Source: Aureimonas phyllosphaerae (GTDB lineage: Bacteria; Pseudomonadota; Alphaproteobacteria; Rhizobiales; Rhizobiaceae). Taken from it: 64,000 nt of DNA. How positions within the stretch are numbered: position 1 is the first letter of the stretch; every line of letters begins with the position of its first letter. Below the pieces are notes generated by a model. The model was not told the origin of the DNA. It searched no databases and worked only from the letters and a program-made list of their open reading frames with translations. The stretch is from positions 124,001 to 188,000 of the forward strand of contig NZ_FOOA01000007.1 in the NCBI RefSeq assembly GCF_900113065.1. Direction: 5' to 3'. The position numbers and the translations under genes are program-made. Of this stretch, positions 1 to 64,000 are shown piece by piece.

Positions 1-2
1 TG

Positions 3-488
3 GCCGAACTCACGACGTTCGTCGAAGGCCGGGCGCTCGACGACGACGTGCGCGTGCTCCTGCGATACGAGGGCGGCGCCAAGGGCGTCCTTTGGGCGAG
101 CCAAGTCGCGGTCGGCAACGAGAACGCGCTGCGGCTGCAGGTCTACGGCACCAAGGGCGGGCTCGAATGGTGCCAGGAAAACCCGAACCAGTTGTGGTTC
201 TCGCGGCTGGGGCAGCCGAAGCAGCTTCTGACCCGCAACGGCGCGGGCTCGCTCCCCGCCGCCGCGCGCATGACGCGCGTGCCGCCCGGGCACCCCGAAG
301 GCTATCTCGAGGGATTTGCGAACATCTATTACGAGGTGGCCGAGGCGATCCTGGCCGCGCGCAGTGGCGGGGCGCCGGATGCCGCGGTGACCTATCCCTC
401 CGTCGCGGACGGGCTCGCCGGCATGCGCTTCATCGAAGCGGCGGTCGCCTCCTCGCGCGGCGGCAGCGTCTGGACGCCGGTCGGATGA
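3..488 (+). CDS. Gfo/Idh/MocA family oxidoreductase, C-terminal part (5' truncated by window)
   Basis: The reading frame is open from base 3 and ends with TGA at 488, so the N-terminal NAD(P)-binding Rossmann half lies outside the window. The visible 161 residues look like the C-terminal substrate-binding/dimerisation domain of Gfo/Idh/MocA sugar dehydrogenases: a beta-strand ending in a GGAKG-type turn, the characteristic YGTKGGLEW segment, and a late helix around ANIYYEVAEAI followed by YPSVADGLAGMRFIEAAVASS, the usual end of these proteins. Members oxidise sugars, sugar acids or inositols with NAD(P). The substrate cannot be told. A sugar ABC importer starts 304 bases downstream on the same strand, which suggests a shared sugar-catabolic role. 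An internal GTG at 48 is in frame but is not a likely start. Confidence 0.85.
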   Translation, partial: AELTTFVEGRALDDDVRVLLRYEGGAKGVLWASQVAVGNENALRLQVYGTKGGLEWCQENPNQLWFSRLGQPKQLLTRNGAGSLPAAARMTRVPPGHPEGYLEGFANIYYEVAEAILAARSGGAPDAAVTYPSVADGLAGMRFIEAAVASSRGGSVWTPVG

Positions 489-792
489 TCGGTGACCCTT
501 TGGAAGGGTTGTCCGAGTCGGAAACGGGAGACCGCTCGTCAACGCCTCGCGATGGTGCTGTAGTCCCACAGGGTGTGAGACCGCTGCTAACGGTTGTGTG
601 AAGATGTGGCGGCGAGGCTGTCGGCGCCGGCGGTTATGAAGTACGTAACTCAAAAAGCCGCCGGAGAGTGGTTGAGAGACGCGGACCGAGGTCCGCGCGC
701 GCCGGGAGGAACGGCACGATGAGACGTTCGAGACGGGACGCCGGCGCGAGCCGGGGAGGCGTCCGCACACGACTTTTGACGTGGAGCGCGGC
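489..792 (+). other. 304-base non-coding leader upstream of sugar ABC importer
   Basis: No convincing gene. Three kinds of structure are visible. A near-repeat GAGACCGCT occurs at 528-536 and 577-585, each followed within three or four bases by AACG. CCGGCGG at 627-633 can pair with CCGCCGG at 658-664, around an AT-rich loop. GCGGACC-GA-GGTCCGC at 681-696 is a perfect palindrome with a two-base centre. The region presumably carries the promoter and operator of the ABC operon. I do not recognise a known riboswitch in it. Confidence 0.4.
681..696. promoter_or_regulatory. Perfect palindrome, possible operator
   Basis: GCGGACC and GGTCCGC are separated by GA. It lies about 100 bases upstream of the ABC ATPase start, a suitable place for a LacI- or ROK-type operator, but no regulator gene is adjacent in the window. 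It could equally be an mRNA hairpin. Confidence 0.3.
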
Positions 793-2370
793 ATGACGGT
801 GCCGGCTCCCGCGGCGAAGCGCGTCGACGGCGCAGACGCGGGGCGTCCGGCCGTGGTGACGGCCGACGGCGTGTCCAAGTCGTTCGGTCCGGTCGAGGTG
901 CTGAAGGACATCCGCTTCGACCTGCGGGCCGGCGAGGTGCACGCGATCATCGGCGAGAACGGCGCCGGCAAGTCCACCCTGATGAAGATCCTTGCGGGCC
1001 ACCTTCAGCCGACTGGGGGACAGCTCGTCCTGAAGGGCGAGCCCGTGCGCCTGTCCGGGCCCGTGGAGGCCGAGCGGCGCGGGATCGTGCTGGTGCACCA
1101 GGAAATCCTTCTCGCGCCCGACCTGACGGTGGCCCAGAACATCCATCTCGGCCGCGAGGTGCGCCGCGGCCTGACGCTCGACGACCGCGCGATGAACGCG
1201 TCGGCGAAGGCCGCGCTGGAGGGGCTGGGTGCGGCGATCGACCCGCGCGTGCGCGTCGGCTCGCTGTCGATCGCGCAGCGCCAGCTCGTCCAGATCGCCC
1301 GCGCCCTGCTCGTACCGCACGAGGTGGTGATCTTCGACGAGCCCACCGCTTCGCTCACCCCGCACGAGACGGAAGCGCTTCTCAAGGTGATCGCGGATAT
1401 CCGGGCGCGCGGCGTCGGCGTCCTCTACATCTCGCACCGCCTGCCGGAGGTGAAGCTCCTTGCCGACCGCGTCACGGTTCTGCGCGACGGGCGGCGGGTC
1501 GGCACCCATGATGCCGCCGAACTCGAACCCGCCGACATGGCCCGTCTGATGGTGGGGCGCGACGTCTCGAAACTCTATCCCGACCGCGTGGCGCAGGTGC
1601 GCGGCACGCCCCTTCTGTCGGCCGAGAACATGCGCGTGCCGGGCTATGTCCGCTCGGGCGGGTTCGAGGTCGCGAAGGGCGAGATCCTCGGCTTTGCCGG
1701 CCTCGTCGGTGCCGGACGCACCGAGCTTCTGGAGGGTGTCCTGGGTCTTCGGCCGGCCGAAGGCACGGTGCGCCTCGACGGCAAGCCGGTTCGCTTCCGC
1801 GACGCGCGCGACAGCATGGAAGCGGGGATCGTCTATCTCAGCGAGGACCGCAAGGGCAAAGGGCTGCTCCTCGCCCAGAGCCTTCGCACCAACCTGACGC
1901 TGGCCGCGCTCGACCGCTTTGCCAGCGGCCCGCTGCTCCAGCCCGCCCGCGAGGACGAGGCCCTGACGACGGCGATCCGCGACTTCGATATCCGGACCCG
2001 CCGGCGCGATCTCCTCGCCGGGCAATTGTCGGGCGGCAACCAGCAGAAGCTGCTGCTCGCCAAGATGATGCTCCTCGACCCGCGCGTCGTTGTGGTCGAC
2101 GAGCCGACCCGCGGCATCGATATCGGCACCAAGGAACAAATCTACCGGTTCCTCGCGGGCCTTGCTGCCGAGGGCCGCGCGGTGATCGTCATCTCGTCCG
2201 AGATGCCGGAGCTCATCGGCCTGTGCGACCGCATCGTCGTGATGCGCGAGGGGACGATCGCGGGCGAGGTCGCGGGCGATGCGATGACCGAGCGCAACAT
2301 CGTGATGCTGGCGACGGGCGCCGGCGAGAAACAGGCCGCCATGGCGGTCGAGGGAGCCGAACTCGCATGA
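793..2370 (+). CDS. Sugar ABC transporter ATP-binding protein (RbsA/MglA type, two NBDs)
   Basis: Cytoplasmic energy-coupling subunit of a carbohydrate importer, 525 residues, the normal size for the double-domain RbsA/XylG/MglA class. The first NBD has a Walker A GENGAGKST at about residues 54-62, a Q-loop region HQEILLAPDLTV, an atypical SIAQRQLVQ signature and Walker B VVIFDEPTASL. The second NBD has the degenerate P-loop GLVGAGRTELL usual for this class, a full signature LSGGNQQK and Walker B VVVDEPTRGID. A GTG at 781 is in frame, but GGAG at 783-786 is correctly spaced for the ATG at 793, so I use that start. Its stop overlaps the permease start as ATGA. The substrate is not determinable. 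Confidence 0.92.
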   Translation: MTVPAPAAKRVDGADAGRPAVVTADGVSKSFGPVEVLKDIRFDLRAGEVHAIIGENGAGKSTLMKILAGHLQPTGGQLVLKGEPVRLSGPVEAERRGIVLVHQEILLAPDLTVAQNIHLGREVRRGLTLDDRAMNASAKAALEGLGAAIDPRVRVGSLSIAQRQLVQIARALLVPHEVVIFDEPTASLTPHETEALLKVIADIRARGVGVLYISHRLPEVKLLADRVTVLRDGRRVGTHDAAELEPADMARLMVGRDVSKLYPDRVAQVRGTPLLSAENMRVPGYVRSGGFEVAKGEILGFAGLVGAGRTELLEGVLGLRPAEGTVRLDGKPVRFRDARDSMEAGIVYLSEDRKGKGLLLAQSLRTNLTLAALDRFASGPLLQPAREDEALTTAIRDFDIRTRRRDLLAGQLSGGNQQKLLLAKMMLLDPRVVVVDEPTRGIDIGTKEQIYRFLAGLAAEGRAVIVISSEMPELIGLCDRIVVMREGTIAGEVAGDAMTERNIVMLATGAGEKQAAMAVEGAELA

Positions 2371-3365
2371 CCGACGCAACCTCGCCAGCCCAGGCGCCGA
2401 GCCCCCGCCGCGAGATCGACCTGCGGGCGGTCGCGCCCTTCGTCGCCCTGGCCGCGCTTCTCGTCTTCGGCGCGCTGATCAACCCGAACTTCCTCGGGAT
2501 CGACAATCTGTCCAACGTCGTGACCCGTTCGGCCTTCATCGCGATCATCGCGGTGGGGGCGACCTTCGTCATCTCGGCCGGCGGGCTCGACCTGTCGGTC
2601 GGCTCGATGGCCGCCTTCGTCGCCGGGACGATGATCCTGTTCCTGAACTCGGCGCCGGTGGAGGGCGCCGTGCCGACGATCGCGCTCGGCATGGCGATGG
2701 CGCTCGGCGTGGGGGCGCTCTGCGGCCTCGCCAACGGCCTGATGACGACGCTCGGCCGCATCGAGCCCTTCATCGTCACGCTGGGCACAATGGGCATCTT
2801 CCGCGCCCTCACCATCTGGCTCGCCGAGGGCGGGTCGATCGCCATGCGCTCGCAGGAGCTGCGCGCCGCCTACCGGCCGGTCTATTTCGGCAATGTCCTC
2901 GGCGTGCCGGTGCCGGTGATCGCGTTTCTCGTGGTCGCCGCGCTTGGCGCCTTCGTCCTCTACCGCACGCGTTTCGGCCGACACGTCATGGCCGTCGGCT
3001 CCAGCGAGGACGTGGCGCGCTATTCCGGCATCCGCGTCAACCGCGTGCGCACGATCACCTACGTCATCCAGGGCCTTTGCGTGGCGGTCGCCGTCCTCGT
3101 CTACGTGCCGCGCCTCGGCGCTGCGACCGCGACGACGGGCCTCCTCTGGGAGTTGCAGGCGATCACCGCCGTCGTCATCGGCGGCACGGCGCTGCGCGGC
3201 GGCGTCGGGCGGGTCTGGGGCACGATCTGCGGGGCGCTGATCCTCGAGCTCGTCGGCAACATCATGGTCCTGTCGGACCTCGTCAGCGAATATCTCATCG
3301 GTGCGGTGCAGGGGGCGATCATCATCCTGGCGATGCTGATCCAGCGCTCCCTCGCGCGCCGCTGA
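2367..3365 (+). CDS. Sugar ABC transporter permease (RbsC type)
   Basis: Inner-membrane permease of 332 residues, BPD_transp_2 family. After a short polar N-terminus it has about eight to ten hydrophobic helices. The family-typical FVISAGGLDLSVGSM motif follows the second helix, and the coupling segment with VNRVRTITYVIQG and VIGGTALRGGVGRVWGT lies near the C-terminus. The ATG overlaps the ATPase stop (ATGA), so translation is coupled. The following gene encodes the binding protein, which completes the importer. A 78-base gap to that gene contains a GC-rich hairpin (six-base stem GCGCCC/GGGCGC at about 3378-3395), common before binding-protein genes. Confidence 0.92.
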   Translation: MTDATSPAQAPSPRREIDLRAVAPFVALAALLVFGALINPNFLGIDNLSNVVTRSAFIAIIAVGATFVISAGGLDLSVGSMAAFVAGTMILFLNSAPVEGAVPTIALGMAMALGVGALCGLANGLMTTLGRIEPFIVTLGTMGIFRALTIWLAEGGSIAMRSQELRAAYRPVYFGNVLGVPVPVIAFLVVAALGAFVLYRTRFGRHVMAVGSSEDVARYSGIRVNRVRTITYVIQGLCVAVAVLVYVPRLGAATATTGLLWELQAITAVVIGGTALRGGVGRVWGTICGALILELVGNIMVLSDLVSEYLIGAVQGAIIILAMLIQRSLARR

Positions 3366-3443
3366 GCCAAGCGGGCGGCGCCCTGTCCGGGGCGCGCCGC
3401 TCGCGGGAAACCAGACAAGCTCCGGCATTCGGGAGGAACACAT

Positions 3444-4391
3444 ATGAAACGCATCGTCGCCGGGCTCGCGGCCCTTGCCGTCCTGTCCACCGCCGGTCTC
3501 GCGCTCGCGCAGGACAAGAAGCTCACCATGGCCGTGTCGATCCCGGCCGCCGATCACGGCTGGACAGGCGGCGTCGTCTACCATGCCGAGCGCGAGGCCA
3601 AGCTCCTCGAGGAGCGCTATCCCGGCCTCGACATCGTGGTGAAGACCTCGCCCGACGGCGCCTCCCAGGCGAACGCTTTGGAGGACCTGACCGCGCAGGG
3701 CATCAACGCCCTCGTCACGCTGCCGCACAATTCCGACGAGTTGACCGATCCGATCCGGCAGGTGAAGGAGAAGGGTGTCTTCGTCACGGTGGTCGACCGG
3801 GCCCTCTCCGATCCGTCGATCCAGGACCTTTATGTGGCCGGCGACAACCACGGCCTCGGCCGCGTGGCGGGCGAGTACATGAGGGAGCGCATGGCGGACG
3901 GCGGCGACATCGTCATCATCCGCGGCCTGCCGATCGTCATCGACGAAGAGCGTCAGAAGGGCTTCGACGAGGGCATCGCCGGTTCCAAGGTCAACGTCCT
4001 CGACCGCCAGTTCGGCAACTGGTCGCGCGACGACGCCTTCAAGGTGATGCAGGACTACCTCGCCAAGTACCCCAAGATCGACGCGGTCTGGGCGCAGGAC
4101 GACGACATGGTGGTCGGCATCCTCGAGGCGATCGCGCAGAGCAATCGCTCCGACATCCAGTTCGTGGTCGGCGGGGCCGGCATGAAGGACATGATCAAGA
4201 AGGTGCAGGACGGCGACAAGATGGTGCCGGTCGACGTGCTCTATCCGCCCGCGATGATCGCGACCGCGATGGACCTGACGGCCGCGGGTCTCTTCGACCA
4301 GAACCCCGTACGCGGCAACTACGTGCTCGACGCGACGCTCGTCACCAAGGACAACGCGCAGGAGTTCTACTACCCAGACTCGCCGTTCTGA
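3444..4391 (+). CDS. Sugar ABC transporter periplasmic substrate-binding protein
   Basis: Type 1 periplasmic binding protein of the RbsB/sugar-binding family (Peripla_BP_4), 315 residues. A Sec signal peptide with hydrophobic core AGLAALAVLSTAGLALA and an ALAQ cleavage region occupies about residues 1-23. The mature part opens with LTMAVSIPAADHGWTGG, and the hinge-type segments DGASQANALEDL and VWAQDDDMVVGILEAI match RbsB-like folds. GGAGGAACA just before the ATG is a strong ribosome site. It captures the substrate in the periplasm for the upstream permease and ATPase. The WT and D/H residues in the first strand resemble ribose- or polyol-type binders, but I cannot name the ligand. Confidence 0.9.
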   Translation: MKRIVAGLAALAVLSTAGLALAQDKKLTMAVSIPAADHGWTGGVVYHAEREAKLLEERYPGLDIVVKTSPDGASQANALEDLTAQGINALVTLPHNSDELTDPIRQVKEKGVFVTVVDRALSDPSIQDLYVAGDNHGLGRVAGEYMRERMADGGDIVIIRGLPIVIDEERQKGFDEGIAGSKVNVLDRQFGNWSRDDAFKVMQDYLAKYPKIDAVWAQDDDMVVGILEAIAQSNRSDIQFVVGGAGMKDMIKKVQDGDKMVPVDVLYPPAMIATAMDLTAAGLFDQNPVRGNYVLDATLVTKDNAQEFYYPDSPF

Positions 4392-4403
4392 TCGGGCTGC
4401 AAG

Positions 4404-4426
4404 GGGCGGCGGCTGGGACGCCGCCC
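4404..4426 (+). terminator. GC-rich hairpin after the binding-protein gene (weak terminator)
   Basis: GGGCGGCG at 4404-4411 pairs perfectly with CGCCGCCC at 4419-4426 around a seven-base loop, 13 bases after the binding-protein stop. There is no downstream T-run, so it may be a Rho-assisted end or an mRNA-stabilising hairpin rather than an intrinsic terminator. Confidence 0.4.
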
Positions 4427-4521
4427 GTCGCCTCCTTCGCGGCGCGCTGGAAATCCGGCGCGCCGCGGTCTACCTGTCGGGACGTGCCCCTGTTCCGCTT
4501 CCCGCCAACGAAGTCCCCGCC

Positions 4522-4980
4522 ATGCTGACGATGAAGGGCAAGTACGGCCTGAAGGCCATGCTGCATCTTGCCGAACTGCCGGAAGGCCAGCGCGCGCTCT
4601 CGGAGGAGATCGCAAGGGCGCACAACATTTCCAAGAAGTTCCTCGACACCATCCTCGGCGAGTTGCGCGTGGCCGGCATGATCCATGCGCGCAAGGGCCG
4701 GGGTGGCGGCTACATCCTTGCCCGCCCGCCGTCGGAGATCCGCGTCGGGCACATCCTGCGCGTCCTCGACGGGCCGTTGGCGCCCATCCCCTGCGCCAGT
4801 CGCACCGCCTATCGCCGCTGCGACGACTGCCGGGACGAGCGCTCCTGCGCCGTGCGGCGGATCATGCTGGAGGTGCGCAACGCCATCTCCGCGGTCCTCG
4901 ACGAGCGCACGCTGGCGGAAGCGGCAGGTGCGCCGGAAAGCCTCGAGGCCGAGTTCCGCGAACTGGCCCTCGGCGCGTAA
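4522..4980 (+). CDS. Rrf2 family transcriptional regulator with four C-terminal cysteines
   Basis: A 152-residue winged-helix regulator. The N-terminus MKGKYGLKAMLHLA, the recognition segment ISKKFLDTILGELRVAGMI and the wing KGRGGGYILARPP are diagnostic of Rrf2/IscR/NsrR proteins. Cysteines at about positions 91, 100, 103 and 109 could hold an iron-sulfur cluster, as in IscR/NsrR, although the spacing (C-x8-C-x2-C-x5-C) differs from classical IscR. It therefore probably senses redox, NO or a metabolite. It lies downstream of the ABC importer. No iron-sulfur assembly genes are adjacent, so the regulon is unknown. The start at 4522 has no strong Shine-Dalgarno; a second in-frame ATG lies at 4531. 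Confidence 0.9.
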   Translation: MLTMKGKYGLKAMLHLAELPEGQRALSEEIARAHNISKKFLDTILGELRVAGMIHARKGRGGGYILARPPSEIRVGHILRVLDGPLAPIPCASRTAYRRCDDCRDERSCAVRRIMLEVRNAISAVLDERTLAEAAGAPESLEAEFRELALGA

Positions 4981-5042
4981 GGCGGGCGGACGGCGGATCG
5001 GCTTTCCGCCTCAGTCGATAAAAAGAGTATGTTGTGCGTGTC

Positions 5043-5060
5043 GGCCGGCGACCGCCGGCC
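5043..5060. repeat. Perfect GC palindrome upstream of hydrolase
   Basis: GGCCGGCG-AC-CGCCGGCC, an eight-base inverted repeat with a two-base centre, lies about 46 bases before the hydrolase start. It may be an operator or an mRNA hairpin. No T-run follows. Confidence 0.35.
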
Positions 5061-5106
5061 TTACCTTCCCTGTCGACGTCGATGCGGCAGGAAAGGCACG
5101 CGACCC

Positions 5107-5742
5107 ATGACCGAGACGCTGATCGTCCCCGGCCTCAACGGCTCGCCCGCCGGCCACTGGCAGCACCACTGGCTGGAGATCGACCCGCAGGCGACGCTGG
5201 TGGAGCAGGAGGATTGGGCGCGGCCGGTCTTGACGGACTGGCTGCACCAGCTCGAGGCGGCCCTGATGGCCAGCCGGCCAGGGGTGATCCTCGTCGCGCA
5301 CAGTCTCGGCTGCGCGCTGGTCGCCGCGCTCGCCGGCCGCCCGGCGGCCTCCCATGTCGGCGGTGCGCTGCTGGTTGCCCCGGCCGACATCGCCAGCCTC
5401 TCGCAGACCGTGCCGAGCGCGGCGTCCTTCGCCGACAGCGCGGGGGCGCGCCTGCCGTTCGCCTCGATCCTCGTCGCCAGCCGCAACGACCCGTACATGA
5501 GCTTTGCGGGCGCCGAGCGCTGCGCTTCGACCTGGGGCTCCGCGCTCTACGACCTCGGCGAGGCGGGACACGTCAACATCGCCAGCGGCTTCGGCCCCTG
5601 GCCCGACGCGTTGACGCTGGCCGAAGGCTTGCGCGGTCGCCCGGCGCGTGCGGGGCGGGTCCGGACGGTTGCGCCGTCAGCGGGCTTGCGGGACCGAAGC
5701 TACGCGCCGCGGTTGCACGATTCCGGTCTCGGCCTTGGCTGA
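5107..5742 (+). CDS. RBBP9/YdeN family alpha/beta hydrolase
   Basis: A 211-residue serine hydrolase of the RBBP9/YdeN family. The N-terminus LIVPGLNGSPAGHWQHHW is the family hallmark, and the nucleophile elbow is AHSLGCALV. The C-terminal segment SRNDPYMSFAGAE carries the acidic residue, and EAGHVNIASGFGPWP carries the catalytic histidine. The physiological substrate is unknown for most members. The ATG at 5107 is preceded by AGGAAAGG at a workable distance; an earlier in-frame ATG at 5029 would add an unrelated, poorly conserved stretch, so I prefer 5107. It stands alone between the Rrf2 gene and a response regulator. A palindrome resembling a TetR operator straddles its stop codon. Confidence 0.88.
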   Translation: MTETLIVPGLNGSPAGHWQHHWLEIDPQATLVEQEDWARPVLTDWLHQLEAALMASRPGVILVAHSLGCALVAALAGRPAASHVGGALLVAPADIASLSQTVPSAASFADSAGARLPFASILVASRNDPYMSFAGAERCASTWGSALYDLGEAGHVNIASGFGPWPDALTLAEGLRGRPARAGRVRTVAPSAGLRDRSYAPRLHDSGLGLG

Positions 5743-5754
5743 ACGTCCGTTCAG
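5739..5754. promoter_or_regulatory. Palindrome CTGAACG-TC-CGTTCAG, TetR-type operator candidate
   Basis: A seven-base perfect inverted repeat with a two-base centre at the end of the hydrolase gene, about 140 bases upstream of the response regulator. The same core (TGAACGnnCGTTCA) recurs at 12324-12339, which argues for a protein-binding site rather than chance. No TetR-family regulator is encoded in the window. Confidence 0.45.
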
Positions 5755-5896
5755 GGGGTTTCCATCTGTTGCCAGCGCACCATCTAGACATTCCAAGCGC
5801 TCGTCCGGCTATGTTGAAGCCGGGATGGAACCACCCTCATGAGATCGGCGGAGCCAGCTTTTTCCCAAGCTCCCGATCGGACGGACAGGCATCGGA

Positions 5897-6268
5897 ATGC
5901 ACGGTGATTTGCAGGCTGGGTCGCGGAAGGTCGTGCTCGTCGTCGACGACGAGCCGCTGGTGCGGCTGAACGCGGTCGACATGTTCGAGGAAATGGGGTT
6001 CGAGGTGCTGGAAGCCTCGGATGGCGCGTCGGCGCTCCGGGTGCTGGAGCGGCGGCCGGACGTCGCGCTTCTCTTCAGCGACTGTCGCATGCCCGGCATG
6101 TCGGGTCCCGAACTCGCGCAGGCCGTGGCCGAGCGTTACCCGCAAGTGCGTATCGTCCTCGTGTCGGGGTACGTCAACGTTCAGAAGCTCGACTGGCCGC
6201 TGCTGCCCAAGCCCTACGACGCCAACTCGCTTCGCAAGGTCGCAGGCGACATCGCCCCGTCGAACTGA
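5897..6268 (+). CDS. Single-domain response regulator (receiver only)
   Basis: A 123-residue receiver domain with no output domain, as in CpdR/DivK-like or CheY-like proteins. The acidic pair VVDDEP is at residues 17-18, the phospho-acceptor in LFSDCRMPG is Asp62, the switch serine is in VLVSGY and the conserved lysine is in LPKPYD. It faces the hybrid kinase at 6400-9378 tail to tail. The kinase's own receiver is related in sequence (FTDVVMPD, TTGYTRN, LTKPF), so the two may exchange phosphate, though this is inferred from position only. No strong ribosome site is visible before the ATG. A clear terminator follows. Confidence 0.9.
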   Translation: MHGDLQAGSRKVVLVVDDEPLVRLNAVDMFEEMGFEVLEASDGASALRVLERRPDVALLFSDCRMPGMSGPELAQAVAERYPQVRIVLVSGYVNVQKLDWPLLPKPYDANSLRKVAGDIAPSN

Positions 6269-6314
6269 CGGTCGGCGCCTGCGCGGCGCCAAGCCTGCCC
6301 CGCGCTCCCGCATC

Positions 6315-6351
6315 GCCCGGAGCGGCTTCCGCCGCCACCGGGCTTTTTCTT
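6315..6351 (+). terminator. Intrinsic terminator of response regulator gene
   Basis: GCCCGG at 6315-6320 pairs with CCGGGC at 6338-6343, with an inner GCGG/CCGC helix, followed directly by TTTTTCTT. It ends the plus-strand transcript before the convergent kinase gene. Confidence 0.75.
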
Positions 6352-6399
6352 GTCCGGTGCATGAGCGAGCGGCGCCGCGGTCCAGGGACGACACTTGGT

Positions 6400-9378
6400 T
6401 CAGGTATCGTCGAGGGCGTCCCGCAGCTTCATTGCCAAGTCCTCCAGCGAGAAGGGCTTCGTCAGAAGCCGCACTCCGGCGTCGAGCACGCCGTGGTGCA
6501 CGATGGCGTTGCGGGTGTAGCCGGTGGTGAAGACGACCCTGAGGTCGGGACGCGCCCGCCGCGCCTCTTCGGCCAGCATGCGCCCGTCGATATCGGGCAT
6601 TACGACGTCGGTGAACAGGAGGTCGATATCGGCCCGCTGCGCGAGAAGGCGCAGGGCCTCCGCCGCACCCTCGGCCTCCAGCGTGCGATAGCCGAGCTCC
6701 TGCACCGCCTCGATCGTGACGCGGCGCACGCTCTCGTCGTCCTCCACCACGAGGATCAGTTCGGCGGACGGATCGGTCAGCTCCGGCAGCGCCGCCGCGA
6801 TCTGATCCGTCACGTCGTGCTCGCCGACGAGGCGCGGCAGGTAGATCTTCACGCTCGTGCCCCGGCCGGGCTCGGAATAGATCTTCACGTGGCCTTCGGA
6901 CTGCTTGACGAAGCCGTAGACCTGGCTGAGGCCGAGGCCCGTGCCCTTGCCGATCTCCTTGGTGGTGAAGAACGGGTCGAAGGCCTTGGCCATCACCTCG
7001 GGGCTCATGCCGGTGCCGGTGTCGGTCACCGCCACGAGAACGTACTGGCCCGGCACGATCCCGATGTCGGCCGCGGCATAGCGGTCGTCGAGATGGGCGT
7101 TCTGCGTCTCGATCGTCAGGCGTCCGCCGTCCGGCATCGCGTCGCGGGCGTTGACGGCGAGGTTGACGATGACGTTCTCGAGCTGGTTGGCGTCGACCGA
7201 GCAGGACCAGAGGCCACCGCCGAGCACGGTTTCCAGGCGGATGTTGCCGCTCAGCGTCCGGCGCATGAGTTCCGACATGCCCGAGACGAGCTTGTTGAGG
7301 TCGACCGCCTGCGGATTGAGCGGCTGCTGTCGCGAGAAGGCGAGAAGCCGGTGCGTCAGCGTCGCCGCACGGCGCGCGCCCTCCATCGCGTTCTCGGCGT
7401 AGCGCCGCAGCCGCGCCTCGCCGTCGGGCAGACGCCGGCCGAGGAGGTCGAGCGAGCCGATGATCACCGACAGCATGTTGTTGAAGTCGTGCGCGATGCC
7501 ACCGGTGAGCTGGCCGACGGCTTCCATCTTCTGCGCCTGGCGCAGCACCTCGGACGTGCGCTCGAGTTCGGCGGTGCGTTCGCGCACGCGCTCTTCCAGC
7601 GAGGCGTTAAGCTCGATCAGCGCGGCTTCCGCCCGCGCGCGCTCCAATGCCTCGCGCGTGCGCGCGGCGACCTCCGCGCAGAGCCGGATCTCGTCCGGCG
7701 TCCAGCGCCGGGGCGAGGGCTCGTGCAGGTAGAGGATCGAGCGCAGGCTCCCGTCGCGCAGCATCGGCACGACGATCAGCGCTTGGCAGCCGATTCCGTC
7801 CCAGGTCTCGAGGAAGCGCTCGCCGATCCGCGGATCGCGGCGCACGTCCTCCACCGTCAGGGTCCGGCCCGCACGCAGTTCCTCGATCGCCGTCGGTCCG
7901 AACTTGCGCAGGATGCGGTTCTCGCCGGCAAGGCTCGTGACCTCGGGTGAGCGGGTCCAGTCGCGCGCCACGCGCACGATCTCGCCGCTGGCGTCGACAT
8001 CGCCATAGCCGCAACGCGCGACGCGCAGGCGTTGGCCGAGCAGGCGCGTCGTCGTCGACTCGACGCTTGTCGGGTCCGGATGGCCGAGCAGCGTGTCGCT
8101 GAGTTCCAAGAGGAAGGCGCGCCGCTCCTCCTCCAGCTTGAAGTCGTGGATGTCGGTGCAGGTGCCGAACCAGCGGATGATGCGGCCCGCCGCGTCGCGC
8201 ATCGCCTGCGCGCGGCCGAGCACCCAGCGGTATTCGCCCGAGCGGTGCCGGAGCCGGTATTCGATATGGTAGGGCTCGCCGGTCGCCAGGCACCGACGCC
8301 ACACGCCCCAGGCCCGCTCCTGGTCGTCCGGGTGGAACATGCCGTTCCAGGCCTCGCCGTCGGTCGAGCCATGCGGCATGCCGGTGAACTCGTACCAGCG
8401 GTCGTTGTAGTAGTCGTGGAACCCGTCGGGCAGCGTCGTCCAGACCATCTGGTCGATCGTGTTGGCGATCGCCTGGAAGCCTGCCTCGCTGGCGCGCAGG
8501 CGATCCTCGCCGGCTCGGCGCTCGTCGATGTCGATCACCGAGCCGACGAAGCCGAGGAAGGCGCCGGTCTCGTCGAACCGCGGCGAGGCGGCGTCGATCG
8601 CCCAGCGATAGCGGCCGTCGCGATGGCGCAGGCGGTATTCGAGCCGGAACGCCTCGTGCGCGGCGTTGGCGCGGCGGAACACGCGGCCCGCCTCCTCGGC
8701 GTCGTCGGGATGCGTGGCGTCGAGCCAGCCGAAGCCTTCCGCGGCTTCCGGCGTCTGCCCGGTCGTCTCGTACCAGGACCGGTTCAGATAGGTGCAGCGC
8801 CCCTCGGGATCGGTGACCCAGAGCATGACCGGCGCGTGGTCGGCCATGTTGCGGAAGCGGCTCTCGCTCTCGGCCAGCCGACGCTCGCCGACGACCCGCC
8901 CGGTGGTCTCTGACACGATGCACAAGACGCCCGCGACGTCGCCGCCTTCACCGTGGACGGGCGAATAGCTGATGTCGAAGTACACCTCTTCCCGGAAGCC
9001 GTGCCGTTCGATCTGGAAGGGGCGATCCTTGGCCGAGACGGTCTCGCCCGTCCGCACGACGCCGGCCAGAAGCGGTCCGAGGTCGTCCCAGAGTTCGGAC
9101 CAGTTCTCCCGGGCAGGGCGCCCGAACGCGCGCGGGTGCTTCGTGCCGATCGTCGGCGCATAGGCCTCGTTGTAGAAGGCGTGGTAGTCCGGCCCCCAGA
9201 AGAGGACGATCTGCGCGTGCGACGACAGGAGGAGGTCGACGGCGGTGCGCAGCGCGGGCGGCCAGGCGGCCGGGGGGCCGAGCGGGAAGTCGCTCCAGTT
9301 GCGCGAACCGATCAGCGCGCCGATCGCGCCGCGTTCCTCGAGAGGGAGCACCATGCGAGGTCGTGTCTCCATAGTCAC
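6400..9378 (-). CDS. Hybrid sensor histidine kinase with PAS, PAS, GAF and C-terminal receiver
   Basis: A 992-residue soluble kinase with no membrane segment. Apparent order: an N-terminal PAS-like region (about 20-165), two PAS/PAC repeats (about 170-290 and 298-415, each with HPDD and YRLRHR-GxYRW motifs), a GAF domain (about 430-580), a short coiled coil, HisKA with GGIAHDFNNML (His630), HATPase with N-box NLAVNARDAMPDGG, G1 DTGTGM and G2 GKGTGLGL, and a receiver (870-992) with Asp924 in FTDVVMPD and Lys974. HWE-type features are absent, and the H-D-F-N-N box is typical of alphaproteobacterial PAS hybrid kinases. The signal is unknown. GTG at 9378, ATG at 9372 and ATG at 9354 are all possible starts; none has a clear ribosome site. 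Confidence 0.9.
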   Translation of the reverse strand: MTMETRPRMVLPLEERGAIGALIGSRNWSDFPLGPPAAWPPALRTAVDLLLSSHAQIVLFWGPDYHAFYNEAYAPTIGTKHPRAFGRPARENWSELWDDLGPLLAGVVRTGETVSAKDRPFQIERHGFREEVYFDISYSPVHGEGGDVAGVLCIVSETTGRVVGERRLAESESRFRNMADHAPVMLWVTDPEGRCTYLNRSWYETTGQTPEAAEGFGWLDATHPDDAEEAGRVFRRANAAHEAFRLEYRLRHRDGRYRWAIDAASPRFDETGAFLGFVGSVIDIDERRAGEDRLRASEAGFQAIANTIDQMVWTTLPDGFHDYYNDRWYEFTGMPHGSTDGEAWNGMFHPDDQERAWGVWRRCLATGEPYHIEYRLRHRSGEYRWVLGRAQAMRDAAGRIIRWFGTCTDIHDFKLEEERRAFLLELSDTLLGHPDPTSVESTTTRLLGQRLRVARCGYGDVDASGEIVRVARDWTRSPEVTSLAGENRILRKFGPTAIEELRAGRTLTVEDVRRDPRIGERFLETWDGIGCQALIVVPMLRDGSLRSILYLHEPSPRRWTPDEIRLCAEVAARTREALERARAEAALIELNASLEERVRERTAELERTSEVLRQAQKMEAVGQLTGGIAHDFNNMLSVIIGSLDLLGRRLPDGEARLRRYAENAMEGARRAATLTHRLLAFSRQQPLNPQAVDLNKLVSGMSELMRRTLSGNIRLETVLGGGLWSCSVDANQLENVIVNLAVNARDAMPDGGRLTIETQNAHLDDRYAAADIGIVPGQYVLVAVTDTGTGMSPEVMAKAFDPFFTTKEIGKGTGLGLSQVYGFVKQSEGHVKIYSEPGRGTSVKIYLPRLVGEHDVTDQIAAALPELTDPSAELILVVEDDESVRRVTIEAVQELGYRTLEAEGAAEALRLLAQRADIDLLFTDVVMPDIDGRMLAEEARRARPDLRVVFTTGYTRNAIVHHGVLDAGVRLLTKPFSLEDLAMKLRDALDDT

Positions 9379-9468
9379 TGCGGGGGAGGGAGCCTCGTCG
9401 GCTCCCGCCCGTGGGTCCGAACGCGCTACCGCCGGATTGGTTCGCCGGCTTATGGCGCGGTCGGTCCC

Positions 9469-10038
9469 TTAGTCCTTGGCGCGCTCGACGTAGGAGCCGT
9501 CCGCCGTCATCACCACGATGCGGGTGCCCGGCGCGATGTGCGGGGGAACCAGCGTGCGCACGCCGTTCGACAGGACGGCCGGCTTGTAGGACGAGGACGC
9601 CGTCTGGCCCTTGGTGGTCGGCTCGGTCTCGGTGACCTCGTAGACCGCGCGCTGCGGCAGCTCGATCGAGATCGCAAGGCCGTTATAGACCGCGACCTGG
9701 ACCGCCATGCCTTCCTGCAGGTAGGGCGCGTAGTCGCCGACGACGCTCTCGGGCACCGCGACCTGGTCGAAAGTCTCCGGGTTCATGAAGTGGAAGCCCT
9801 CGTCGTCCGAATAGAGGAACGTGTGCTCGCGCTCCTCCACGAAGGCGCGCTCGACCTGCTCGGTGGTGCGGTAGCGGTCCGACACCTTCACGCCGTCCGA
9901 GATGCGACGCATGTCGAGCTGGGTGACGGGCGTGCCCTTGCCCGGATGGATGTTCTCCGCGGACAGGATCACGTAGAGCTTGCCGTCGTCGCGTTCGACG
10001 ACGTTGCCTTTGCGGAGCGAACTGGCGATCACCTTCAC
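9469..10038 (-). CDS. efp: Elongation factor P
   Basis: A 189-residue EF-P that binds between the P and E sites and relieves stalling at polyproline. The modified loop reads [11 protein letters not shown] with lysine exactly at position 34 when GTG at 10038 is taken as the start; this fits EpmA-type beta-lysylation. The three beta-barrel domains are present, the second opening with [11 protein letters not shown] and the third with [12 protein letters not shown]. The GTG is preceded by AGGAAC on the coding strand. The upstream in-frame codons would extend into the divergent epmA gene and were not used. The gene faces away from epmA and epmB with a 150-base spacer that must hold both promoters. 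Confidence 0.96.
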
Positions 10039-10188
10039 GGGCTTTGTTCCTGATTTCGGTCTGATGTTGTAAGGGAGCTCGTCCGAGCCTCGATCCCCGG
10101 GCCCTAGCGCATCTGACGGTCCGCCGCCAGTCGGGCGGGCCCGTTTCGATCGACGCCACGCCAACGCGCCCTCTTGTCCAAGGCCGCC

Positions 10189-11241
10189 ATGACCGATGCC
10201 TCGCCCTGGTGGGCGTCCCATGTCCACGCCGATCGCCGCCCGCGGCTGATGCTGCGTAACGCCCTGTCCGGCGCGCTGCGTGCGTGGTTCGCCTCGCGCG
10301 ACTTCGTCGAGATCGAGGCCGGGGCGCTGCAGGTCTCGCCCGGCAACGAGGCGCATCTGGCGGCATTCGCCACCGTCGAGGCGCGGTCGGACGGCACGCA
10401 ACAGCCGCTCTACCTCCACACCTCGCCGGAGTTCGCCTGCAAGAAGCTCTTGGCGGCCGGCGAGCCGCGTCTGTTCTCGCTTGCGCCCGTCTATCGCAAC
10501 GGCGAGCGCAGCGCGCTGCATCATCCGGCCTTCACGATGTTGGAATGGTATCGCGCGGGCGAGACCTACGAGGCGCTGATGCGAGATTGCGCCGCGCTTC
10601 TGGCGCTCGCCGCCGACACGGCCGGCGTCCGGCGTTTCGCCTTCCGCGACCGCCGGGCCGATCCCTATTTCGAGCCGGCACGCATCAGCGTCGCCGAGGC
10701 GTTCCAGCTCTTTGCGGGCATCGACATCCTGGCGAGCGTCGAGCCGGGCGGCGCGACGGATCGCGACCGGTTGGCAGCGGCGGTTCGGGCGCTGGAGCTT
10801 CGCACCGCACCCGACGACACCTGGGCCGATCTCTTCAGTCGCGTCCTCACCGAGCGGATCGAGCCGCGCCTCGGGCAGGGGCGTGCGACGATCCTCTACG
10901 ACTATCCGGTGCCGGAGGCGGCGCTGGCGCGCGTCAGCGCCAGGGATCCGCGCGTTGCCGAGCGGTTCGAGCTCTACTGCTGCGGCGTGGAACTCGCCAA
11001 CGGCTTCGGCGAACTCACCGACGCCGCCGAGCAGCGTCGTCGCTTCACGGCCGAGATGGACGAGCGCGAGCGCGTCTACGGCGAGCGCTATCCGCTCGAC
11101 GAGGACTTCCTGACCGCGCTCGGTGCGATGCCCGAGGCCAGCGGCATCGCGCTCGGCTTCGACCGGCTGGTGATGCTGGCGGCCGGCGCCTTGCGCATCG
11201 AGGACGTGATCTGGACGCCGGTCGCGGATCTCCGGTCGTGA
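10189..11241 (+). CDS. epmA: EF-P lysine aminoacylase EpmA (PoxA/GenX)
   Basis: A 350-residue paralogue of the class II lysyl-tRNA synthetase catalytic domain without an anticodon-binding domain. It attaches (R)-beta-lysine to EF-P Lys34. Motif 2 is visible as [28 protein letters not shown] (read in parts) and motif 3 as [13 protein letters not shown]; the preceding [15 protein letters not shown] segment is typical. I start at ATG 10189, which has AAGG five bases upstream; TTG at 10174 is also in frame. The stop overlaps the next gene as GTGA, so epmA and epmB are translationally coupled, and their target efp is divergent. Confidence 0.95.
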
Positions 11242-12287
11242 CGCGCCCCTTGCGCAGCGCCGCCGCGCTGGTCGAGGCCGGCCTCGCCCCGACGGAGCGA
11301 CTTGCCGAGCTGGAACAGGTGGCCGCGCGCTACGCCGTCTCGGTGACGCCGGACATGGCCGATCTCATCGAGGACCCCGACGATCCGATCGGCCGGCAGT
11401 TCGTGCCGAGCGCCGCCGAGCTCGACGCGACGCCGGACGAGAATGCCGACCCGATCGGCGACGACGCGCATTCGCCCGTCCCCGGCATCGTCCACCGCTA
11501 TCCCGATCGCGTCCTCCTGAAGCCGCTGCACGTCTGCCCGGTCTACTGTCGCTTCTGCTTCCGGCGCGAGATGGTGGGGCCGGACGGCAACGGCAGCCTG
11601 TTGGAGGCGGAGCTCGACGCCGCGATCGCCTATGTCGCCAGCCGGCCCGAGATCTGGGAGGTCGTGGTCACCGGGGGCGACCCGTTCCTCCTGTCGCCCC
11701 GCCGGGTGGAGGCGCTCGGGCGCGCGCTCGGGGCGATCGGACACGTCAAGGTCATGCGCTTCCATACGCGCGTACCCGTGGTCGAGCCGGCGCGCGTCGA
11801 TGCGGCGCTGGTCGCCGCGCTGCGCGCCTTTCCCGGCGCGACCTTCGTCGCGCTCCACGCCAACCATCCCCGCGAGTTCACCCCGGATGCGCTGGCCGCG
11901 ATCGCCCGCCTCGTCGACGGTGGCGTGCCCCTCGTCAGCCAGTCGGTACTCCTGCGCGGCGTCAACGACGACGCGGACACGTTGTCGCGTCTGATGCGCT
12001 GCTTCGTCGAGAACCGAATCAAGCCCTACTACCTCCATCAGGGCGATCTCGCGCCGGGAACCAGCCACCTGCGCACCACGGTGGCGGAGGGGCAGGCGTT
12101 GATGAAGGGCCTCCGCGGCCGGATTTCCGGCCTTTGCCAGCCGACCTACGTGCTCGACATTCCCGGCGGCCATGGCAAGGTGCCGATCGGGCCCGGCTTC
12201 ATCGAGGAGGCCGGCGAGGCTTACGAGGTCGCCGATCCGACGGGGCAGGTGCACCGCTACCCGCCGGCCAGCCACACGTCGAAGTAA
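11238..12287 (+). CDS. epmB: Lysine 2,3-aminomutase-like protein EpmB (radical SAM)
   Basis: A 349-residue radical SAM/PLP enzyme that converts (S)-alpha-lysine to (R)-beta-lysine for EpmA. The cluster motif CPVYCRFC gives cysteines at about 100, 104 and 107. The SAM-binding [12 protein letters not shown] and the PLP-region [16 protein letters not shown] segments are present, as is the C-terminal [15 protein letters not shown]. The protein is shorter than catabolic KamA enzymes (about 415 residues), consistent with EpmB. GTG at 11238 overlaps the epmA stop; the spacing leaves no other sensible start. Confidence 0.95.
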
Positions 12288-12323
12288 AAAACGCAAGACG
12301 CGCGGCCCGATCGGGCGTATAGA

Positions 12324-12339
12324 TTGAACGCCCGTTCAA
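12324..12339. promoter_or_regulatory. Palindrome TTGAACG-CC-CGTTCAA, operator candidate
   Basis: A seven-base perfect inverted repeat with a two-base centre, 111 bases before the NUDIX gene. It shares the core TGAACGnnCGTTCA with 5739-5754, and a looser relative follows at 12401-12417. The architecture suits a TetR-type dimer. Confidence 0.5.
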
Positions 12340-12400
12340 CGCGCGTGCCCGGCTGGTCCGACGGTGCCGTCGATCGACGCGATGACCACACAAAATTTCA

Positions 12401-12417
12401 TTGAAACGGCCATTCAA
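12401..12417. promoter_or_regulatory. Second, degenerate dyad TTGAA-N7-TTCAA
   Basis: TTGAA and TTCAA are separated by ACGGCCA, 77 bases downstream of the perfect palindrome and 33 bases before the NUDIX start. The half-sites match those of the first dyad but the spacer is longer. It may be a second operator. Confidence 0.35.
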
Positions 12418-12449
12418 CGACGCATACGTGTGCCTCCCGCGCTAGGGTT

Positions 12450-13025
12450 GTGAGCGACGTGCCCAGGCTTTGGAAGGCGATGATGCAGACGGCGATGCAG
12501 ATGTTCGATCCCGGACCGGCCAAGGGGCCGCGCGATCAGATCGCCGCGCTCCCGGTCCGCCTTCGCGAGGACGGCGAACTGGAAGTGCTGCTGGTCACCT
12601 CGCGCGAGACGCGCCGCTGGATCATTCCCAAGGGCTGGCCGATGAACGGCCTCGACGACCACGATGCCGCCGGCGTCGAGGCGCGCGAGGAGGCCGGCGT
12701 GAAGGGCAAGCTTCTGGCGGCCCCTGTCGGGCGCTACGCCTACTGGCAGCGCGGCCGGCTGGAGACGCGTTTCCTGCAGGTCGACGTCTTCCTCCTGCGC
12801 GTCGAGAAGGTGCTGAAGACGTGGAAGGAAAAGGACCAGCGCGAGCGTCGCTGGTTCCGGATCGTCGATGCCGCGGACCATGTCCAGGAGGCCGATCTCG
12901 GTCAGGTCTTCCTGCGGCTGCCAGGACACGAGCCCGCCCGGCAGTTCCTTGGTCTCGACGGAAAGCGCGGCAAGAAGGCGGCGCGCCAGCGGCCGCCGGT
13001 TGATCCCGTCCCGCGAGAGGGTTAA
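12450..13025 (+). CDS. NUDIX hydrolase (diphosphoinositol polyphosphate phosphohydrolase-like)
   Basis: A 191-residue NUDIX protein of the short type common in rhizobia, with WIIPKGWPM preceding the Nudix helix and EAREEAGVKG as its core. The first arginine of the REuxEE element is replaced by valine (VEAREEAGV), so the box is not canonical. The core glutamates that bind the metal are kept. Substrates of this subgroup may be diphosphorylated inositols or nucleotide derivatives, but this is not established from sequence. The C-terminus is basic. GTG at 12450 is used; the ATG at 12480, just after GGAAGG, is a real alternative. Two dyads upstream probably regulate it. It precedes the jet operon by 105 bases and could be cotranscribed. 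Confidence 0.82.
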   Translation: MSDVPRLWKAMMQTAMQMFDPGPAKGPRDQIAALPVRLREDGELEVLLVTSRETRRWIIPKGWPMNGLDDHDAAGVEAREEAGVKGKLLAAPVGRYAYWQRGRLETRFLQVDVFLLRVEKVLKTWKEKDQRERRWFRIVDAADHVQEADLGQVFLRLPGHEPARQFLGLDGKRGKKAARQRPPVDPVPREG

Positions 13026-13130
13026 GAGCGGGGAACAGGTCCACGCAAGGTCCGGTCCGGGTCGCCCGGCCCGTGATCGGGCCGTGAGGCGCCCTAGCGC
13101 CCGCCCCGCGCAACCAGCTTTCGGATCGGA

Positions 13131-14522
13131 ATGCCGCTCTTCGACGTCCTGCCGCCGGATCTCTTCAAGCCGTTGGCGGCTCCGGCGAAGCGGCTCTATT
13201 CCGACCTCCTTCTCCATATCTTCCACGAGACCTTCGAGCCCTCGGCCGAGGCGCCGCGGCGGGTCGACGTCCTGCGTGCGATCGAGACGTTCCTCGCCGC
13301 GCGCGAGGACGACGAGCCGGACATGCCTGCCGGCCGTCCCGAGGAGCGGGCGCGGGCGGTCTACGACCGTCTGGTCGAGACCGGCTGGATGGTGGAGCAT
13401 CGCGACCGCTACCTGCGGCTCGTCGATCTCGATCCGGAAGCCGCAGGGCTGCTCCAGCTTCTGTCGCGCATCGAACGCGGCGAGACGCGCTCGTACGGCG
13501 GCGCGGTCCTCGAAGTGCTGAGCGGCCTCGAGGGCGCCGCCGCCCATCCGGACGAGCGCTCCGAAGCCCTGCGCAACGCGCTGCGCGGCGCCGAGGACTT
13601 CATGGGCCACATGCGCACGGTCGCCGTCTCGCTTCGGCAGGCGGAGGAGCGCATCCTGCGCCAGCCGTCGCTGCGCGCCATCTTCCGGCAGTTCTTCGGC
13701 GACTTCGTCGAGCGGCACCTCATCCGCGACTTCAAGACGCTCCAGACCAAGGACAACCCGTTCCGCTTCCGCACGGCGATCATCCGGCAGGCGACGGAGA
13801 TGTTCGAGAACCGGGCGCTCCTATCGACGCTCGGCGAGGCCTATGGTCGCGAGGGGCGGCTCGGGGACGGCGCCGACGGCGAGGCGGAGATCCGCGAGGA
13901 GCTCTCGCGCATCGTCCATGTCTTCGAGGCGGCCGAGCGGCACCTCGACGCAATCAACGCGACGGTGGCGCGCATCGAGCGCCGCATGGTCAACGCCGCG
14001 CGGCAGATGGACCGGATCGCGGGCGGCTCCACCGCCGACCTCGCCGAAGCGCTGCGTCTCGTGGCGGCGCGGCGCGAGGACGGCGAGATACCCGTCGCGC
14101 CGATGTTGATCCCGCGCATCCTGCCGCTCGGGCCGCCGCACGTGCCGACGCCGCGCCGCGACAAGGCGCCCGTCGCGATGGTGGCCCTGCGCGACCTGAC
14201 GCCCGATCCGGCCGCCGTGCTCTACGCCCGTGCCAAGGAGGAATACGTCCGGCGCACCCGCGTCACCGCGCCGGTGCTGTCGGCCTATGTCGAGCGGGTT
14301 CTCGGCTCCCGCATGGAGGTGCGCGCGCGCGACGTGACGCTCGCCTCGGTCGACGACTTCGTCGCCTTCCAGCGCCTGCGCGAGCTGCCCTCGATCTTCG
14401 GCGGCCTCCTGTCGAAGCGCTACGAGATCGAGTTCCTGGAGGACCGCTGCGCCAATCGCTGGATCACCTGCCAGGACTTCGTGATCCGCCGCCGGCCGGG
14501 AGCCCAAGTCGATGCCGCCTGA
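13131..14522 (+). CDS. jetA: JetA/MksF-type kleisin-like subunit (Wadjet JetA family)
   Basis: A 463-residue protein with the N-terminal motif MPLFDVLPPDLFKPLAAPAK typical of the Wadjet JetA family (DUF5716). A winged-helix-like N-terminal region is followed by long helices (for example HVFEAAERHLDAINATVARIERRM), consistent with a kleisin that bridges the SMC heads. In Wadjet and Mks complexes this subunit joins JetC/MksB dimers to JetB/MksE. It overlaps jetB by 11 bases and starts 105 bases after the NUDIX gene. No anti-plasmid nuclease gene (jetD) is found on either side, which matters for function. The ATG at 13131 has only a weak GGA-type ribosome site. Confidence 0.85.
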   Translation: MPLFDVLPPDLFKPLAAPAKRLYSDLLLHIFHETFEPSAEAPRRVDVLRAIETFLAAREDDEPDMPAGRPEERARAVYDRLVETGWMVEHRDRYLRLVDLDPEAAGLLQLLSRIERGETRSYGGAVLEVLSGLEGAAAHPDERSEALRNALRGAEDFMGHMRTVAVSLRQAEERILRQPSLRAIFRQFFGDFVERHLIRDFKTLQTKDNPFRFRTAIIRQATEMFENRALLSTLGEAYGREGRLGDGADGEAEIREELSRIVHVFEAAERHLDAINATVARIERRMVNAARQMDRIAGGSTADLAEALRLVAARREDGEIPVAPMLIPRILPLGPPHVPTPRRDKAPVAMVALRDLTPDPAAVLYARAKEEYVRRTRVTAPVLSAYVERVLGSRMEVRARDVTLASVDDFVAFQRLRELPSIFGGLLSKRYEIEFLEDRCANRWITCQDFVIRRRPGAQVDAA

Positions 14523-15216
14523 GACCGACGAATTCCGCGACATCGTGGACGGCGACTGGGCCGGCGGCCACATCGCCGGCAAGCGCCCGACCGCCGAGGA
14601 GATGACGCGCGCGCTGCAGGTGATGATGACGCGCCAGTGCGTCTATTCGCATACGCCCAATGTCGGGCGCACCTACGATCTCGTGCGCGCCTACCCGACC
14701 TTCTTCGAGCGCTATTTCGGCTCGCTCGGCTACCGGCTCATGGTCTCGCCGCGCGACCAGATGGTGGCGCTCGCCGTGCCCGCCGACGCGCCGCGCTACG
14801 ACGGCCTGTTCGAGCGGCTGCGCAAGGACGAGACGATCGTGCTCTTGGCGCTGCGCCTTCTCTGGGAGGAGGCGCTTCGTGCGCACGAGGCTGGCGACGG
14901 GGGCGTCGTGGACGCGACGACCGACGATCTCGTCGACCGGATCGCCGCCTTGACGCAGGCGCCACCGCCGGAGGAGGTCCGCCTTCTCGAGATCCTGCGC
15001 GGGTTCGCCCGCCACGGCGCGCTGCGGCTCGGCGAGCGCGATCGTGTGCGCCGCGTGTCGCCGCTCGCCGTCCTGCCCGGCATCGGCATTCTCGTGCCCG
15101 ATTCCTATGTGAAGGAACTGGTCCTGTGGGCGGGCGCCCCGGCCGCTCTTCCCTCCGGGCCGAAAGCCGCCGACAACGATCCGGGGAACCCGTCCGAGGA
15201 CGCGTCGAATGTATAG
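14512..15216 (+). CDS. jetB: JetB/MksE-type accessory subunit (DUF4194)
   Basis: A 234-residue DUF4194 protein. The segments ALQVMMTRQCVYSHT, AYPTFFERYFGSLGYRLMVSPRDQMVALAV and LRLLWEEALRA match the KITE-like MksE/JetB subunit that binds the kleisin. The last 30 residues are disordered and Pro/Asp/Asn-rich. It overlaps jetA by 11 bases and jetC by 8, so the three proteins are translated as a unit, as expected for obligate subunits. Confidence 0.85.
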   Translation: MPPETDEFRDIVDGDWAGGHIAGKRPTAEEMTRALQVMMTRQCVYSHTPNVGRTYDLVRAYPTFFERYFGSLGYRLMVSPRDQMVALAVPADAPRYDGLFERLRKDETIVLLALRLLWEEALRAHEAGDGGVVDATTDDLVDRIAALTQAPPPEEVRLLEILRGFARHGALRLGERDRVRRVSPLAVLPGIGILVPDSYVKELVLWAGAPAALPSGPKAADNDPGNPSEDASNV

Positions 15217-18200
15217 CCTCAGGCGGATTTCGCTTTCGAACTGGTACCTGATCGACGCCAAGGACATCGACATCCGCGGCGAGGCGGCGCTGATCGGCCC
15301 GACGGGTGCCGGCAAGACCTCGATCCAGGACGCGATCCAGACCGTCATCACCGGCGCCAGCCAGAACCGGCTGAACCTCAACGCCAGCGCGTCCGGTCGC
15401 TCCTCGCGCTCGGTGCTGGAATACTGCCTCGGCATGACGGGCGATCCGGCCGAGAACGGCCGGCCGTTGCGCCAATCCTGCGAGACGCTTCTCGTCCTGA
15501 CCTTCGCCAACGACCAGACGGGCGAGCCGATCGCCGTCGGCATCGCCATGGCCGCCCGTCAGGGCGACACGCGCGAGGAGATCCTGTCGCGCTTCATCGC
15601 GCCCGGCCATGCCTTCTCGCTGGAGGCCGTCCGGCGCCGCGAGAACGGCGTCGAGACCGTGATGCCCTGGAGCGAGATCGCGGCCGACCTCCGGGCAAGC
15701 TGCCCCGCCTTTGCCGAATACAAGGCGTCGGCCGAGAAGTTCACCGCCGAGATGCTGGTCGCCATGCGCGGGCCGGCCGCCGCGCCCAACGCGCGCCATT
15801 TCCTGCGGGCCTTCTCCAACGCGCTCGCCTTCCGCCCGATCTTCGACCCGACCGTCTTCGTGCGCGACTTCGTGCTGGAGCCCGATCCGCTCGACGTCGA
15901 GCGCGTGCGCGCCTCGATCGCGACGTGGCGCGAGCTGGAAGGCCTGATCGAGGAGGCCGAGGCCAAGCACCGACACGTCTCGCGCATTGCGGGCAAGTTC
16001 GAGACCTGGGGCCGCGAACGCCTTGCGGCCGATCTCGGGCGCTGGCGCGCCAGCGCCTTCCAGGCGCGCCGCACGGGACAGGAATGGCTCGGCATCCGCC
16101 GGTCGCTCACCGAGCGCGAGGCGGAGCTTTCGATCGAGCAGGGCGTGCTGACGACGCGGCGCGAGTGGATCCGCTCGTGGGACGAGGAGATTCGCGACAA
16201 GACCGCCCGGCTGGCCGCCGGTGGCGGCGAGGGGCGGCTGCGCGAGATCGCGGCCGAGACGCGCCTCAACGAACGCGACATCCGCGAGATCGAGCAGGGC
16301 TGGGGCCGGATCGCGACGGCGCTCGGCACGCTCGCCCGCCTCGTGCTCCGCCACGCGGCCGACCTGCCGCCGGGCGCGGTCGAGGCGGGACGCGCGGCCG
16401 CCGAGGCACTGACCCTGGTGCGTGACGGCGACAGCTTCCTCGACCATGCGCGCGGCAAGGGCGACCGGCTGGAGGACCTCGTGGCGGCGGCGCGCCGCGC
16501 GGACGGGTTCGAGGCCGCGCTCGACAAGGCGACCGAGCGGCTCGGGAGCCGAGCCCATGCGCTCGAGGCGGAACTGGAGCGCCTGCGCGGGGCCCTGTCG
16601 CGGCCGAAGGGCGCTGGCGGCACCCTGTCGCGCGAGGCCTCGCGCCTTCTCGCCCAGCTTCAGGCCGCCGGCATTCCCGCCGTGCCGCTGTGCGACGTCG
16701 TCGATGTCGCCGATCCCAGCTGGCAATATGCCGCCGAGGCCCTTCTCGGCCGCGGGCGCGAGGCGCTGATCGTCGAGCCGTCGCTGCTCTCCCAGGCTTT
16801 CGACCTGATGTGGCGCGACCGGAACGCCTTTGCCGGGTGCACGCTGGTCAAGACCTCCGCGACGCGCTCGATCAACGCGCGCGCCCCGGCCGGGAGCATC
16901 CTCGAAGCGCTGACGACCGACGACCCGCATGCGCGCGCCTTCCTCAACGTGCGCATCGGCGCCTTCCGCAAGGCCGAGACCGACGCCGAACTCGACCGGC
17001 TGGAGCGCGGCGTCATGCGCAACGGCAAAACCTCGTCGGGCATGGGCCTCTCGGTCCAGCGCGATCTCGGCGATCTCCTCTTCGGGCGCGGCAACGCAAT
17101 GAGCGACGGCGCCGGGCTCGAGGCGGAACGGGACCGGCTGGAGGTGGAACTCGCCGAGGTGCGCACGCGCCTACGCGAGGCGCGCGAGGGCGCACGGGCG
17201 CTGGGGCCGGTGCTGGTCGCCCTGTCGCCGGAGGCGGGGCCGGCAGAACTGGAGCGCCGGGCGCTCGGCGTGCGCCAGCGCGCCGACGAGCTGGTGCGCG
17301 ACCGCAAGGCGCTGGAAGACGGCGAGGCCGCGACGCTGAAGGCCGAGATCGAGGAGATCCGGGCCGAGCGCGATGCCTATGCGGCCGAACTCGCCGAGGA
17401 GGTGGAGCCCAAGGTCGAGACTCTGCGCCAGACCGTGGCGACGCTCAAGGCGCGCGGCGACATGGCGGCGGAGCGGCACAGGGCGGCGTTCGCGCGTCGG
17501 CGTCGGAACTGGGCCGTGCTCGCGACCGACGCGACGGCCGAACTCCTCGCGCTGGTGCCGGCAGGCGACGGCGCGCCGCGCACGCTGGCCGGCGTCGCCG
17601 CGGCGCTGCGGGCCGAGATCGCCGCCGGCGAGGCCGAACGGCGCGATGCGCCCGCCTGGCTGGCGACCCGGCGCAACGAGGCGGAGGCGGCGACCGAGAG
17701 CGCGGAGGGCACGGCGCGGCGCGAGCAGCTGTCGGCACTGCGCGAGCTCACCGAATACGCGTCCCGCTGGAGTGCGCCGGTGCCGGCCTTCGACGGCGAG
17801 ACGATGGTGGCGGCGCTCGCCTGGGTGCAGTGCGAGGCGGCGCGGCTGGAAACGCACGAGCTGCGCGGCCATCGCGACGCCTGCGTGAAGGCGGCCGCCG
17901 AAATGCGACGCATGATGCGCGAGGACCTCCTGGCGCGCCTGTCGGAGAAGCTGGCGCGGGTCGGCTACCGACTTGCCGGCATCAATCGGCTTCTCAAGCG
18001 CCATCGCTTCACAGGCCAGACCTATGCCTTCTCCTATGCCGTCAACGGGCGGTTCGAAGGGATGCACGATCTGGCGCAGCGCGCCGCCGACGGGCAGCTC
18101 GGCGACGAGGCGTTCGAGACGTCGATGGGCGAGGTCGAGGCGATGATCGAGGGGGCGGAGGACGCGGCGCTGCTCGCCGACTACCGCCAGTACTACACGT

Positions 18201-18652
18201 TCGAGATCGTGATGAGCGATGCCGACGGCAACCGCACCACGCTGTCGTCGCGCGCCATGAAGGGCTCGGGCGGCGAGGCGCAGGTGCCGTTCTACGTCGC
18301 GATCGCCGCGTCCCTGGCGCTCGCCTACTTCCCCGGACACATCGCCGGGCGTCCGGTCGGTATGGGTCTCGCGCTCTTCGACGAAGCCTTCAACAAGCTC
18401 GACGTGCCGAACACGCAGGCGCTCCTGCGCTTCTTTCGCGACATGGGGCTCCAGCTTCTGATCGCGGGCCCGGAGGATAAGCGTGCGACCTTCACCGAGG
18501 TCCTCGACACGATCATCCTCGTCAACAAGTCGCTCGACGGACGCGCGGTCTATATCGACACCGAATATCCCGGAGAGACGGCCAAGCAGGCGCTCGCGCG
18601 CCTCAACCCCGACCACCGCGGGGTGGAAGGCTTCCGTTCGGCCGCCGAGTAG
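15209..18652 (+). CDS. jetC: JetC/MksB-type SMC-like ATPase
   Basis: A 1147-residue SMC/SbcC-like ATPase. The N-terminal head has Walker A GPTGAGKTS at residues 30-38. Two long, Glu/Arg/Ala-rich coiled-coil arms flank a hinge region around residues 480-600 (segments AAGIPAVPLCDVV and QYAAEALLGRGREALIVEP). The C-terminal head has the signature KGSGGEAQ at about 1018-1025 and Walker B LALFDEAFNKLD with Asp1058-Glu1059. The ATPase should therefore be active. In Wadjet it drives loop extrusion on circular DNA, and in MksBEF it condenses chromosomes. There is no JetD, so I cannot say which. A strong hairpin follows the stop. Confidence 0.88.
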   Translation: MYSLRRISLSNWYLIDAKDIDIRGEAALIGPTGAGKTSIQDAIQTVITGASQNRLNLNASASGRSSRSVLEYCLGMTGDPAENGRPLRQSCETLLVLTFANDQTGEPIAVGIAMAARQGDTREEILSRFIAPGHAFSLEAVRRRENGVETVMPWSEIAADLRASCPAFAEYKASAEKFTAEMLVAMRGPAAAPNARHFLRAFSNALAFRPIFDPTVFVRDFVLEPDPLDVERVRASIATWRELEGLIEEAEAKHRHVSRIAGKFETWGRERLAADLGRWRASAFQARRTGQEWLGIRRSLTEREAELSIEQGVLTTRREWIRSWDEEIRDKTARLAAGGGEGRLREIAAETRLNERDIREIEQGWGRIATALGTLARLVLRHAADLPPGAVEAGRAAAEALTLVRDGDSFLDHARGKGDRLEDLVAAARRADGFEAALDKATERLGSRAHALEAELERLRGALSRPKGAGGTLSREASRLLAQLQAAGIPAVPLCDVVDVADPSWQYAAEALLGRGREALIVEPSLLSQAFDLMWRDRNAFAGCTLVKTSATRSINARAPAGSILEALTTDDPHARAFLNVRIGAFRKAETDAELDRLERGVMRNGKTSSGMGLSVQRDLGDLLFGRGNAMSDGAGLEAERDRLEVELAEVRTRLREAREGARALGPVLVALSPEAGPAELERRALGVRQRADELVRDRKALEDGEAATLKAEIEEIRAERDAYAAELAEEVEPKVETLRQTVATLKARGDMAAERHRAAFARRRRNWAVLATDATAELLALVPAGDGAPRTLAGVAAALRAEIAAGEAERRDAPAWLATRRNEAEAATESAEGTARREQLSALRELTEYASRWSAPVPAFDGETMVAALAWVQCEAARLETHELRGHRDACVKAAAEMRRMMREDLLARLSEKLARVGYRLAGINRLLKRHRFTGQTYAFSYAVNGRFEGMHDLAQRAADGQLGDEAFETSMGEVEAMIEGAEDAALLADYRQYYTFEIVMSDADGNRTTLSSRAMKGSGGEAQVPFYVAIAASLALAYFPGHIAGRPVGMGLALFDEAFNKLDVPNTQALLRFFRDMGLQLLIAGPEDKRATFTEVLDTIILVNKSLDGRAVYIDTEYPGETAKQALARLNPDHRGVEGFRSAAE

Positions 18653-18669
18653 CGGGCGCTAACGAGAAA

Positions 18670-18699
18670 CGCCCGCGTGCCGATCTCGGCACGCGGGCG
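18670..18699. terminator. Bidirectional terminator between jetC and the CsbD-like gene
   Basis: A 13-base perfect stem (18670-18682 with 18687-18699) with a four-base loop. On the minus strand it is followed by GTTTCTC, a short T-rich tail. It sits between convergent genes and can end both transcripts. Confidence 0.7.
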
Positions 18700-18725
18700 A
18701 TATCAGAACCGGTCAGTCCGCCTGA

Positions 18726-19067
18726 TCAGTCGCGGTCGCGGGCCAGAAGGCCGAGCACGAAGCCGACGGCACCGGCCGCCAGCAGCGACGAGAGCGGATG
18801 CTCGTGGATCGTCCGGCGGACCACACGCGTGCCTTCCTCGGCATAGGTGCCAGCGTTCTCGTAGAGGTCGGTCGCGTACTTCTGCGCGTCATGGGTCGCC
18901 TCGCGCACGGCATCCTTGCCCTGGCCGAGGAGGTTCTGCGCGGCGCCTTCAGCCTGGCGGCGACGGCCCTCGGCCGAGTCCTTCTCGGAACCGAACGCGT
19001 CGCCCAGAGCGCCCTGCACCTTGCCGCCAAACTCCTTGGCGGCGCCCTCGAGACGGTTGTTGTCCAT
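18726..19067 (-). CDS. CsbD-like/DUF883 fusion stress protein
   Basis: A 113-residue protein with two parts. Residues 1-60 have the CsbD pattern (NRLEGAAKEFGGKVQGALGDAFG followed by a charged helix). Residues 85-113 carry the DUF883/ElaB-type membrane anchor (IHEHPLSSLLAAGAVGFVLGLLARDRD) with a glycine-zipper helix. DUF883 relatives such as ElaB bind ribosomes at the inner membrane in stationary phase; CsbD proteins respond to general stress. The combination is frequent in Rhizobiales and suggests a membrane-associated stress protein. The ATG at 19067 follows AAGGAG ten bases upstream. A possible extracytoplasmic-sigma-type element (CGAAC) lies upstream, but I could not find a matching -10. 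Confidence 0.85.
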   Translation of the reverse strand: MDNNRLEGAAKEFGGKVQGALGDAFGSEKDSAEGRRRQAEGAAQNLLGQGKDAVREATHDAQKYATDLYENAGTYAEEGTRVVRRTIHEHPLSSLLAAGAVGFVLGLLARDRD

Positions 19068-19166
19068 GAGTTCGAAACTCCTTGATAGGCGAGCGGTTGA
19101 TCCGCTGTCGGAGCCTATAAGTCGTTAGGCGGCGATTGGTTCGATCTGTCGCACCTTAAATTCTCG

Positions 19167-21215
19167 TTATCGGACCACCGTCATCGCGGCGCTGCGGCAG
19201 GGATGGCGAAGAAGATCGAGAAGTTCGTCGTCGCAGTGGAGGAACGACAGGGAGACGCCGGCCATGTCGAGCGAGGTGTAGTAGGGACCGACCCAGGCGC
19301 CGACCACCTCGACGCGCCGCGCCGCCAGCCGCTGCGCCACGCGGCGGTGGACGACGTAGAGCTCCATCGCGGGCGTTCCGCCGAGCGAGTTGACGAGAAC
19401 CGCGATGCGGGCTCCGGCCTCGAGACGCATCTCGGCGAAGAGGCGGTCGACGAGGAGATCGGCCACCGCGTCGGCGCTGGCCAAGGGTTCGCGTGCGACG
19501 CCAGGCTCGCCGTGGACGCCGACGCCGATCTCCATGTCCGCCGGCCCGAGCGAAAAGCTCGGCCGGCGCGTTTCGGGCATGGTGCCGGGTTCGAGCGCGA
19601 CGCCCATCGAGAAGGTGCGCGCCGCGGCCCGGCGCGTCACCGCCTCGCAGGCGTCGAGCGGCATCATTCGATCGGCCGCCGCGCCCGCGATCTTGAAGAC
19701 GAAGACGTTGCCGGCGACCCCGCGTCGCGAGCCAACCGCCTCCGCCGGCGCCGAGGCGATGTCGTCGATCGTCACGACCGAGCGCGTCTCGATGCCGTCC
19801 GACGCCAGTTCCTCGGCGGCCATCTCGAAGTTCATCACGTCGCCGGAGAAGTTGCCGAAGACGTAGAGGACGCCGGCACCTCCGTTGATCGCGCGGGTGC
19901 CCGCGAGGATGGGGCCGGGCGGCGGGGCGGCAAAAAGGTTGCCGACCACCGCCGCGTCCGCGAGCCCCGGCCCGACATAGCCCCAGAAGGCCGGCTCGTG
20001 GCCCGAGCCGCCGCCGATCACGACGCCGACCTTGCCGGGACGCGGCCCGTGGACGGCGCGGACGGCGCGCGGCGTGCCCGGCACCAGCGCGATTGTGTCG
20101 CCGTGGGCGGCGAGGGCGCCCTCCAGCGCCTCGTCGACCGCCGCGCGGGGATCGTTGAGGAGCTTCTTGGTGTGGGTTCGGCCGATCGGCGCCGAGGTCG
20201 GCGGCGACGGCGCGGCGCGGCGCGGCGGCTCGCTCCAGCCGTCCGCCGTCAGGATGCCCCAGCCGGTCTGCGTGTCGGTCACGAGGACGCTGACGAAGCC
20301 GCCGCGCAGCGCGCCGAGAATGGCCGGCACCTTGTCGGACCCGCCGGCCACGGCGATGCGCTGCGGCACGGCGCGAAGGGCCGCAAGGTCGATCCCGATC
20401 GTGCGGCCGTCGAGCGGTCCGGGTACGCGCTCGCCTGAAGCCGAGATGAAGCGCCCCGCGATCGAGCCGATCGCCACCTGCTCGTAGTCGTGGCGCTCCG
20501 GCCCGTCGAGAAAGCCGCTCGTGTGGATCGTGCTTTCGGGCCGCAACGAGGAGATGCCGAAGAGGATGCGGTTCGCCTCGGACAGGACCGCCATCTGCTC
20601 GGCGAGGACGGGCTCGGCGAAGAGCATGTCGCGCATCGCGGCGCTGGAGACGATCGCGGGCGCCGACAGCGGGATGCAGCGACCGCCGAGCGCTTCGGCG
20701 AGGCGCGAGGCGCAGGCTTCCGGCGTCCAGGGGATCTTGGCCGTGGTGCCGCCCGTCGCCTGCACGACGCGGACGTCGCCGAGCGGCGCGACCCGCAGCG
20801 CCTCGACCAGCGCAAGGATGGTCCGGCCCCAGGTCACGGCGAGCGTGTCGCCGGGCCGTGCGTAGCGGGCGAGGGCCTGCGCGCCGGCCGCGCCGAGCCG
20901 CGCGTTCAGCGAGCGTTCGCCGCCGTTCGTCGGCACGACGAGGCAGTCCTCGAGGTCGAAACGCTTGCGCAGCGCCTCAGCGAGCGAGAGCGCCCGGAAC
21001 TGGCGTGGCTCGATCTCGATCGTCACGAGGCCGCGCGCGCGGGCCTCCGCGAGATAGGTGTTCACCGAGGCCCGCGAGACGCCCATCTCGGCGGCGATGT
21101 CGCCCTGCGTCATGCCCTCCTCGTGGTAGAGCCATGACGCCCACAGCAGCGCGTCGTCGCCGAAACGGAGCGGGATCGCCGTCTCGCCGGCCGCGCGGGG
21201 GGAGGGGCGCGCCAT
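19167..21215 (-). CDS. SorC-family sugar-binding regulator fused to dihydroxyacetone kinase subunit DhaK
   Basis: A 682-residue fusion. Residues 15-60 are a helix-turn-helix (GMTQGDIAAEMGVSRASVNTYLAEARARGL), and 65-330 are a SorC sugar-phosphate-binding domain (GDTLAVTWGRT, VVQATGG, VAGGSDKVPAILGAL). Residues 345-680 are a full DhaK domain with GGGSGHEPAFWGY, the Asp-bearing GNFSGDVMNFEM and the covalent-histidine motif GVGVHGEPGV. All three active-site elements are kept, so the kinase part is probably functional with the adjacent DhaL (start-stop ATGA overlap). The protein may therefore both phosphorylate a short-chain ketose and sense it. This domain combination is already catalogued in Rhizobiales. 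It likely represses or activates the divergent ABC operon at 22065. Confidence 0.93.
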   Translation of the reverse strand: MARPSPRAAGETAIPLRFGDDALLWASWLYHEEGMTQGDIAAEMGVSRASVNTYLAEARARGLVTIEIEPRQFRALSLAEALRKRFDLEDCLVVPTNGGERSLNARLGAAGAQALARYARPGDTLAVTWGRTILALVEALRVAPLGDVRVVQATGGTTAKIPWTPEACASRLAEALGGRCIPLSAPAIVSSAAMRDMLFAEPVLAEQMAVLSEANRILFGISSLRPESTIHTSGFLDGPERHDYEQVAIGSIAGRFISASGERVPGPLDGRTIGIDLAALRAVPQRIAVAGGSDKVPAILGALRGGFVSVLVTDTQTGWGILTADGWSEPPRRAAPSPPTSAPIGRTHTKKLLNDPRAAVDEALEGALAAHGDTIALVPGTPRAVRAVHGPRPGKVGVVIGGGSGHEPAFWGYVGPGLADAAVVGNLFAAPPPGPILAGTRAINGGAGVLYVFGNFSGDVMNFEMAAEELASDGIETRSVVTIDDIASAPAEAVGSRRGVAGNVFVFKIAGAAADRMMPLDACEAVTRRAAARTFSMGVALEPGTMPETRRPSFSLGPADMEIGVGVHGEPGVAREPLASADAVADLLVDRLFAEMRLEAGARIAVLVNSLGGTPAMELYVVHRRVAQRLAARRVEVVGAWVGPYYTSLDMAGVSLSFLHCDDELLDLLRHPCRSAAMTVVR

Positions 21216-21883
21216 CAGCCGCGCCCGCCGCGTGCGGCGCGGATCGCCTCGAAGGCCTCGCGCAGCGCATCGATCACGATCGCGGCCGAGGCGGCGCCGG
21301 GATCGACATGCCCGAGGCTGCGGGTCCCGAGCCGCGCCGCGCGGCCCTTCGACGCGACCATGGTCCGGGTCGCGTCGCGGCCCTCGGCGGCGGCTCGCGC
21401 CGCCAGGCCGAGCGCGGCCCCGACATCCGCGTCGGATGCTTCGGCCGCCGCGATCGCCCGTAGCGCGGGCCCGAACGCGTCCATCATCGTCTTGTCGCCC
21501 GGCACCGCCTTGCCGCGACGCGCGATCCCGTCGCCAAGGCCCGCAACGAGCGTCAGGAGGTCGCCGTCCGACAGTTCCGCGCGTCCCGCGAGCCGCCGTC
21601 CGGCTTCCTGGAAGCCGCTGGCGTAGAGCGGCCCCGCCGTTGCGCCGACAGCGTCGAGGAAGGAGCGGGCGGCGATCGGCAGGAGGTCGGCCGCGCCGGC
21701 GCCGGCATGGGCCGCGTCCTGCGCATCACGGACGACGGCCGCAAACCCTTCCGACATGGTGCGGCCGTGATCGGCATCGCCGATCGCGCCGTCGAGGTCT
21801 GCCAGATGCTCGCGTGCCTCGTCGATCCGGCGCGCCACCGTGCGCAGGATCTCGACCAGCTGTTCGGCTGTGATTCGTGTCAT
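21215..21883 (-). CDS. dhaL: Dihydroxyacetone kinase subunit DhaL (partner of the SorC-DhaK fusion)
   Basis: A 222-residue ADP/ATP-binding subunit of DAK-type kinases. The Mg-nucleotide ligands appear in DLDGAIGDADHG, and the phosphate-binding helix cap in GATAGPLYASGF. GDKTMMDAFGPAL, followed by GRDATRTMVASKGRAARLG and HVDPGAAS, completes the family pattern. ATG at 21883 is the start; an upstream extension would run into the regulatory region. Its stop overlaps the start of the SorC-DhaK gene, so the pair is coupled and transcribed leftward, away from the ABC operon. DhaL proteins use either ATP directly or DhaM; no DhaM is present here, which favours ATP-dependent kinase. Confidence 0.92.
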   Translation of the reverse strand: MTRITAEQLVEILRTVARRIDEAREHLADLDGAIGDADHGRTMSEGFAAVVRDAQDAAHAGAGAADLLPIAARSFLDAVGATAGPLYASGFQEAGRRLAGRAELSDGDLLTLVAGLGDGIARRGKAVPGDKTMMDAFGPALRAIAAAEASDADVGAALGLAARAAAEGRDATRTMVASKGRAARLGTRSLGHVDPGAASAAIVIDALREAFEAIRAARGGRG

Positions 21884-21964
21884 GGCCCAAGTGTCGGAGC
21901 GCACGGCCGATCGCGCAAGCGTCGGCCCGCCGGCAGCCGATCGGCACGGCTTGGCGATGCGGTG

Positions 21965-21997
21965 TTGACATTTGTCGGAAACAATCTGACTAATGTC
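21965..21997 (+). promoter_or_regulatory. Promoter with two GACnnnTGTC repeats 21 bases apart (SorC operator candidate)
   Basis: TTGACA at 21965-21970 is a consensus -35. Eighteen bases downstream, ACTAAT at 21989-21994 is a reasonable -10. GACATTTGTC (21967-21976) and GACTAATGTC (21988-21997) share GACnnnTGTC and start exactly 21 bases apart, two helical turns, on the -35 and -10 themselves. The repeat most plausibly binds the SorC-DhaK regulator encoded divergently. Confidence 0.6.
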
Positions 21998-22064
21998 GAA
22001 ACGAGGCGTCGAAGGGAGAGTCGACGTCGGAAGCGCCGCAAAGGCGTTTCGGGAGGACGTCGGA

Positions 22065-23546
22065 ATGTCGGAACCGCTTCTGAAGGTGGAAGGGCTGCGC
22101 AAGTCCTTCGGCGGCGTCGCCGCGCTGCGCGACGGCCGCTTCGAGCTCGAGGTCGGCTCCGTGCATGCGCTGTGCGGCGGCAACGGGGCTGGCAAGTCCA
22201 CCTTCCTCACCATCGTCATGGGCATCCAGAAGCGCGACGGCGGCACGATCTGGCGCAACGGCCAGCCGGTGGACTTCTCCAGTCCCGCCGATGCGCTGAA
22301 GGCCGGCACCGCCATCATCGAGCAGGAGCTGAGCCCGGTTCCGCACATGAGCGTCGCCGAGAACATCTATCTCGGGCGCGAGCCGTCCGGCCGCTTCGGC
22401 GGCATCGACTTCCGCACCATGAACGCCCGCGCGCAGGCGCTGCTCGACGAGCTCGGCTTCGCCATCGACGCGCGCCAGGCGATGGCGACGCTCTCGGTCG
22501 CGCAGATGCAGCTCGTCGAGATCGCCAAGGCGCTCAGCCACGACGCCGAAGTGATCTTCATGGACGAGCCGACCTCGGCCATCGGCGAGCGCGAGGCGCA
22601 GCACCTCTTCGCCGCGATCGAGCGCCTGAAGGCTCAAGGGCGCGGCATCGTCTACGTCTCGCATCGCCTGTCGGAGATCTTCCAGATCGCCGACAGCTAC
22701 ACTGTCTTTCGCGACGGCGCCTTTGTCTCGAGCGGCAAGCTCGCCGAGATCGACCGCCCCGGCCTGATCGGCATGATCGTCGGGCGTGAGCTCGGCGAGG
22801 AATATATCAAGACGAACACGCCGTCGGAGACGGTCGGCCTGCGGGTCGAGGGGCTGGCGAGCCCCGGCCGGATCGAGGACATCTCGTTCGACGTGCGCAA
22901 GGGCGAGATCTTCGGCATCTACGGGCTGATGGGCTCGGGCCGCACCGAGATCTTCGATGCGCTGTTCGGCCTCGACCCGAAGGCCGAAGGGCGCGTTGCC
23001 GTGGACGGCCGCGAGATCGCGGTCCGCAAGCCGGCCGATGCGATGGCGGAAGGGCTGGCGCTCGTCACCGAGGACCGAAAGCAGACCGGCCTCAACCTCC
23101 ACGATTCGGTTCGCGGCAACATCGCGCTGGCGAGCCTGCCCGAGATGAGCCCGGCCTTCTCCATGCGCGGCCGGGACGAGGCGGCCGCCGCCCACGAGAT
23201 GATCGCGCGCTTCGGCATCAAGGCGGCGCGCGACACGATGCCGGTGTCCGGCCTGTCGGGCGGGAACCAGCAGAAGGTCGTGCTCGGCAAGTGGTTCCTG
23301 CGGAACCCCCGGGTGCTGCTCCTCGACGAGCCGACCCGCGGCGTCGATGTCGGCGCCAAGCGCGAGATCTACCGCATCATCTGCGAGTTCGCCGCCGCCG
23401 GCGGCACGGTCGCGATGATCTCGTCGGAGATCGACGAGGTCCTCGGGCTGTCGGACCGCGTGATGGTGATGCGGGGCGGGCGCTCGGCCGGCATCCTCGA
23501 CCGCAGCGAGGCCAGCGCGCAATCGCTCGTCCATCTTTCGACCTGA
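22065..23546 (+). CDS. Sugar ABC transporter ATP-binding protein (RbsA/MglA type)
   Basis: A 493-residue double-NBD ATPase. NBD1: P-loop GGNGAGKST (with Gly in place of the usual Glu), Q-loop EQELSPVPHMSV, signature LSVAQMQL and Walker B VIFMDEPTSAIG. NBD2: degenerate P-loop GLMGSGRTEIF, TEDRKQTGL, signature LSGGNQQK and Walker B LLLDEPTRGVD. ATG at 22065 follows GGGAGGA at ideal spacing; the in-frame ATG at 21993 overlaps the promoter and was rejected. It leads an operon of importer, dehydrogenase and kinase genes, so the imported sugar or polyol is presumably the substrate of the downstream enzymes. Confidence 0.93.
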   Translation: MSEPLLKVEGLRKSFGGVAALRDGRFELEVGSVHALCGGNGAGKSTFLTIVMGIQKRDGGTIWRNGQPVDFSSPADALKAGTAIIEQELSPVPHMSVAENIYLGREPSGRFGGIDFRTMNARAQALLDELGFAIDARQAMATLSVAQMQLVEIAKALSHDAEVIFMDEPTSAIGEREAQHLFAAIERLKAQGRGIVYVSHRLSEIFQIADSYTVFRDGAFVSSGKLAEIDRPGLIGMIVGRELGEEYIKTNTPSETVGLRVEGLASPGRIEDISFDVRKGEIFGIYGLMGSGRTEIFDALFGLDPKAEGRVAVDGREIAVRKPADAMAEGLALVTEDRKQTGLNLHDSVRGNIALASLPEMSPAFSMRGRDEAAAAHEMIARFGIKAARDTMPVSGLSGGNQQKVVLGKWFLRNPRVLLLDEPTRGVDVGAKREIYRIICEFAAAGGTVAMISSEIDEVLGLSDRVMVMRGGRSAGILDRSEASAQSLVHLST

Positions 23547-23601
23547 ACCGGGCTTCCCGCAGCCCGCGCCCGCGCAAGACCCTTTGGGGGGAGACGATCC
23601 C

Positions 23602-24606
23602 GTGACCGACATCAACGCAAAAGCCGCCGATCCCAACGCGGGCGCCGAGCGCCGCCGGCTCCTGATCCAGGAATACGGCATCTTCATCGCCTTCCTGATC
23701 CTGGTTGGCGTGCTGGCCGTCTCCAGCCCCTACTTCCTGACGGCCGGCAACATCTCGAACGTCCTCCTGCAGACGTCGATCAACGGCATCCTCGCCATCG
23801 GCATGACCTTCGTCATCCTGACGCGCGGCATCGACCTGTCGGTCGGCTCCGTCGTGGCGCTGGCCGGCATCGTCAGCGCCAGCTTCGTGACGACGACGGC
23901 GAACGCCAGCGTCGCGGGCGGGCCGTACCCGATGGTGCTGGCGCTCGCGATCGGCATCGGCGTCGGCGTTCTCTCCGGCGCGATCGTCGGCCTCATCGTC
24001 TCGCGCTTCAACGTACCGGCCTTCGTGGCGACGCTCGGCATGCTGTCGGCCGCGCGCGGCATGACGCTGATCTACGGCGGCGGCCGTCCCGTGCCGGGCC
24101 TCATCCCGGAGTTCCGCTGGATCGGCACGGGCAACGTCTTCGGCGTGCCGCTACCGGTCGTGATCCTCGCCCTCGTCTTCGCCGTCTCGTGGTGGCTTCT
24201 CTCCTCGACCCGCTTCGGCCGCTACATCTACGCCGTCGGCGGCAACCCCCACGCAGCCAAGACCTCGGGCATCAACGTCGCCCGCATCCGCTTCATGGTC
24301 TACGTCATCTCGGGCGCGCTCGCAGGTCTTGCCGGCATGATCCTGTCGGCCCGGACCGGCTCGGCCCTGCCGCAGGCGGGCGTCGCCTACGAACTCGATG
24401 CGATCGCCGCGGTCGTCATCGGCGGCACCTCGCTGTCGGGCGGTGTCGGCCGCGTCACCGGCACCCTGATCGGCGCGCTGATCATCGGCGTGATGAACAA
24501 CGGCCTCGATCTCATGGGCATCCAGTCCTACTACCAGCAGATCCTCAAGGGCGCCCTGATCGTGGGCGCGGTGATGCTGGACCAGAAGCGCAGCCACGCC
24601 GGCTGA
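23602..24606 (+). CDS. Sugar ABC transporter permease (RbsC type)
   Basis: A 334-residue inner-membrane permease, BPD_transp_2 family. The hallmark FVILTRGIDLSVGSVVAL follows the second helix, and VIGGTSLSGGVGRVTGTLIGA is near the C-terminal helices. GTG at 23602, preceded by GGGGGGAG, is the start; a TTG 18 bases earlier overlaps that ribosome site. It sits between the ATPase and binding-protein genes. Two strong intercistronic hairpins follow. Confidence 0.92.
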   Translation: MTDINAKAADPNAGAERRRLLIQEYGIFIAFLILVGVLAVSSPYFLTAGNISNVLLQTSINGILAIGMTFVILTRGIDLSVGSVVALAGIVSASFVTTTANASVAGGPYPMVLALAIGIGVGVLSGAIVGLIVSRFNVPAFVATLGMLSAARGMTLIYGGGRPVPGLIPEFRWIGTGNVFGVPLPVVILALVFAVSWWLLSSTRFGRYIYAVGGNPHAAKTSGINVARIRFMVYVISGALAGLAGMILSARTGSALPQAGVAYELDAIAAVVIGGTSLSGGVGRVTGTLIGALIIGVMNNGLDLMGIQSYYQQILKGALIVGAVMLDQKRSHAG

Positions 24607-24622
24607 CCGCTCGACGCATTCC

Positions 24623-24669
24623 GTCCGGCGACGAGCCGGACCGAAAGGGGGCCGCCATTCCGGCGGCCC
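24623..24669 (+). other. Two intercistronic hairpins before the binding-protein gene
   Basis: GTCCGGC/GCCGGAC (24623-24629 with 24635-24641) and GGGCCGCC/GGCGGCCC (24649-24656 with 24662-24669), each with a five-base loop and no T-run. Such stems protect the mRNA of abundant binding proteins from 5'- or 3'-directed decay. They lie just upstream of a strong GGGAGGAG ribosome site. Confidence 0.5.
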
Positions 24670-24702
24670 GACCACCAGTTCCACTCGGGAGGAGACTTGA
24701 CG

Positions 24703-25683
24703 ATGAAGACCCTACTGCTCGCCCTTGGCCTTGCCACCGCGCTCACCGGTCCGGTGCTCGCCCAGGAGAAGCTGAAGATCGGCGCGACCGTCTACGGCCT
24801 CAACGCCGAATTCATGCAGATCTGGACCGCCGCGCTGCAGAAGCATCCGGCCGTGCAGAAGGGCGAGGTCGAGGTGACCGTGTTCGACGGCCGCTACGAC
24901 GCGCTGGTCCAGCAGGAACAGTTCAACACGATGATCACGCAGCAGTATGACGCGATCATCTTCGTGCCGATGGATATCGAGGCAGGCGCCGCGCCCGTGC
25001 AGGCCGCGGTCGATGCCGGCATTCCGGTCGTCGGCTCCAACGCGCGCGTTAATTCCGACCTCCTGACCTCCTATGTCGGCTCCAACGACGTCGAGGCGGG
25101 CGAGCTCGAGGGCAAGGCCGTGCTCGACAAGATGGGCTGCAAGGGCAACCTCGTGATCATCGAGGGCCCGATCGGCCAGAGCGGCCAGATCCAGCGCCTC
25201 GAGGGCAACGAGAAGGCGCTCGCCGCCTGCCCCGACGTGAAGGTCTTGGAGAAGCAGACCGGCAACTGGTCGCGCGCCGAAGCCCAGACGCTGATGGAGA
25301 ACTGGCTGACCTCGCATCCCGGCCAGATCCAGGGCGTGATCGGCCAGAACGACGAGATGGCGCTCGGCGCGATCGAGGCGATCAAGGCCGCCGGCCTCAA
25401 CGTCAGCGACTTCGCGATCGCCGGCATCGACGGCGTGACCGACGCGATCAACGCGGTGAAGGCCGGCGAGATGGCCTCGATCTTGCAGGACGCGAACGCG
25501 CAGGCACAGGGCGCGCTCGACGTCGCGATCAAGGCTGTGAAGGCGGATTACCAGCCGCAGTCGCCGATCTGGAACCAGTACCCGTCGATGAAGTGGGAAG
25601 ACGGCAAGGCGAAGACCTACCTCGTCCCTTGGACGCCGGTGACGACGGCCAATGCCGACGAGCTCCTGAAGTCGCGCCAGTAG
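24703..25683 (+). CDS. Sugar ABC transporter substrate-binding protein
   Basis: A 326-residue periplasmic binding protein (Peripla_BP_4, RbsB-like). The signal peptide is MKTLLLALGLATALTGPVLAQ. The mature fold opens KLKIGATVYGLNAEFMQIW, with hinge-proximal VDAGIPVVGSNARV, the cleft segment TGNWSRAEAQTLMENWL and GVIGQNDEMALGAIEAI. ATG at 24703 has GGGAGGAG at good spacing; TTG at 24697 would be too close. Conserved Asn/Asp residues in NDEMALG and AGIDG suggest a pentose-, tetritol- or polyol-type ligand, but the ligand is not proven. A hairpin (GGCCGG/CCGGCC near 25698-25713) separates it from the dehydrogenase gene. Confidence 0.92.
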   Translation: MKTLLLALGLATALTGPVLAQEKLKIGATVYGLNAEFMQIWTAALQKHPAVQKGEVEVTVFDGRYDALVQQEQFNTMITQQYDAIIFVPMDIEAGAAPVQAAVDAGIPVVGSNARVNSDLLTSYVGSNDVEAGELEGKAVLDKMGCKGNLVIIEGPIGQSGQIQRLEGNEKALAACPDVKVLEKQTGNWSRAEAQTLMENWLTSHPGQIQGVIGQNDEMALGAIEAIKAAGLNVSDFAIAGIDGVTDAINAVKAGEMASILQDANAQAQGALDVAIKAVKADYQPQSPIWNQYPSMKWEDGKAKTYLVPWTPVTTANADELLKSRQ

Positions 25684-25758
25684 TCGCATCGCGGACGGCG
25701 GCCGGCATCCCGGCCGTCGTCCCCATCCTGCCCTTCCCCACAGCCTGGAGCCGGTCCC

Positions 25759-26526
25759 TTGAGCGACGCCCCTTCCATCGATCTCGACTTCTCGCTGGCG
25801 ACCAAGGTCGCGCTGGTCACGGGCGGCGGCTCGGGCATCGGCCAGGCGATCGCGCGCGCCTTGAGCCAGAAGGGTGCGCGGGTCGCGCTGCTCGACAACA
25901 ACCTCCAGGCCGCCGAGGCGACCGCAGGTGAACTATCCGGTGCGCGCGCCTTCCGCTGCGACGTCGCCGATCCCGCCTCCGTCGAGGAGGCCGTCGGGGC
26001 GGCTGAGAGCGCGTTCGGCGCGATCGACATCGTGGTCAACAGCGCCGGCATCGTGGCGCTCGCCCCGGCCGAGAGCCTGACGCTCGACCAGTGGGACCGC
26101 ACGATCGCGATCAACCTGAAGGGCACGTTCCTCGTCAGCCAAGCAGCCGGAAAGCGCATGATCGCGGCCGGGCGCGGCGGGCGCATCGTCAACCTCGCCT
26201 CGCAGGCCGGCACGGTCGCGATCGAGGAGCACATCGCCTACTGCGCGTCGAAGTTCGGCGTGATCGGCCTGACCAAGACCCTGGCCGCCGAGTGGGGCCG
26301 CCATGGCATCACCGCGAACACGATCTCGCCGACCGTCGTCCTCACTGAGCTCGGCAAGGCCGCCTGGGCCGGCGAGAAGGGCGAGGCCGCCAAGAAGCGC
26401 ATCCCGACCGGCCGCTTCGCCTATCCGGGTGAGATCGCGGCGGCGGCCGTCTTCCTCGCCTCGGGCGCCGCGGCCATGGTCAACGGCGCCGATCTCGTGG
26501 TCGACGGCGGCTACACCATTCTCTGA
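25759..26526 (+). CDS. Short-chain dehydrogenase, D-threitol/glycol dehydrogenase-like
   Basis: A 255-residue classical SDR. TGGGSGIGQAIA is the nucleotide-binding motif, NSAGIV follows strand 4, the catalytic serine lies in NLASQAG, and YCASKFG is the YxxxK active site. DNN at the end of strand 2 favours NAD over NADP. The N-terminus SIDLDFSLATKVALVTGG resembles D-threitol dehydrogenase and Listeria GolD, which, as here, are encoded beside DhaK/DhaL kinases. I infer oxidation of a polyol to a ketose that the kinases phosphorylate. The start is TTG at 25759, with GGAG eight bases upstream; no better start exists. Confidence 0.85.
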   Translation: MSDAPSIDLDFSLATKVALVTGGGSGIGQAIARALSQKGARVALLDNNLQAAEATAGELSGARAFRCDVADPASVEEAVGAAESAFGAIDIVVNSAGIVALAPAESLTLDQWDRTIAINLKGTFLVSQAAGKRMIAAGRGGRIVNLASQAGTVAIEEHIAYCASKFGVIGLTKTLAAEWGRHGITANTISPTVVLTELGKAAWAGEKGEAAKKRIPTGRFAYPGEIAAAAVFLASGAAAMVNGADLVVDGGYTIL

Positions 26527-26569
26527 AGCCCTGCCTCCCAGCCCAACTCCTTAGAACGGACCTCGTCCC

Positions 26570-27568
26570 ATGCAGCGTTTCATCAACGATCCCGACAATG
26601 TGGTGGACGACACCGTCCGCGGTTTCGTGAAGGCCCATCGCGACCTCGTGCGTCTGTCGGAGACGAACCGGCGGGTGGTCGTCTCCACGCACGCACCGAA
26701 GAACGGGCGCGTCGGCGTCGTCACCGGCGGCGGCTCGGGCCACGAGCCGGCCTTCATCGGCTACACCGGCAAGGGGCTGGTCGACGCGGTGGCCGTGGGC
26801 GAGCTGTTCTCCTCGCCGACCGCGAAGAGCTTCCATGACGCGATCAAGGAAGCGAGCGGCGGCGCGGGCGTCGTCTGCCTCTACGGCAACTATGCCGGCG
26901 ACAACATGAACGTGAAGATGGCGCAGAAACTGGCGTCCAAGGACGGCATCGAGGTCGCCGTGGTGGTGGCCAACGACGACGTCTGCTCGGCCCCGCCGGA
27001 GGAGCGCGAGAAGCGCCGCGGCGTCGCGGGCGAAATCTTCATGTGGAAGATCGGCGGCGCCAAGGCGAACGAGGGCGCGAGCCTCGAGGAGGTGCGCGCC
27101 ACCGCCCAGAAGGCGATCGACAACTGCCGCTCGATCGGCGTCGGCCTCGGGCCCTGCACCCTGCCGGCCGTCGGCCATCCGAACTTCCAGATCGAGGCTG
27201 GCACGATGGAGGTCGGCATCGGCCATCACGGCGAGCCCGGCATCCGCGTCGAACCGCTGAAGACGGCCACTGAGGTCGCGCGCGACATGGCCAAGATCGT
27301 CCTCGACGACCATGCGCTCGCCGCGGGCACCGAGGTCGCGGTCCTCGTCTCGGGCCTCGGTGCGACGCCGCTGAACGAGCTCTACATCCTCAACGACACG
27401 ATCGAGGCCGAGATCACCGGTCGCGGCCTCACGGTCTACCGCACCTATGTCGGCAACTACTTCACCTCGCTGGAGATGGTCGGCGCGACGCTGACGGTGC
27501 TGGCGCTCGACGACGAACTGAAGCGCCTTCTCGACGCCGAGGCCCGCGCGCCCGGCTTCCAGGGTTGA
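26570..27568 (+). CDS. dhaK: Dihydroxyacetone kinase subunit DhaK (standalone copy)
   Basis: A 332-residue DhaK that binds the ketose through a hemiaminal to histidine. GGGSGHEPAFIGY, the aspartate-bearing NYAGDNMNVKMA and the histidine loop GIGHHGEPGI are intact. Together with the next gene it forms a complete two-subunit kinase, the second in this locus (the first is the SorC-DhaK fusion with its DhaL). The two DhaK domains are clearly diverged, so they may prefer different ketoses such as dihydroxyacetone and erythrulose. The ATG follows the dehydrogenase by 43 bases. The 3' end overlaps an alternative TTG of dhaL. Confidence 0.95.
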   Translation: MQRFINDPDNVVDDTVRGFVKAHRDLVRLSETNRRVVVSTHAPKNGRVGVVTGGGSGHEPAFIGYTGKGLVDAVAVGELFSSPTAKSFHDAIKEASGGAGVVCLYGNYAGDNMNVKMAQKLASKDGIEVAVVVANDDVCSAPPEEREKRRGVAGEIFMWKIGGAKANEGASLEEVRATAQKAIDNCRSIGVGLGPCTLPAVGHPNFQIEAGTMEVGIGHHGEPGIRVEPLKTATEVARDMAKIVLDDHALAAGTEVAVLVSGLGATPLNELYILNDTIEAEITGRGLTVYRTYVGNYFTSLEMVGATLTVLALDDELKRLLDAEARAPGFQG

Positions 27569-27582
27569 GGGAGACCGGACCG

Positions 27583-28224
27583 ATGCAGAGCTTCCCGAAT
27601 GCCGGCGGCGGCGCGATCGTCGAGGCGATGGCCGCGCGGATCGTCGAGAACAAGGCCTACCTGTCGGAGATCGACGGCAAGATCGGCGACGGCGACCATG
27701 GCGTGAACATGGCCAAGGGCTTCGGCATGGCGGCCGAGCGGCTGAAGGACCGCGACGCGTCGCTCGCGGACGCGTTCGCGCTTCTCGGCGAGGTGCTGAT
27801 GGGCGAGATCGGCGGTTCGATGGGCCCGCTCTACGGCATGACCTTCACCGAATTCGCCGAAGCCATCGAGGGTCGGGACGCGATCGACGCCGCCCTGTTC
27901 TCGACCATGCTGCACAAGGGCCTCGAAGGCGTGCAGTCGATCGGCTCGGCCAAGGTCGGCGACAAGACGCTGCTCGACACGTTCGTGCCGGCGGTGGAGG
28001 CCTTCGATGCGGCGAACGCCGAGGGCAAGTCCTTCGCCGAGGCGCTGGATGCGCTGGTGGCGGCCGCCGAAAAGGGGCGCGACTCGACGATCGACCTCGT
28101 GGCGAAGATCGGCCGGGCGAGCCGCCTCGGCGAGCGCTCGCGCGGCGTGCTCGATGCGGGCGCGACGTCCTGCGCGATGATCCTCAAAAGCCTTGCGGAC
28201 GGCGCCAAAGCACGGCTCGCCTGA
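27583..28224 (+). CDS. dhaL: Dihydroxyacetone kinase subunit DhaL (second copy)
   Basis: A 213-residue nucleotide-binding subunit. EIDGKIGDGDHG carries the Mg/ADP-binding aspartates; GGSMGPLYGM, GDKTLLDTFVPA and GRDSTIDLVAKIGRASRLGERS complete the fold. ATG at 27583 is preceded by GAGGGAGA; TTG at 27565 overlaps the dhaK stop and lies within that ribosome site. It is the last gene of the importer-dehydrogenase-kinase operon, and an intrinsic terminator follows 33 bases after the stop. Confidence 0.94.
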   Translation: MQSFPNAGGGAIVEAMAARIVENKAYLSEIDGKIGDGDHGVNMAKGFGMAAERLKDRDASLADAFALLGEVLMGEIGGSMGPLYGMTFTEFAEAIEGRDAIDAALFSTMLHKGLEGVQSIGSAKVGDKTLLDTFVPAVEAFDAANAEGKSFAEALDALVAAAEKGRDSTIDLVAKIGRASRLGERSRGVLDAGATSCAMILKSLADGAKARLA

Positions 28225-28256
28225 GCGGCATCGCGTCTGGCAAGACGAAATCGGGA

Positions 28257-28287
28257 AGGGGAGGGTCCGCGGATCCTCCCCTTTTTC
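28257..28287 (+). terminator. Intrinsic terminator of the ABC-SDR-DhaKL operon
   Basis: GGGGAGGGTCC at 28258-28268 pairs with GGATCCTCCCC at 28271-28281 (one G-U pair), directly followed by TTTTT at 28282-28286. A strong, textbook rho-independent terminator. Confidence 0.9.
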
Positions 28288-28330
28288 TGTGCGAGACGGA
28301 AACCCGCGCGATCCGCGCATCGCCCAACGC

Positions 28331-28440
28331 AAAACGCCCTGCCGGGGGAGGACCGGCAGGGCGTCATGGGTAAAGCCCGCGTGGGAGGAACGCGGGCTTC
28401 GATCCGCTTCGGCCGTTGGGAGGAGAGTGGCCGACGCGAA
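28331..28440 (-). ncRNA. Small RNA with three hairpins, each with a UCCUCCC (anti-Shine-Dalgarno) loop
   Basis: Read on the minus strand, 5' to 3', there are three consecutive stem-loops. The first is a six-base stem UCGGCC/GGCCGA (28429-28434 with 28409-28414) enclosing CUCCUCCC. The second is a ten-base perfect stem (28390-28399 with 28373-28382) with a loop of exactly UCCUCCC. The third is a twelve-base perfect stem (28353-28364 with 28334-28345) with loop UCCUCCC, followed by UUUU, i.e. an intrinsic terminator. The loops complement ribosome-binding sites. This design matches the alphaproteobacterial 'cuckoo'/CcsR-type sRNAs, known from Rhodobacter and rhizobia. The 5' end is not determined and could lie as far upstream as about 28490. 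It is encoded opposite the DhaL operon tail, in a non-coding region. Confidence 0.75.
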
Positions 28441-28686
28441 AATCTTGAGAGGATCAGTCGAGGCCCCGCGGGTGCCGCTTCCGTTTCTCTGATGCTTCGA
28501 ACATAGGGGTTCGGATCGAAATGCTGTAGTGCAAAAACCGCATAGCTGCATTGCGGTATAAGTCTGCGGATTTCCCATCCGAGACCAAAATGCCACAGGA
28601 CCGTAGCCGCCTATTCATCATTCTGTCATATGGGATGACAGGTTCCCTTACGGACTCTAGCGTGCTGCGCAGACTGTGGGGACACG
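28441..28686. other. Non-coding region upstream of sRNA and divergent membrane-protein gene
   Basis: About 250 bases, more AT-rich than the surroundings, without a convincing gene. It should hold the sRNA promoter (minus strand) and the promoter of the plus-strand membrane-protein gene. A dyad CCGCA-N9-TGCGG spans 28538-28556 and a T-N11-A box lies at 28530-28542. I could not assign -35/-10 elements with confidence. Confidence 0.4.
28530..28542. promoter_or_regulatory. T-N11-A LysR-type box near sRNA promoter
   Basis: TGC-AAAAACC-GCA fits the T-N11-A dyad bound by LysR-type regulators and lies about 90-100 bases upstream of the first sRNA hairpin, an activator-like position. An overlapping dyad CCGCA-N9-TGCGG follows. 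LysR regulators control related small RNAs and DUF1127 genes in Rhizobiales; assignment here is inference. Confidence 0.3.
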
Positions 28687-29337
28687 ATGCAGCATCTGGA
28701 ATTTCGAAACGGCTTCGCCAAGCTCCTGGCGGGCGTAATGACCCTTACCCTTCTCGGGGCCCTCTTTTCGTGGTGGACACTGGGTCTGCCTTTGGCCGCG
28801 CACGAGAATGGTCCACTGGAATGGGTTCAGGAGGCGGCTCTCCTGGCGGCGGCCGTATTCTCCGGCGCAGCGGCTGCCGGACTAAGAGGCCCCGAGCGCA
28901 TCGCCGCCTATCTCGCCACCCTTCTTTACCTCGTGTTCCTCCTGCGAGAACTGGAACTGCCGCCGGTCGGTCCGGTGACCACCTATCTCGCCTCGGATGC
29001 ATTCCGCTGGCATGAGGCGCTGGCGCTCGTGGTTCTCGTCCTGCCCTGCCTCGTTCGCGGGTGGCGTCACTGGCGCACCTTCCTCGCCTACGGACTCAGC
29101 CTGCGCGGCTGGCCCTTTGCCGTGGCGGCCGGTCTCGTCGGCCTCGGGGCCGTGTTCGACGGTGCGCCGCATTTTGCCGGCGTTGCCTGGCTCGGCACGT
29201 TCCTCGAGGAAACGGCCGAGCTCCTTGGCTATGTCGTGCTGGCGACTGCGGCCGGCTGGGTTCTCGCCGGCATCCGCAGCGAGGCGACGACGGATGCCGT
29301 CGCCCTGCGCGGCGCCGATCCGATCGGCTCTCAGTAG
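28687..29337 (+). CDS. Polytopic membrane protein of unknown function
   Basis: A 216-residue protein with about five or six hydrophobic segments (approximate residues 12-33, 48-65, 72-90, 105-120, 137-155 and 172-195). Between them are acidic and tryptophan-containing motifs: NGPLEWVQEAALL, LLRELELP, FDGAPH and FLEETAELLGYVVL. The paired Glu residues in EWVQE, RELE and EETAE, on the edges of the helices, might form a conserved polar site, but I do not recognise the family. The ATG at 28687 has GGGGA upstream. Its 3' end overlaps the convergent gamma-glutamyltransferase gene by 7 bases. No operon partner is visible. Confidence 0.8.
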   Translation: MQHLEFRNGFAKLLAGVMTLTLLGALFSWWTLGLPLAAHENGPLEWVQEAALLAAAVFSGAAAAGLRGPERIAAYLATLLYLVFLLRELELPPVGPVTTYLASDAFRWHEALALVVLVLPCLVRGWRHWRTFLAYGLSLRGWPFAVAAGLVGLGAVFDGAPHFAGVAWLGTFLEETAELLGYVVLATAAGWVLAGIRSEATTDAVALRGADPIGSQ

Positions 29338-31076
29338 CCGATCGCGGCGCCCGCGGTCGCGCGGCTGTCGATCGCGCCGAAGAAGCGCTCCTTCGAAGCC
29401 GGGTCCCGCGCGGCAAGGCTCGGACCGCCGATCAGGATGCCCGCCGCCTCACCCCAGACCGGCCAGTCCGGATCCTCGGCGACCTTGTGGCCCTTGGCAG
29501 CCAGAAGCGCGATCGTGTCCGGCGACAGGGCGTGCGGCTCGATCGTGATGCGGTCGGGCTGCCACTGGTGGTGGATGCGCGGCGCGTCGATCGCCTCCTG
29601 GATGTCCATCCCGTGCTCGATGACGTTGAGGATTGCCTCCAGCGTGATGGTGATGATGCGCGAGCCACCGGGACTGCCGATCACCATCAGCGGCTCGCCG
29701 TCCTTCGAGACCACCGTCGGGCTCATCGAGGAGAGCGGTGACTTACCCGGCTCGATCGCGTTGGCCTCGCCCTGCACGAGGCCGTAGAGATTGGGAACGC
29801 CGGGCTTCTGCGTGAAGTCGTCCATCTCGTTGTTGAGGAGGACGCCGGTGCCGGGGGCGACGACCCGCGCGCCGAACGAGCCGTTCAGGGTGTAGGTGAC
29901 GGCCACCGCGTTGCCGTCCTTGTCGACGATCGAGTAGTGCGTCGTCTCATGGCTCTCGCCCATGCCGGCCGGCTTGAGGTCGGCGGAGACACCCGCGCGG
30001 TTCGGGTCGATCTTGGCGCGGATTTCAGCCGCGTGCTCCTCGGACAGGAGCTTGTCGACCGGGTTGTTGACGAAGTCCGGGTCGCCGAGCGCCGAGTTCC
30101 GGTCGACATAGGCATGGCGCATCGCCTCGGCCATCAGGTGGACGGTCTCGACCGAGCCGAACCCGGTATAGGCGATCGGGTAGGCCTTCAGGATGTTGAG
30201 GATCTCGCAGATGATGACACCGCCGGAGCTCGGCGGCGGCGAGGAGACGATCTCGTAGCCCTTGTAGTCGCAGCGGATGGGCGCGAGTTCGCGGACCTTG
30301 TAGCCTTCGAAGTCGGCGGTCTCGAGGATGCCGCCATGGGCCCGCGAGGCTGCGACGATCGCCTGCGCTGCCGGCCCGCGGTAGAAGCCGTCGGGTCCGC
30401 GTTCCGAGATCGTCCGCAGGACGCCGGCGAGATCGCCCTGCACCAAGCGCTCGCCCACCGCATAGGGCGTCGTGCCGCCTTTCAGGAAGATCGCGGCGGC
30501 CGCCGGGTCCTTGGCGAGGTCCGCATTGCCCTCCCGGAAGCTCGCGACGTCGCCAGGCGAGAGCGCGAAGCCGTCGCTGGCGAGCCGGATCGCCGGGGCG
30601 AGGAGGTCGGGCCGCTCGCGCGTGCCATAGCGCTCGCGCGCGTACTCGAAGCCAGCGACCGAGCCGGGCACGCCGACCGCGAGATAGCCGTCGGTGGACA
30701 GGCCCTCGACCGGGTTGCCGTCCTTGTCGAGATACATGTCGCGGGTCGCCCGGCCGGGCGCGCGCTCTCGGAAGTCGATGAAAGTCGAGCGGCCGTCCTT
30801 GAGGCGGATCGTCATGAAGCCGCCGCCGCCGAGATTGCCGGCAGTCGGATAGGTGACGGCCAGCGCATAGCCGACGGCGACCGCGGCATCCACCGCGTTG
30901 CCGCCCGCCTTCAGGACGTCGACGCCGACCTCGCTCGCCAGTCGCTGGGCAGTGACGACCAAGCCGTTCTCGCCGGCGACAGGCGCGGGCGAGGCGGCGA
31001 AGGCGGCGGCGGTCTGCAGGAGGCAGAGCGTCAGGACGCCGGCCTGGCCGGCGCGCGCAAGGCGATGGATGGACAT
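29331..31076 (-). CDS. ggt: Gamma-glutamyltransferase
   Basis: A 581-residue periplasmic Ntn-hydrolase that cleaves glutathione and other gamma-glutamyl compounds. The signal peptide spans residues 1-28 ([15 protein letters not shown]). The large subunit contains [21 protein letters not shown] and FRERAPGRA. Autocleavage is expected before Thr378 in ESHETTHYS, which becomes the catalytic N-terminal threonine of the small subunit; [17 protein letters not shown] and [11 protein letters not shown] follow. The ATG at 31076 is preceded by GGGGAG on the coding strand. It is divergent from the DUF1127 gene, with a 136-base spacer. Confidence 0.96.
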
Positions 31077-31212
31077 CAGAGGCTCCCCGATCTCTTCGAC
31101 CCGAGGGAGGATGGCCCAAGTCGGCCGCGCTGTCGAAACGAAAGCGACACGAACCTGTCGTTCGCGTGAAACGGAGCATGGGCAGAACGAGGCCGATCCG
31201 AAGGAGGACGCC

Positions 31213-31368
31213 ATGCTCGCCCGCTTCAGCCGCCTTGTCAGCGCCCGTCGCCGCCGCCTTGCGTCGCTCGACGCCATCCGTCACCTCGACGCGCGGCTGC
31301 TCGCCGATGTGGGGCTCCGTCGTGCGGGAGCCGGCCGGCTTGTCGAGCGCCTTCCGGCCGCCGGCTGA
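31213..31368 (+). CDS. DUF1127 small arginine-rich protein
   Basis: A 51-residue protein of the DUF1127 (YjiS-like) family. The N-terminal half is basic ([23 protein letters not shown]), and the C-terminal half has the family motif [11 protein letters not shown]. The ATG is preceded by AAGGAGGA at ideal spacing. Small DUF1127 proteins in Rhizobiales affect phosphate/carbon metabolism and RNA turnover, and in Rhodobacter such a gene (ccaF1) is cotranscribed with CcsR anti-SD sRNAs. Here the sRNA is 2.8 kb away, so they are not cotranscribed. Its stop is 4 bases from the 3' end of the convergent M23 peptidase gene. Confidence 0.88.
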
Positions 31369-31372
31369 CCCC

Positions 31373-32377
31373 TCAGCCCTTCACGTCGATCCGGCGGCTC
31401 TCGGACACCACGGTCTCGCCGTTGCGCACCACGTCGACGGCGACGGTCCAGGGGCCGGGCGCCAGCGGACGCTTGCGGCCGGCAAAGGCGGAGTAGACCG
31501 CCTTGTTGCTGTCAACCGGGGGGCTCGATCCCTCGTAAAACGGCGTGCCGTCCGGCGCCGTCATGCGGAAGGCGAGCGTATCGCCCTTCGACAGGTTGTT
31601 GACCAAGGCCCAGACGATCGCCGCATTGCCGCCGGCCGGCGGGGTCGGCGGTCCGCCCTCGACGACGAGGCGCGCGTAGTCGACCGGGGCGGCCGCAAGA
31701 CCGAGGCCGAGAACCGCGGTCGAGCCCTTGGACAGGGTGGCGACGGCCGCCGGGTCGAACAGCGTGCCGGCAAAGGCCGGGCCGGACGAGCAGCCGGCGC
31801 CGACCGTTCTCCCGCTCGCCGGATCGATCTTCTCGCCGTTGCGGCGCACCGACAGGTGGACATGCGGGAACTCGGCGGCGCCCGACGCACCGATCTGCCC
31901 GAGCACCGTGCCTGCCTCGACCCGGTCGCCGGTCTTCACGCGGATGCTGCCGCGTCGCAGATGACAGACCTGCGTTTCCCAGCCGTCGCCGTTGTCGATC
32001 ACCACGCCGTTGCCGCACTCGACGCCCTTGACGCTGTCGCGCGATTCGCGGGTCGACCCGATCAGCCGGTCGGGCATCGCGTCGCGAACGCCCTTCACTG
32101 TGCCCGCAGCGGGCGCGATCACGTCGACGCCCCGCGCCACGTCGGCCATGGAGCGTACACGAATGTCGAGCCCGTCGTGCCCGTCATAGGCGGCCATGCC
32201 GCAGAACGGATCGCTGGCGCCGGGGCCGGCGTCCATGTCGGGCCACTGCTGGACGAAGCAGTCCTGCCCGATCGTGCATGCGACGGGCAGGCCGAGCCGG
32301 AATTCGGCGCGGGCCGCCGGGATACCGGTCCCGAGCGCCGCGGCGGCAAGGGCGGCGATGATCGCGTGGCGTCTCAT
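31373..32377 (-). CDS. M23 family metallopeptidase (LytM domain), secreted
   Basis: A 334-residue exported protein. Residues 1-24 are a signal peptide ([14 protein letters not shown]). The LytM zinc site is complete: His67 and Asp71 in [10 protein letters not shown], then His139 in VCHL and the HVH motif at 172-174. The domain covers about residues 60-195. Six or more cysteines suggest disulfides in the periplasm. The C-terminal 120 residues form a beta-rich extra domain ([25 protein letters not shown]). The family cleaves peptidoglycan crosslinks or serves as an activator of amidases; the intact site favours a true endopeptidase. It is divergent from pncB. Confidence 0.9.
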
Positions 32378-32557
32378 AAAAAGGGTCCGCTCCCATCAGG
32401 TGTCCCGTCGCCGAGGCGTCGGCTGCAAATCGGGCACAGGCATGGCGGGAACCGTCGGCGCAGGGGGCATCCGGGGCTTCGGAGGGTTTGTCAGGGGCTT
32501 GCGCGTTCGGCTAAGGGTCGGACGCCCCACGAGCGCCAGCGGACGCCAGGACGAATC

Positions 32558-33862
32558 ATGGTCGCCATCGACATCGCCACCCGGGTCTGGAACCACACGT
32601 TCAAGCTCGACCCCATCGTCCGCTCGCTGCTCGACACGGACTTCTACAAGCTCCTGATGCTGCAGATGGTGTGGGGGCTGCACGGCGACACCGACGTCAC
32701 CTTCCGCCTGATCAACCGCACCAAGACCGTGCGCGTCGCCGACGAGATCGACGAGGGCGAGTTGCGCGCCCAGCTCGACCACGCGCGCTCGGTCCGCTTC
32801 TCCAAGCGCGAGATGATCTGGCTGGCCGGCAACACGTTCTATGGCGAGCGCCAGATCTTCCGCCCCGCCTTCCTCGAATGGCTGAAGGACTTCCAGCTTC
32901 CGCCTTACGAATTGTCCAAGCGCGACGGCCAGTACGAGCTGATGTTCTTCGGCCGCTGGACCGACACGATGATGTGGGAGATCCCGGCGCTCGCCATCAT
33001 CAACGAACTGCGCTCGCGCGCGGCGATGAAGACCTATCGCCGCTTCGAGCTCGACGTTCTCTACGCCCGCGCCAAGGCCAAGATGTGGGAGAAGGTCGAA
33101 CGTCTCGACAAGCTGCCGGCGATCCGCATCTCCGACTTCGGCACGCGCCGCCGCCACTCGTTCCTGTGGCAGCGCTGGTGCGTCGAGGCGCTGAAGGAAA
33201 AGCTCGGCCCCCGCTTCATCGGCTCGTCCAACGTGCTCCTCGCGATGGAGGCCGATCTGGAGGCCATCGGCACCAACGCGCACGAGCTACCGATGGTCGC
33301 GGCCGCGCTCGCCGACACCGAGGCCGAGCTGCGCGAGGCGCCCTACCGGGTGCTCGAGGAGTGGCAGAGCTGGTACGGCGGCAACCTCCTCGTGGTTCTG
33401 CCCGACGCCTTCGGCACCGCCTCGTTCCTCGAGCGCGCGCCCGACTGGGTCGGCAACTGGACGGGGTTCCGCCCCGATTCCGCCCCGCCGATCGAGGGCG
33501 GCGAGGCGATCATGACGTGGTGGCGCTCGAAGGGGATCGATCCGCGCGAGAAGCTTCTCGTCTTCTCCGACGGGATGGACATCGACACGATCGAGGAGAC
33601 CTATCGCCATTTCGACGGTCGCGTGCGCATGAGCTTCGGCTGGGGCACCAATCTCACGAACGACTTCCGCGGCGTCGCGCCGGAGGAGAACTTCGGCCTC
33701 CACCCGATCTCGCTGGTCTGCAAGGTGATGGAGGCGAACGGCCGCCCGGCGGTGAAGCTGTCCGACAATCCGGCCAAGGCGACGGGCCGGCCGGAGGACA
33801 TCGAGCGCTATCGCCGAGTGTTCGGCACGGCGGCGAAAATTCCGCGCGAGGTCGTGGTTTGA
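32558..33862 (+). CDS. pncB: Nicotinate phosphoribosyltransferase
   Basis: A 434-residue enzyme of the NAD salvage pathway: nicotinate + PRPP + ATP gives nicotinate mononucleotide. Diagnostic segments are [18 protein letters not shown] at the N-terminus, [15 protein letters not shown] (phosphoribosyl-binding), [23 protein letters not shown] and [16 protein letters not shown] at 32558 follows AGGA at 32548. The protein is of the usual bacterial PncB length. It stands alone, divergent from the M23 peptidase gene across a 180-base spacer that presumably holds both promoters. Confidence 0.97.
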
Positions 33863-33994
33863 GAATATCGTCCCTTCAAGCCCGCGCCGTCTTCGTGCAA
33901 ACGGGTGGGTGATGACCTCAGCGGGGCTTTTGCTGCACCGCATCCGGCTCTATCTCCGGGGCCGACACACGATCTCTTGCCCGAAGGTTCGATC

Positions 33995-34822
33995 ATGACC
34001 GCCACCGCCGAGACCGCGGCCCAGGCTTCCGGCGCGCCGAGCTTCCCGATCCCCGCCAACGTCTTCGCCGAGACGGTGACCGAGGTGAAGCACTACACCG
34101 ACTCGCTGTTCAAGTTCCGGATGACACGGCCCGCGAGCTTCCGCTTCCGCACAGGCGAGTTCGCGATGATCGGCTTGCCCAACGCCGAGAAGCCGGTGTT
34201 CCGCGCCTATTCGATCGCGAGCCCTTCCTGGGACGAGGAACTCGAGTTCTTCTCGATCAAGGTGCCGAACGGACCGCTCACCGAGCACCTGCAGAAGATC
34301 CAGCCGGGCGACACGGTCCTGATGCGCAAGAAGCCGACGGGCACGCTGGTGCTCGACGCGCTCCTGCCGGGCAAGCGGCTCTATCTCTTCTCGACCGGCA
34401 CCGGCATCGCGCCCTTCGCCGGCACGATCCGCGACCCGGAGACCTACGAGAAGTTCGATCAGGTCATCCTGACCCACACGACGCGCACGCTGGCCGAACT
34501 TCATTACGGCGAAGAACTCGTCGAGGCGCTGAAGACCGACGAGATCCTCGCCGAGATCAGCCAGGGCAAGCTCCTCTACCACGGCTCGGCCACCCGCGAG
34601 GGCGAGCACAAGGGCGAGCGCATCACGACGCTGATGGAGACCGGCAAGCTCTTCACGGATCTCGGCGTGCCGCCGATCGATCCGGCCGAGGACCGCGCGA
34701 TGATCTGCGGCTCGATGGCGATGCTAAAGGATACGGCCGCCATGTGCGAGCGCTTCGGCCTCGTCGAGGGTTCCAACGCCAATCCCGGCACCTATGTCGT
34801 GGAGCGCGCCTTCGTCGACTGA
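33995..34822 (+). CDS. fpr: Ferredoxin--NADP reductase
   Basis: A 275-residue FAD enzyme of the plant-type/Fpr group. The FAD-binding motif RAYSIASPSW and FSIKVPNGPLTEHL are followed by the NADP-binding LYLFSTGTGIAPFAGTIRDPE and the C-terminal MICGSMAMLKDTAAMCERFG; it ends with YVVERAFVD, close to the aromatic/acidic end typical of bacterial subclass I FNRs. It supplies reduced ferredoxin/flavodoxin for stress or biosynthesis. The ATG at 33995 has AAGG seven bases upstream. A longer in-frame version from 33905 would lack the family N-terminus and was rejected. Confidence 0.95.
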   Translation: MTATAETAAQASGAPSFPIPANVFAETVTEVKHYTDSLFKFRMTRPASFRFRTGEFAMIGLPNAEKPVFRAYSIASPSWDEELEFFSIKVPNGPLTEHLQKIQPGDTVLMRKKPTGTLVLDALLPGKRLYLFSTGTGIAPFAGTIRDPETYEKFDQVILTHTTRTLAELHYGEELVEALKTDEILAEISQGKLLYHGSATREGEHKGERITTLMETGKLFTDLGVPPIDPAEDRAMICGSMAMLKDTAAMCERFGLVEGSNANPGTYVVERAFVD

Positions 34823-34856
34823 TAGAACGGGGCTCGTTTCCCGCCGGAGAGCCCCG

Positions 34857-35702
34857 ATGACCGTCTGGACGCCCGTCGCCGACTTCGACGCCGCCTACGA
34901 CAATTCGGCGGCGGTGCCGGGCTCCGCCGCCATCATCGCCGAACTCCCGCGCCTGGCCGCCGCCTATCGCGAGGCGGCCGGTGTGCGAGGTTTTGCCGAG
35001 TTCGACATTCCCTACGGTCCGCACGAGCGGCATCGGCTGGACCTCTTCCGGCCCGACCGCGATACGCCGGCCGGCCTCGTCGTCTATGTCCACGGCGGCT
35101 ACTGGAAGGCGCTCGACAAGTCGGTCTGGTCGCATCTGGCGAGGGGCGCGCGCGACAACGGGTTCGCGGTCGCCGTCCCGAGCTATCGCCTGGCGCCGGA
35201 AGCGCGCGTCGCCGAGATCGGCGAGGACGTGGCGCGAGCCATCGTCTACGCCGCGGGTCTCGTCGCGGGCCCGATCCGCCTCGTCGGCCATTCCGCCGGC
35301 GGTCACCTCGTGGCGCGCCAGATCGCGAGCGATTCGCCGCTGCCTGCTCCCGTCATGTCCCGCATCGATCTGGTGGTGCCGATTAGCGGCCTGTCGGATC
35401 TGCGCCCCATCAGGCGCACGCGGATGAACGACGTCCTGCGCATCGACGAGCGCGAGGCGCAGGCGGAAAGCCCGGCATTGCTCGAGCCGGTCGTCGACTG
35501 CCGGATCGAGGCCGTGGTCGGGGCGGACGAGCTTCCCGAGCTGCGCCGCCAGACGGACGCGCTCGCCTCGGCCTGGGCGGGGCTCGGCGCGCGCATCACC
35601 GCGACCGAGCTGCCCGGCACCCATCACTTCGACGTCGTCGAGAGCCTCGGTCAGGCCTCCGGCCGGCTGTCGCGGCTTTTGACGGGCGGCGCGCCGCTCT
35701 GA
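34857..35702 (+). CDS. Alpha/beta hydrolase, esterase/arylformamidase-like
   Basis: A 281-residue hydrolase of the HSL/kynurenine-formamidase-like group. The oxyanion motif YVHGGYW, the nucleophile elbow VGHSAGGHL and the late VVGADELPELRRQ with GTHHFDVVE give a complete Ser-Asp-His triad. The N-terminal segment YDNSAAVPGSAAIIAEL resembles arylformamidases that cleave N-formylkynurenine, but no tryptophan-degradation gene is nearby, so the substrate stays open. The ATG follows GGAGA. It begins 34 bases after fpr on the same strand. Confidence 0.85.
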   Translation: MTVWTPVADFDAAYDNSAAVPGSAAIIAELPRLAAAYREAAGVRGFAEFDIPYGPHERHRLDLFRPDRDTPAGLVVYVHGGYWKALDKSVWSHLARGARDNGFAVAVPSYRLAPEARVAEIGEDVARAIVYAAGLVAGPIRLVGHSAGGHLVARQIASDSPLPAPVMSRIDLVVPISGLSDLRPIRRTRMNDVLRIDEREAQAESPALLEPVVDCRIEAVVGADELPELRRQTDALASAWAGLGARITATELPGTHHFDVVESLGQASGRLSRLLTGGAPL

Positions 35703-35725
35703 TAGGCGAAGGCCGGAGGTCCCCC

Positions 35726-35974
35726 ATGCAAGCCATCTTCGTTCAGTTCAAGTGCCGCCCGGGCAAGGCCTATGCGGTCGCCTCGGCCCTAGTCGAGACG
35801 GTCGAGGAAATCTCGGAGGTCTATTCGACGTCGGGCCAGTACGACCTCATCGCCAAGTTCTATCTCGAGGCCGGGCGCGACATCGGCCACTTCGTCACCG
35901 AGCGCCTGCAGGTGCTCGACGGCGTGTCCGACACGTTCACGACGGTCGCCTTCAAGGCGTTCGGACGCGCCTGA
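35726..35974 (+). CDS. Standalone Lrp/AsnC ligand-binding (RAM) domain protein
   Basis: An 82-residue protein consisting only of the RAM (effector-binding) domain of Lrp/AsnC regulators: AIFVQFKCRPGKAY, the Gly-Asp region TSGQYDLIAKFYLE and FTTVAFKAF. There is no DNA-binding part. Such standalone domains form oligomers that bind amino acids and may modulate a partner Lrp protein. GGAGGT precedes the ATG. Its stop lies 3 bases before the next gene's start, so the two are probably cotranscribed. Confidence 0.88.
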   Translation: MQAIFVQFKCRPGKAYAVASALVETVEEISEVYSTSGQYDLIAKFYLEAGRDIGHFVTERLQVLDGVSDTFTTVAFKAFGRA

Positions 35975-35977
35975 CCG

Positions 35978-36841
35978 ATGGCGCATAAGTCCTGCCGCCT
36001 GGCCGCGCTGGTCTCCTCGCCGGACGAGGCGCGACGGGCCCTCGAGGCGGGGGCCGACTACGTGCTCGCCCCGACGCGCCGCGATCGCTCCGGCCTCGGC
36101 GTGCCCGACCGATTGAAGGGCGACGGCGAGCAGACGCTGTATGCGATCGCTGCCGACGAGTCCCTCCCGTCCGAGCCGCGTCGGGTGCGCAGCGTCGAGA
36201 CGCCGGCCGATCCCGCCGCGCTGCGGGGCGACGCGGGCGGCATCGTCCTTCTCGATCCCGGCCGGCCGATCCTGCGCGCCTTCTCCGCCGAGACCATCGC
36301 CAACCACATCGCGGCGTGCCGCGCGGCCGGCGCCGAATGCTGGCTGGCCGGTGCGCTGGAACTCCCCGACATTCCGCGGTTGATGGCCCTCTCGCCGGAC
36401 GTCTTGGTGGTCGAGGGCTTCGACGAGGCGGCGCTGGCTCAAGCCGGCCGGATGCTGCGCTCGGCCGAAGCGCCGCTCGCCGATGCGCCGACCGATCTCA
36501 TCCGCGTCACCAACTTCATCCTGCAGGCGCGGGTCGGGGCCTACGGCTTCGAGCGCGAACGCAACCAGCGCATCCGCTTCAGCGTCGAGGCGGCCGTCCG
36601 GCGTTCGGTCGCGGGCGTGCCGAGGGCGATGGGCGACGTCTATTCCTACGACATCGTCATGGACGCCGCGCGACGGTTGTGCGAGCGCGGGCACACCGAC
36701 CTCGTGGAGACGTTGGCCGAGGAACTCGCGGTCGAGCTTCTGACGGATCGCCGCGTCGCCGAGGTGATGGTGCGTGTGGAAAAGCTCGACCTCGGGCCGG
36801 AAGCGGTCGGCATCGAGATCCGACGTCGGGCGATCGGTTAG
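35978..36841 (+). CDS. Dihydroneopterin aldolase fused to a degenerate MfnB-like domain
   Basis: A 287-residue protein with two parts. Residues 5-165 resemble the TIM-barrel (5-formylfuran-3-yl)methyl phosphate synthase family (DUF556/MfnB): ALVSSPDEARRALEAGADYVL at the start and AAGAECWLAGALELPDIPRL at the end. However, this part is about 70-80 residues shorter than MfnB, and the Schiff-base lysine segment (DVKNPKEGSLG in the archaeal enzyme) reads APTRRDRSGLG here, with no lysine. Residues 172-287 are a FolB domain: VGAYGFERERNQRI with the catalytic Glu, DVYSYDIVMDAA with the Tyr, and Lys269 in VEKLD, so aldolase or epimerase activity is plausible. It is followed by a MfnE-like kinase gene. 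A methylofuran/tetrahydromethanopterin link is inferred, not shown. Confidence 0.75.
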   Translation: MAHKSCRLAALVSSPDEARRALEAGADYVLAPTRRDRSGLGVPDRLKGDGEQTLYAIAADESLPSEPRRVRSVETPADPAALRGDAGGIVLLDPGRPILRAFSAETIANHIAACRAAGAECWLAGALELPDIPRLMALSPDVLVVEGFDEAALAQAGRMLRSAEAPLADAPTDLIRVTNFILQARVGAYGFERERNQRIRFSVEAAVRRSVAGVPRAMGDVYSYDIVMDAARRLCERGHTDLVETLAEELAVELLTDRRVAEVMVRVEKLDLGPEAVGIEIRRRAIG

Positions 36842-36858
36842 AGCGAGCTTGCCTCGGG

Positions 36859-36874
36859 CTCACGCGTGCGTGAG
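36859..36874. promoter_or_regulatory. Palindrome CTCACGC-GT-GCGTGAG
   Basis: A seven-base perfect inverted repeat with a two-base centre, 95 bases upstream of the amino-acid-kinase gene and 18 bases after the FolB-fusion stop. It may be an operator or a weak terminator hairpin; no T-run follows. Confidence 0.35.
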
Positions 36875-36968
36875 AAGGAACCTTCCAACCCGCAGGAAAC
36901 TTGTTCAAAATACGGCGCGGGGCAGGATCGCCGCGTGCGTATATCGGTTGAGTCGGGAGTTGCCTGAA

Positions 36969-37613
36969 ATGAAGGACGTCCTCGTCGTCAAGTTCGGCGG
37001 AAGCTCGATCGCGTCGACGGACCTGCGCAAGTGGGTCGAGGCGATCGAGAAGTCCAAGCGCCGCCTCGTGGTCGTGCCCGGCGGCGGTCCGTTCGCCAAG
37101 CTCGTGCGCCAGTACCAGACCCGCATCGGCTACGACGACGACGCGGCCCATCGCATGGCGATCCTTGGCATGGAGCAGTTCGGCCACGCGCTGGCGAGTC
37201 TGGGCACGCGCCTGCGCCCCGCCGCGACGCTGGATGCGATCGCCGCCGCGCACGGCGAGGGCCTGATCCCCGTCTGGATGCCGGCCAAGCTCGTCATCCG
37301 CGCCGACGAGATCGAGCACACCTGGAGCACCACGTCGGACAGCCTTGCCGCTTGGCTCGCCGGTCAGTTCCAGGGCGCCTCCCTCTGCCTCATCAAGCAG
37401 ATCGACCTGCCGGCCGGCTCCACGATCGAGGCCGTCTCGGCCGCGGGCGTCGTCGACACCGGCTTTGCCAGCCTCCTCCATCCGGCCACGCGCGTCTTCG
37501 TCGCCGGACCGTCCGATCTGGCCGTTGCCGGTCGGCGGCTGGCGGAAGGCGCCGTCCCCGGTCGCGAGGTGACGCACGAGAAGCAGAACGGCTTCGTCGA
37601 AGCCGCGCAGTGA
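36969..37613 (+). CDS. Amino acid kinase family protein, MfnE-like
   Basis: A 214-residue protein of the aspartate/glutamate/uridylate kinase fold. VVKFGGSSI and VVVPGGGPFAKLVRQ are the ATP- and phosphate-binding loops; HRMAILGMEQFGHAL and WSTTSDSLAAWLAGQF follow. The short length (no regulatory domain) and HTWSTTSDSLA segment resemble MfnE, the [5-(aminomethyl)furan-3-yl]methyl phosphate kinase of methanofuran synthesis. Beside a MfnB-like domain this is suggestive, but no other C1 genes (fae, mch, fhc) are here. GGGAG precedes the ATG at 36969. The stop overlaps the ureD start as GTGA, so it is translationally coupled to the urease operon. Confidence 0.75.
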   Translation: MKDVLVVKFGGSSIASTDLRKWVEAIEKSKRRLVVVPGGGPFAKLVRQYQTRIGYDDDAAHRMAILGMEQFGHALASLGTRLRPAATLDAIAAAHGEGLIPVWMPAKLVIRADEIEHTWSTTSDSLAAWLAGQFQGASLCLIKQIDLPAGSTIEAVSAAGVVDTGFASLLHPATRVFVAGPSDLAVAGRRLAEGAVPGREVTHEKQNGFVEAAQ

Positions 37614-38476
37614 CGCTCCTCGACGACGCGCCCGCCGGTTCGGATACGCCGTTTCTCGCCGCCTCGCCGCCGCGCCTCCAGCGCGCTCAGGGCGAGGCGC
37701 GCGCGAGCGTCGGGCCGGTCCCGCGAGGGCCCGGCACCCGCACCGCCATCCGCCGCCTCCATCAGGCCGGTTGCCTGAAGCTGCGATTTCCGCGTCTGGC
37801 GGACGGCGAGTGTCAGGCCGTCGTCATCAACACCTCGGGAGGCCTGACCGGCGGCGACCGGTTGGCGCTCGGCTTCGAGGTCGAGCCGCGCGGAGCCCTC
37901 ACCGTCACCACGCAGGCCTGCGAGCGCGTCTACCGCTCGGTGGGCGGCACAGCGGATGTCGATCTGTCGATGCGGCTCGGACCCGAAGCCTCGCTCGCCT
38001 ACCTGCCGCAGGAGACGATCCTCTTCGAGGGTGGGCGCCTGTCGCGCCGCCTAACGCTCGATGCCGCCGCCGACAGCCGGTTCCTGCTTCTGGAAAGCGT
38101 CATTCTCGGCCGCGCGGCGATGGGCGAGACGGTCGCCGACGGCCTCGTCGCCGATCGCTGGCGCATCCGGCGCGAGGGGCGGCTGGTTTTGGCCGAAGAC
38201 CTGCGTCTCGGGGGCGACATCGCGGCGCTCGGGCGGGAGAGCGCGACGCTCGGTGGCGGCCGCGCCTTCTCGACGCTGGTCTGGCAGGGACTGGACGCCG
38301 CCGGGATGCTGGCGAACGTGCGCGCTGGGCTGGGCCCGACCGAAGGCGCGAGCCTCGTCGATGGTCTTCTCGTGGTGCGGGTCGTGGCGGCGGACGGCTA
38401 CACCTTGAGGAAACGCCTCATGCTGCTGATTGGCCGTCTGGCGCATGCCCCGCTGCCGCTAGTATGGTCGATGTGA
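37610..38476 (+). CDS. ureD: Urease accessory protein UreD
   Basis: A 288-residue UreD. It is the scaffold that binds apo-urease and recruits UreF and UreG for nickel insertion. Family segments are [15 protein letters not shown] (read with preceding V), [28 protein letters not shown] and [20 protein letters not shown] at 37610 overlaps the upstream kinase stop. The N-terminal 45 residues are longer and Pro/Arg-rich compared with compact UreD proteins. It is the first gene of the urease operon, 28 bases before ureA. Confidence 0.94.
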
Positions 38477-38504
38477 ATCCTGCGACCGATCGGAATCGAG
38501 CCTG

Positions 38505-38807
38505 ATGAACCTGACCCCGCGCGAGAAGGACAAACTCTTGGTGGCCATGGCGGCGATCGTGGCGCGCAAGCGCCTCGAACGCGGCGTGAAGCTCAATCAT
38601 CCAGAGGCGATCGCCCTGATCACCGATTTCGTGGTTGAGGGCGCGCGCGACGGGCGCTCGGTGGCCGACCTGATGGAGGCGGGCGCCCATGTCGTCACCC
38701 GCGAGCAGGTGATGGAGGGCATCGCAGAGATGATCCACGACATTCAGGTCGAGGCGACGTTCCCGGACGGCACCAAGCTCGTCACTGTGCACGAGCCGAT
38801 TCGCTGA
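38505..38807 (+). CDS. ureA: Urease gamma subunit
   Basis: A 100-residue protein of exactly the canonical length. [44 protein letters not shown] and the C-terminal [17 protein letters not shown] are diagnostic. It packs with the beta and alpha subunits in the (abc)3 urease. It lies 28 bases downstream of ureD. The last 26 bases overlap the 3' end of a minus-strand gene, which separates it from ureB by about 440 bases. Confidence 0.97.
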
Positions 38808-39027
38808 AAGCCGCGCCCGGCACCATCGCGACGACCTGATCGTGCGGCGTGGTGACGATGAAGCGGTAGCTCCGCGTCGCATGCGAATAGTAGGCCGGGC
38901 CGCTTGTCCCGTTCATCGTCACGGTGCGGACCTGGAAGGGTTCCGGCGCGCCTGCGGGGATCGCCGTGCCCGCCGTTCCCAGGATGGCCGCCGCCAGCGC
39001 GAAGGCGCCCGTCAGCTTGCGTTTCAT
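38782..39027 (-). CDS. Small secreted protein of unknown function, antisense within the urease operon
   Basis: An 81-residue protein. Residues 1-27 form a convincing signal peptide ([26 protein letters not shown] in two pieces). The mature part is small and polar with paired aromatic residues ([17 protein letters not shown]). I do not recognise a family. A weak AGGGA lies ten bases upstream of the start on the minus strand. It overlaps the 3' end of ureA by 26 bases in antisense. The signal peptide and codon pattern make it more convincing than the many random GC-rich antisense frames, but a coding origin is not certain. Confidence 0.55.
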
Positions 39028-39246
39028 GGTCGCTCATTCCCTGTGCCGCCGGTTCTATCGTCGTTCGGCGCTTGCCCGCCGCCGCTGACCGGCTTGTCTC
39101 ATCGAAAACTAGCAGCGCGAGGTTTCGATCCGGTGTCGCTCGATCGAGCCCGCCAAAGCGGTCGCTTCGGACCCTCGGCTTTGACAGGTTCAGCCCGCGA
39201 CGCCATGATCGCGGGACACGAGGTGACCGGCAGGCAGGCGACGACG

Positions 39247-39558
39247 ATGATCCCAGGCGAAATCCTGACGCGCGAGGGCGAGATCGTTCTCAACGAGGGG
39301 CGTGAGGCGCTGAGCCTGAAGGTCGCCAACACTGGCGATCGCCCGATTCAGGTCGGGTCGCACTATCATTTCGCCGAGACGAACCCGGCGCTCGACTTCG
39401 ACCGCGCCGCCGCGCGCGGGATGCGCCTCGACATCGCTGCCGGCACCGCCGTGCGGTTTGAGCCCGGACAGTCGCGCGACGTGCGCCTGATCGCCCTCTC
39501 GGGCGACCGGCAGGTCCATGGCTTCAACGGTCGGGTCGGCGGCGCCTTGGACGGCTGA
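39247..39558 (+). CDS. ureB: Urease beta subunit
   Basis: A 103-residue protein. [20 protein letters not shown], the HYHFAETN motif and [19 protein letters not shown] are diagnostic, with HGFNGRVGG at the C-terminus. I take the ATG at 39247 because it yields the standard length; an ATG at 39205 in frame would add 14 residues, and neither has a clear ribosome site. It is separated from ureA by a minus-strand gene and from ureC by two more, so expression of the three structural subunits cannot depend on short overlaps, as in most operons. Confidence 0.96.
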
Positions 39559-39573
39559 CCGCCTTCCGGTCGC

Positions 39574-40083
39574 TCAGTTGCCGCGCGAATCCGGGGTCGC
39601 GTTCGGGCCCATGCGCAGCGCCGAGCGAATGGCGCCGAGATCGACGTTCACGCGCGGGCGCGGGATGTTGTAGAGCGAGGCCGGACCGGCGCCGGCCTGG
39701 CCGTATCCCGTGCCGTTCGAGCCGCTGGAGCCGAGCGTTCCGTCGCTGCCGATCGTCGACGCCGCGCCGACATTGCCGGTGCGCGCGGCCGCATCCGCGT
39801 TGATCGGGTTGAGCGTGGTGGAACCTGCCGTCGCGCGCTGCTGCGTCGAGGTCGCGCTGGAGCCGACGCCGCCGGACGAGCCGATCGGGTTGCTCGCGCC
39901 GCCAAGGCTCGGCGTCAGGCCCGTACCCGTCGTGCCGCCGCTGCTGCCGACGCTGGAGCCGCCGGTTCCCGACGACCCGACCGAGTTCGACGCACCGCCG
40001 AGCGACTGTGCGCCGGCCGGGACCGCGATCGACACGGCGGCGAGGGTGGCAAGACCGAGAAGCGACGACGAAGCGCGGCGCAT
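39574..40083 (-). CDS. Secreted Gly/Ser/Thr-rich protein with short repeats
   Basis: A 169-residue protein. Residues 1-25 are a signal peptide (SSSLLGLATLAAVSIAVPAGAQ, with Ala-Gln cleavage). The mature part is low-complexity: SLGGASN occurs twice, and GSSG- or SVGSSG-type units occur at least six times, followed by a short ordered tail, RPRVNVDLGAIRSALRMGPN. No known domain. The start at 40083 has GAAAGG eight bases upstream; an upstream extension to 40155 has no signal-peptide logic. It sits on the opposite strand between ureB and ureC. Its function is unknown and the disordered composition suggests an extracellular or cell-surface role. Confidence 0.7.
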   Translation of the reverse strand: MRRASSSLLGLATLAAVSIAVPAGAQSLGGASNSVGSSGTGGSSVGSSGGTTGTGLTPSLGGASNPIGSSGGVGSSATSTQQRATAGSTTLNPINADAAARTGNVGAASTIGSDGTLGSSGSNGTGYGQAGAGPASLYNIPRPRVNVDLGAIRSALRMGPNATPDSRGN

Positions 40084-40210
40084 GGGACGGGCCTTTCGAG
40101 GTTGGGGCGCTCGCGCCGAATCGGTCGCGCGCAGCCCGAAAACAGGGACGGACATCGTATCCGTTCTACAGGCGAAAGTCTGAGCGCTTGTTTAAGTTGC
40201 ATCCGCCCCG

Positions 40211-40627
40211 CTAGCGCACGATCCGGGCGCGGCGCGGCGGCGAGATCGGCCGCGTCACGCCGCTGTTGTTGATCACCGAACCGTCAGAGCGCGCGAAGTC
40301 GCCCGCCGTGTCTGGACCGATCGTCGAGCGCCCTTCCGCTGCGCGCAGGCGCGTCGAGGTTCCGTCGGCGTCGGGCCGCACGACGCGCGGGCGGAGATAG
40401 GAATTGTCGTAGTCGCGCCCGTAGGTCCGCTCCTCCACCGTGTCGCCGAACACCGGCGCGTTCGGGATGGAGAGGGGGCGGGAGGGCGCGCGATAGCCGC
40501 CGATCGGGGCGCCCGACATCGACTGGCCGACGACGGAGCCCTGCGGGCCGGGATCGAAGGGCTGAGCAGCGGCCGGGACGGCGAGCGGCGCGGCGGCAGC
40601 GAGGGCGAGAAGTGATCGGACGATCAT
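40211..40627 (-). CDS. Small secreted proline-rich protein of unknown function
   Basis: A 138-residue protein. The signal peptide is MIVRSLLALAAAAPLAVPAAAQ. The mature sequence is low in hydrophobic residues (PFDPGPQGSVVGQSMSG, YRAPSRPLSIPNAP) and ends in a basic tail (PPRRARIVR). No family recognised. It lies on the minus strand between the Gly/Ser-rich gene and ureC, in the same direction as the two other secreted genes, and could share a role with them. A start at 40627 has the signal peptide directly at the N-terminus; longer in-frame versions do not. Confidence 0.65.
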   Translation of the reverse strand: MIVRSLLALAAAAPLAVPAAAQPFDPGPQGSVVGQSMSGAPIGGYRAPSRPLSIPNAPVFGDTVEERTYGRDYDNSYLRPRVVRPDADGTSTRLRAAEGRSTIGPDTAGDFARSDGSVINNSGVTRPISPPRRARIVR

Positions 40628-40760
40628 GTGAGGTCTCGTGTTCGAAAGGTGCAACGCGCGAGGTGGGAAAAAAGCTCAAGGCCAAAGCCACAGGAGGAAG
40701 ACAAGGCGGCTCCGGGCGCTTAAGTCTTTTGCGGTGCAAACGCCCGACGCCGGAGGAGCC

Positions 40761-42473
<1,713 letters not shown>

Positions 42474-42482
42474 GCTTCCCGC

Positions 42483-42941
42483 ATGGCCAAGCCGCAGCCC
42501 GCCGACCTGCCGCTCTACGAGCGCGACTTCTATGCCTGGACCCAGGACCAGGCGGCGAAGCTGCGCGCGCGGGCGCACAACTCGATCGACTGGGACAACG
42601 CGGCGGAGGAACTGGAAAGTTTGGGTGACTCGCAGCGGAACGAGATCGAAAGCCGGATGAACGTGCTGTTGGTTCATCTCCTGAAATGGCGATACCAGCC
42701 CGATCGCCGATCCGGCAGTTGGAAAGGTTCGATCGTCGAGCAGCGCAACCGTCTGCAACGCCGGATCGCCAAGAGCCCAAGCCTGAAGGCTTACCCGGCC
42801 GAGGTGCTCGGCGACGAATACGCGCTCGCCCGGACTCTTGCCGCAGCCGAAACCGACTTGCCCGAGGACGTCTTCCCGCACGAATGCCCTTTCACGCTCG
42901 ACGACATCCTGGACCCCGCCTTCTACCCGGACGGCGAATGA
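42483..42941 (+). CDS. DUF29 family protein
   Basis: A 152-residue DUF29 protein. LYERDFYAWTQDQAAKLR, WDNAAEELESLGDSQRNEIESRM and LLVHLLKWRYQP are typical. DUF29 proteins are common in cyanobacteria and alphaproteobacteria, and their function is unknown. It starts 9 bases after ureC without a clear ribosome site, and its stop overlaps the next gene's start as ATGA, so it is within the urease transcription unit without an obvious urease role. Confidence 0.88.
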   Translation: MAKPQPADLPLYERDFYAWTQDQAAKLRARAHNSIDWDNAAEELESLGDSQRNEIESRMNVLLVHLLKWRYQPDRRSGSWKGSIVEQRNRLQRRIAKSPSLKAYPAEVLGDEYALARTLAAAETDLPEDVFPHECPFTLDDILDPAFYPDGE

Positions 42942-43297
42942 AGAGCGTCCGAAAAGCGTTGGCAGTCCTTCTGGCGTCTGTCGGCGGCGCGCATGCCGAT
43001 CCCTTGACGCTCGACCTGCCGGGAACGCCGGAGCGCATGCGCTTCACCTACGAGTGCTCCGACGGCGTGGCCCGCGTGGTCGAATACGTCAACCTGCCCG
43101 ACAACGACCTCGCGCTGGTCGAGGCGGGCCCGAGCCGGCGGCTCTTCGTCGGTGTCATTGCCGCGTCCGGCGCGAAATACGCGGCCGGCGCGCAGGTCTG
43201 GTGGTCGAAGGGCAGCGAAGCCAGCCTCCTCGACGTCACAAAGGGCGACGCGCCGATCGCCGAATGCCAACAATCCAGGAAAGGGTCACGCGGTTGA
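42938..43297 (+). CDS. MliC/PliC-like lysozyme inhibitor domain protein, secreted
   Basis: A 119-residue protein with a signal peptide at about 1-20 (KALAVLLASVGGAHA). The mature part has the MliC beta-barrel pattern: FTYECSDGVARVVEYVN, then ALVEAGPS, and ASGAKYAAGAQVWWSKGSEASLLD with the conserved SGxxY and K residues that insert into the lysozyme active site. It lacks a lipobox cysteine at the cleavage site, so it is probably periplasmic, not lipid-anchored. The ATG overlaps the DUF29 stop, and its 3' end overlaps ureE by 34 bases in another frame. Confidence 0.82.
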   Translation: MKSVRKALAVLLASVGGAHADPLTLDLPGTPERMRFTYECSDGVARVVEYVNLPDNDLALVEAGPSRRLFVGVIAASGAKYAAGAQVWWSKGSEASLLDVTKGDAPIAECQQSRKGSRG

Positions 43298-43761
43298 TCG
43301 AGGCGGGAGAGATCCGGGAACGCGGGCAGTGGCAGGGGCCGGCCGACGACACGATCACGCTCGACGAGGCGCAGCGCCATCGCCGGCGGATGGCGATGGT
43401 GTCGGATGGCGGCATCGCCTTCCTGCTCGATCTGCCGGAAGCGCGCCTCCTGGTCGAGGGCGACGCGATCGCCCTGTCCGACGGGCGTCTCGTCGAGGTG
43501 AAGGCGAAGCCCGAGCCGCTCCTGTCCGTAGAGGGACGCGACGCCGACCATCTCCTGCAGATCGTCTGGCAGATCGGCAACCGGCATCTGCCCTGCCAGA
43601 TCCGCGACGGGCGCATCCTCCTGCGCCGCGACCATGTGGTGGCGGACATGTTGAAAGGGCTCGGCGCCCATGTCCACGAGGTCGAGGCAGCCTTCGATCC
43701 CCTGGACGGAGCCTATGCCGGCGGCCACCAACATGGGGGCCACCGTCACGGCCATGACTGA
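43264..43761 (+). CDS. ureE: Urease accessory protein UreE (nickel metallochaperone)
   Basis: A 165-residue UreE. The N-terminal peptide-binding domain includes ITLDEAQRHRRRMAMVSDGG and the C-terminal metal-binding domain has LLQIVWQIGNRHLPCQI with the interface histidine, followed by MLKGLGAHVHEVEAAFDPLDGAY. It ends with a His-rich tail ([13 protein letters not shown]). ATG at 43264 gives a short N-terminal segment and lies inside the 3' end of the MliC gene (34-base overlap). It delivers nickel to the UreDFG complex. Confidence 0.95.
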   Translation: MPTIQERVTRLIEAGEIRERGQWQGPADDTITLDEAQRHRRRMAMVSDGGIAFLLDLPEARLLVEGDAIALSDGRLVEVKAKPEPLLSVEGRDADHLLQIVWQIGNRHLPCQIRDGRILLRRDHVVADMLKGLGAHVHEVEAAFDPLDGAYAGGHQHGGHRHGHD

Positions 43762-44425
43762 CGGAGTGTCGTCGGACGAGCGAACCGGGCTGGACGGGCT
43801 CTTGAAGCTTCAGACCTGGCTATCGCCCGCTTTTCCGATCGGCGCCTTCGGCTATTCGCATGGTCTGGAGGCCGCGATCGCGGACGGCCTCCTTCGGAGG
43901 GGCACGGACTGCGAAGCGTGGATCGCGACGCTTCTCCAGCATGGAAGCGGCTGGAACGACCTTGTGCTGCTGGCGGCGGCCTACCGGGCGGATGCCAGCG
44001 AGCTTGTCGAGGTCGCCGAACTCGGGCTCGCGATGTCCGGATCGGCCGAGCGGCGGCGGGAGGCGATGGATCTCGGGAGCGCCTTCGGGGAAGCCTCTGT
44101 GCCGTGGGGCGACGGAGCCAGCATCGCTGCGACCTACCCGGTCGCGGTCGGCGCGCTGGCGTGCCGCGAGGGGCTGCCGCTCTCGGCCGTCTGCGCCGCC
44201 TTCGCCCATGCCTTTGCCGCCAATCTCCTCAGCGTCTGCGTCCGGCTCGTGCCGCTCGGCCAGCGCGAGGCCGTCGCGATCCTGCGCCGGCTGGAACCCG
44301 TGCTGGAAGCCGTCGCACGCCGCGCGGCAGCATCCACGCTCGACGATCTCGGCTCGGCTGCGATCCTGTCCGAAATCCAGGCGATGCGTCACGAAACTCT
44401 GGAAACGAGGCTGTTCCGCACATGA
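43754..44425 (+). CDS. ureF: Urease accessory protein UreF
   Basis: A 223-residue Ure[25 protein letters not shown] is the family signature, read with preceding LLK. It acts as GTPase-activating/checkpoint subunit for UreG in the UreDFG complex. ATG at 43754 overlaps ureE by 8 bases; the ORF could extend upstream to 43670 but this would lie inside ureE. The stop overlaps ureG as ATGA. Confidence 0.95.
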
Positions 44426-45081
44426 CCACGATCGAGAAGGCCGTCACCTCGCTGCGTCGCAACGGTCCCCTGCGGGTCGGCATCGGTGGTCCCGTGGGTT
44501 CGGGCAAGACGACGCTGTGCGAGAAGATCTGCCTTGCCGCCCGCGACCACTGGTCGATCGGCGTCGTCACCAACGACATCTACACGGTGGAGGACGCCGA
44601 GGCGCTGGTGCGGCGGCAGGCGCTGCCGGCGGACCGGATCATCGGCGTCGAGACGGGCGGCTGCCCGCACACGGCGATCCGCGAGGACGCCTCGCTCAAC
44701 CTGCGTGCGATCGCCGATCTGCGGTCGCGCCATCCCGACCTCGACCTCGTGCTGGTGGAATCGGGCGGCGACAATCTCGCCGCGACCTTCTCCCCCGATC
44801 TCGTGGATCTCTCGATCTACGTCATCTCGGTCTGCCAGGGTGACGATATCCCCCGCAAGGGTGGGCCGGCGATCACGCGGTCCGACCTCCTCGTCGTCAA
44901 CAAGACGGACCTTGCCCCTTACGTCGGGGCCGACCTCCAGCGGATGGAGGCGGACGCGGCGCGCGGGCGCAAGGGGCTGCCGACCATCTTCGCCGACCTG
45001 TCGCGGAGGGTCGGGCTGGACGACATTCTGGACTTCCTCGCCGCCACCGGAGGACTTCCCGCCCGCGCCAGGGCGGCCTGA
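44422..45081 (+). CDS. ureG: Urease accessory GTPase UreG
   Basis: A 219-residue SIMIBI-class GTPase. The P-loop [10 protein letters not shown] is at 22-31; [30 protein letters not shown] (with the nickel-binding CPH), [14 protein letters not shown] and [12 protein letters not shown] (guanine specificity) follow. It powers nickel insertion into urease. It is coupled to ureF by an ATGA overlap; the next gene, 8-oxoguanine deaminase, starts 3 bases after its stop, tying urease to purine catabolism. Confidence 0.97.
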
Positions 45082-45084
45082 CCC

Positions 45085-46422
45085 GTGGCGCGCCTGTTCC
45101 TGAAGACGCCGCTCGCCATCCTCGCCTCGGGCGCCGAGGGCGGCCTGGTGGTGGAGGACGGGCGGATCGCCGAACTCGTGCCCGCCGGCGGCCAGCCCTC
45201 GGCGTCCGTGGACGATACGTTCGACGCCTCGGCTCATGTCATGCTGCCGGGCCTCGTCAACACGCACCACCATTTCTACCAGACGCTGACGCGCGCCCAT
45301 CCGCAGGCAGTCGACAAGGAGCTGTTTCCCTGGCTGCAGGCGCTCTACCCGATCTGGGCGCGGCTCGATCCGGAGAGTTTCCGCCTGTCGGTGCGCCTTG
45401 CGCTGACCGAGCTTCTCCTGTCGGGCTGCACCACGGCGGCCGATCACCACTATCTCTTTCCGCAGGGGCTCGGCGACGCGATCGACGTCGAGGCGGAAGA
45501 GGCGCGGAGCCTCGGCATCCGGGTGACGCTGACGCGTGGCTCGATGAACCTCAGCCAGAAGGACGGCGGCCTGCCGCCGGACACGGTGGTGCAGGACGAG
45601 GACGAGATCCTCGCCGATTCCGAGCGCCTCCTTTCCACGCTGCACGAGCCGGGCGAGGGCGCGATGGTGCAGGTGGCGCTGGCGCCCTGCTCGCCCTTCT
45701 CCGTCACCAAGGGCTTGATGGAAAAGAGTGCTGGGCTCGCGGAACGCCACGGCGCGCGGCTCCACACCCATCTCGGCGAGACGGAGGACGAGAACCGCTT
45801 CTGCCTGGAGCGGTTCCGGTGCCGGCCGGTCGACTATCTGGAAGAGGTCGGCTGGCTCGGGCCCCGTACCTGGCTCGCCCATGGCATCCATTTCACGAGC
45901 GAGGAATGCCGGCGGCTCGGAGCGCACAGGGTCGGCGTCTGCCATTGCCCGACGTCGAACGCGGTGCTCGCCTCCGGTTTCTGCCCGACGGCCGAACTCG
46001 AGGCGGCGGGCAGCCCGGTCGGCCTCGGCGTCGACGGCTCGGCCTCGAACGACTCGTCCAACATGATGGAGGCGGTGCGTCACGCGCTGATGGTGAACCG
46101 CCTGTCACGCGGCTCGGCCTCGGCCGTCACCGCGCGCGACGCCATCCGGTGGGGGACGGAGGGGTCGGCGGCCTGCCTCGGGCGCACCGACATCGGGCGC
46201 ATCGCGGTTGGGCTTCAGGCCGACCTCGCGCTCTTCACGCTGGACGAGCTGCGCTTTTCCGGCGCGCACGATCCGATCGCAGCGCTCGTCCTGTGCGGCG
46301 CGACGCGCGCCGACCGGGTGATGGTGGCGGGGCGCTGGCGTGTCGTCGATGGACAGCCGGTCGGGCTCGACCTCGCCCGGCTGCGGCGCGAGCATGGGGC
46401 TGCCGCGCGCCGCTTCGCTTGA
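45085..46422 (+). CDS. 8-oxoguanine deaminase
   Basis: A 445-residue amidohydrolase of the COG0402 type converting 8-oxoguanine to urate and ammonia. Signature segments: PGLVNTHHHFYQTLTRAHP (metal site 1), LFPQGLGDAIDVEAEEARSLGIR, HTHLGETEDENRF (metal and substrate region), LAHGIHFTSEE and GLGVDGSASNDSSNMMEAV. The HLGETEDE stretch and downstream FRCRPVDYLEEVGW distinguish it from cytosine deaminases. GTG at 45085 lies 3 bases after ureG, so the gene is probably part of the urease operon and links nucleobase repair waste to urate degradation. Confidence 0.9.
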   Translation: MARLFLKTPLAILASGAEGGLVVEDGRIAELVPAGGQPSASVDDTFDASAHVMLPGLVNTHHHFYQTLTRAHPQAVDKELFPWLQALYPIWARLDPESFRLSVRLALTELLLSGCTTAADHHYLFPQGLGDAIDVEAEEARSLGIRVTLTRGSMNLSQKDGGLPPDTVVQDEDEILADSERLLSTLHEPGEGAMVQVALAPCSPFSVTKGLMEKSAGLAERHGARLHTHLGETEDENRFCLERFRCRPVDYLEEVGWLGPRTWLAHGIHFTSEECRRLGAHRVGVCHCPTSNAVLASGFCPTAELEAAGSPVGLGVDGSASNDSSNMMEAVRHALMVNRLSRGSASAVTARDAIRWGTEGSAACLGRTDIGRIAVGLQADLALFTLDELRFSGAHDPIAALVLCGATRADRVMVAGRWRVVDGQPVGLDLARLRREHGAAARRFA

Positions 46423-46429
46423 GAGCGGA

Positions 46430-49036
46430 TCAACCGCCTTGCGGCAGTGCGTAGGCGATGACGGAATCGCCGCGCTTGGTGCCGAGCGAGCCGTGGCCGC
46501 CGGCGACGACCAGCAGGTACTGCCGCCCGTCCGCGCCGCGATAAGTCATCGGCGAGGCCTGACCGCCGGCCGGAAGGCGGGCCTTCCAGAGTTCCTCGCC
46601 CGTCGTCACGTCGTAGCCGCGCACGTAGTAGTCGATCGTGCCAGACAGGAAGGCGACGCCGCCCGCCGTCATCATCGGCCCGCCGAGGTTCGGCACGCCC
46701 ATGCGGAAGGGCAGGGGAACGGGTGAGGCGTCGCGCGTCGTGCCGTTCCTGTGCATCCAGGCCGTTTCGCCGGTGGTGAGGTCGACGCCCGCGACGTAGC
46801 CCCAGGGCGGCTGCTGGCAGGGCAGGCCGAGCGCCGAGGTGAAGGGGCCGAGCTCGATCGCATACGGGGCGCCGAAATTCTCGTTGAGGGCCGGCAGCGC
46901 GCCCTGCGGCTGGCTGGGGTTGACCACCAGCGTCCGGTCGTTCGGTCTGGGCACGAGGCGCGAGGTGAAGGCGAGATAGGTCGGCGTTGCGAACATCACG
47001 CCGCGCGCCGGGTCGACCGCCACCGAGCCCCAGTTGAAGACGCCGAAATTGCCGGGATAGATCAGCGAGCCGTCGAGCGAGGGCGGCGTGAAGCGACCGC
47101 CGTAGTTCAGCGCGTGGAAGGCGATGCGGCAGAGGAGCTGGTCGAACATCGTCGCGCCCCACATGTCGCGCTCGCGCAGAGGGGGCGGGTCGAAGGAGAT
47201 CGCGGATTTCGGCTGCGTCGGCGCGGCGCGGTCTGGCAGAACGGCCCCGCCCGGCGCCGGCTTCTCGACCACGGGCATCACGGGTTCGCCCGTGCGGCGG
47301 TCGAGGACGAAGATCTCGCCCTGCTTGGTCGGCTGCACGAGGGCCGGCACGATCTCACCGCCGATCGGCAGGTCGACGAGGCTCGGCTGCGCCGGCACGT
47401 CGTAGTCCCACAGGTCGTGGTGCACGGTCTGGAAGTGCCAACGCGGCTGGCCGGTGCGGATGTCGAGGGCGACGATCGAGGACGAGTACTCCTCGACTTC
47501 GGGCGAACGGTTGGCGCCCCACTGGTCCGGCGGCTGGTTGCCGAGCGGCACGTAGACGAGACCGAGGTTCTCGTCGGCGCTCATGATCGACCACGAGTTC
47601 GGGCTATTGGGCGTGTAGGTCTGCCCTTCCGCGATCGGCTGGGTGTCGTTCGGACGGCCCGAGTCCCAGTTCCACAGGAGGTCGCCCGTCGTGATGTCGA
47701 AGGCCCGGATGACGCCGGACGCCTCGGCGGTCGACACGTTGTCGAGCACCGTGCCGCCGACGATCACGCTATTGCCGGCCACAATCACCGGCGAGGTCGA
47801 GTAGTAGGAGCCGGGATTGACGTTGGGCATGCGGTCCCAGAGATCGATCTGCCCGTCGCCGCCCCCGGCATTGGAGCAGACCGCGCCGGTCTCGGGATCG
47901 AGGATCACGATCCGCCCGTCCGCGGTCGGCATGAAGAGCTTGTCGTCGCAGGTTGTGGTGCGCGCGTTGGCGACGGCGACCGGCAGGCCGGGGTCCGTGT
48001 TGCCGCCGGTCTGGTCGACCGGGGCGCCGCCGGTGTTGGCGGGCGTCTCGGCGGTCTCCTGAGGCGCCGTCAGGCCGCCCTCCGCTGAGAGCCCGGTGGC
48101 GGTGCCTTCCGGCGCGCCCGTGGTGGCCGGCGCGACCGGCGTCGTCGTCGCGCCGCTCTGTTTGCCCGCGGCCGCGGCGGCTGCGGCGCTCTGATAGGAC
48201 AGGCCGCGGCAGGTGAGATGCTGGAGCGCGAGTTCGCCCTGAATCACCGGATCGTATCGCCAGACCTCGGCGCCGGTCGTCGCGTCGAGCGCGATGACGT
48301 TCTGATGCGGGGTGCAGAGATAGAGGCGCTCGCCGATCTTGAGCGGCGTGACCTGGAAGGTCGTCTCCTCGGGGTCGCCCGGCTGCGGCTCGTCGCCGGT
48401 CTCGAACTGCCAGGCGACCTTGAGCGAGGCGACGTTGGCGGGCGTGATGTCAGCGAGCGGCGAGTATCGCTGACCCATCTGGCTGCGGCCATAGGCGAGC
48501 CATTCTCCCTCCGGAATGCCGTTGTCCGCCGCCCCGAGACGGGTGCCGGGGAGCTCACCCTCCTTGGCGTGAAGGTCGGTGAACCATGAGGTGGCGGCGA
48601 CCGCGACGGCCACCAGCAGCGAGGCGGTGAGGAAGGCGCCGTGCCCCTTCAGCGGCGTGACGCTGCGGTCGCGCCCGTCCAGCGCATCGGCGACGCTCCG
48701 CCGCGAGAGGGGCCGGGTGATCCAGGGAAGGAGCAGAAGCGCGCCGAGCACGAAGACGACGTCGCCGCGTGCGGCCAACGGCCACCAGTCGAAGCCGACC
48801 TCGTAGAGCGCCCAGATCAGAGTGCCGATCACAAGAACCGCGAAGACGCCGAGCGCCTCCGGGCGGGCGCGGTGGAGGAGATAGGCGGTGCCGAGGAAGA
48901 ACAACGAAGCGACGACGTAGTAGGCCGAGCCACCGATGGCGACGAGCCAGCCGCCGCCGAGAAGCAGGGCGATGCCGCACAGTCCGATCACCCAGGTCAT
49001 GACGCGAAGAAAGGCGGGCGTGGGTCGCTGCGGCAT
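46430..49036 (-). CDS. Membrane-bound PQQ-dependent dehydrogenase (glucose/quinate/shikimate type)
   Basis: An 868-residue quinoprotein. Residues 10-150 hold four to five membrane helices. A periplasmic eight-bladed propeller follows from about 170 to 868: GMNG-like YSPLADITPANVASLKVAWQF, DATTGAEVWRYDP, LTCRGLSY, then FMPTADGRI, YPGNFGVFNWGSVAVDP, and the last blade ETGEELWK-like TTGEELWKARLPAGGQA. It oxidises a sugar or polyol and passes electrons to ubiquinone. A low-complexity Ala/Thr/Gly/Pro-rich insertion (about residues 283-355, bases 47970-48190) separates LTCRGLSYQ from TTCDDKLFMPTADG, where glucose dehydrogenases have a short loop. ATG at 49036 has AAAGGA upstream. Confidence 0.92.
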   Translation of the reverse strand: MPQRPTPAFLRVMTWVIGLCGIALLLGGGWLVAIGGSAYYVVASLFFLGTAYLLHRARPEALGVFAVLVIGTLIWALYEVGFDWWPLAARGDVVFVLGALLLLPWITRPLSRRSVADALDGRDRSVTPLKGHGAFLTASLLVAVAVAATSWFTDLHAKEGELPGTRLGAADNGIPEGEWLAYGRSQMGQRYSPLADITPANVASLKVAWQFETGDEPQPGDPEETTFQVTPLKIGERLYLCTPHQNVIALDATTGAEVWRYDPVIQGELALQHLTCRGLSYQSAAAAAAAGKQSGATTTPVAPATTGAPEGTATGLSAEGGLTAPQETAETPANTGGAPVDQTGGNTDPGLPVAVANARTTTCDDKLFMPTADGRIVILDPETGAVCSNAGGGDGQIDLWDRMPNVNPGSYYSTSPVIVAGNSVIVGGTVLDNVSTAEASGVIRAFDITTGDLLWNWDSGRPNDTQPIAEGQTYTPNSPNSWSIMSADENLGLVYVPLGNQPPDQWGANRSPEVEEYSSSIVALDIRTGQPRWHFQTVHHDLWDYDVPAQPSLVDLPIGGEIVPALVQPTKQGEIFVLDRRTGEPVMPVVEKPAPGGAVLPDRAAPTQPKSAISFDPPPLRERDMWGATMFDQLLCRIAFHALNYGGRFTPPSLDGSLIYPGNFGVFNWGSVAVDPARGVMFATPTYLAFTSRLVPRPNDRTLVVNPSQPQGALPALNENFGAPYAIELGPFTSALGLPCQQPPWGYVAGVDLTTGETAWMHRNGTTRDASPVPLPFRMGVPNLGGPMMTAGGVAFLSGTIDYYVRGYDVTTGEELWKARLPAGGQASPMTYRGADGRQYLLVVAGGHGSLGTKRGDSVIAYALPQGG

Positions 49037-49146
49037 TGGGCATCCTTTCGCCCGGACGCGACACGGCTCCCTCGCGAAGCCGTGAACCCTGCCGGACCAA
49101 CGCGGACATGTCGCGACATTGCGCCGCGTCAAGCGCGAGGGGTGGT

Positions 49147-49644
49147 TCAGCCGTCCACGAGAACCGGCGCGTCCAGCACGTACTCGGCCAGGTTGACGCC
49201 CGAGCCGCCGCGATCGACGACGAGGAAGTCGGACCGTTCGCCCAGCGCGACCAGCGGGTGGTGCCAGGTGCCGCGCGCATAGGAAACCCCTTGCGCACCG
49301 CTCGCGATGAAGGCGACGGGCTCGCCGGGCCGCCCGTCCGCATCGGGCGCGACGACCACGAGGTACGGGCGGCCCTCCAGCGGCATGAAGGCCTGGCTGC
49401 CGAGCGGGTGCCGCTCCAGCATCTCCACACGGAAGGGAAGGTCGAACGGCTTGCCGCGGAAGATCGAGATCAGCGCGTGCCCCCCGCCGGACGACACGTC
49501 CACCGGCGCGATGTCGTGGAAGCGCGTCGTGGTGCCGTTGTTGATGAGCCGGATCTCGGTGCAGTTGTCGGGCTCGATCACCTCGCCGAACGCACGGAAG
49601 GCTTCCGCCGTCAGCGGCACGGCCTTGAGGGTGCGAAGGCTCAT
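49147..49644 (-). CDS. allA: Ureidoglycolate lyase
   Basis: A 165-residue AllA. RTLKAVPLTAEAFRAFGEVIE, FRGKPFDLPFRVEMLERHPLGSQAFMPL (in parts), YLVVVAPDA, and GTWHHPLVAL are diagnostic. It cleaves ureidoglycolate to glyoxylate and urea, whose urea is the substrate of the urease encoded 5-10 kb away. The ATG at 49644 overlaps the stop of the upstream PuuE-UraD gene (ATGA), so they are coupled. The convergent partner is the PQQ dehydrogenase. Confidence 0.95.
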   Translation of the reverse strand: MSLRTLKAVPLTAEAFRAFGEVIEPDNCTEIRLINNGTTTRFHDIAPVDVSSGGGHALISIFRGKPFDLPFRVEMLERHPLGSQAFMPLEGRPYLVVVAPDADGRPGEPVAFIASGAQGVSYARGTWHHPLVALGERSDFLVVDRGGSGVNLAEYVLDAPVLVDG

Positions 49645-51080
49645 GCGCCGGCCCCGAGGATCGCGTCGAGGCGCAGCCGGGCGATCCGCTCGACTTCGGC
49701 CGAGGCCGTGCGGAACTCGGTTTCCGTGTCGTTCGAGACGCGGCTTTCGAAGACGGCGAGGATGTCCTCCTTCGAGCGGCCGCGCACCGCGATGATGAAG
49801 GGAAAGCCGAAGCGCGCCTGATAGCGGTCGTTCAGGTCGGTGAAGCGGGCGAGTTCGTCGGACGTCAGGCGGTCGAGACCGGCGGACGCCTGCTCGGCCG
49901 AGGAATTGGCCGTGAGGTTGCCGGCGAGCGCGAGGCGGCCGGCGAGATCGGGATGGGCGCGCAGGACGCCAAGCCGCTCCTCCCGGCTGGCGCGGCGGAA
50001 CTGGACGGCCAACGCTGCGGCCAGTCCCTCCGCGGTGTCGTTGGCGGGCCCGAGGCCGCGGTCGAGGGCGCGCTCGGCGATGAAGCGCGAGTGCTCGTAG
50101 ATGCCGCCGAACATCTCGAGGAACACGGCTCGCTCCAGGCGGTGCGGGCTGATCGTCTCGCGATGGGGGAAGCGGGCGCGCCAATGGCGGGCGATGTCGG
50201 CGCGCGTGGCGACCCAGACGTCGGGCTTCGATCGGACATAGTCGAGGAAGCGTGCGAGCGCCGCCGACCGGCCGGGACGGCCGACGAGACGGCAATGGAG
50301 GCCGACGTTCAGCATCTTGGCCGCGCCCGCCTCGCCCTCGGCATAGAGCGCGTCGAAGGCGTCCTTCAGGTAGGTGTAGAACTGCTCGCCCGTGTTGAAG
50401 CCCTGCGGCGTCGCAAAGCGCATGTCGTTGGTATCAAGTGTGTAGGGCAGGACGAGGATCGGCCTGATGCGCGTTTCCTGCCAGTAGGGCAGGTCGTCGG
50501 CATAGGCGTCGGAGACGTAGAGGAAGTCGCGCTCGGCGGCGAGTTCCAGCGTGTGCTCGGAGGAGCGGCCGGTGTACCAGCCGAGCGGCGACTCGCCCGT
50601 CACCGCCTCGTGCAGCGCCAGCGCCTCGTCCATGTCGGCACGTTCGGCATCCGCCGCGTGGTCGCGGTAGTCGATCCATTTCAGCCCGTGCGAGGCGATT
50701 TCCCAGCCGGCCTCGCGCATCGCCGCCACCTGCTCGGGGCTGCGCTCCAGGGCGGTGGCGACGCCGTAGACGGTGACGGGCATCTGCCGCTCGGTGAACA
50801 GGCGCCAGAGCCGCCAGAAGCCGGCGCGCGCGCCGTATTCGTAGATCGATTCCATGTTCATGTGGCGCTGGCCCGGCCAGGGCGCAGCGCCCACGATCTC
50901 CGACAGGAACGCCTCGGACGCCTTGTCGCCGTGGATCACGGCGTTCTCGCCGCCTTCCTCGTAGTTGACCACGAACTGGACGCAGATCTTCGCCGCGCCG
51001 CTGCCATTCGAGTTCGGCCATTGCGGATCCGGCGCGTTGCGGCCGTAGCCGCGGAGGTCGCGGGGGTAGAAACTGGTCAT
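49641..51080 (-). CDS. Allantoinase (PuuE) fused to OHCU decarboxylase (UraD)
   Basis: A 479-residue fusion. Residues 1-305 are a polysaccharide-deacetylase-type allantoinase: FYPRDLRGYGRNAPDPQWPN, QFVVNYEEGGENAVIHGD, SIYEYGARAGFWRLW, EIASHGLKWIDYRDH and GWYTGRSSEHTLEL. Residues 315-479 are OHCU decarboxylase: MFGGIYEHSRFIAERAL with the catalytic histidine, LRAHPDLAGRLALAG, TDLNDRYQARFGFPFIIAVRG and ARLRLDAILG. One polypeptide thus carries out OHCU to allantoin and then to allantoate. The ATG at 51080 has GAGGG upstream. It is divergent from uraH, which makes the OHCU precursor. Confidence 0.94.
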   Translation of the reverse strand: MTSFYPRDLRGYGRNAPDPQWPNSNGSGAAKICVQFVVNYEEGGENAVIHGDKASEAFLSEIVGAAPWPGQRHMNMESIYEYGARAGFWRLWRLFTERQMPVTVYGVATALERSPEQVAAMREAGWEIASHGLKWIDYRDHAADAERADMDEALALHEAVTGESPLGWYTGRSSEHTLELAAERDFLYVSDAYADDLPYWQETRIRPILVLPYTLDTNDMRFATPQGFNTGEQFYTYLKDAFDALYAEGEAGAAKMLNVGLHCRLVGRPGRSAALARFLDYVRSKPDVWVATRADIARHWRARFPHRETISPHRLERAVFLEMFGGIYEHSRFIAERALDRGLGPANDTAEGLAAALAVQFRRASREERLGVLRAHPDLAGRLALAGNLTANSSAEQASAGLDRLTSDELARFTDLNDRYQARFGFPFIIAVRGRSKEDILAVFESRVSNDTETEFRTASAEVERIARLRLDAILGAGA

Positions 51081-51249
51081 CGGGCGGCCCTCGATCGTGA
51101 CGCTAAGCTTAAGCTCTGGATACGCGCTTGCCGGCGCGCTTGCCAGGGCGGACGCGGCGCGGACGCCCCAACCTTTCCGCTGGACGGGGCGTTGCGAACG
51201 GGTGCAGACTGGCGCACCGGACGACCGAGACGGAACGGATCCTCGCACG

Positions 51250-51621
51250 ATGCCACCAATGCCCTCCGGCTCCGGCCGGCTGACGACGCATGTTCTGGAC
51301 ACGGCCCGCGGCACGCCTGCGCGCGGGCTGGAGCTCGTGCTCCATCGGCTGGAGGGCGAGCGGCGGGAACTCGTCGGCGAAGGGCGTACCAACGAGGACG
51401 GGCGCTGCGAGGCGCCGCTGATGCAAGGCGAGGGCTTCCGCCACGGGACCTACGAGATCACCTTCTTCTGCGGGCCCTATTTCGACGCGCAAGGGGTCGA
51501 ACTCGACCAGCCGAAGTTCCTCGACGACGTCGTGATCCGCTTCGGCATCTCGGAGGACCGCCACTACCACGTGCCGCTGCTCCTCTCGCCCTTCGGCTAT
51601 TCGACCTATCGGGGGAGTTGA
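51250..51621 (+). CDS. uraH: 5-hydroxyisourate hydrolase
   Basis: A 123-residue transthyretin-like protein. LTTHVLDTARGTPARGL holds the first catalytic histidine; ISEDRHYHVPLLLSPFGYSTYRGS has the histidine pair and the C-terminal tetrapeptide YRGS characteristic of hydroxyisourate hydrolases. It hydrolyses 5-hydroxyisourate from PuuD to OHCU. ATG at 51250 is used; ATG at 51259 is also possible. TGATG overlaps the xdhA start. Confidence 0.96.
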   Translation: MPPMPSGSGRLTTHVLDTARGTPARGLELVLHRLEGERRELVGEGRTNEDGRCEAPLMQGEGFRHGTYEITFFCGPYFDAQGVELDQPKFLDDVVIRFGISEDRHYHVPLLLSPFGYSTYRGS

Positions 51622-53063
51622 TGGCGCCGATCCGCTTCATCCTGAACGGCGAGGAGCGCAGCGTGGAGGGGCTGGCCCCTACCACGACGGTTCTCCAGTA
51701 CCTGCGCGGCCCCGCCGAGCGCCTGACCGGCACCAAGGAAGGCTGCGCGGAGGGGGACTGCGGCGCCTGCACCGTCATGGTCGAGGAGCCGGACGGGCAG
51801 GGCGGCCTCAAGCGGCGGGCCCTGAACGCCTGCATCCTCTTCCTGCCGGCGCTGCACGGACGCTCGGTCGAGACCGTGGAGCATCTGGCCTCGGCCGGCG
51901 GGCTGCACCCCGTGCAGGAGGCCATGGTCGAGCGCCATGCCAGCCAATGCGGCTTCTGCACGCCGGGCTTCGTGATGCAGCTCTACGCCGGCTGGCGCAC
52001 GGGGGCACTCACCGACCGCCAGTCGGTCAAGGACGTCGTCTCGGGCAATCTCTGCCGCTGCACCGGCTACGGGCCGATCGTCGACGCGGGGCTCGCCGTG
52101 GCGTCCGTCCCGGTGCCCGACACCGGACCTGAGGACGCGTTGCGCTCCGAGGCGTTGCAGTCGCTTCGCGGCGACGACCTCTTCCGCTACGAGGCAGCCG
52201 GCGCGACCTGGCTTTCGCCCGCCGACGTCGACCAGCTTGCCGACACCTATGCCGCCAACCCCAAGGCGACGCTCGTTGCCGGCGCCACCGATGTCGGCCT
52301 CTGGGTGACGAAGCAGCATCGCACCTTCGAGACCCTGATCGACGTGTCGCGCGTCCATGATCTCCGCCATGTCGAGGAAGGGCCGGAAAGCCTGTTCTTC
52401 GGCGCCGCCGTAACCCATGCCGACGCCCGCGCGCGGCTGGCGGAGCTGCATCCCGACCTCGGCGAGGTGATGCGCCGCTTCGCTGGTTATCAGGTGCGCA
52501 ATGCCGGGACGGTCGGCGGCAACATCGCCAACGGCTCGCCGATCGGCGACTTGGCCCCGGTGCTGATCGCGCTCGGCGCGACCCTCTATCTGCGGCAGGG
52601 CGAGGCGGTGCGGCGGCTGCCGCTCGAAGACTTCTTCCTCGAATACGGCAAACAGGACCGCCGCGAGGGCGAGTTCGTGGTCGCCGTCGAGGTGCCGCTC
52701 CTGAAGGAGGGCGAGCGCTTCTCGGCCTCGAAGATTTCCAAGCGCATGGATTCCGACATCTCGGCCGTCCTTGCCGCCTTCAAGCTCGGCTTCGAGGGCG
52801 AGCGCGTGGCAAGCGCGCGCCTGGCCTTCGGCGGCATGGCGGGAACGCCGAAGCGCGCGCTCGCCGCCGAAGCGATGCTGGTCGGCCGCCCTTTCGACGA
52901 GGCGGCGGTGAGGGACGCTGCGGCGGCGCTGGCGGATGACTTCCAGCCGCTGAGCGACATGCGCGCGAGCGCCGACTATCGCCTGAAGACCGCGGCCGCC
53001 TGTCTCGAACGCTTCCGGCTCGAGCTCTCGGGCGTTCCCACGCGGATTTCGGAGGTCGCGTGA
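51621..53063 (+). CDS. xdhA: Xanthine dehydrogenase small subunit (FeS/FAD)
   Basis: A 480-residue subunit. Two [2Fe-2S] domains: GCAEGDCGACTVMVE with upstream LNGEE, and QCGFCTPGFVMQLYAG with SGNLCRCTGYGPI. The FAD-binding domain begins about residue 190 (KATLVAGATDVGLWVTK, VRNAGTVGGNIANGSPIGD) and ends with the CO-dehydrogenase-flavoprotein C-terminal domain (FGGMAGTPKRALAAEAM). It passes electrons from XdhB's molybdenum site to NAD. It follows uraH immediately. Confidence 0.96.
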   Translation: MAPIRFILNGEERSVEGLAPTTTVLQYLRGPAERLTGTKEGCAEGDCGACTVMVEEPDGQGGLKRRALNACILFLPALHGRSVETVEHLASAGGLHPVQEAMVERHASQCGFCTPGFVMQLYAGWRTGALTDRQSVKDVVSGNLCRCTGYGPIVDAGLAVASVPVPDTGPEDALRSEALQSLRGDDLFRYEAAGATWLSPADVDQLADTYAANPKATLVAGATDVGLWVTKQHRTFETLIDVSRVHDLRHVEEGPESLFFGAAVTHADARARLAELHPDLGEVMRRFAGYQVRNAGTVGGNIANGSPIGDLAPVLIALGATLYLRQGEAVRRLPLEDFFLEYGKQDRREGEFVVAVEVPLLKEGERFSASKISKRMDSDISAVLAAFKLGFEGERVASARLAFGGMAGTPKRALAAEAMLVGRPFDEAAVRDAAAALADDFQPLSDMRASADYRLKTAAACLERFRLELSGVPTRISEVA

Positions 53064-55465
53064 TGGACGAGACCCGCATCCAGGACCGCGGCGAGGCCGG
53101 CACGGTCGATCCAGCCGCGCTCGACGAGGCTCCGCCAGCGCCCCGCACCCGACTGAAGGGCGGCGTCGGCCAGCCGATCCGCCACGACAGCGGCGTCAAG
53201 CACGTCACCGGCGAGGCGCGCTACACCGACGACGAGCCCGAGCTTCCCGGCACGCTCCAGGTGTTCATCGCCATGAGCCCGCGCGCCAACGCGGCGATCC
53301 TGTCGATGGATCTCGATCCCGTGCGCGCGATGCCGGGTGTCGCCTGCGTGCTGGCGTCCGAGGATATCCCCGGCATCAACGACTACTCGCCGGTCTTCGG
53401 CGACGATCCGATCTTTGCGGACGGCACGATCCACTATCTCGGGCAGCCGCTCTTCGCGGTGGCGGCGACGGACCTGCGCACCGCGCGCATGGCCGCGAAG
53501 CTCGCCAGGGTCGAGTATGCCGACGCTCCGCCCGCGATCACGATCGACGAGGCGCTGACCGCCGCGCAAGAGGCCGGCGAGGACCTGCTGCCGCCTCACG
53601 AGATGCGGCTCGGCGATGCGGGCGCCGCGATCGCCGGCGCGCCGCACGTGGTCGAGGGGCGCGTCGAGACCGGCGGGCAGGACCACTTCTACCTCGAAGG
53701 CCACATCGCCAGCGCGATCCCGCTGGAGGACGGCGACGTCCTCGTGCGCTCCTCGACGCAGCATCCGTCCGAGGTGCAGCACAACGTGGCGAAAGCCCTC
53801 GGGCGGCCGGACAACGCCGTCACGATCGAGGTGCGCCGCATGGGCGGCGGCTTCGGCGGCAAGGAATCGCAGCCCGCGCTGTTTGCGGCCGTCTGCGCGC
53901 TGGTCGCGGTGAAGACGGGGCGGCCCGCCAAGTGCCGGCTCGACCGCGACGATGACATGGAGATGACCGGCAAGCGCCACGAGATGCGCGCCGACTACCG
54001 GATCGGCCACGACGGCGAGGGCCGCATCCTCGGCGCCGAGTTCCGGCACGTGGTGCGCTGCGGCTACTCCAAGGACCTGTCGGGCGCGATCGCCGACCGC
54101 GCGATGTTCCACTCCGACAACGCCTATGATCTGCGGGCCGCGCACATCCATTCCCGCCGCCTCAAGACCAACACGGTCTCCAACACCGCCTTTCGCGGCT
54201 TCGGCGGGCCGCAGGGCATGGTGGCGATCGAGCGGGCGATGGATCGCATCGCCTTCGACCTCAAGCTCGATCCGCTGGACGTGCGCCGGCGCAACTTCTA
54301 CGCCGCGATGGGCGAGGGGACGCCCGGCCGCACGCCCTACCATATGGCGGTCGAGGATTGCGTGATCGCCGAGATCGTCGCGGAACTCGAGGCGTCCAGC
54401 GACTATCGCGCGCGGCGCCGGGCGGTCGAGGCCTTCAACGCGTCGAGCCCGATCCTCAAGAAGGGTCTCGCGCTGACGCCGGTGAAGTTCGGCATCTCCT
54501 TCACGACGACCCACCTCAACCAGGCCGGTGCGCTGGTCCATGTCTACAAGGACGGCTCGGTCCATCTCAACCACGGCGGCACGGAGATGGGGCAGGGCCT
54601 CTTCACCAAGGTCGCGCAGGTCGTCGCCGAGGAGTTCCAGATCGACATCGCGGACGTGAAGATCACCGCGACCACCACCGCCAAGGTGCCCAACACGTCG
54701 GCCACCGCCGCCTCGTCGGGCTCCGACCTCAACGGCATGGCCGCGCAGGCCGCCGCGCGCACCATCAAGGAGCGGCTGATCGACTACGCCGTCTTGCGAT
54801 ACAACGTAGCGCGCGAGGCCGTGGTCTTCGGCCCCGGCAAGGTGCGGATCGGCCAGAAGGAACTTCGCTTCCGCGACCTCGTGGGCGAGGCCTATCTCGC
54901 CCGCGTCTCGCTGTCATCGACCGGCTTCTATGCCACGCCCGGCATCGCCTACGACCGTGAGACGGCCAGCGGCAAGCCGTTCTACTACTTCGCCTACGGC
55001 GCCTCGTGCTCCGAGGTCGTGATCGACACGCTGACCGGCGAGAACCGCCTCCTGCGGGCCGACATCCTCCACGACGTCGGCCGTTCGCTGAACCCGGCCC
55101 TCGACCTCGGCCAGATCGAGGGCGGCTTCATCCAGGGCATGGGCTGGCTCACGATGGAGGAGCTTTGGTGGGACAAGGCGGGGCGGCTGCGCACCCACGC
55201 GCCCTCCACCTACAAGATCCCGACCGCCAACGACCGGCCGGACGACCTCCGCGTGACGCTCTGGGACAAGGGCCGCAACCCGGCCGACACGATCTTCCGC
55301 TCCAAGGCCGTCGGCGAGCCGCCCTTCATGCTGGCGCTCTCGGTCTTCTCGGCGCTGGGTGACGCGATCTGTGCGGCGGGCCGCCGCCGCCGCTTCCCCG
55401 ATCTCGACGCACCAGCGACGCCCGAGCGCATCCTCGCCGCCGTCGAGGCGGTGCGGGGGGCTTGA
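53063..55465 (+). CDS. xdhB: Xanthine dehydrogenase molybdenum-binding subunit
   Basis: An 800-residue subunit. GQDHFYLEGHIASAI, MGGGFGGKESQ, AFRGFGGPQGM, GTEMGQGLFTKVAQVVAEEF and KAVGEPPFMLALSVF with the catalytic glutamate mark the Mo-pterin site. It hydroxylates hypoxanthine and xanthine to urate. ATG at 53063 follows GGAGG at good spacing and overlaps the xdhA stop (TGATG). XdhC follows for cofactor insertion. Confidence 0.97.
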   Translation: MDETRIQDRGEAGTVDPAALDEAPPAPRTRLKGGVGQPIRHDSGVKHVTGEARYTDDEPELPGTLQVFIAMSPRANAAILSMDLDPVRAMPGVACVLASEDIPGINDYSPVFGDDPIFADGTIHYLGQPLFAVAATDLRTARMAAKLARVEYADAPPAITIDEALTAAQEAGEDLLPPHEMRLGDAGAAIAGAPHVVEGRVETGGQDHFYLEGHIASAIPLEDGDVLVRSSTQHPSEVQHNVAKALGRPDNAVTIEVRRMGGGFGGKESQPALFAAVCALVAVKTGRPAKCRLDRDDDMEMTGKRHEMRADYRIGHDGEGRILGAEFRHVVRCGYSKDLSGAIADRAMFHSDNAYDLRAAHIHSRRLKTNTVSNTAFRGFGGPQGMVAIERAMDRIAFDLKLDPLDVRRRNFYAAMGEGTPGRTPYHMAVEDCVIAEIVAELEASSDYRARRRAVEAFNASSPILKKGLALTPVKFGISFTTTHLNQAGALVHVYKDGSVHLNHGGTEMGQGLFTKVAQVVAEEFQIDIADVKITATTTAKVPNTSATAASSGSDLNGMAAQAAARTIKERLIDYAVLRYNVAREAVVFGPGKVRIGQKELRFRDLVGEAYLARVSLSSTGFYATPGIAYDRETASGKPFYYFAYGASCSEVVIDTLTGENRLLRADILHDVGRSLNPALDLGQIEGGFIQGMGWLTMEELWWDKAGRLRTHAPSTYKIPTANDRPDDLRVTLWDKGRNPADTIFRSKAVGEPPFMLALSVFSALGDAICAAGRRRRFPDLDAPATPERILAAVEAVRGA

Positions 55466-56298
55466 GCTTGCTGGCCGATCTCAGGGCGGCGCTGGCCGCG
55501 CGCGATCCCGCGATGGTCGTCAGGGTCGAGCGCGCCGCGGGCTCGACGCCGCGCGAGGCGGGGGCCGCGATGCTGGTCACGGCGTCCGGCGTGTTCGGCA
55601 CGGTCGGCGGCGGTGCGCTCGAGATGGAGGGCATCGCGGAGGCGCGGCGCATGCTGGCGGCCGGCGAGCGCGAGGGGCGGCTCGACATTCCGCTCGGCCC
55701 CGCTATCGGCCAGTGCTGCGGTGGGCGCGTCGTGCTCGGCCTCCAGCGCGGCACGGCGGCGCTCCTGGAGCAGTTGGAGCAGGCCGACGAGACGGCGCGG
55801 CTCGGCTGGCCGCATGTCTATCTCTTCGGTGCCGGCCACACGGGGCAGGCGACGGCGCGCGCGCTGGCCCCGCTGCCGCTGCGCACGCTGGTGATCGACA
55901 CGCGGGCGGACCGGCTCGCCGAGCTTCCGCCTGGCATAGAGCGGCGGCGCGCGGCGATGCCCGAGGCCGAGATCGCCGGGGCGCCCCGCGGCAGCGCCTT
56001 CGTCGTCATGACCCACGATCACGGGCTCGATTTCCTGATCGGAGCCGCCGCGCTCGGGCGGCCGGACGCCGCCTATGTCGGGATGATCGGCTCGGCGACG
56101 AAGCGCGAGAAGTTTCGGCGATTCCTCGCCGAGCGCGGCGAGGCGGAGCGAATCGGACGGCTTGTCTTGCCGATCGGCGGCTCGGCTGTGCGCGACAAGC
56201 GCCCGGCGGTGATCGCCGCGATGGTCGCCGCGGAGCTCGTCGTTCAACTTCTTGGGCAAAACATGGAGCAGGATTGCGCAGGCTTTGCGCCTGCGTAA
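55462..56298 (+). CDS. xdhC: Xanthine dehydrogenase accessory protein XdhC
   Basis: A 278-residue XdhC that binds molybdenum cofactor, promotes its sulfuration and inserts it into XdhB. VVRVERAAGSTPREAGAAMLVT, GTVGGGALEMEGI, GQCCGGRVVLGL, the Rossmann-like HVYLFGAGHTGQATARAL and DAAYVGMIGSATKREKFRRFL are family hallmarks. TTG at 55462 overlaps the xdhB stop; no ATG fits the conserved N-terminus. Confidence 0.94.
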   Translation: MSLLADLRAALAARDPAMVVRVERAAGSTPREAGAAMLVTASGVFGTVGGGALEMEGIAEARRMLAAGEREGRLDIPLGPAIGQCCGGRVVLGLQRGTAALLEQLEQADETARLGWPHVYLFGAGHTGQATARALAPLPLRTLVIDTRADRLAELPPGIERRRAAMPEAEIAGAPRGSAFVVMTHDHGLDFLIGAAALGRPDAAYVGMIGSATKREKFRRFLAERGEAERIGRLVLPIGGSAVRDKRPAVIAAMVAAELVVQLLGQNMEQDCAGFAPA

Positions 56299-56343
56299 AC
56301 TCGGTGCAATATCGGGACCGGGTGTCCCGCCGGTCGGAGTTCC

Positions 56344-57870
56344 ATGGCGCATCGTCTAGAACTGAGGAGCATTTCGAAGCGCTTCCCCGGCGTCGTCGCC
56401 AACGACGACATCTCGTTTTCCGTGGAGCCGGGGCGCATCCATGCGCTGCTCGGCGAAAACGGGGCGGGCAAGTCCACCCTCGTCAAGATCATCTACGGCG
56501 TGCAGCAGGCGGACGAGGGCACCATGCTCTTCGACGGCCGGCCGGTGCGCGTCGGCTCGCCGCGCGAGGCACGGGCGCTCGGCATCGGCATGGTGTTCCA
56601 GCACTTCTGCCTGTTCGAGGCGATGACGGTTCTCGAAAACGTCGCGCTCGGCATGGACGACCCGCCGCCCCGGCGCGAGCTCGAAGCGCGCGTGCGCGAG
56701 GTGATGACGGCCTACGGCCTCGGCCTCGACCCGCACCGCGAGGTGCACACGCTGTCCGTCGGCGAGCGCCAGCGCATCGAGATCGTGCGCGCTCTGCTCG
56801 GCAAGCCGAAGCTCCTGATCATGGACGAGCCGACCTCGGTGCTGACGCCGCAGGAGGTGGAGGCTCTGTTCGCGGTCCTCCGCCAGCTCGCGAGCGAGGG
56901 CTGCTCGATCCTCTACATCTCGCACAAGCTCGGCGAGATCAAAGCGCTGTGCACGTCGGCGACGATCCTGCGAGGCGGCCGCGTGGTGGCCTCCTGCGAT
57001 CCGCGTGAGGAGACCGCCAAGTCCATGGCCGAACTGATGATCGGCGGCTCGCTGAAAGCGTTGAAGCCGAAGGCCGAGGGGCAGTTGCGCGAGACCCGCC
57101 TCAGCGTCGAGGCGTTGAGCGCACCCGGCGATCCGCCCTTCGGCACGAGCCTTAAGGACGTCTCCTTCTCGGTCCGCTCCGGCGAGATCCTCGGCATCGC
57201 GGGCGTGGCGGGCAACGGGCAGAACGAGCTTCTGGAAGTCCTGTCGGGCGAGAAGCTGAACGGCGTGTCCGGCACGATCACCATCGGCAGCGCCCGCGTC
57301 GAGCGCGAGGGCGTCTCGGCCCGTCGAAGGCTGGGGTTGGCCACGGTGCCGGAGGAGCGCAACGGGCACGCGGCGGTGCCCGCGCTGTCGCTTGCCGAGA
57401 ACGCCATCCTGTCGGCGCGCGCCCGCAAGGGCCTGAGCCACGGCGGTCTGATCCGCCTCAAGGCGGCGCGCGACTACGCGAAGAGCGTGATTTCCGCCTT
57501 CTCCGTCAAGGCGACAGGCGAGGGCGCGCTGGCCGGCAGCCTGTCGGGCGGCAACCTGCAGAAGTTCATCATGGGTCGCGAGATCGGACAGGAGCCGAGC
57601 GTGCTCGTGGTCTCGCAGCCGACCTGGGGCGTCGATGCGGGCGCCGCCGGCTTCATTCGGCAGGCGATGATCGATCTGGCGGCGCGGGGCGCGGCGATCG
57701 TCGTCGTCAGCCAGGACCTCGACGAGCTTCTGGAGCTCTGCGACCGCATCGCCGTCCTCAACGAAGGGCGCCTGTCGGAGACGATGAACGTGAAGGGCAT
57801 CTCGATCGAGCGCGTCGGCCTCCTGATGGGCGGCGTGCACGGCGAGCCCCATGCCGCCGAGGCCGCCTGA
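56344..57870 (+). CDS. ABC transporter ATP-binding protein, BMP/nucleoside type (YufO/NupO-like)
   Basis: A 508-residue double-NBD ATPase. NBD1: GENGAGKSTLVKIIYG, QHFCLFEAMTVLENVALG, signature SVGERQRIEIVRAL and Walker B LLIMDEPTSVLTPQE. NBD2: degenerate P-loop GVAGNGQNELLEVL, VPEERNGHAAVPALSLAENAIL, signature LSGGNLQKFIMGREI and VSQPTWGVDAG in place of a canonical Walker B, both usual for purine/nucleoside importers. It begins 46 bases after xdhC and is followed immediately by two permeases, so the importer is dedicated to a purine or nucleoside. Confidence 0.93.
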   Translation: MAHRLELRSISKRFPGVVANDDISFSVEPGRIHALLGENGAGKSTLVKIIYGVQQADEGTMLFDGRPVRVGSPREARALGIGMVFQHFCLFEAMTVLENVALGMDDPPPRRELEARVREVMTAYGLGLDPHREVHTLSVGERQRIEIVRALLGKPKLLIMDEPTSVLTPQEVEALFAVLRQLASEGCSILYISHKLGEIKALCTSATILRGGRVVASCDPREETAKSMAELMIGGSLKALKPKAEGQLRETRLSVEALSAPGDPPFGTSLKDVSFSVRSGEILGIAGVAGNGQNELLEVLSGEKLNGVSGTITIGSARVEREGVSARRRLGLATVPEERNGHAAVPALSLAENAILSARARKGLSHGGLIRLKAARDYAKSVISAFSVKATGEGALAGSLSGGNLQKFIMGREIGQEPSVLVVSQPTWGVDAGAAGFIRQAMIDLAARGAAIVVVSQDLDELLELCDRIAVLNEGRLSETMNVKGISIERVGLLMGGVHGEPHAAEAA

Positions 57871-59009
57871 TGGCGCTCCGCTTCGTCCCCCGCCGCGAGC
57901 CGAGCCGCGTCATGCTGTTCGCGACGCCGGTTCTCGCCGTCGCGCTGACGCTCCTCGTCGGCACGATCGTCTTCACGCTTCTCGGCTACGACGGGCTCGG
58001 GGCCGCGCGCGAGATCTTCGTGACGCCTCTTTTCAACCCCTACCGCTGGCAGGATCTTCTGGTGAAGGCGGCGCCGCTCGCCACCATCGCCATCGGCCTG
58101 TCGGTCGGCTTCCGCGCCAATGTCTGGAACATCGGGGCCGAGGGCCAGTACGTCATCGGGGGCCTCGCGGGCACCGGCATCGCGCTCCTCACGATGGACA
58201 TGGAGGGGCACTGGATCCTGCCCGCGATGGTCGTCGCCGGCATTCTCGGGGGCATGGCCTGGGCGGCGATCCCCGCCTTCCTTCGCAACCGGCTCGGCGT
58301 TTCCGAGATCCTGTCGTCGCTGATGCTGAACTACGTCGCGATCCAGATCCTCTACTACCTGATGCGCGGACCCTGGAAGGACCCGATGGGGTTCAACTTC
58401 CCGCAGACCGCGATGTTCTCCTCGTCGCAGACGCTGCCCTATGTCGTGCCGGGCACCCTGATCCATCTCGGCATTCCGGTGGCGCTGGCGCTGGCGCTCG
58501 CCGTCTGGTTCCTGATCGCGCGCACCGTCGCCGGCTTCCAGGTTCGCGTCGTCGGCCTCAGCCCGCAGGCGGCGCGCTACGGCGGCTTTCGCGAGGCGCG
58601 CGTCGTCTGGCTCTGCATGGCGCTCGGCGGCGGCATGGCGGGGCTCGCCGGCATCTTCGAGGCATCCGGTCCCTTCGGGCAGATGGTGCCGAGCTTTCCC
58701 GTCGGCTACGGCTTCACCGCCATCATCGTCGCCTTTCTCGGGCGGCTTCATCCGGTCGGCATCGTTCTCGCCGCTCTCGTGCTGGCGCTGACCTATGTCG
58801 GCGGCGAGAGCGCGCAGACGACGATCGGCCTGCCCGCCGCGGCCATCGGCGTCTTTCAGGCGATGATGCTGTTCTTCCTCCTCGCGGTCGACATCCTCGT
58901 CCGCTACCGGCTGACGAGCGGCGCGGGCGGCGTTCCGGTCGCCGCGCCCATCGCACCGGCGCCGACGCTGACGCCCGAACCCACGCCCGGCCGGGGAGCC
59001 GCCGCATGA
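57870..59009 (+). CDS. ABC transporter permease (BMP/nucleoside type, first subunit)
   Basis: A 379-residue permease of the BPD_transp_2 family (YufP/NupP-like). About nine helices; AGFQVRVVGLSPQAARYGGF is the cytoplasmic coupling segment and FRANVWNIGAEGQYVIGGLAGT a family hallmark. The C-terminus is Pro/Ala/Thr-rich and probably cytoplasmic. ATG at 57870 overlaps the ATPase stop. Works with the next permease as a heterodimer. Confidence 0.92.
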   Translation: MALRFVPRREPSRVMLFATPVLAVALTLLVGTIVFTLLGYDGLGAAREIFVTPLFNPYRWQDLLVKAAPLATIAIGLSVGFRANVWNIGAEGQYVIGGLAGTGIALLTMDMEGHWILPAMVVAGILGGMAWAAIPAFLRNRLGVSEILSSLMLNYVAIQILYYLMRGPWKDPMGFNFPQTAMFSSSQTLPYVVPGTLIHLGIPVALALALAVWFLIARTVAGFQVRVVGLSPQAARYGGFREARVVWLCMALGGGMAGLAGIFEASGPFGQMVPSFPVGYGFTAIIVAFLGRLHPVGIVLAALVLALTYVGGESAQTTIGLPAAAIGVFQAMMLFFLLAVDILVRYRLTSGAGGVPVAAPIAPAPTLTPEPTPGRGAAA

Positions 59010-59929
59010 GCCCCGAACTGATCGTCGCCATCGTCGTCGCCGTGGTCGCCTCCGCGACGCCGATCCTGATCGCAGCGCTCGGCGAGCTCGTGGTCGAGAA
59101 GTCCGGCGTCCTGAACCTCGGCGTCGAGGGCATGATGCTGATCGGCGCGGTCACGGGCTTTGCCGTGTCCGTCACGGTCGGCTCGCCCTGGCTCGGCGCG
59201 GTGGCGGCGTTGGTCGCCGGCGCCGCGTCGTCGTTGATCTTCGCCTGGCTGACCCTGACGCTGACCGCCAACCAGGTCGCGACGGGCCTCGCGCTCACCA
59301 TCTTCGGCACCGGCGTCTCGGCGCTGGCCGGCGCCGGCTTCGTCGGCATCACGACGCCGGTGCTCGACTCGTTCTTTCCCGCCGCGCTTGCTGCAGACCC
59401 GATCTGGCGCGTCCTCTTCGGCTATTCGCCGATCGTTTATCTCTCGCTGGTCCTGACCTTCGCCGTCTGGTGGTTCCTGAAGCACTCGCGGGCCGGGCTG
59501 ATCCTGCGCGCCGTCGGCGAGAGCGATGCCTCGGCCCATTCCATCGGCTACCCCGTCCTCAAGGTGCGTTATCTCGCAGTGCTCTTCGGCGGCGCGATGG
59601 CGGGGCTCGCCGGCGCCTATTACTCGCTTGTGCTGACGCCGATGTGGGCCGAGCGGCTGACCGCCGGTCGTGGCTGGATCGCCATCGCGCTCGTCGTCTT
59701 CGCCTCCTGGCGTCCGGGCCGTCTGCTTCTCGGCGCCTATCTCTTCGGCGCCGTGATCACGCTGGAACTCCAGGCCAAGGCGGCCGGCTGGTCGCTGCTC
59801 GCGCCGGAGTTCCTGACCAGCCTTCCCTATCTCGCGACCGTTCTGGTGCTGGCCCTGATCTCGGGCAGCGCGCGGACGCGGAATGCCGCGCCGGCCTGCC
59901 TCGGCAAGCCGTTCCGGGCGACCGCCTGA
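59006..59929 (+). CDS. ABC transporter permease (BMP/nucleoside type, second subunit)
   Basis: A 307-residue permease, YufQ/NupQ-like. LGELVVEKSGVLNLGVEGMMLIGA is the hallmark of this second subunit; AGLILRAVGESDASAHSIGYPVLKVR is the coupling helix region. Eight or so helices. ATG at 59006 overlaps the first permease's stop (ATGA). Confidence 0.93.
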   Translation: MSPELIVAIVVAVVASATPILIAALGELVVEKSGVLNLGVEGMMLIGAVTGFAVSVTVGSPWLGAVAALVAGAASSLIFAWLTLTLTANQVATGLALTIFGTGVSALAGAGFVGITTPVLDSFFPAALAADPIWRVLFGYSPIVYLSLVLTFAVWWFLKHSRAGLILRAVGESDASAHSIGYPVLKVRYLAVLFGGAMAGLAGAYYSLVLTPMWAERLTAGRGWIAIALVVFASWRPGRLLLGAYLFGAVITLELQAKAAGWSLLAPEFLTSLPYLATVLVLALISGSARTRNAAPACLGKPFRATA

Positions 59930-59960
59930 CCACTCGAACAGCCCTCTGCAAGGAGCCCTC

Positions 59961-61046
59961 ATGAGCCTCTTCACCCGCCGCCAAGTCCTCCTCGGGGGTG
60001 CCGCGCTCGCCGCCGTCACCGCATTCGGCCTGCCGGCCTTCGCACAGGTCTCCGACCGCCCGGTCAAGGCCGCCTTCGTCTATGTCGGCCCGGTCGGCGA
60101 CTTCGGCTACTCCTTCGCCCATGACCAGGGCCGCAAGTATCTGGCCGAGAAGCTCGGCGACAAGGTGCAGACGAGCTTCGTCGAGAACGTCGCCGAGGGG
60201 CCGGACGCCGAGCGCGTCATCCGCCAGCTTGCGCAGGACGGCAACGACATCATCTTCGCGACCTCGTTCGGCTTCATGAACCCGACGCTGAAGGTCGCCA
60301 AGCAGTTCCCGAACGTGAAGTTCGAGCATGCGACGGGCTACCAGACCGCGCCGAACATGGCGGCCTACAATTCGAAGTTCTACCAGGGCCGCGCCGTGCT
60401 CGGCACCATCGCCGGCATGATGTCGAAGAGCGGCAAGGCGGGTTATGTCGCCTCCTTCCCGATCCCCGAGGTCGTGATGGGCATCAACGCCTTCACGCTC
60501 GCCGCGCGTAAGGTGAACCCGAACTTCGAGACGCAGGTCGTCTGGGTGAACTCCTGGTACGATCCGGCCAAGGAAGCGCAGGCGGCGGGCGCGCTGCTCG
60601 ACCAGGGCGCCGACGTCATCACCCAGCACACCGACAGCCCGGGCCCGCTGCAGGAGGCCGAGAAGCGCGGCGCCATCGCCTTCGGCCAGGCTTGGGACAT
60701 GAAGAGCTTCGCGCCGAACGCCCACATGACGGCGATCGTCGACCAGTGGGGCCCGTACTACGTCGACCGCGTCAACGCGGTGATCGACGGCTCCTGGAAG
60801 ACGCAGGACGTCTGGCTCGGCATGAAGGAAGGCGAGGTCGAGATGGCCCCGTTCAACGACAAGATGCCGGCCGACGTAAAGACCGCCGCGCAGAAGATCG
60901 TCGACGAGACCAAGGCCGGCACCTACGAGGTGTTCACCGGCCCGATCAAGGACCAGTCGGGTGCCGAGAAGATCGCCGCCGGCACCCGCATCCCGGACGC
61001 CGATCTTCTCAAGATGGACTGGTACGTCGAGGGCGTTCGCAACTGA
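59961..61046 (+). CDS. BMP family substrate-binding protein (purine/nucleoside)
   Basis: A 361-residue periplasmic binding protein of the BMP/PnrA family. The N-terminus has a twin-arginine motif (TRRQVLLGGAALAAVTAFG), so it may be exported folded by Tat. The mature part opens VKAAFVYVGPVGDFGYSFAHDQGRKY, a purine-nucleoside-binding family pattern, with FATSFGFMNP, QGADVITQHTDSPG and GPYYVDRVNAVIDGSW. The ATG at 59961 is preceded by AGGAG. Within the cluster it should bind a purine base, nucleoside or urate derivative. A structured 209-base spacer follows before puuD. Confidence 0.93.
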   Translation: MSLFTRRQVLLGGAALAAVTAFGLPAFAQVSDRPVKAAFVYVGPVGDFGYSFAHDQGRKYLAEKLGDKVQTSFVENVAEGPDAERVIRQLAQDGNDIIFATSFGFMNPTLKVAKQFPNVKFEHATGYQTAPNMAAYNSKFYQGRAVLGTIAGMMSKSGKAGYVASFPIPEVVMGINAFTLAARKVNPNFETQVVWVNSWYDPAKEAQAAGALLDQGADVITQHTDSPGPLQEAEKRGAIAFGQAWDMKSFAPNAHMTAIVDQWGPYYVDRVNAVIDGSWKTQDVWLGMKEGEVEMAPFNDKMPADVKTAAQKIVDETKAGTYEVFTGPIKDQSGAEKIAAGTRIPDADLLKMDWYVEGVRN

Positions 61047-61088
61047 CGGCTCGCGTCGGCGCATAGCGCCGCAAACCTCTTGTCTCGG

Positions 61089-61142
61089 CCCTTCGAGGCG
61101 TGAAAGACTGGAACCGTTCGAAGGGCGTCACGCGCCCTTCGA
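61089..61142 (+). promoter_or_regulatory. Mutually exclusive stems upstream of puuD (attenuator-like)
   Basis: TCGAAGGG at 61118-61125 can pair with CCCTTCGA at 61089-61096 or with CCCTTCGA at 61135-61142. The second option is a ten-base perfect stem with loop TCACG (61118-61127 with 61133-61142). The three copies of the arm give two alternative hairpins, 114 bases before puuD and in the same transcript. No long T-run follows, so termination would need Rho or the element acts on RNA stability. No known purine riboswitch was recognised. Confidence 0.45.
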
Positions 61143-61255
61143 TCCCAACGCCTGTCCTTCCCACCGTCTCCTGAACGGCGAGGGACCGCTGAAGGCACAT
61201 CGGATCATTGTGGGGAGCGTCCGCGACAAGGGGGCGGCGTTCCGGGGCTCATCCC

Positions 61256-62515
61256 ATGTGGACCTATTTCGCCGATTGGCTGCAATTCGGCGTGCGCTGG
61301 CTGCACGTCATCACCGCGATCGCCTGGATCGGATCGTCGTTCTACTTCATCGCGCTCGATCTCGGGCTGCGGAAGCCCCACGGAGCGCCGCTCGTCGGCG
61401 TCGGCGGCGAGGCCTGGCAGGTCCATGGCGGCGGCTTCTACCACATTCAGAAATACATGGTCGCGCCGCCGCACATGCCGGAGGACCTGACATGGTTCAA
61501 ATGGGAGAGCTATGCGACCTGGCTGTCCGGCTTCGCGCTCCTGTTCCTCGTCTACTATCTCGGCGCCGAGCTTTACCTGATCGACCCGGCCAAAGCGGAC
61601 CTGCCGGCCTGGGGGGCGACGCTGATCGGGCTGCTCGGCCTCGGGCTCGGCTGGATCGTCTATGACGCGATCTGCAAGTCGCCGCTGAAGAACAACGATT
61701 CGGCGCTCCTCGGCGTGCTCTTCGTCTACGTGGTGGCCGCGAGCTTCGTGTTCAGCCAGGTGTTTTCCGGGCGCGGTGCGATGCTGCACACGGGCGCGAT
61801 GATCGCGACGATCATGACCGCCAATGTCGCGATGCTGATCATCCCGAACCAGAAGATCGTGGTGGCCGACCTCAAGGCCGGGCGCACGCCCGATCCGCGC
61901 CTTGGAGCGGTGGCCAAGCAGCGCTCGCTCCACAACAACTACCTGACGCTGCCCGTCGTCTTCCTGATGCTGTCCAACCACTACCCGCTGGCCTTCGCCA
62001 CGGAGTGGAACTGGGCGATCGCGGGCCTCGTGCTCCTGATCGGTGCCGTGGTGCGGCACTTCTTCAACACGATGCACAAGACCGGGCAGCAGCTCTGGTG
62101 GTGCTGGGCGGTGGCCGGCGTCCTGTTCGCGGCCGTCATCACCCTGTCGGGCGCGCCGGGCTGGCGCGCGGCGGCCGGGTCCGGGCCGACGGCGGCGGAG
62201 ACCAGCCTCGACTTTCCAGCCGACCCGCAGGTGGCGCTCGCCCGTTCCAGCCATTTCGCCGAGGCCGAGAGCATCGTCCAGTCGCGCTGCTCGATGTGCC
62301 ATGCCCGCCAGCCGCTCTGGCCCGGCATCGGCCACGCGCCGAAGGCGATCCTGCTGGAGACCGGACGCGACATCGTCCTCAACGCCTCGCTGATCGAGCG
62401 GCAGGCCGTGCGCAGCCATGCCATGCCGCCCGGCAACATCACCGGCCTCGAGCCGGCCGAGCGGCTGGCCCTCGCGCGCTGGATCGAGTCCGGCGACGGA
62501 ACCTGGCGCCGCTGA
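61256..62515 (+). CDS. puuD: Urate hydroxylase PuuD (membrane, cytochrome c-linked)
   Basis: A 419-residue integral membrane enzyme converting urate to 5-hydroxyisourate. The N-terminal 300 residues hold eight or so helices (WLQFGVRWLHVITAIAWIGSSFYFIALD, FFNTMHKTGQQLWWCWAVAGVLFAAVI read in parts). The C-terminal domain is a cytochrome c (QSRCSMCHARQP, CxxCH, with Met in SHAMPPGN as the distal ligand). ATG at 61256 has GGGG upstream; GTG codons upstream are less plausible. It continues the BMP-importer operon. Confidence 0.95.
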   Translation: MWTYFADWLQFGVRWLHVITAIAWIGSSFYFIALDLGLRKPHGAPLVGVGGEAWQVHGGGFYHIQKYMVAPPHMPEDLTWFKWESYATWLSGFALLFLVYYLGAELYLIDPAKADLPAWGATLIGLLGLGLGWIVYDAICKSPLKNNDSALLGVLFVYVVAASFVFSQVFSGRGAMLHTGAMIATIMTANVAMLIIPNQKIVVADLKAGRTPDPRLGAVAKQRSLHNNYLTLPVVFLMLSNHYPLAFATEWNWAIAGLVLLIGAVVRHFFNTMHKTGQQLWWCWAVAGVLFAAVITLSGAPGWRAAAGSGPTAAETSLDFPADPQVALARSSHFAEAESIVQSRCSMCHARQPLWPGIGHAPKAILLETGRDIVLNASLIERQAVRSHAMPPGNITGLEPAERLALARWIESGDGTWRR

Positions 62516-62526
62516 AGGATCGGATC

Positions 62527-63936
62527 ATGAGCGACATTCATCCGGCCGGCGGCACGCTGGCGATCCGCGCGCGCGTCCTCTCCTACCATGCCCATCCCCT
62601 CACGGAGGGCGTCGAGGCCTCGCACCGCTACATCGAGGACGGGCTCGTCGTCGTCCGCGGCGGCGTGGTCGAGGCGGTGGGCGAGGCGGCCGGGTTGCTG
62701 GCCGACCTCGATCCCGCGATTCCCCTCGTCGACCACCGCCCGCATCTCCTGATGCCCGGCTTCATCGACCCGCATCTCCACATGCCGCAGACGCAGGTCA
62801 TCGGCTCCTACGGCACGGAACTGATGGAATGGCTGTCGAAGTACACGTTCCCGGAGGAGTCGCGCTACGGCGACCCCGCCGTGTCGGATGCCGCCGCCCG
62901 CTTCCTGATGGCCGAGCTTCTCCGCAACGGCACGACGACGGCGGTCGCCTTTTGCACATCGCACCCGCAGTCGGCGGAGAGCTTCTTTTCCGAGGCCGAT
63001 CGCCTAGGCCTGCGCATGGTGGGCGGCAAGGTGATGATGGATCGCCACGCGCCGGACGCGCTCCTCGACACGCCGGAGCGCGGCTATGACGAATCGACGG
63101 ACCTGATCCGCCGCTGGCACGGCAGGGGCCGCCTGTCCTATGCCATCTCGCCCCGCTTCGCGCCGACCTCGACGGAGGCGCAGCTGGAGGCGACGGGCGT
63201 GCTCGCCGCCGAATACCCCGACCTGCATATCCAGACGCACCTGTCGGAGAACCACGGCGAGATCGCCTTCGTGGCCGAGCTGTTCCCATGGGCGGAGGAC
63301 TATACGGCAGTCTACGAGCGATACGGTCTCGTGCGGCGCAAGGCGCTGTTCGGCCACTGCATCCACTTGTCGGAGCGCGAGCGCGGCGCGCTCGCCGAGA
63401 GGGAGGCGACGGCGGTCTTCTGCCCGACCTCGAACCTCTTCCTCGGCTCCGGCCTCTACGATCGCGACGCGGCGCTGGCGGCGGGGCTTCGGACCGGCAT
63501 CGCGACCGATATCGGCGGCGGCACGTCCTACTCGATGCTGACGACAGCGGCCGAGGGCTACAAGGTGCTGGCCCTGCGCGGACAGAAGCTGCGCGGCCAC
63601 GCCGCCTTCTATATGCTGACCGCCGGCAATGCCGACGCGATCGGCCTCAATGACAGGATCGGGCAGGTGGCGCCCGGTTTCGAGGCGGATTTCGTGATCC
63701 TCGACACGGCGGCGACGCCGGCCCAGCGGCGCCGGGCCGAGCGGATCGAGACGCTGGAGGAGGAGCTTTTCGTGCTGATGACGACCGGCGACGAGCGCAA
63801 TGTCGTGGCCACCTACGCGGCGGGCCGGAAGGTCCATTCGCGCGATGGTGATCGCGGGCTGCCCGGCCGGCTCGACCAGCCGGCGTTCGCGCCCTCGGGC
63901 GGCGGCATGCAGGGCGGCGAAACGCAGGCCCGCTGA
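62527..63936 (+). CDS. guaD: Guanine deaminase
   Basis: A 469-residue amidohydrolase converting guanine to xanthine. PGFIDPHLHMPQTQVIGSYG (metal site), LRNGTTTAVAFCTSHPQSAESFF, THLSENHGEIAFVAELFP, GHCIHLSERE and the D-containing ATDIGGGTSYSML are diagnostic. ATG at 62527 follows AAGGA, 11 bases after puuD, so it is in the same operon and supplies xanthine to XdhAB. It ends 64 bases before the window edge. Confidence 0.96.
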   Translation: MSDIHPAGGTLAIRARVLSYHAHPLTEGVEASHRYIEDGLVVVRGGVVEAVGEAAGLLADLDPAIPLVDHRPHLLMPGFIDPHLHMPQTQVIGSYGTELMEWLSKYTFPEESRYGDPAVSDAAARFLMAELLRNGTTTAVAFCTSHPQSAESFFSEADRLGLRMVGGKVMMDRHAPDALLDTPERGYDESTDLIRRWHGRGRLSYAISPRFAPTSTEAQLEATGVLAAEYPDLHIQTHLSENHGEIAFVAELFPWAEDYTAVYERYGLVRRKALFGHCIHLSERERGALAEREATAVFCPTSNLFLGSGLYDRDAALAAGLRTGIATDIGGGTSYSMLTTAAEGYKVLALRGQKLRGHAAFYMLTAGNADAIGLNDRIGQVAPGFEADFVILDTAATPAQRRRAERIETLEEELFVLMTTGDERNVVATYAAGRKVHSRDGDRGLPGRLDQPAFAPSGGGMQGGETQAR

Positions 63937-63970
63937 CGCGCCAGCACGATCTATGCGCTGCTCTGGCGCG
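63937..63970. repeat. Inverted repeat after guaD
   Basis: CGCGCCAG at 63937-63944 pairs with CTGGCGCG at 63963-63970 around an 18-base loop, starting directly at the guaD stop. No T-run; possible end-of-operon hairpin. Remaining 30 bases to the window edge show no feature. Confidence 0.35.
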
Positions 63971-64000
63971 TCCGATGTCGAGCGGCGCTGGCATCCGTCG

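Follow-up and report, generated by a model that had tools for sequence, protein, structure and literature searches.

We report that the minus strand of a 64,000-nucleotide stretch of Aureimonas phyllosphaerae DNA (the whole stretch analysed, hereafter the window) carries an RNA at 28330-28444 that, judged from its sequence, is a further member of the described αr14 (NfeR1, 'cuckoo' type) family and not a new kind of RNA. It quite probably acts in trans, by LsrB/VtlR-type activation, pairing of its three loops with sites in binding-protein mRNAs and a block of translation. On this reading a LysR-type regulator of the LsrB/VtlR kind would activate the promoter from a box at about -61 to -49, upstream of a -10 element at 28505-28500; a transcript of about 28493-28330 would be made, ending at the third hairpin; and its three exposed UCCUCCC loops would pair, probably redundantly, with Shine-Dalgarno sites of the GGGAGGA type. 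The paired mRNAs would mainly encode periplasmic binding proteins of ABC transporters, so that blocking their translation would turn off nutrient uptake genes. The support comes from sequence and structure, family membership, conservation, the promoter box, an lsrB orthologue in the host genome and the concentration of the loop complement at particular gene starts.

Structure of the RNA

The minus strand between 28330 and 28444 folds into three adjacent hairpins, with UCCUCCC exposed in every loop. In the MFE fold, hairpin 1 (28403-28440) has 11 pairs with one internal mismatch, and its loop contains CUCCUCCC at 28418-28425, the UCCUCCC copy taking up 28418-28424. Hairpin 2 (28372-28400) has 11 pairs and a 7-nt loop with UCCUCCC at 28383-28389. 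Hairpin 3 (28333-28365) is terminator-like, with 13 pairs and a 7-nt loop holding the third copy (28346-28352); a separate terminator scan also flags a terminator-like site here, and the 3' end reads GUUUUG, with only four U after the stem. A first-pass annotation of the same DNA had described three minus-strand hairpins with UCCUCCC loops, the last followed by UUUU, and the motif positions, the fold and the terminator scan bear this out. It had given two of the stems as 10 and 12 perfect pairs; the long stems are there, and the MFE fold makes them 11 and 13 pairs when terminal G-U and A-U pairs are counted.

The same annotation had judged a chance origin unlikely, and we agree. The fold energy is -65.9 kcal/mol against a shuffled mean of -40.4 (z -6.92), and none of 200 shuffles was as good. 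When the window was simulated 200 times with a first-order Markov model, three copies of TCCTCCC never clustered on one strand; the real window contains this one such cluster. Across the whole genome the strict triple pattern was matched 3 times, against no match for the reversed control. The 8-mer CTCCTCCC alone is not enriched in the window (4 found, 4.08 expected). Judging by the promoter described below, the 5' end of the RNA probably lies near 28493, beyond the interval 28331-28440 that had been annotated.

Family assignment

When the whole window was searched with cmscan, two Rfam families scored over their cut-offs, αr14 (RF02344) among them. Its match at 28330-28444 of the minus strand reaches 75.7 bits, where the cut-off is 58.8, and spans the complete model (1-123 of 123; E 7.8e-12). 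A permissive scan of 28200-28700 returned seven families, with αr14 alone over its cut-off: 6C scored 29.3 bits (47 needed) and CcsR1 (RF02791) 14.6 bits (65.3 needed), and the matches to these two models cover 28367-28444 only, without the third hairpin. Elsewhere in the window, RF02514 (5' ureB sRNA) matches the minus strand at 40915-41202 with 110.4 bits, antisense to a urease alpha-subunit-like ORF on the plus strand (40638-42473); this match is probably conserved coding sequence.

The first-pass annotation had likened the RNA to the cuckoo/CcsR type and suggested a covariance-model search. The cuckoo part of that likeness, a minus-strand sRNA with anti-Shine-Dalgarno (aSD) loops, stands; the CcsR part does not, the CcsR1 model staying below its cut-off and the αr14 model passing. 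The motif in the terminator loop had been taken as an extra on a CcsR-like RNA. It is instead a described αr14 feature (PMC10746234, PMC3927594) and thus not special, as the published αr14 design puts an aSD motif in every one of its three hairpins and has greatly divergent stems (PMC10746234, PMC3927594, PMC7143759). The 9-mer CCUCCUCCC has been called identical and ultraconserved across αr14 loops (PMC10746234). In the window RNA each of the three hairpins presents an unpaired aSD with 7-8 nt of these nine; the full CCUCCUCCC is not found in every loop, the loops being CUCCUCCC, UUCCUCCC and UCCUCCC. We treat this departure as variation within the family, because the Rfam model accepts the RNA and the core UCCUCCC is kept.

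Copies and conservation

The host genome (4.7 Mb in 60 contigs) holds four αr14 copies over the RF02344 cut-off: the window copy, A (28330-28444, minus strand), and copies B (C17:1184-1298), C (C42:16430-16549) and D (C28:360346-360467), where C-numbers are host contigs; below, G-numbers denote genomes compared and L-numbers extracted loci. Of 41 genomes searched (that of the host and those of 40 relatives), 33 gave a match at E 0.001 and 26 gave one that passed the cut-off; 14 control genomes gave none. Every one of the 21 Aureimonas genomes searched has αr14 copies, from 1 to 10 each and 81 in total. Of the 103 listed matches we used 89: the 81 copies of the genus, and 8 more from outside it. 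Three or more exact TCCTCCC are present in 68 of the 89 (61 of the 81 in the genus), and the copies falling short of three include weak matches that resemble two-hairpin relatives.

We aligned 34 hand-picked full-type copies out of 71 non-identical ones, omitting, among others, the amplified copies of G013, G016 and G019. Mean column identity in this alignment was 99.7% in the motif, 81.1% in stems and 64.8% elsewhere. Laid on the structure of the window copy, 87.0% of the pair cells are standard pairs and 19 of the 35 pairs have changed on both sides, two to three outer pairs of hairpin 3 being misaligned in 22 sequences. None of 500 shuffles reached either value; slid structures pair in at most 47.9%, a control that is biased because the structure was drawn from one aligned sequence. 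Thus, in these 34 selected copies, the loops are conserved and the stems are variable yet still pair, as in αr14. The first-pass annotation had named loops lost and stems kept as the pattern that would speak against it, and the alignment has the opposite, with covariation in the stems.

Several other arrangements were seen. G013 and G019 have αr14 amplified to 9 and 10 copies per genome (for example L075-L081 and L084-L091), most of them after a DUF1127 ORF and most without the box and -10 pattern of the other copies. Tandem αr14 pairs occur at L099 (2501-2743; G007), L006 (G023) and L026 (G039). The loci L070, L071, L102, L103, L108, L109, L111, L112 and similar ones hold relatives with just two hairpins, which carry CCUCCUCCC, have a CCGGUCCUCCCCCGG terminator and score under the αr14 cut-off. 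We also considered whether synteny with the neighbouring dhaL gene is an old arrangement and discarded this as a general rule: of 80 named dhaL loci, only 2 have the triple motif close by, and both are labelled Aureimonas or A. flava.

Copies B and D each begin about 10 nt after the end of a small arginine-rich DUF1127 ORF (PF06568). By a profile search, such an ORF lies within 500 nt upstream of 53 of the 89 copies (50 of the 81 in the genus), the profile having been built from seven of the 89, which match by construction. The window copy has none in the 500 nt before it. An ORF at 31213-31368 was tried as a DUF1127 gene and rejected, since it matches no Pfam family and is not among the 4 PF06568 matches of the genome. 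Pairing of DUF1127 with a CcsR-like RNA is known as the CIN1 locus (PMC10253847). In G018, at a site that shares only its upstream neighbour with copy A, a DUF1127 ORF sits between box and RNA, which suggests that copy A may have lost its upstream DUF1127 ORF.

Promoter and regulator

Upstream of the window copy, on the same strand, lie a -10 element, TATGTT (28500-28505), found by a scan for a box/-10 pattern, and an LsrB/VtlR-like box, CAATGCAGCTATGCG (28539-28553), which has 2 mismatches in 15 to the published VtlR-binding motif CAATGCAGCCATGCA (PMC12595884). The position of the -10 element predicts a 5' leader at 28445-28493 and a transcript of about 28493-28330. If the -10 element is taken to lie at -12, the box spans -61 to -49, where the LsrB box of AbcR1, GCAT-N3-TG-N3-T, is also placed (PMC8844928); by eye, it agrees with that form at just 5 of its 7 fixed letters. 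A sigma-70 consensus scan found no promoter at the window copy and no good -35. The lack of a standard -35 is expected if an activator is needed at this promoter.

A box GCA-N8-[ATC]TGC followed by a -10-like element is found upstream of all four host copies, with 34 nt between the two in A, B and C; D was scored at 31 nt, but by eye TATATC lies at 34. Among the 89 copies, 40 have the box and a -10 at 31-37 nt upstream (0.14 expected), with a pattern that was drawn up after viewing the host's own four promoters. The VtlR motif at up to three mismatches occurs in 48 of the 89 upstream regions, compared with about 2 of 89 in simulations, some of the 48 sitting on the other strand or oddly placed. 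Within the window, the box of copy A is the best of two VtlR matches at up to three mismatches; 0.84 are expected, so the single match would not be significant without conservation. The syntenic copies in G002, G004, G006, G008 and G010 keep box and -10 at 34-nt spacing, and the G004 copy agrees with the VtlR motif at 15 of 15 positions, where the window copy has 13. Divergent from the sRNA promoter is a plus-strand ORF of 216 aa (28687-29337) that matches no Pfam family at E 0.001.

The host genome encodes an LsrB orthologue of 67% identity, the next LysR proteins being at 25-30%. LsrB activates the NfeR1 promoter in S. meliloti (PMC10746234); on control of AbcR by LsrB in that species, the papers disagree (PMC8844928, PMC7486931). 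An LsrB/VtlR-like box would connect the window RNA with redox control indirectly only.

The AbcR (αr15) model RF02345 has no match in the host genome at E 0.01; it is over its cut-off in none of the 21 genus genomes, weak in 3 of them at E up to 0.01, and it does pass its cut-off in 3 genomes of the family outside the genus. The view that AbcR is absent from the genus was dropped, as inspection by eye showed an AbcR-like stretch adjoining lsrB (about 2490-2660 of L297, contig C22, after lsrB), which has a terminator and two aSD motifs. Rfam does not call this stretch ar15, its best match being RF00519 with 23.9 bits where 41 are needed. Again by eye, the box upstream of it has all the fixed letters of GCAT-N3-TG-N3-T, at 33-nt spacing.

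Candidate targets

On the plus strand of the window, GGGAGGAG at 24687-24694 is a candidate target site, a perfect 8-nt complement of loop 1; it precedes a sugar ABC-transporter binding-protein gene (PF13407; ATG at 24703) that lies 3.6 kb from the sRNA. Two further candidate sites on that strand are GGGAGGA at 22051-22057, before the ATG at 22065 of an ABC-transporter ATPase gene (PF00005), and at 3431-3437, before the ATG at 3444 of another PF13407 gene.

Genome-wide, GGGAGGA-N4-9-ATG occurs at 139 sites and the reversed pattern at 19. The first 30 sites in contig order gave 26 with an ORF of at least 60 aa, and these 26 include seven periplasmic binding proteins, one NMT1-like protein and one ABC ATPase. 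Conversely, of the genome's 30 Peripla_BP_4 (PF13407) genes, 16 carry GGGAGGA ahead of an in-frame ATG, a concentration with a binomial probability of about 1e-16 if 4,400 genes are assumed, which is a rough figure because every in-frame ATG of every open frame counted. The same letters in their 20 other orders precede 0-5 of the 30 genes, and the overlapping words GGAGGAA, GAGGAGA and GGAGGAG precede 8, 5 and 5. We prefer this permutation control to a set of 30 AAGGAG sites (18 ORFs of at least 60 aa; 10 scanned, no binding protein), because many AAGGAG sites are not real starts.

Among 70 loci with orthologues of the gene at 24703, 69 retain GGAGG and 8 retain GGGAGGA; the retention of GGAGG may be plain conservation of a ribosome site. 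GGGAGGA is a strong ribosome site in itself, and its concentration in transporter genes may for this reason have other causes. It is also possible that the AbcR-like RNA beside lsrB could be the main user of these sites. In S. meliloti, three redundant aSD motifs of NfeR1 repress two binding-protein mRNAs and ntrB (PMC10746234), and the concentration of GGGAGGA supports, by analogy, a base-pairing repression of ABC-transporter mRNAs by the window RNA.

Similarity between paralogues

The window copy and the paralogue 151 kb away have only the RNA body of about 120 nt in common. Six genomes were compared, and within each the alignment of A with B is confined to 117-126 nt, BLAST finding no match between the flanks. 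The surroundings of copy A match those in G002, G004, G006 and G010 on both sides and those in G008 and G018 on one side; the surroundings of copy B match G004, G006, G008 and G010 on both sides and G002 on one, the sole side testable there.

We compared the differences between A and B within a genome with those to their orthologues. In G004, A and B do not differ, and the nearest A and B orthologues are 9 and 10 differences away; in G006 the values are 7, 10 and 9. In the host genome A and B differ by 4, A and its nearest orthologue by 8, and B and its own orthologue by only 1. The sign is missing in G002, G010 and G008, where A and B differ by 8, 9 and 13, compared with 2/1, 2/1 and 10/11 to orthologues. 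Paralogues are thus closer than orthologues both ways in 2 of 6 genomes, one-sidedly in 1, and not in 3. This makes gene conversion between the A and B RNA bodies likely but not certain, as the numbers are small, several copies lie near contig ends and short-read assembly may blur near-identical repeats. Intragenomic transfer has already been mentioned for the SmelA075 group (PMC3927594).

Discussion

Against the αr14 wiring we count the copies without all three motifs (present in 68 of 89), the box with 5 of 7 fixed letters, the missing -35 and the run of four U. We think it unlikely that the expressed αr14 RNAs are the other copies, those after DUF1127 genes, and that the window copy is silent or a decoy, serving as a sponge or a seldom-used duplicate. 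Such a division of labour would fit the report that only one of six NfeR1-type copies is reliably detected by northern blot in S. meliloti (PMC7143759), and the window copy does lack the upstream DUF1127 gene that 50 of 81 genus copies have. However, the five syntenic copies keep box, -10 and their spacing, and a change unique to the window copy, GCGGGC where the paralogue and several orthologues have GCTGGC, restores a pair of hairpin 2.

The other readings concern what kind of RNA this is and with what it pairs. Membership of the CcsR or 6C type (Rhodobacter cuckoo RNA or actinobacterial 6C) instead of αr14 seems to us highly improbable: both models do overlap the RNA weakly, and the sister copies next to DUF1127 genes recall CcaF1-CcsR (PMC10253847), but both scores are far under cut-offs of a kind that αr14 passes, and the third hairpin lies outside both matches. 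The first-pass annotation had proposed a general ribosome-site role or a protein sponge, and this we regard as very unlikely. UCCUCCC resembles the 3' end of 16S rRNA, and a loop of this kind could pair with any strong Shine-Dalgarno site; the exact complement, however, is not evenly spread but concentrated at the starts of solute-binding-protein genes, and for a sponge the sequence analysis gave no sign of a protein partner.

Under the preferred reading, an αr14 RNA pairing with binding-protein mRNAs, what looked like an unusual RNA belongs to a known family, and Aureimonas probably shares the published NfeR1/LsrB wiring. This reading also offers a testable set of targets, the genes with GGGAGGA starts, chiefly those of ABC-transporter binding proteins. 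More tentatively, and on the doubtful side in our estimate, the Aureimonas αr14 RNAs may be a multicopy set activated by LsrB/VtlR, in which gene conversion of just the body of about 120 nt keeps the scattered copies alike and lets them act jointly. If so, separately embedded copies, whether stand-alone or the 3' part of a DUF1127 transcript, would form one regulator of the binding-protein regulon; this would be a bacterial sRNA family evolving in concert, under selection for dosage. Gene conversion, if true, would provide a natural system for asking why sibling sRNAs stay alike. Two observations seem to go beyond the family's description, the sign of gene conversion and how strong the bias of GGGAGGA is; none of the literature matches listed has a title on either.

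Compared with known systems, the window RNA is closest to the αr14 RNAs of S. meliloti (NfeR1/Smr14C2/SmelC397 and the SmelA075 group), with which it shares three aSD-loop hairpins with hypervariable stems in about 115 nt, multiple copies, an LsrB-type box upstream and binding-protein mRNAs as predicted targets. It differs from them in that only the 7-nt UCCUCCC, not CCUCCUCCC, is common to its three loops, and in its predicted leader of about 49 nt, its Aureimonas host and a near-identical paralogue elsewhere in the genome. With AbcR (αr15) it has in common a putative aSD-based control of ABC transporters under LsrB/VtlR activation (PMC8844928, PMC7486931), whereas its architecture is different and the RF02345 model finds nothing in the host genome at E 0.01. 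Like the Rhodobacter cuckoo RNAs CcsR1-4, which accompany the DUF1127 protein CcaF1 in the CIN1 locus, it has aSD loops, and 2 of the 4 host copies, though not that of the window, directly follow a DUF1127 gene. Unlike them, it does not match the CcsR1 model, and it has an LsrB-like box where the Rhodobacter locus has an RpoH promoter (PMC10253847).
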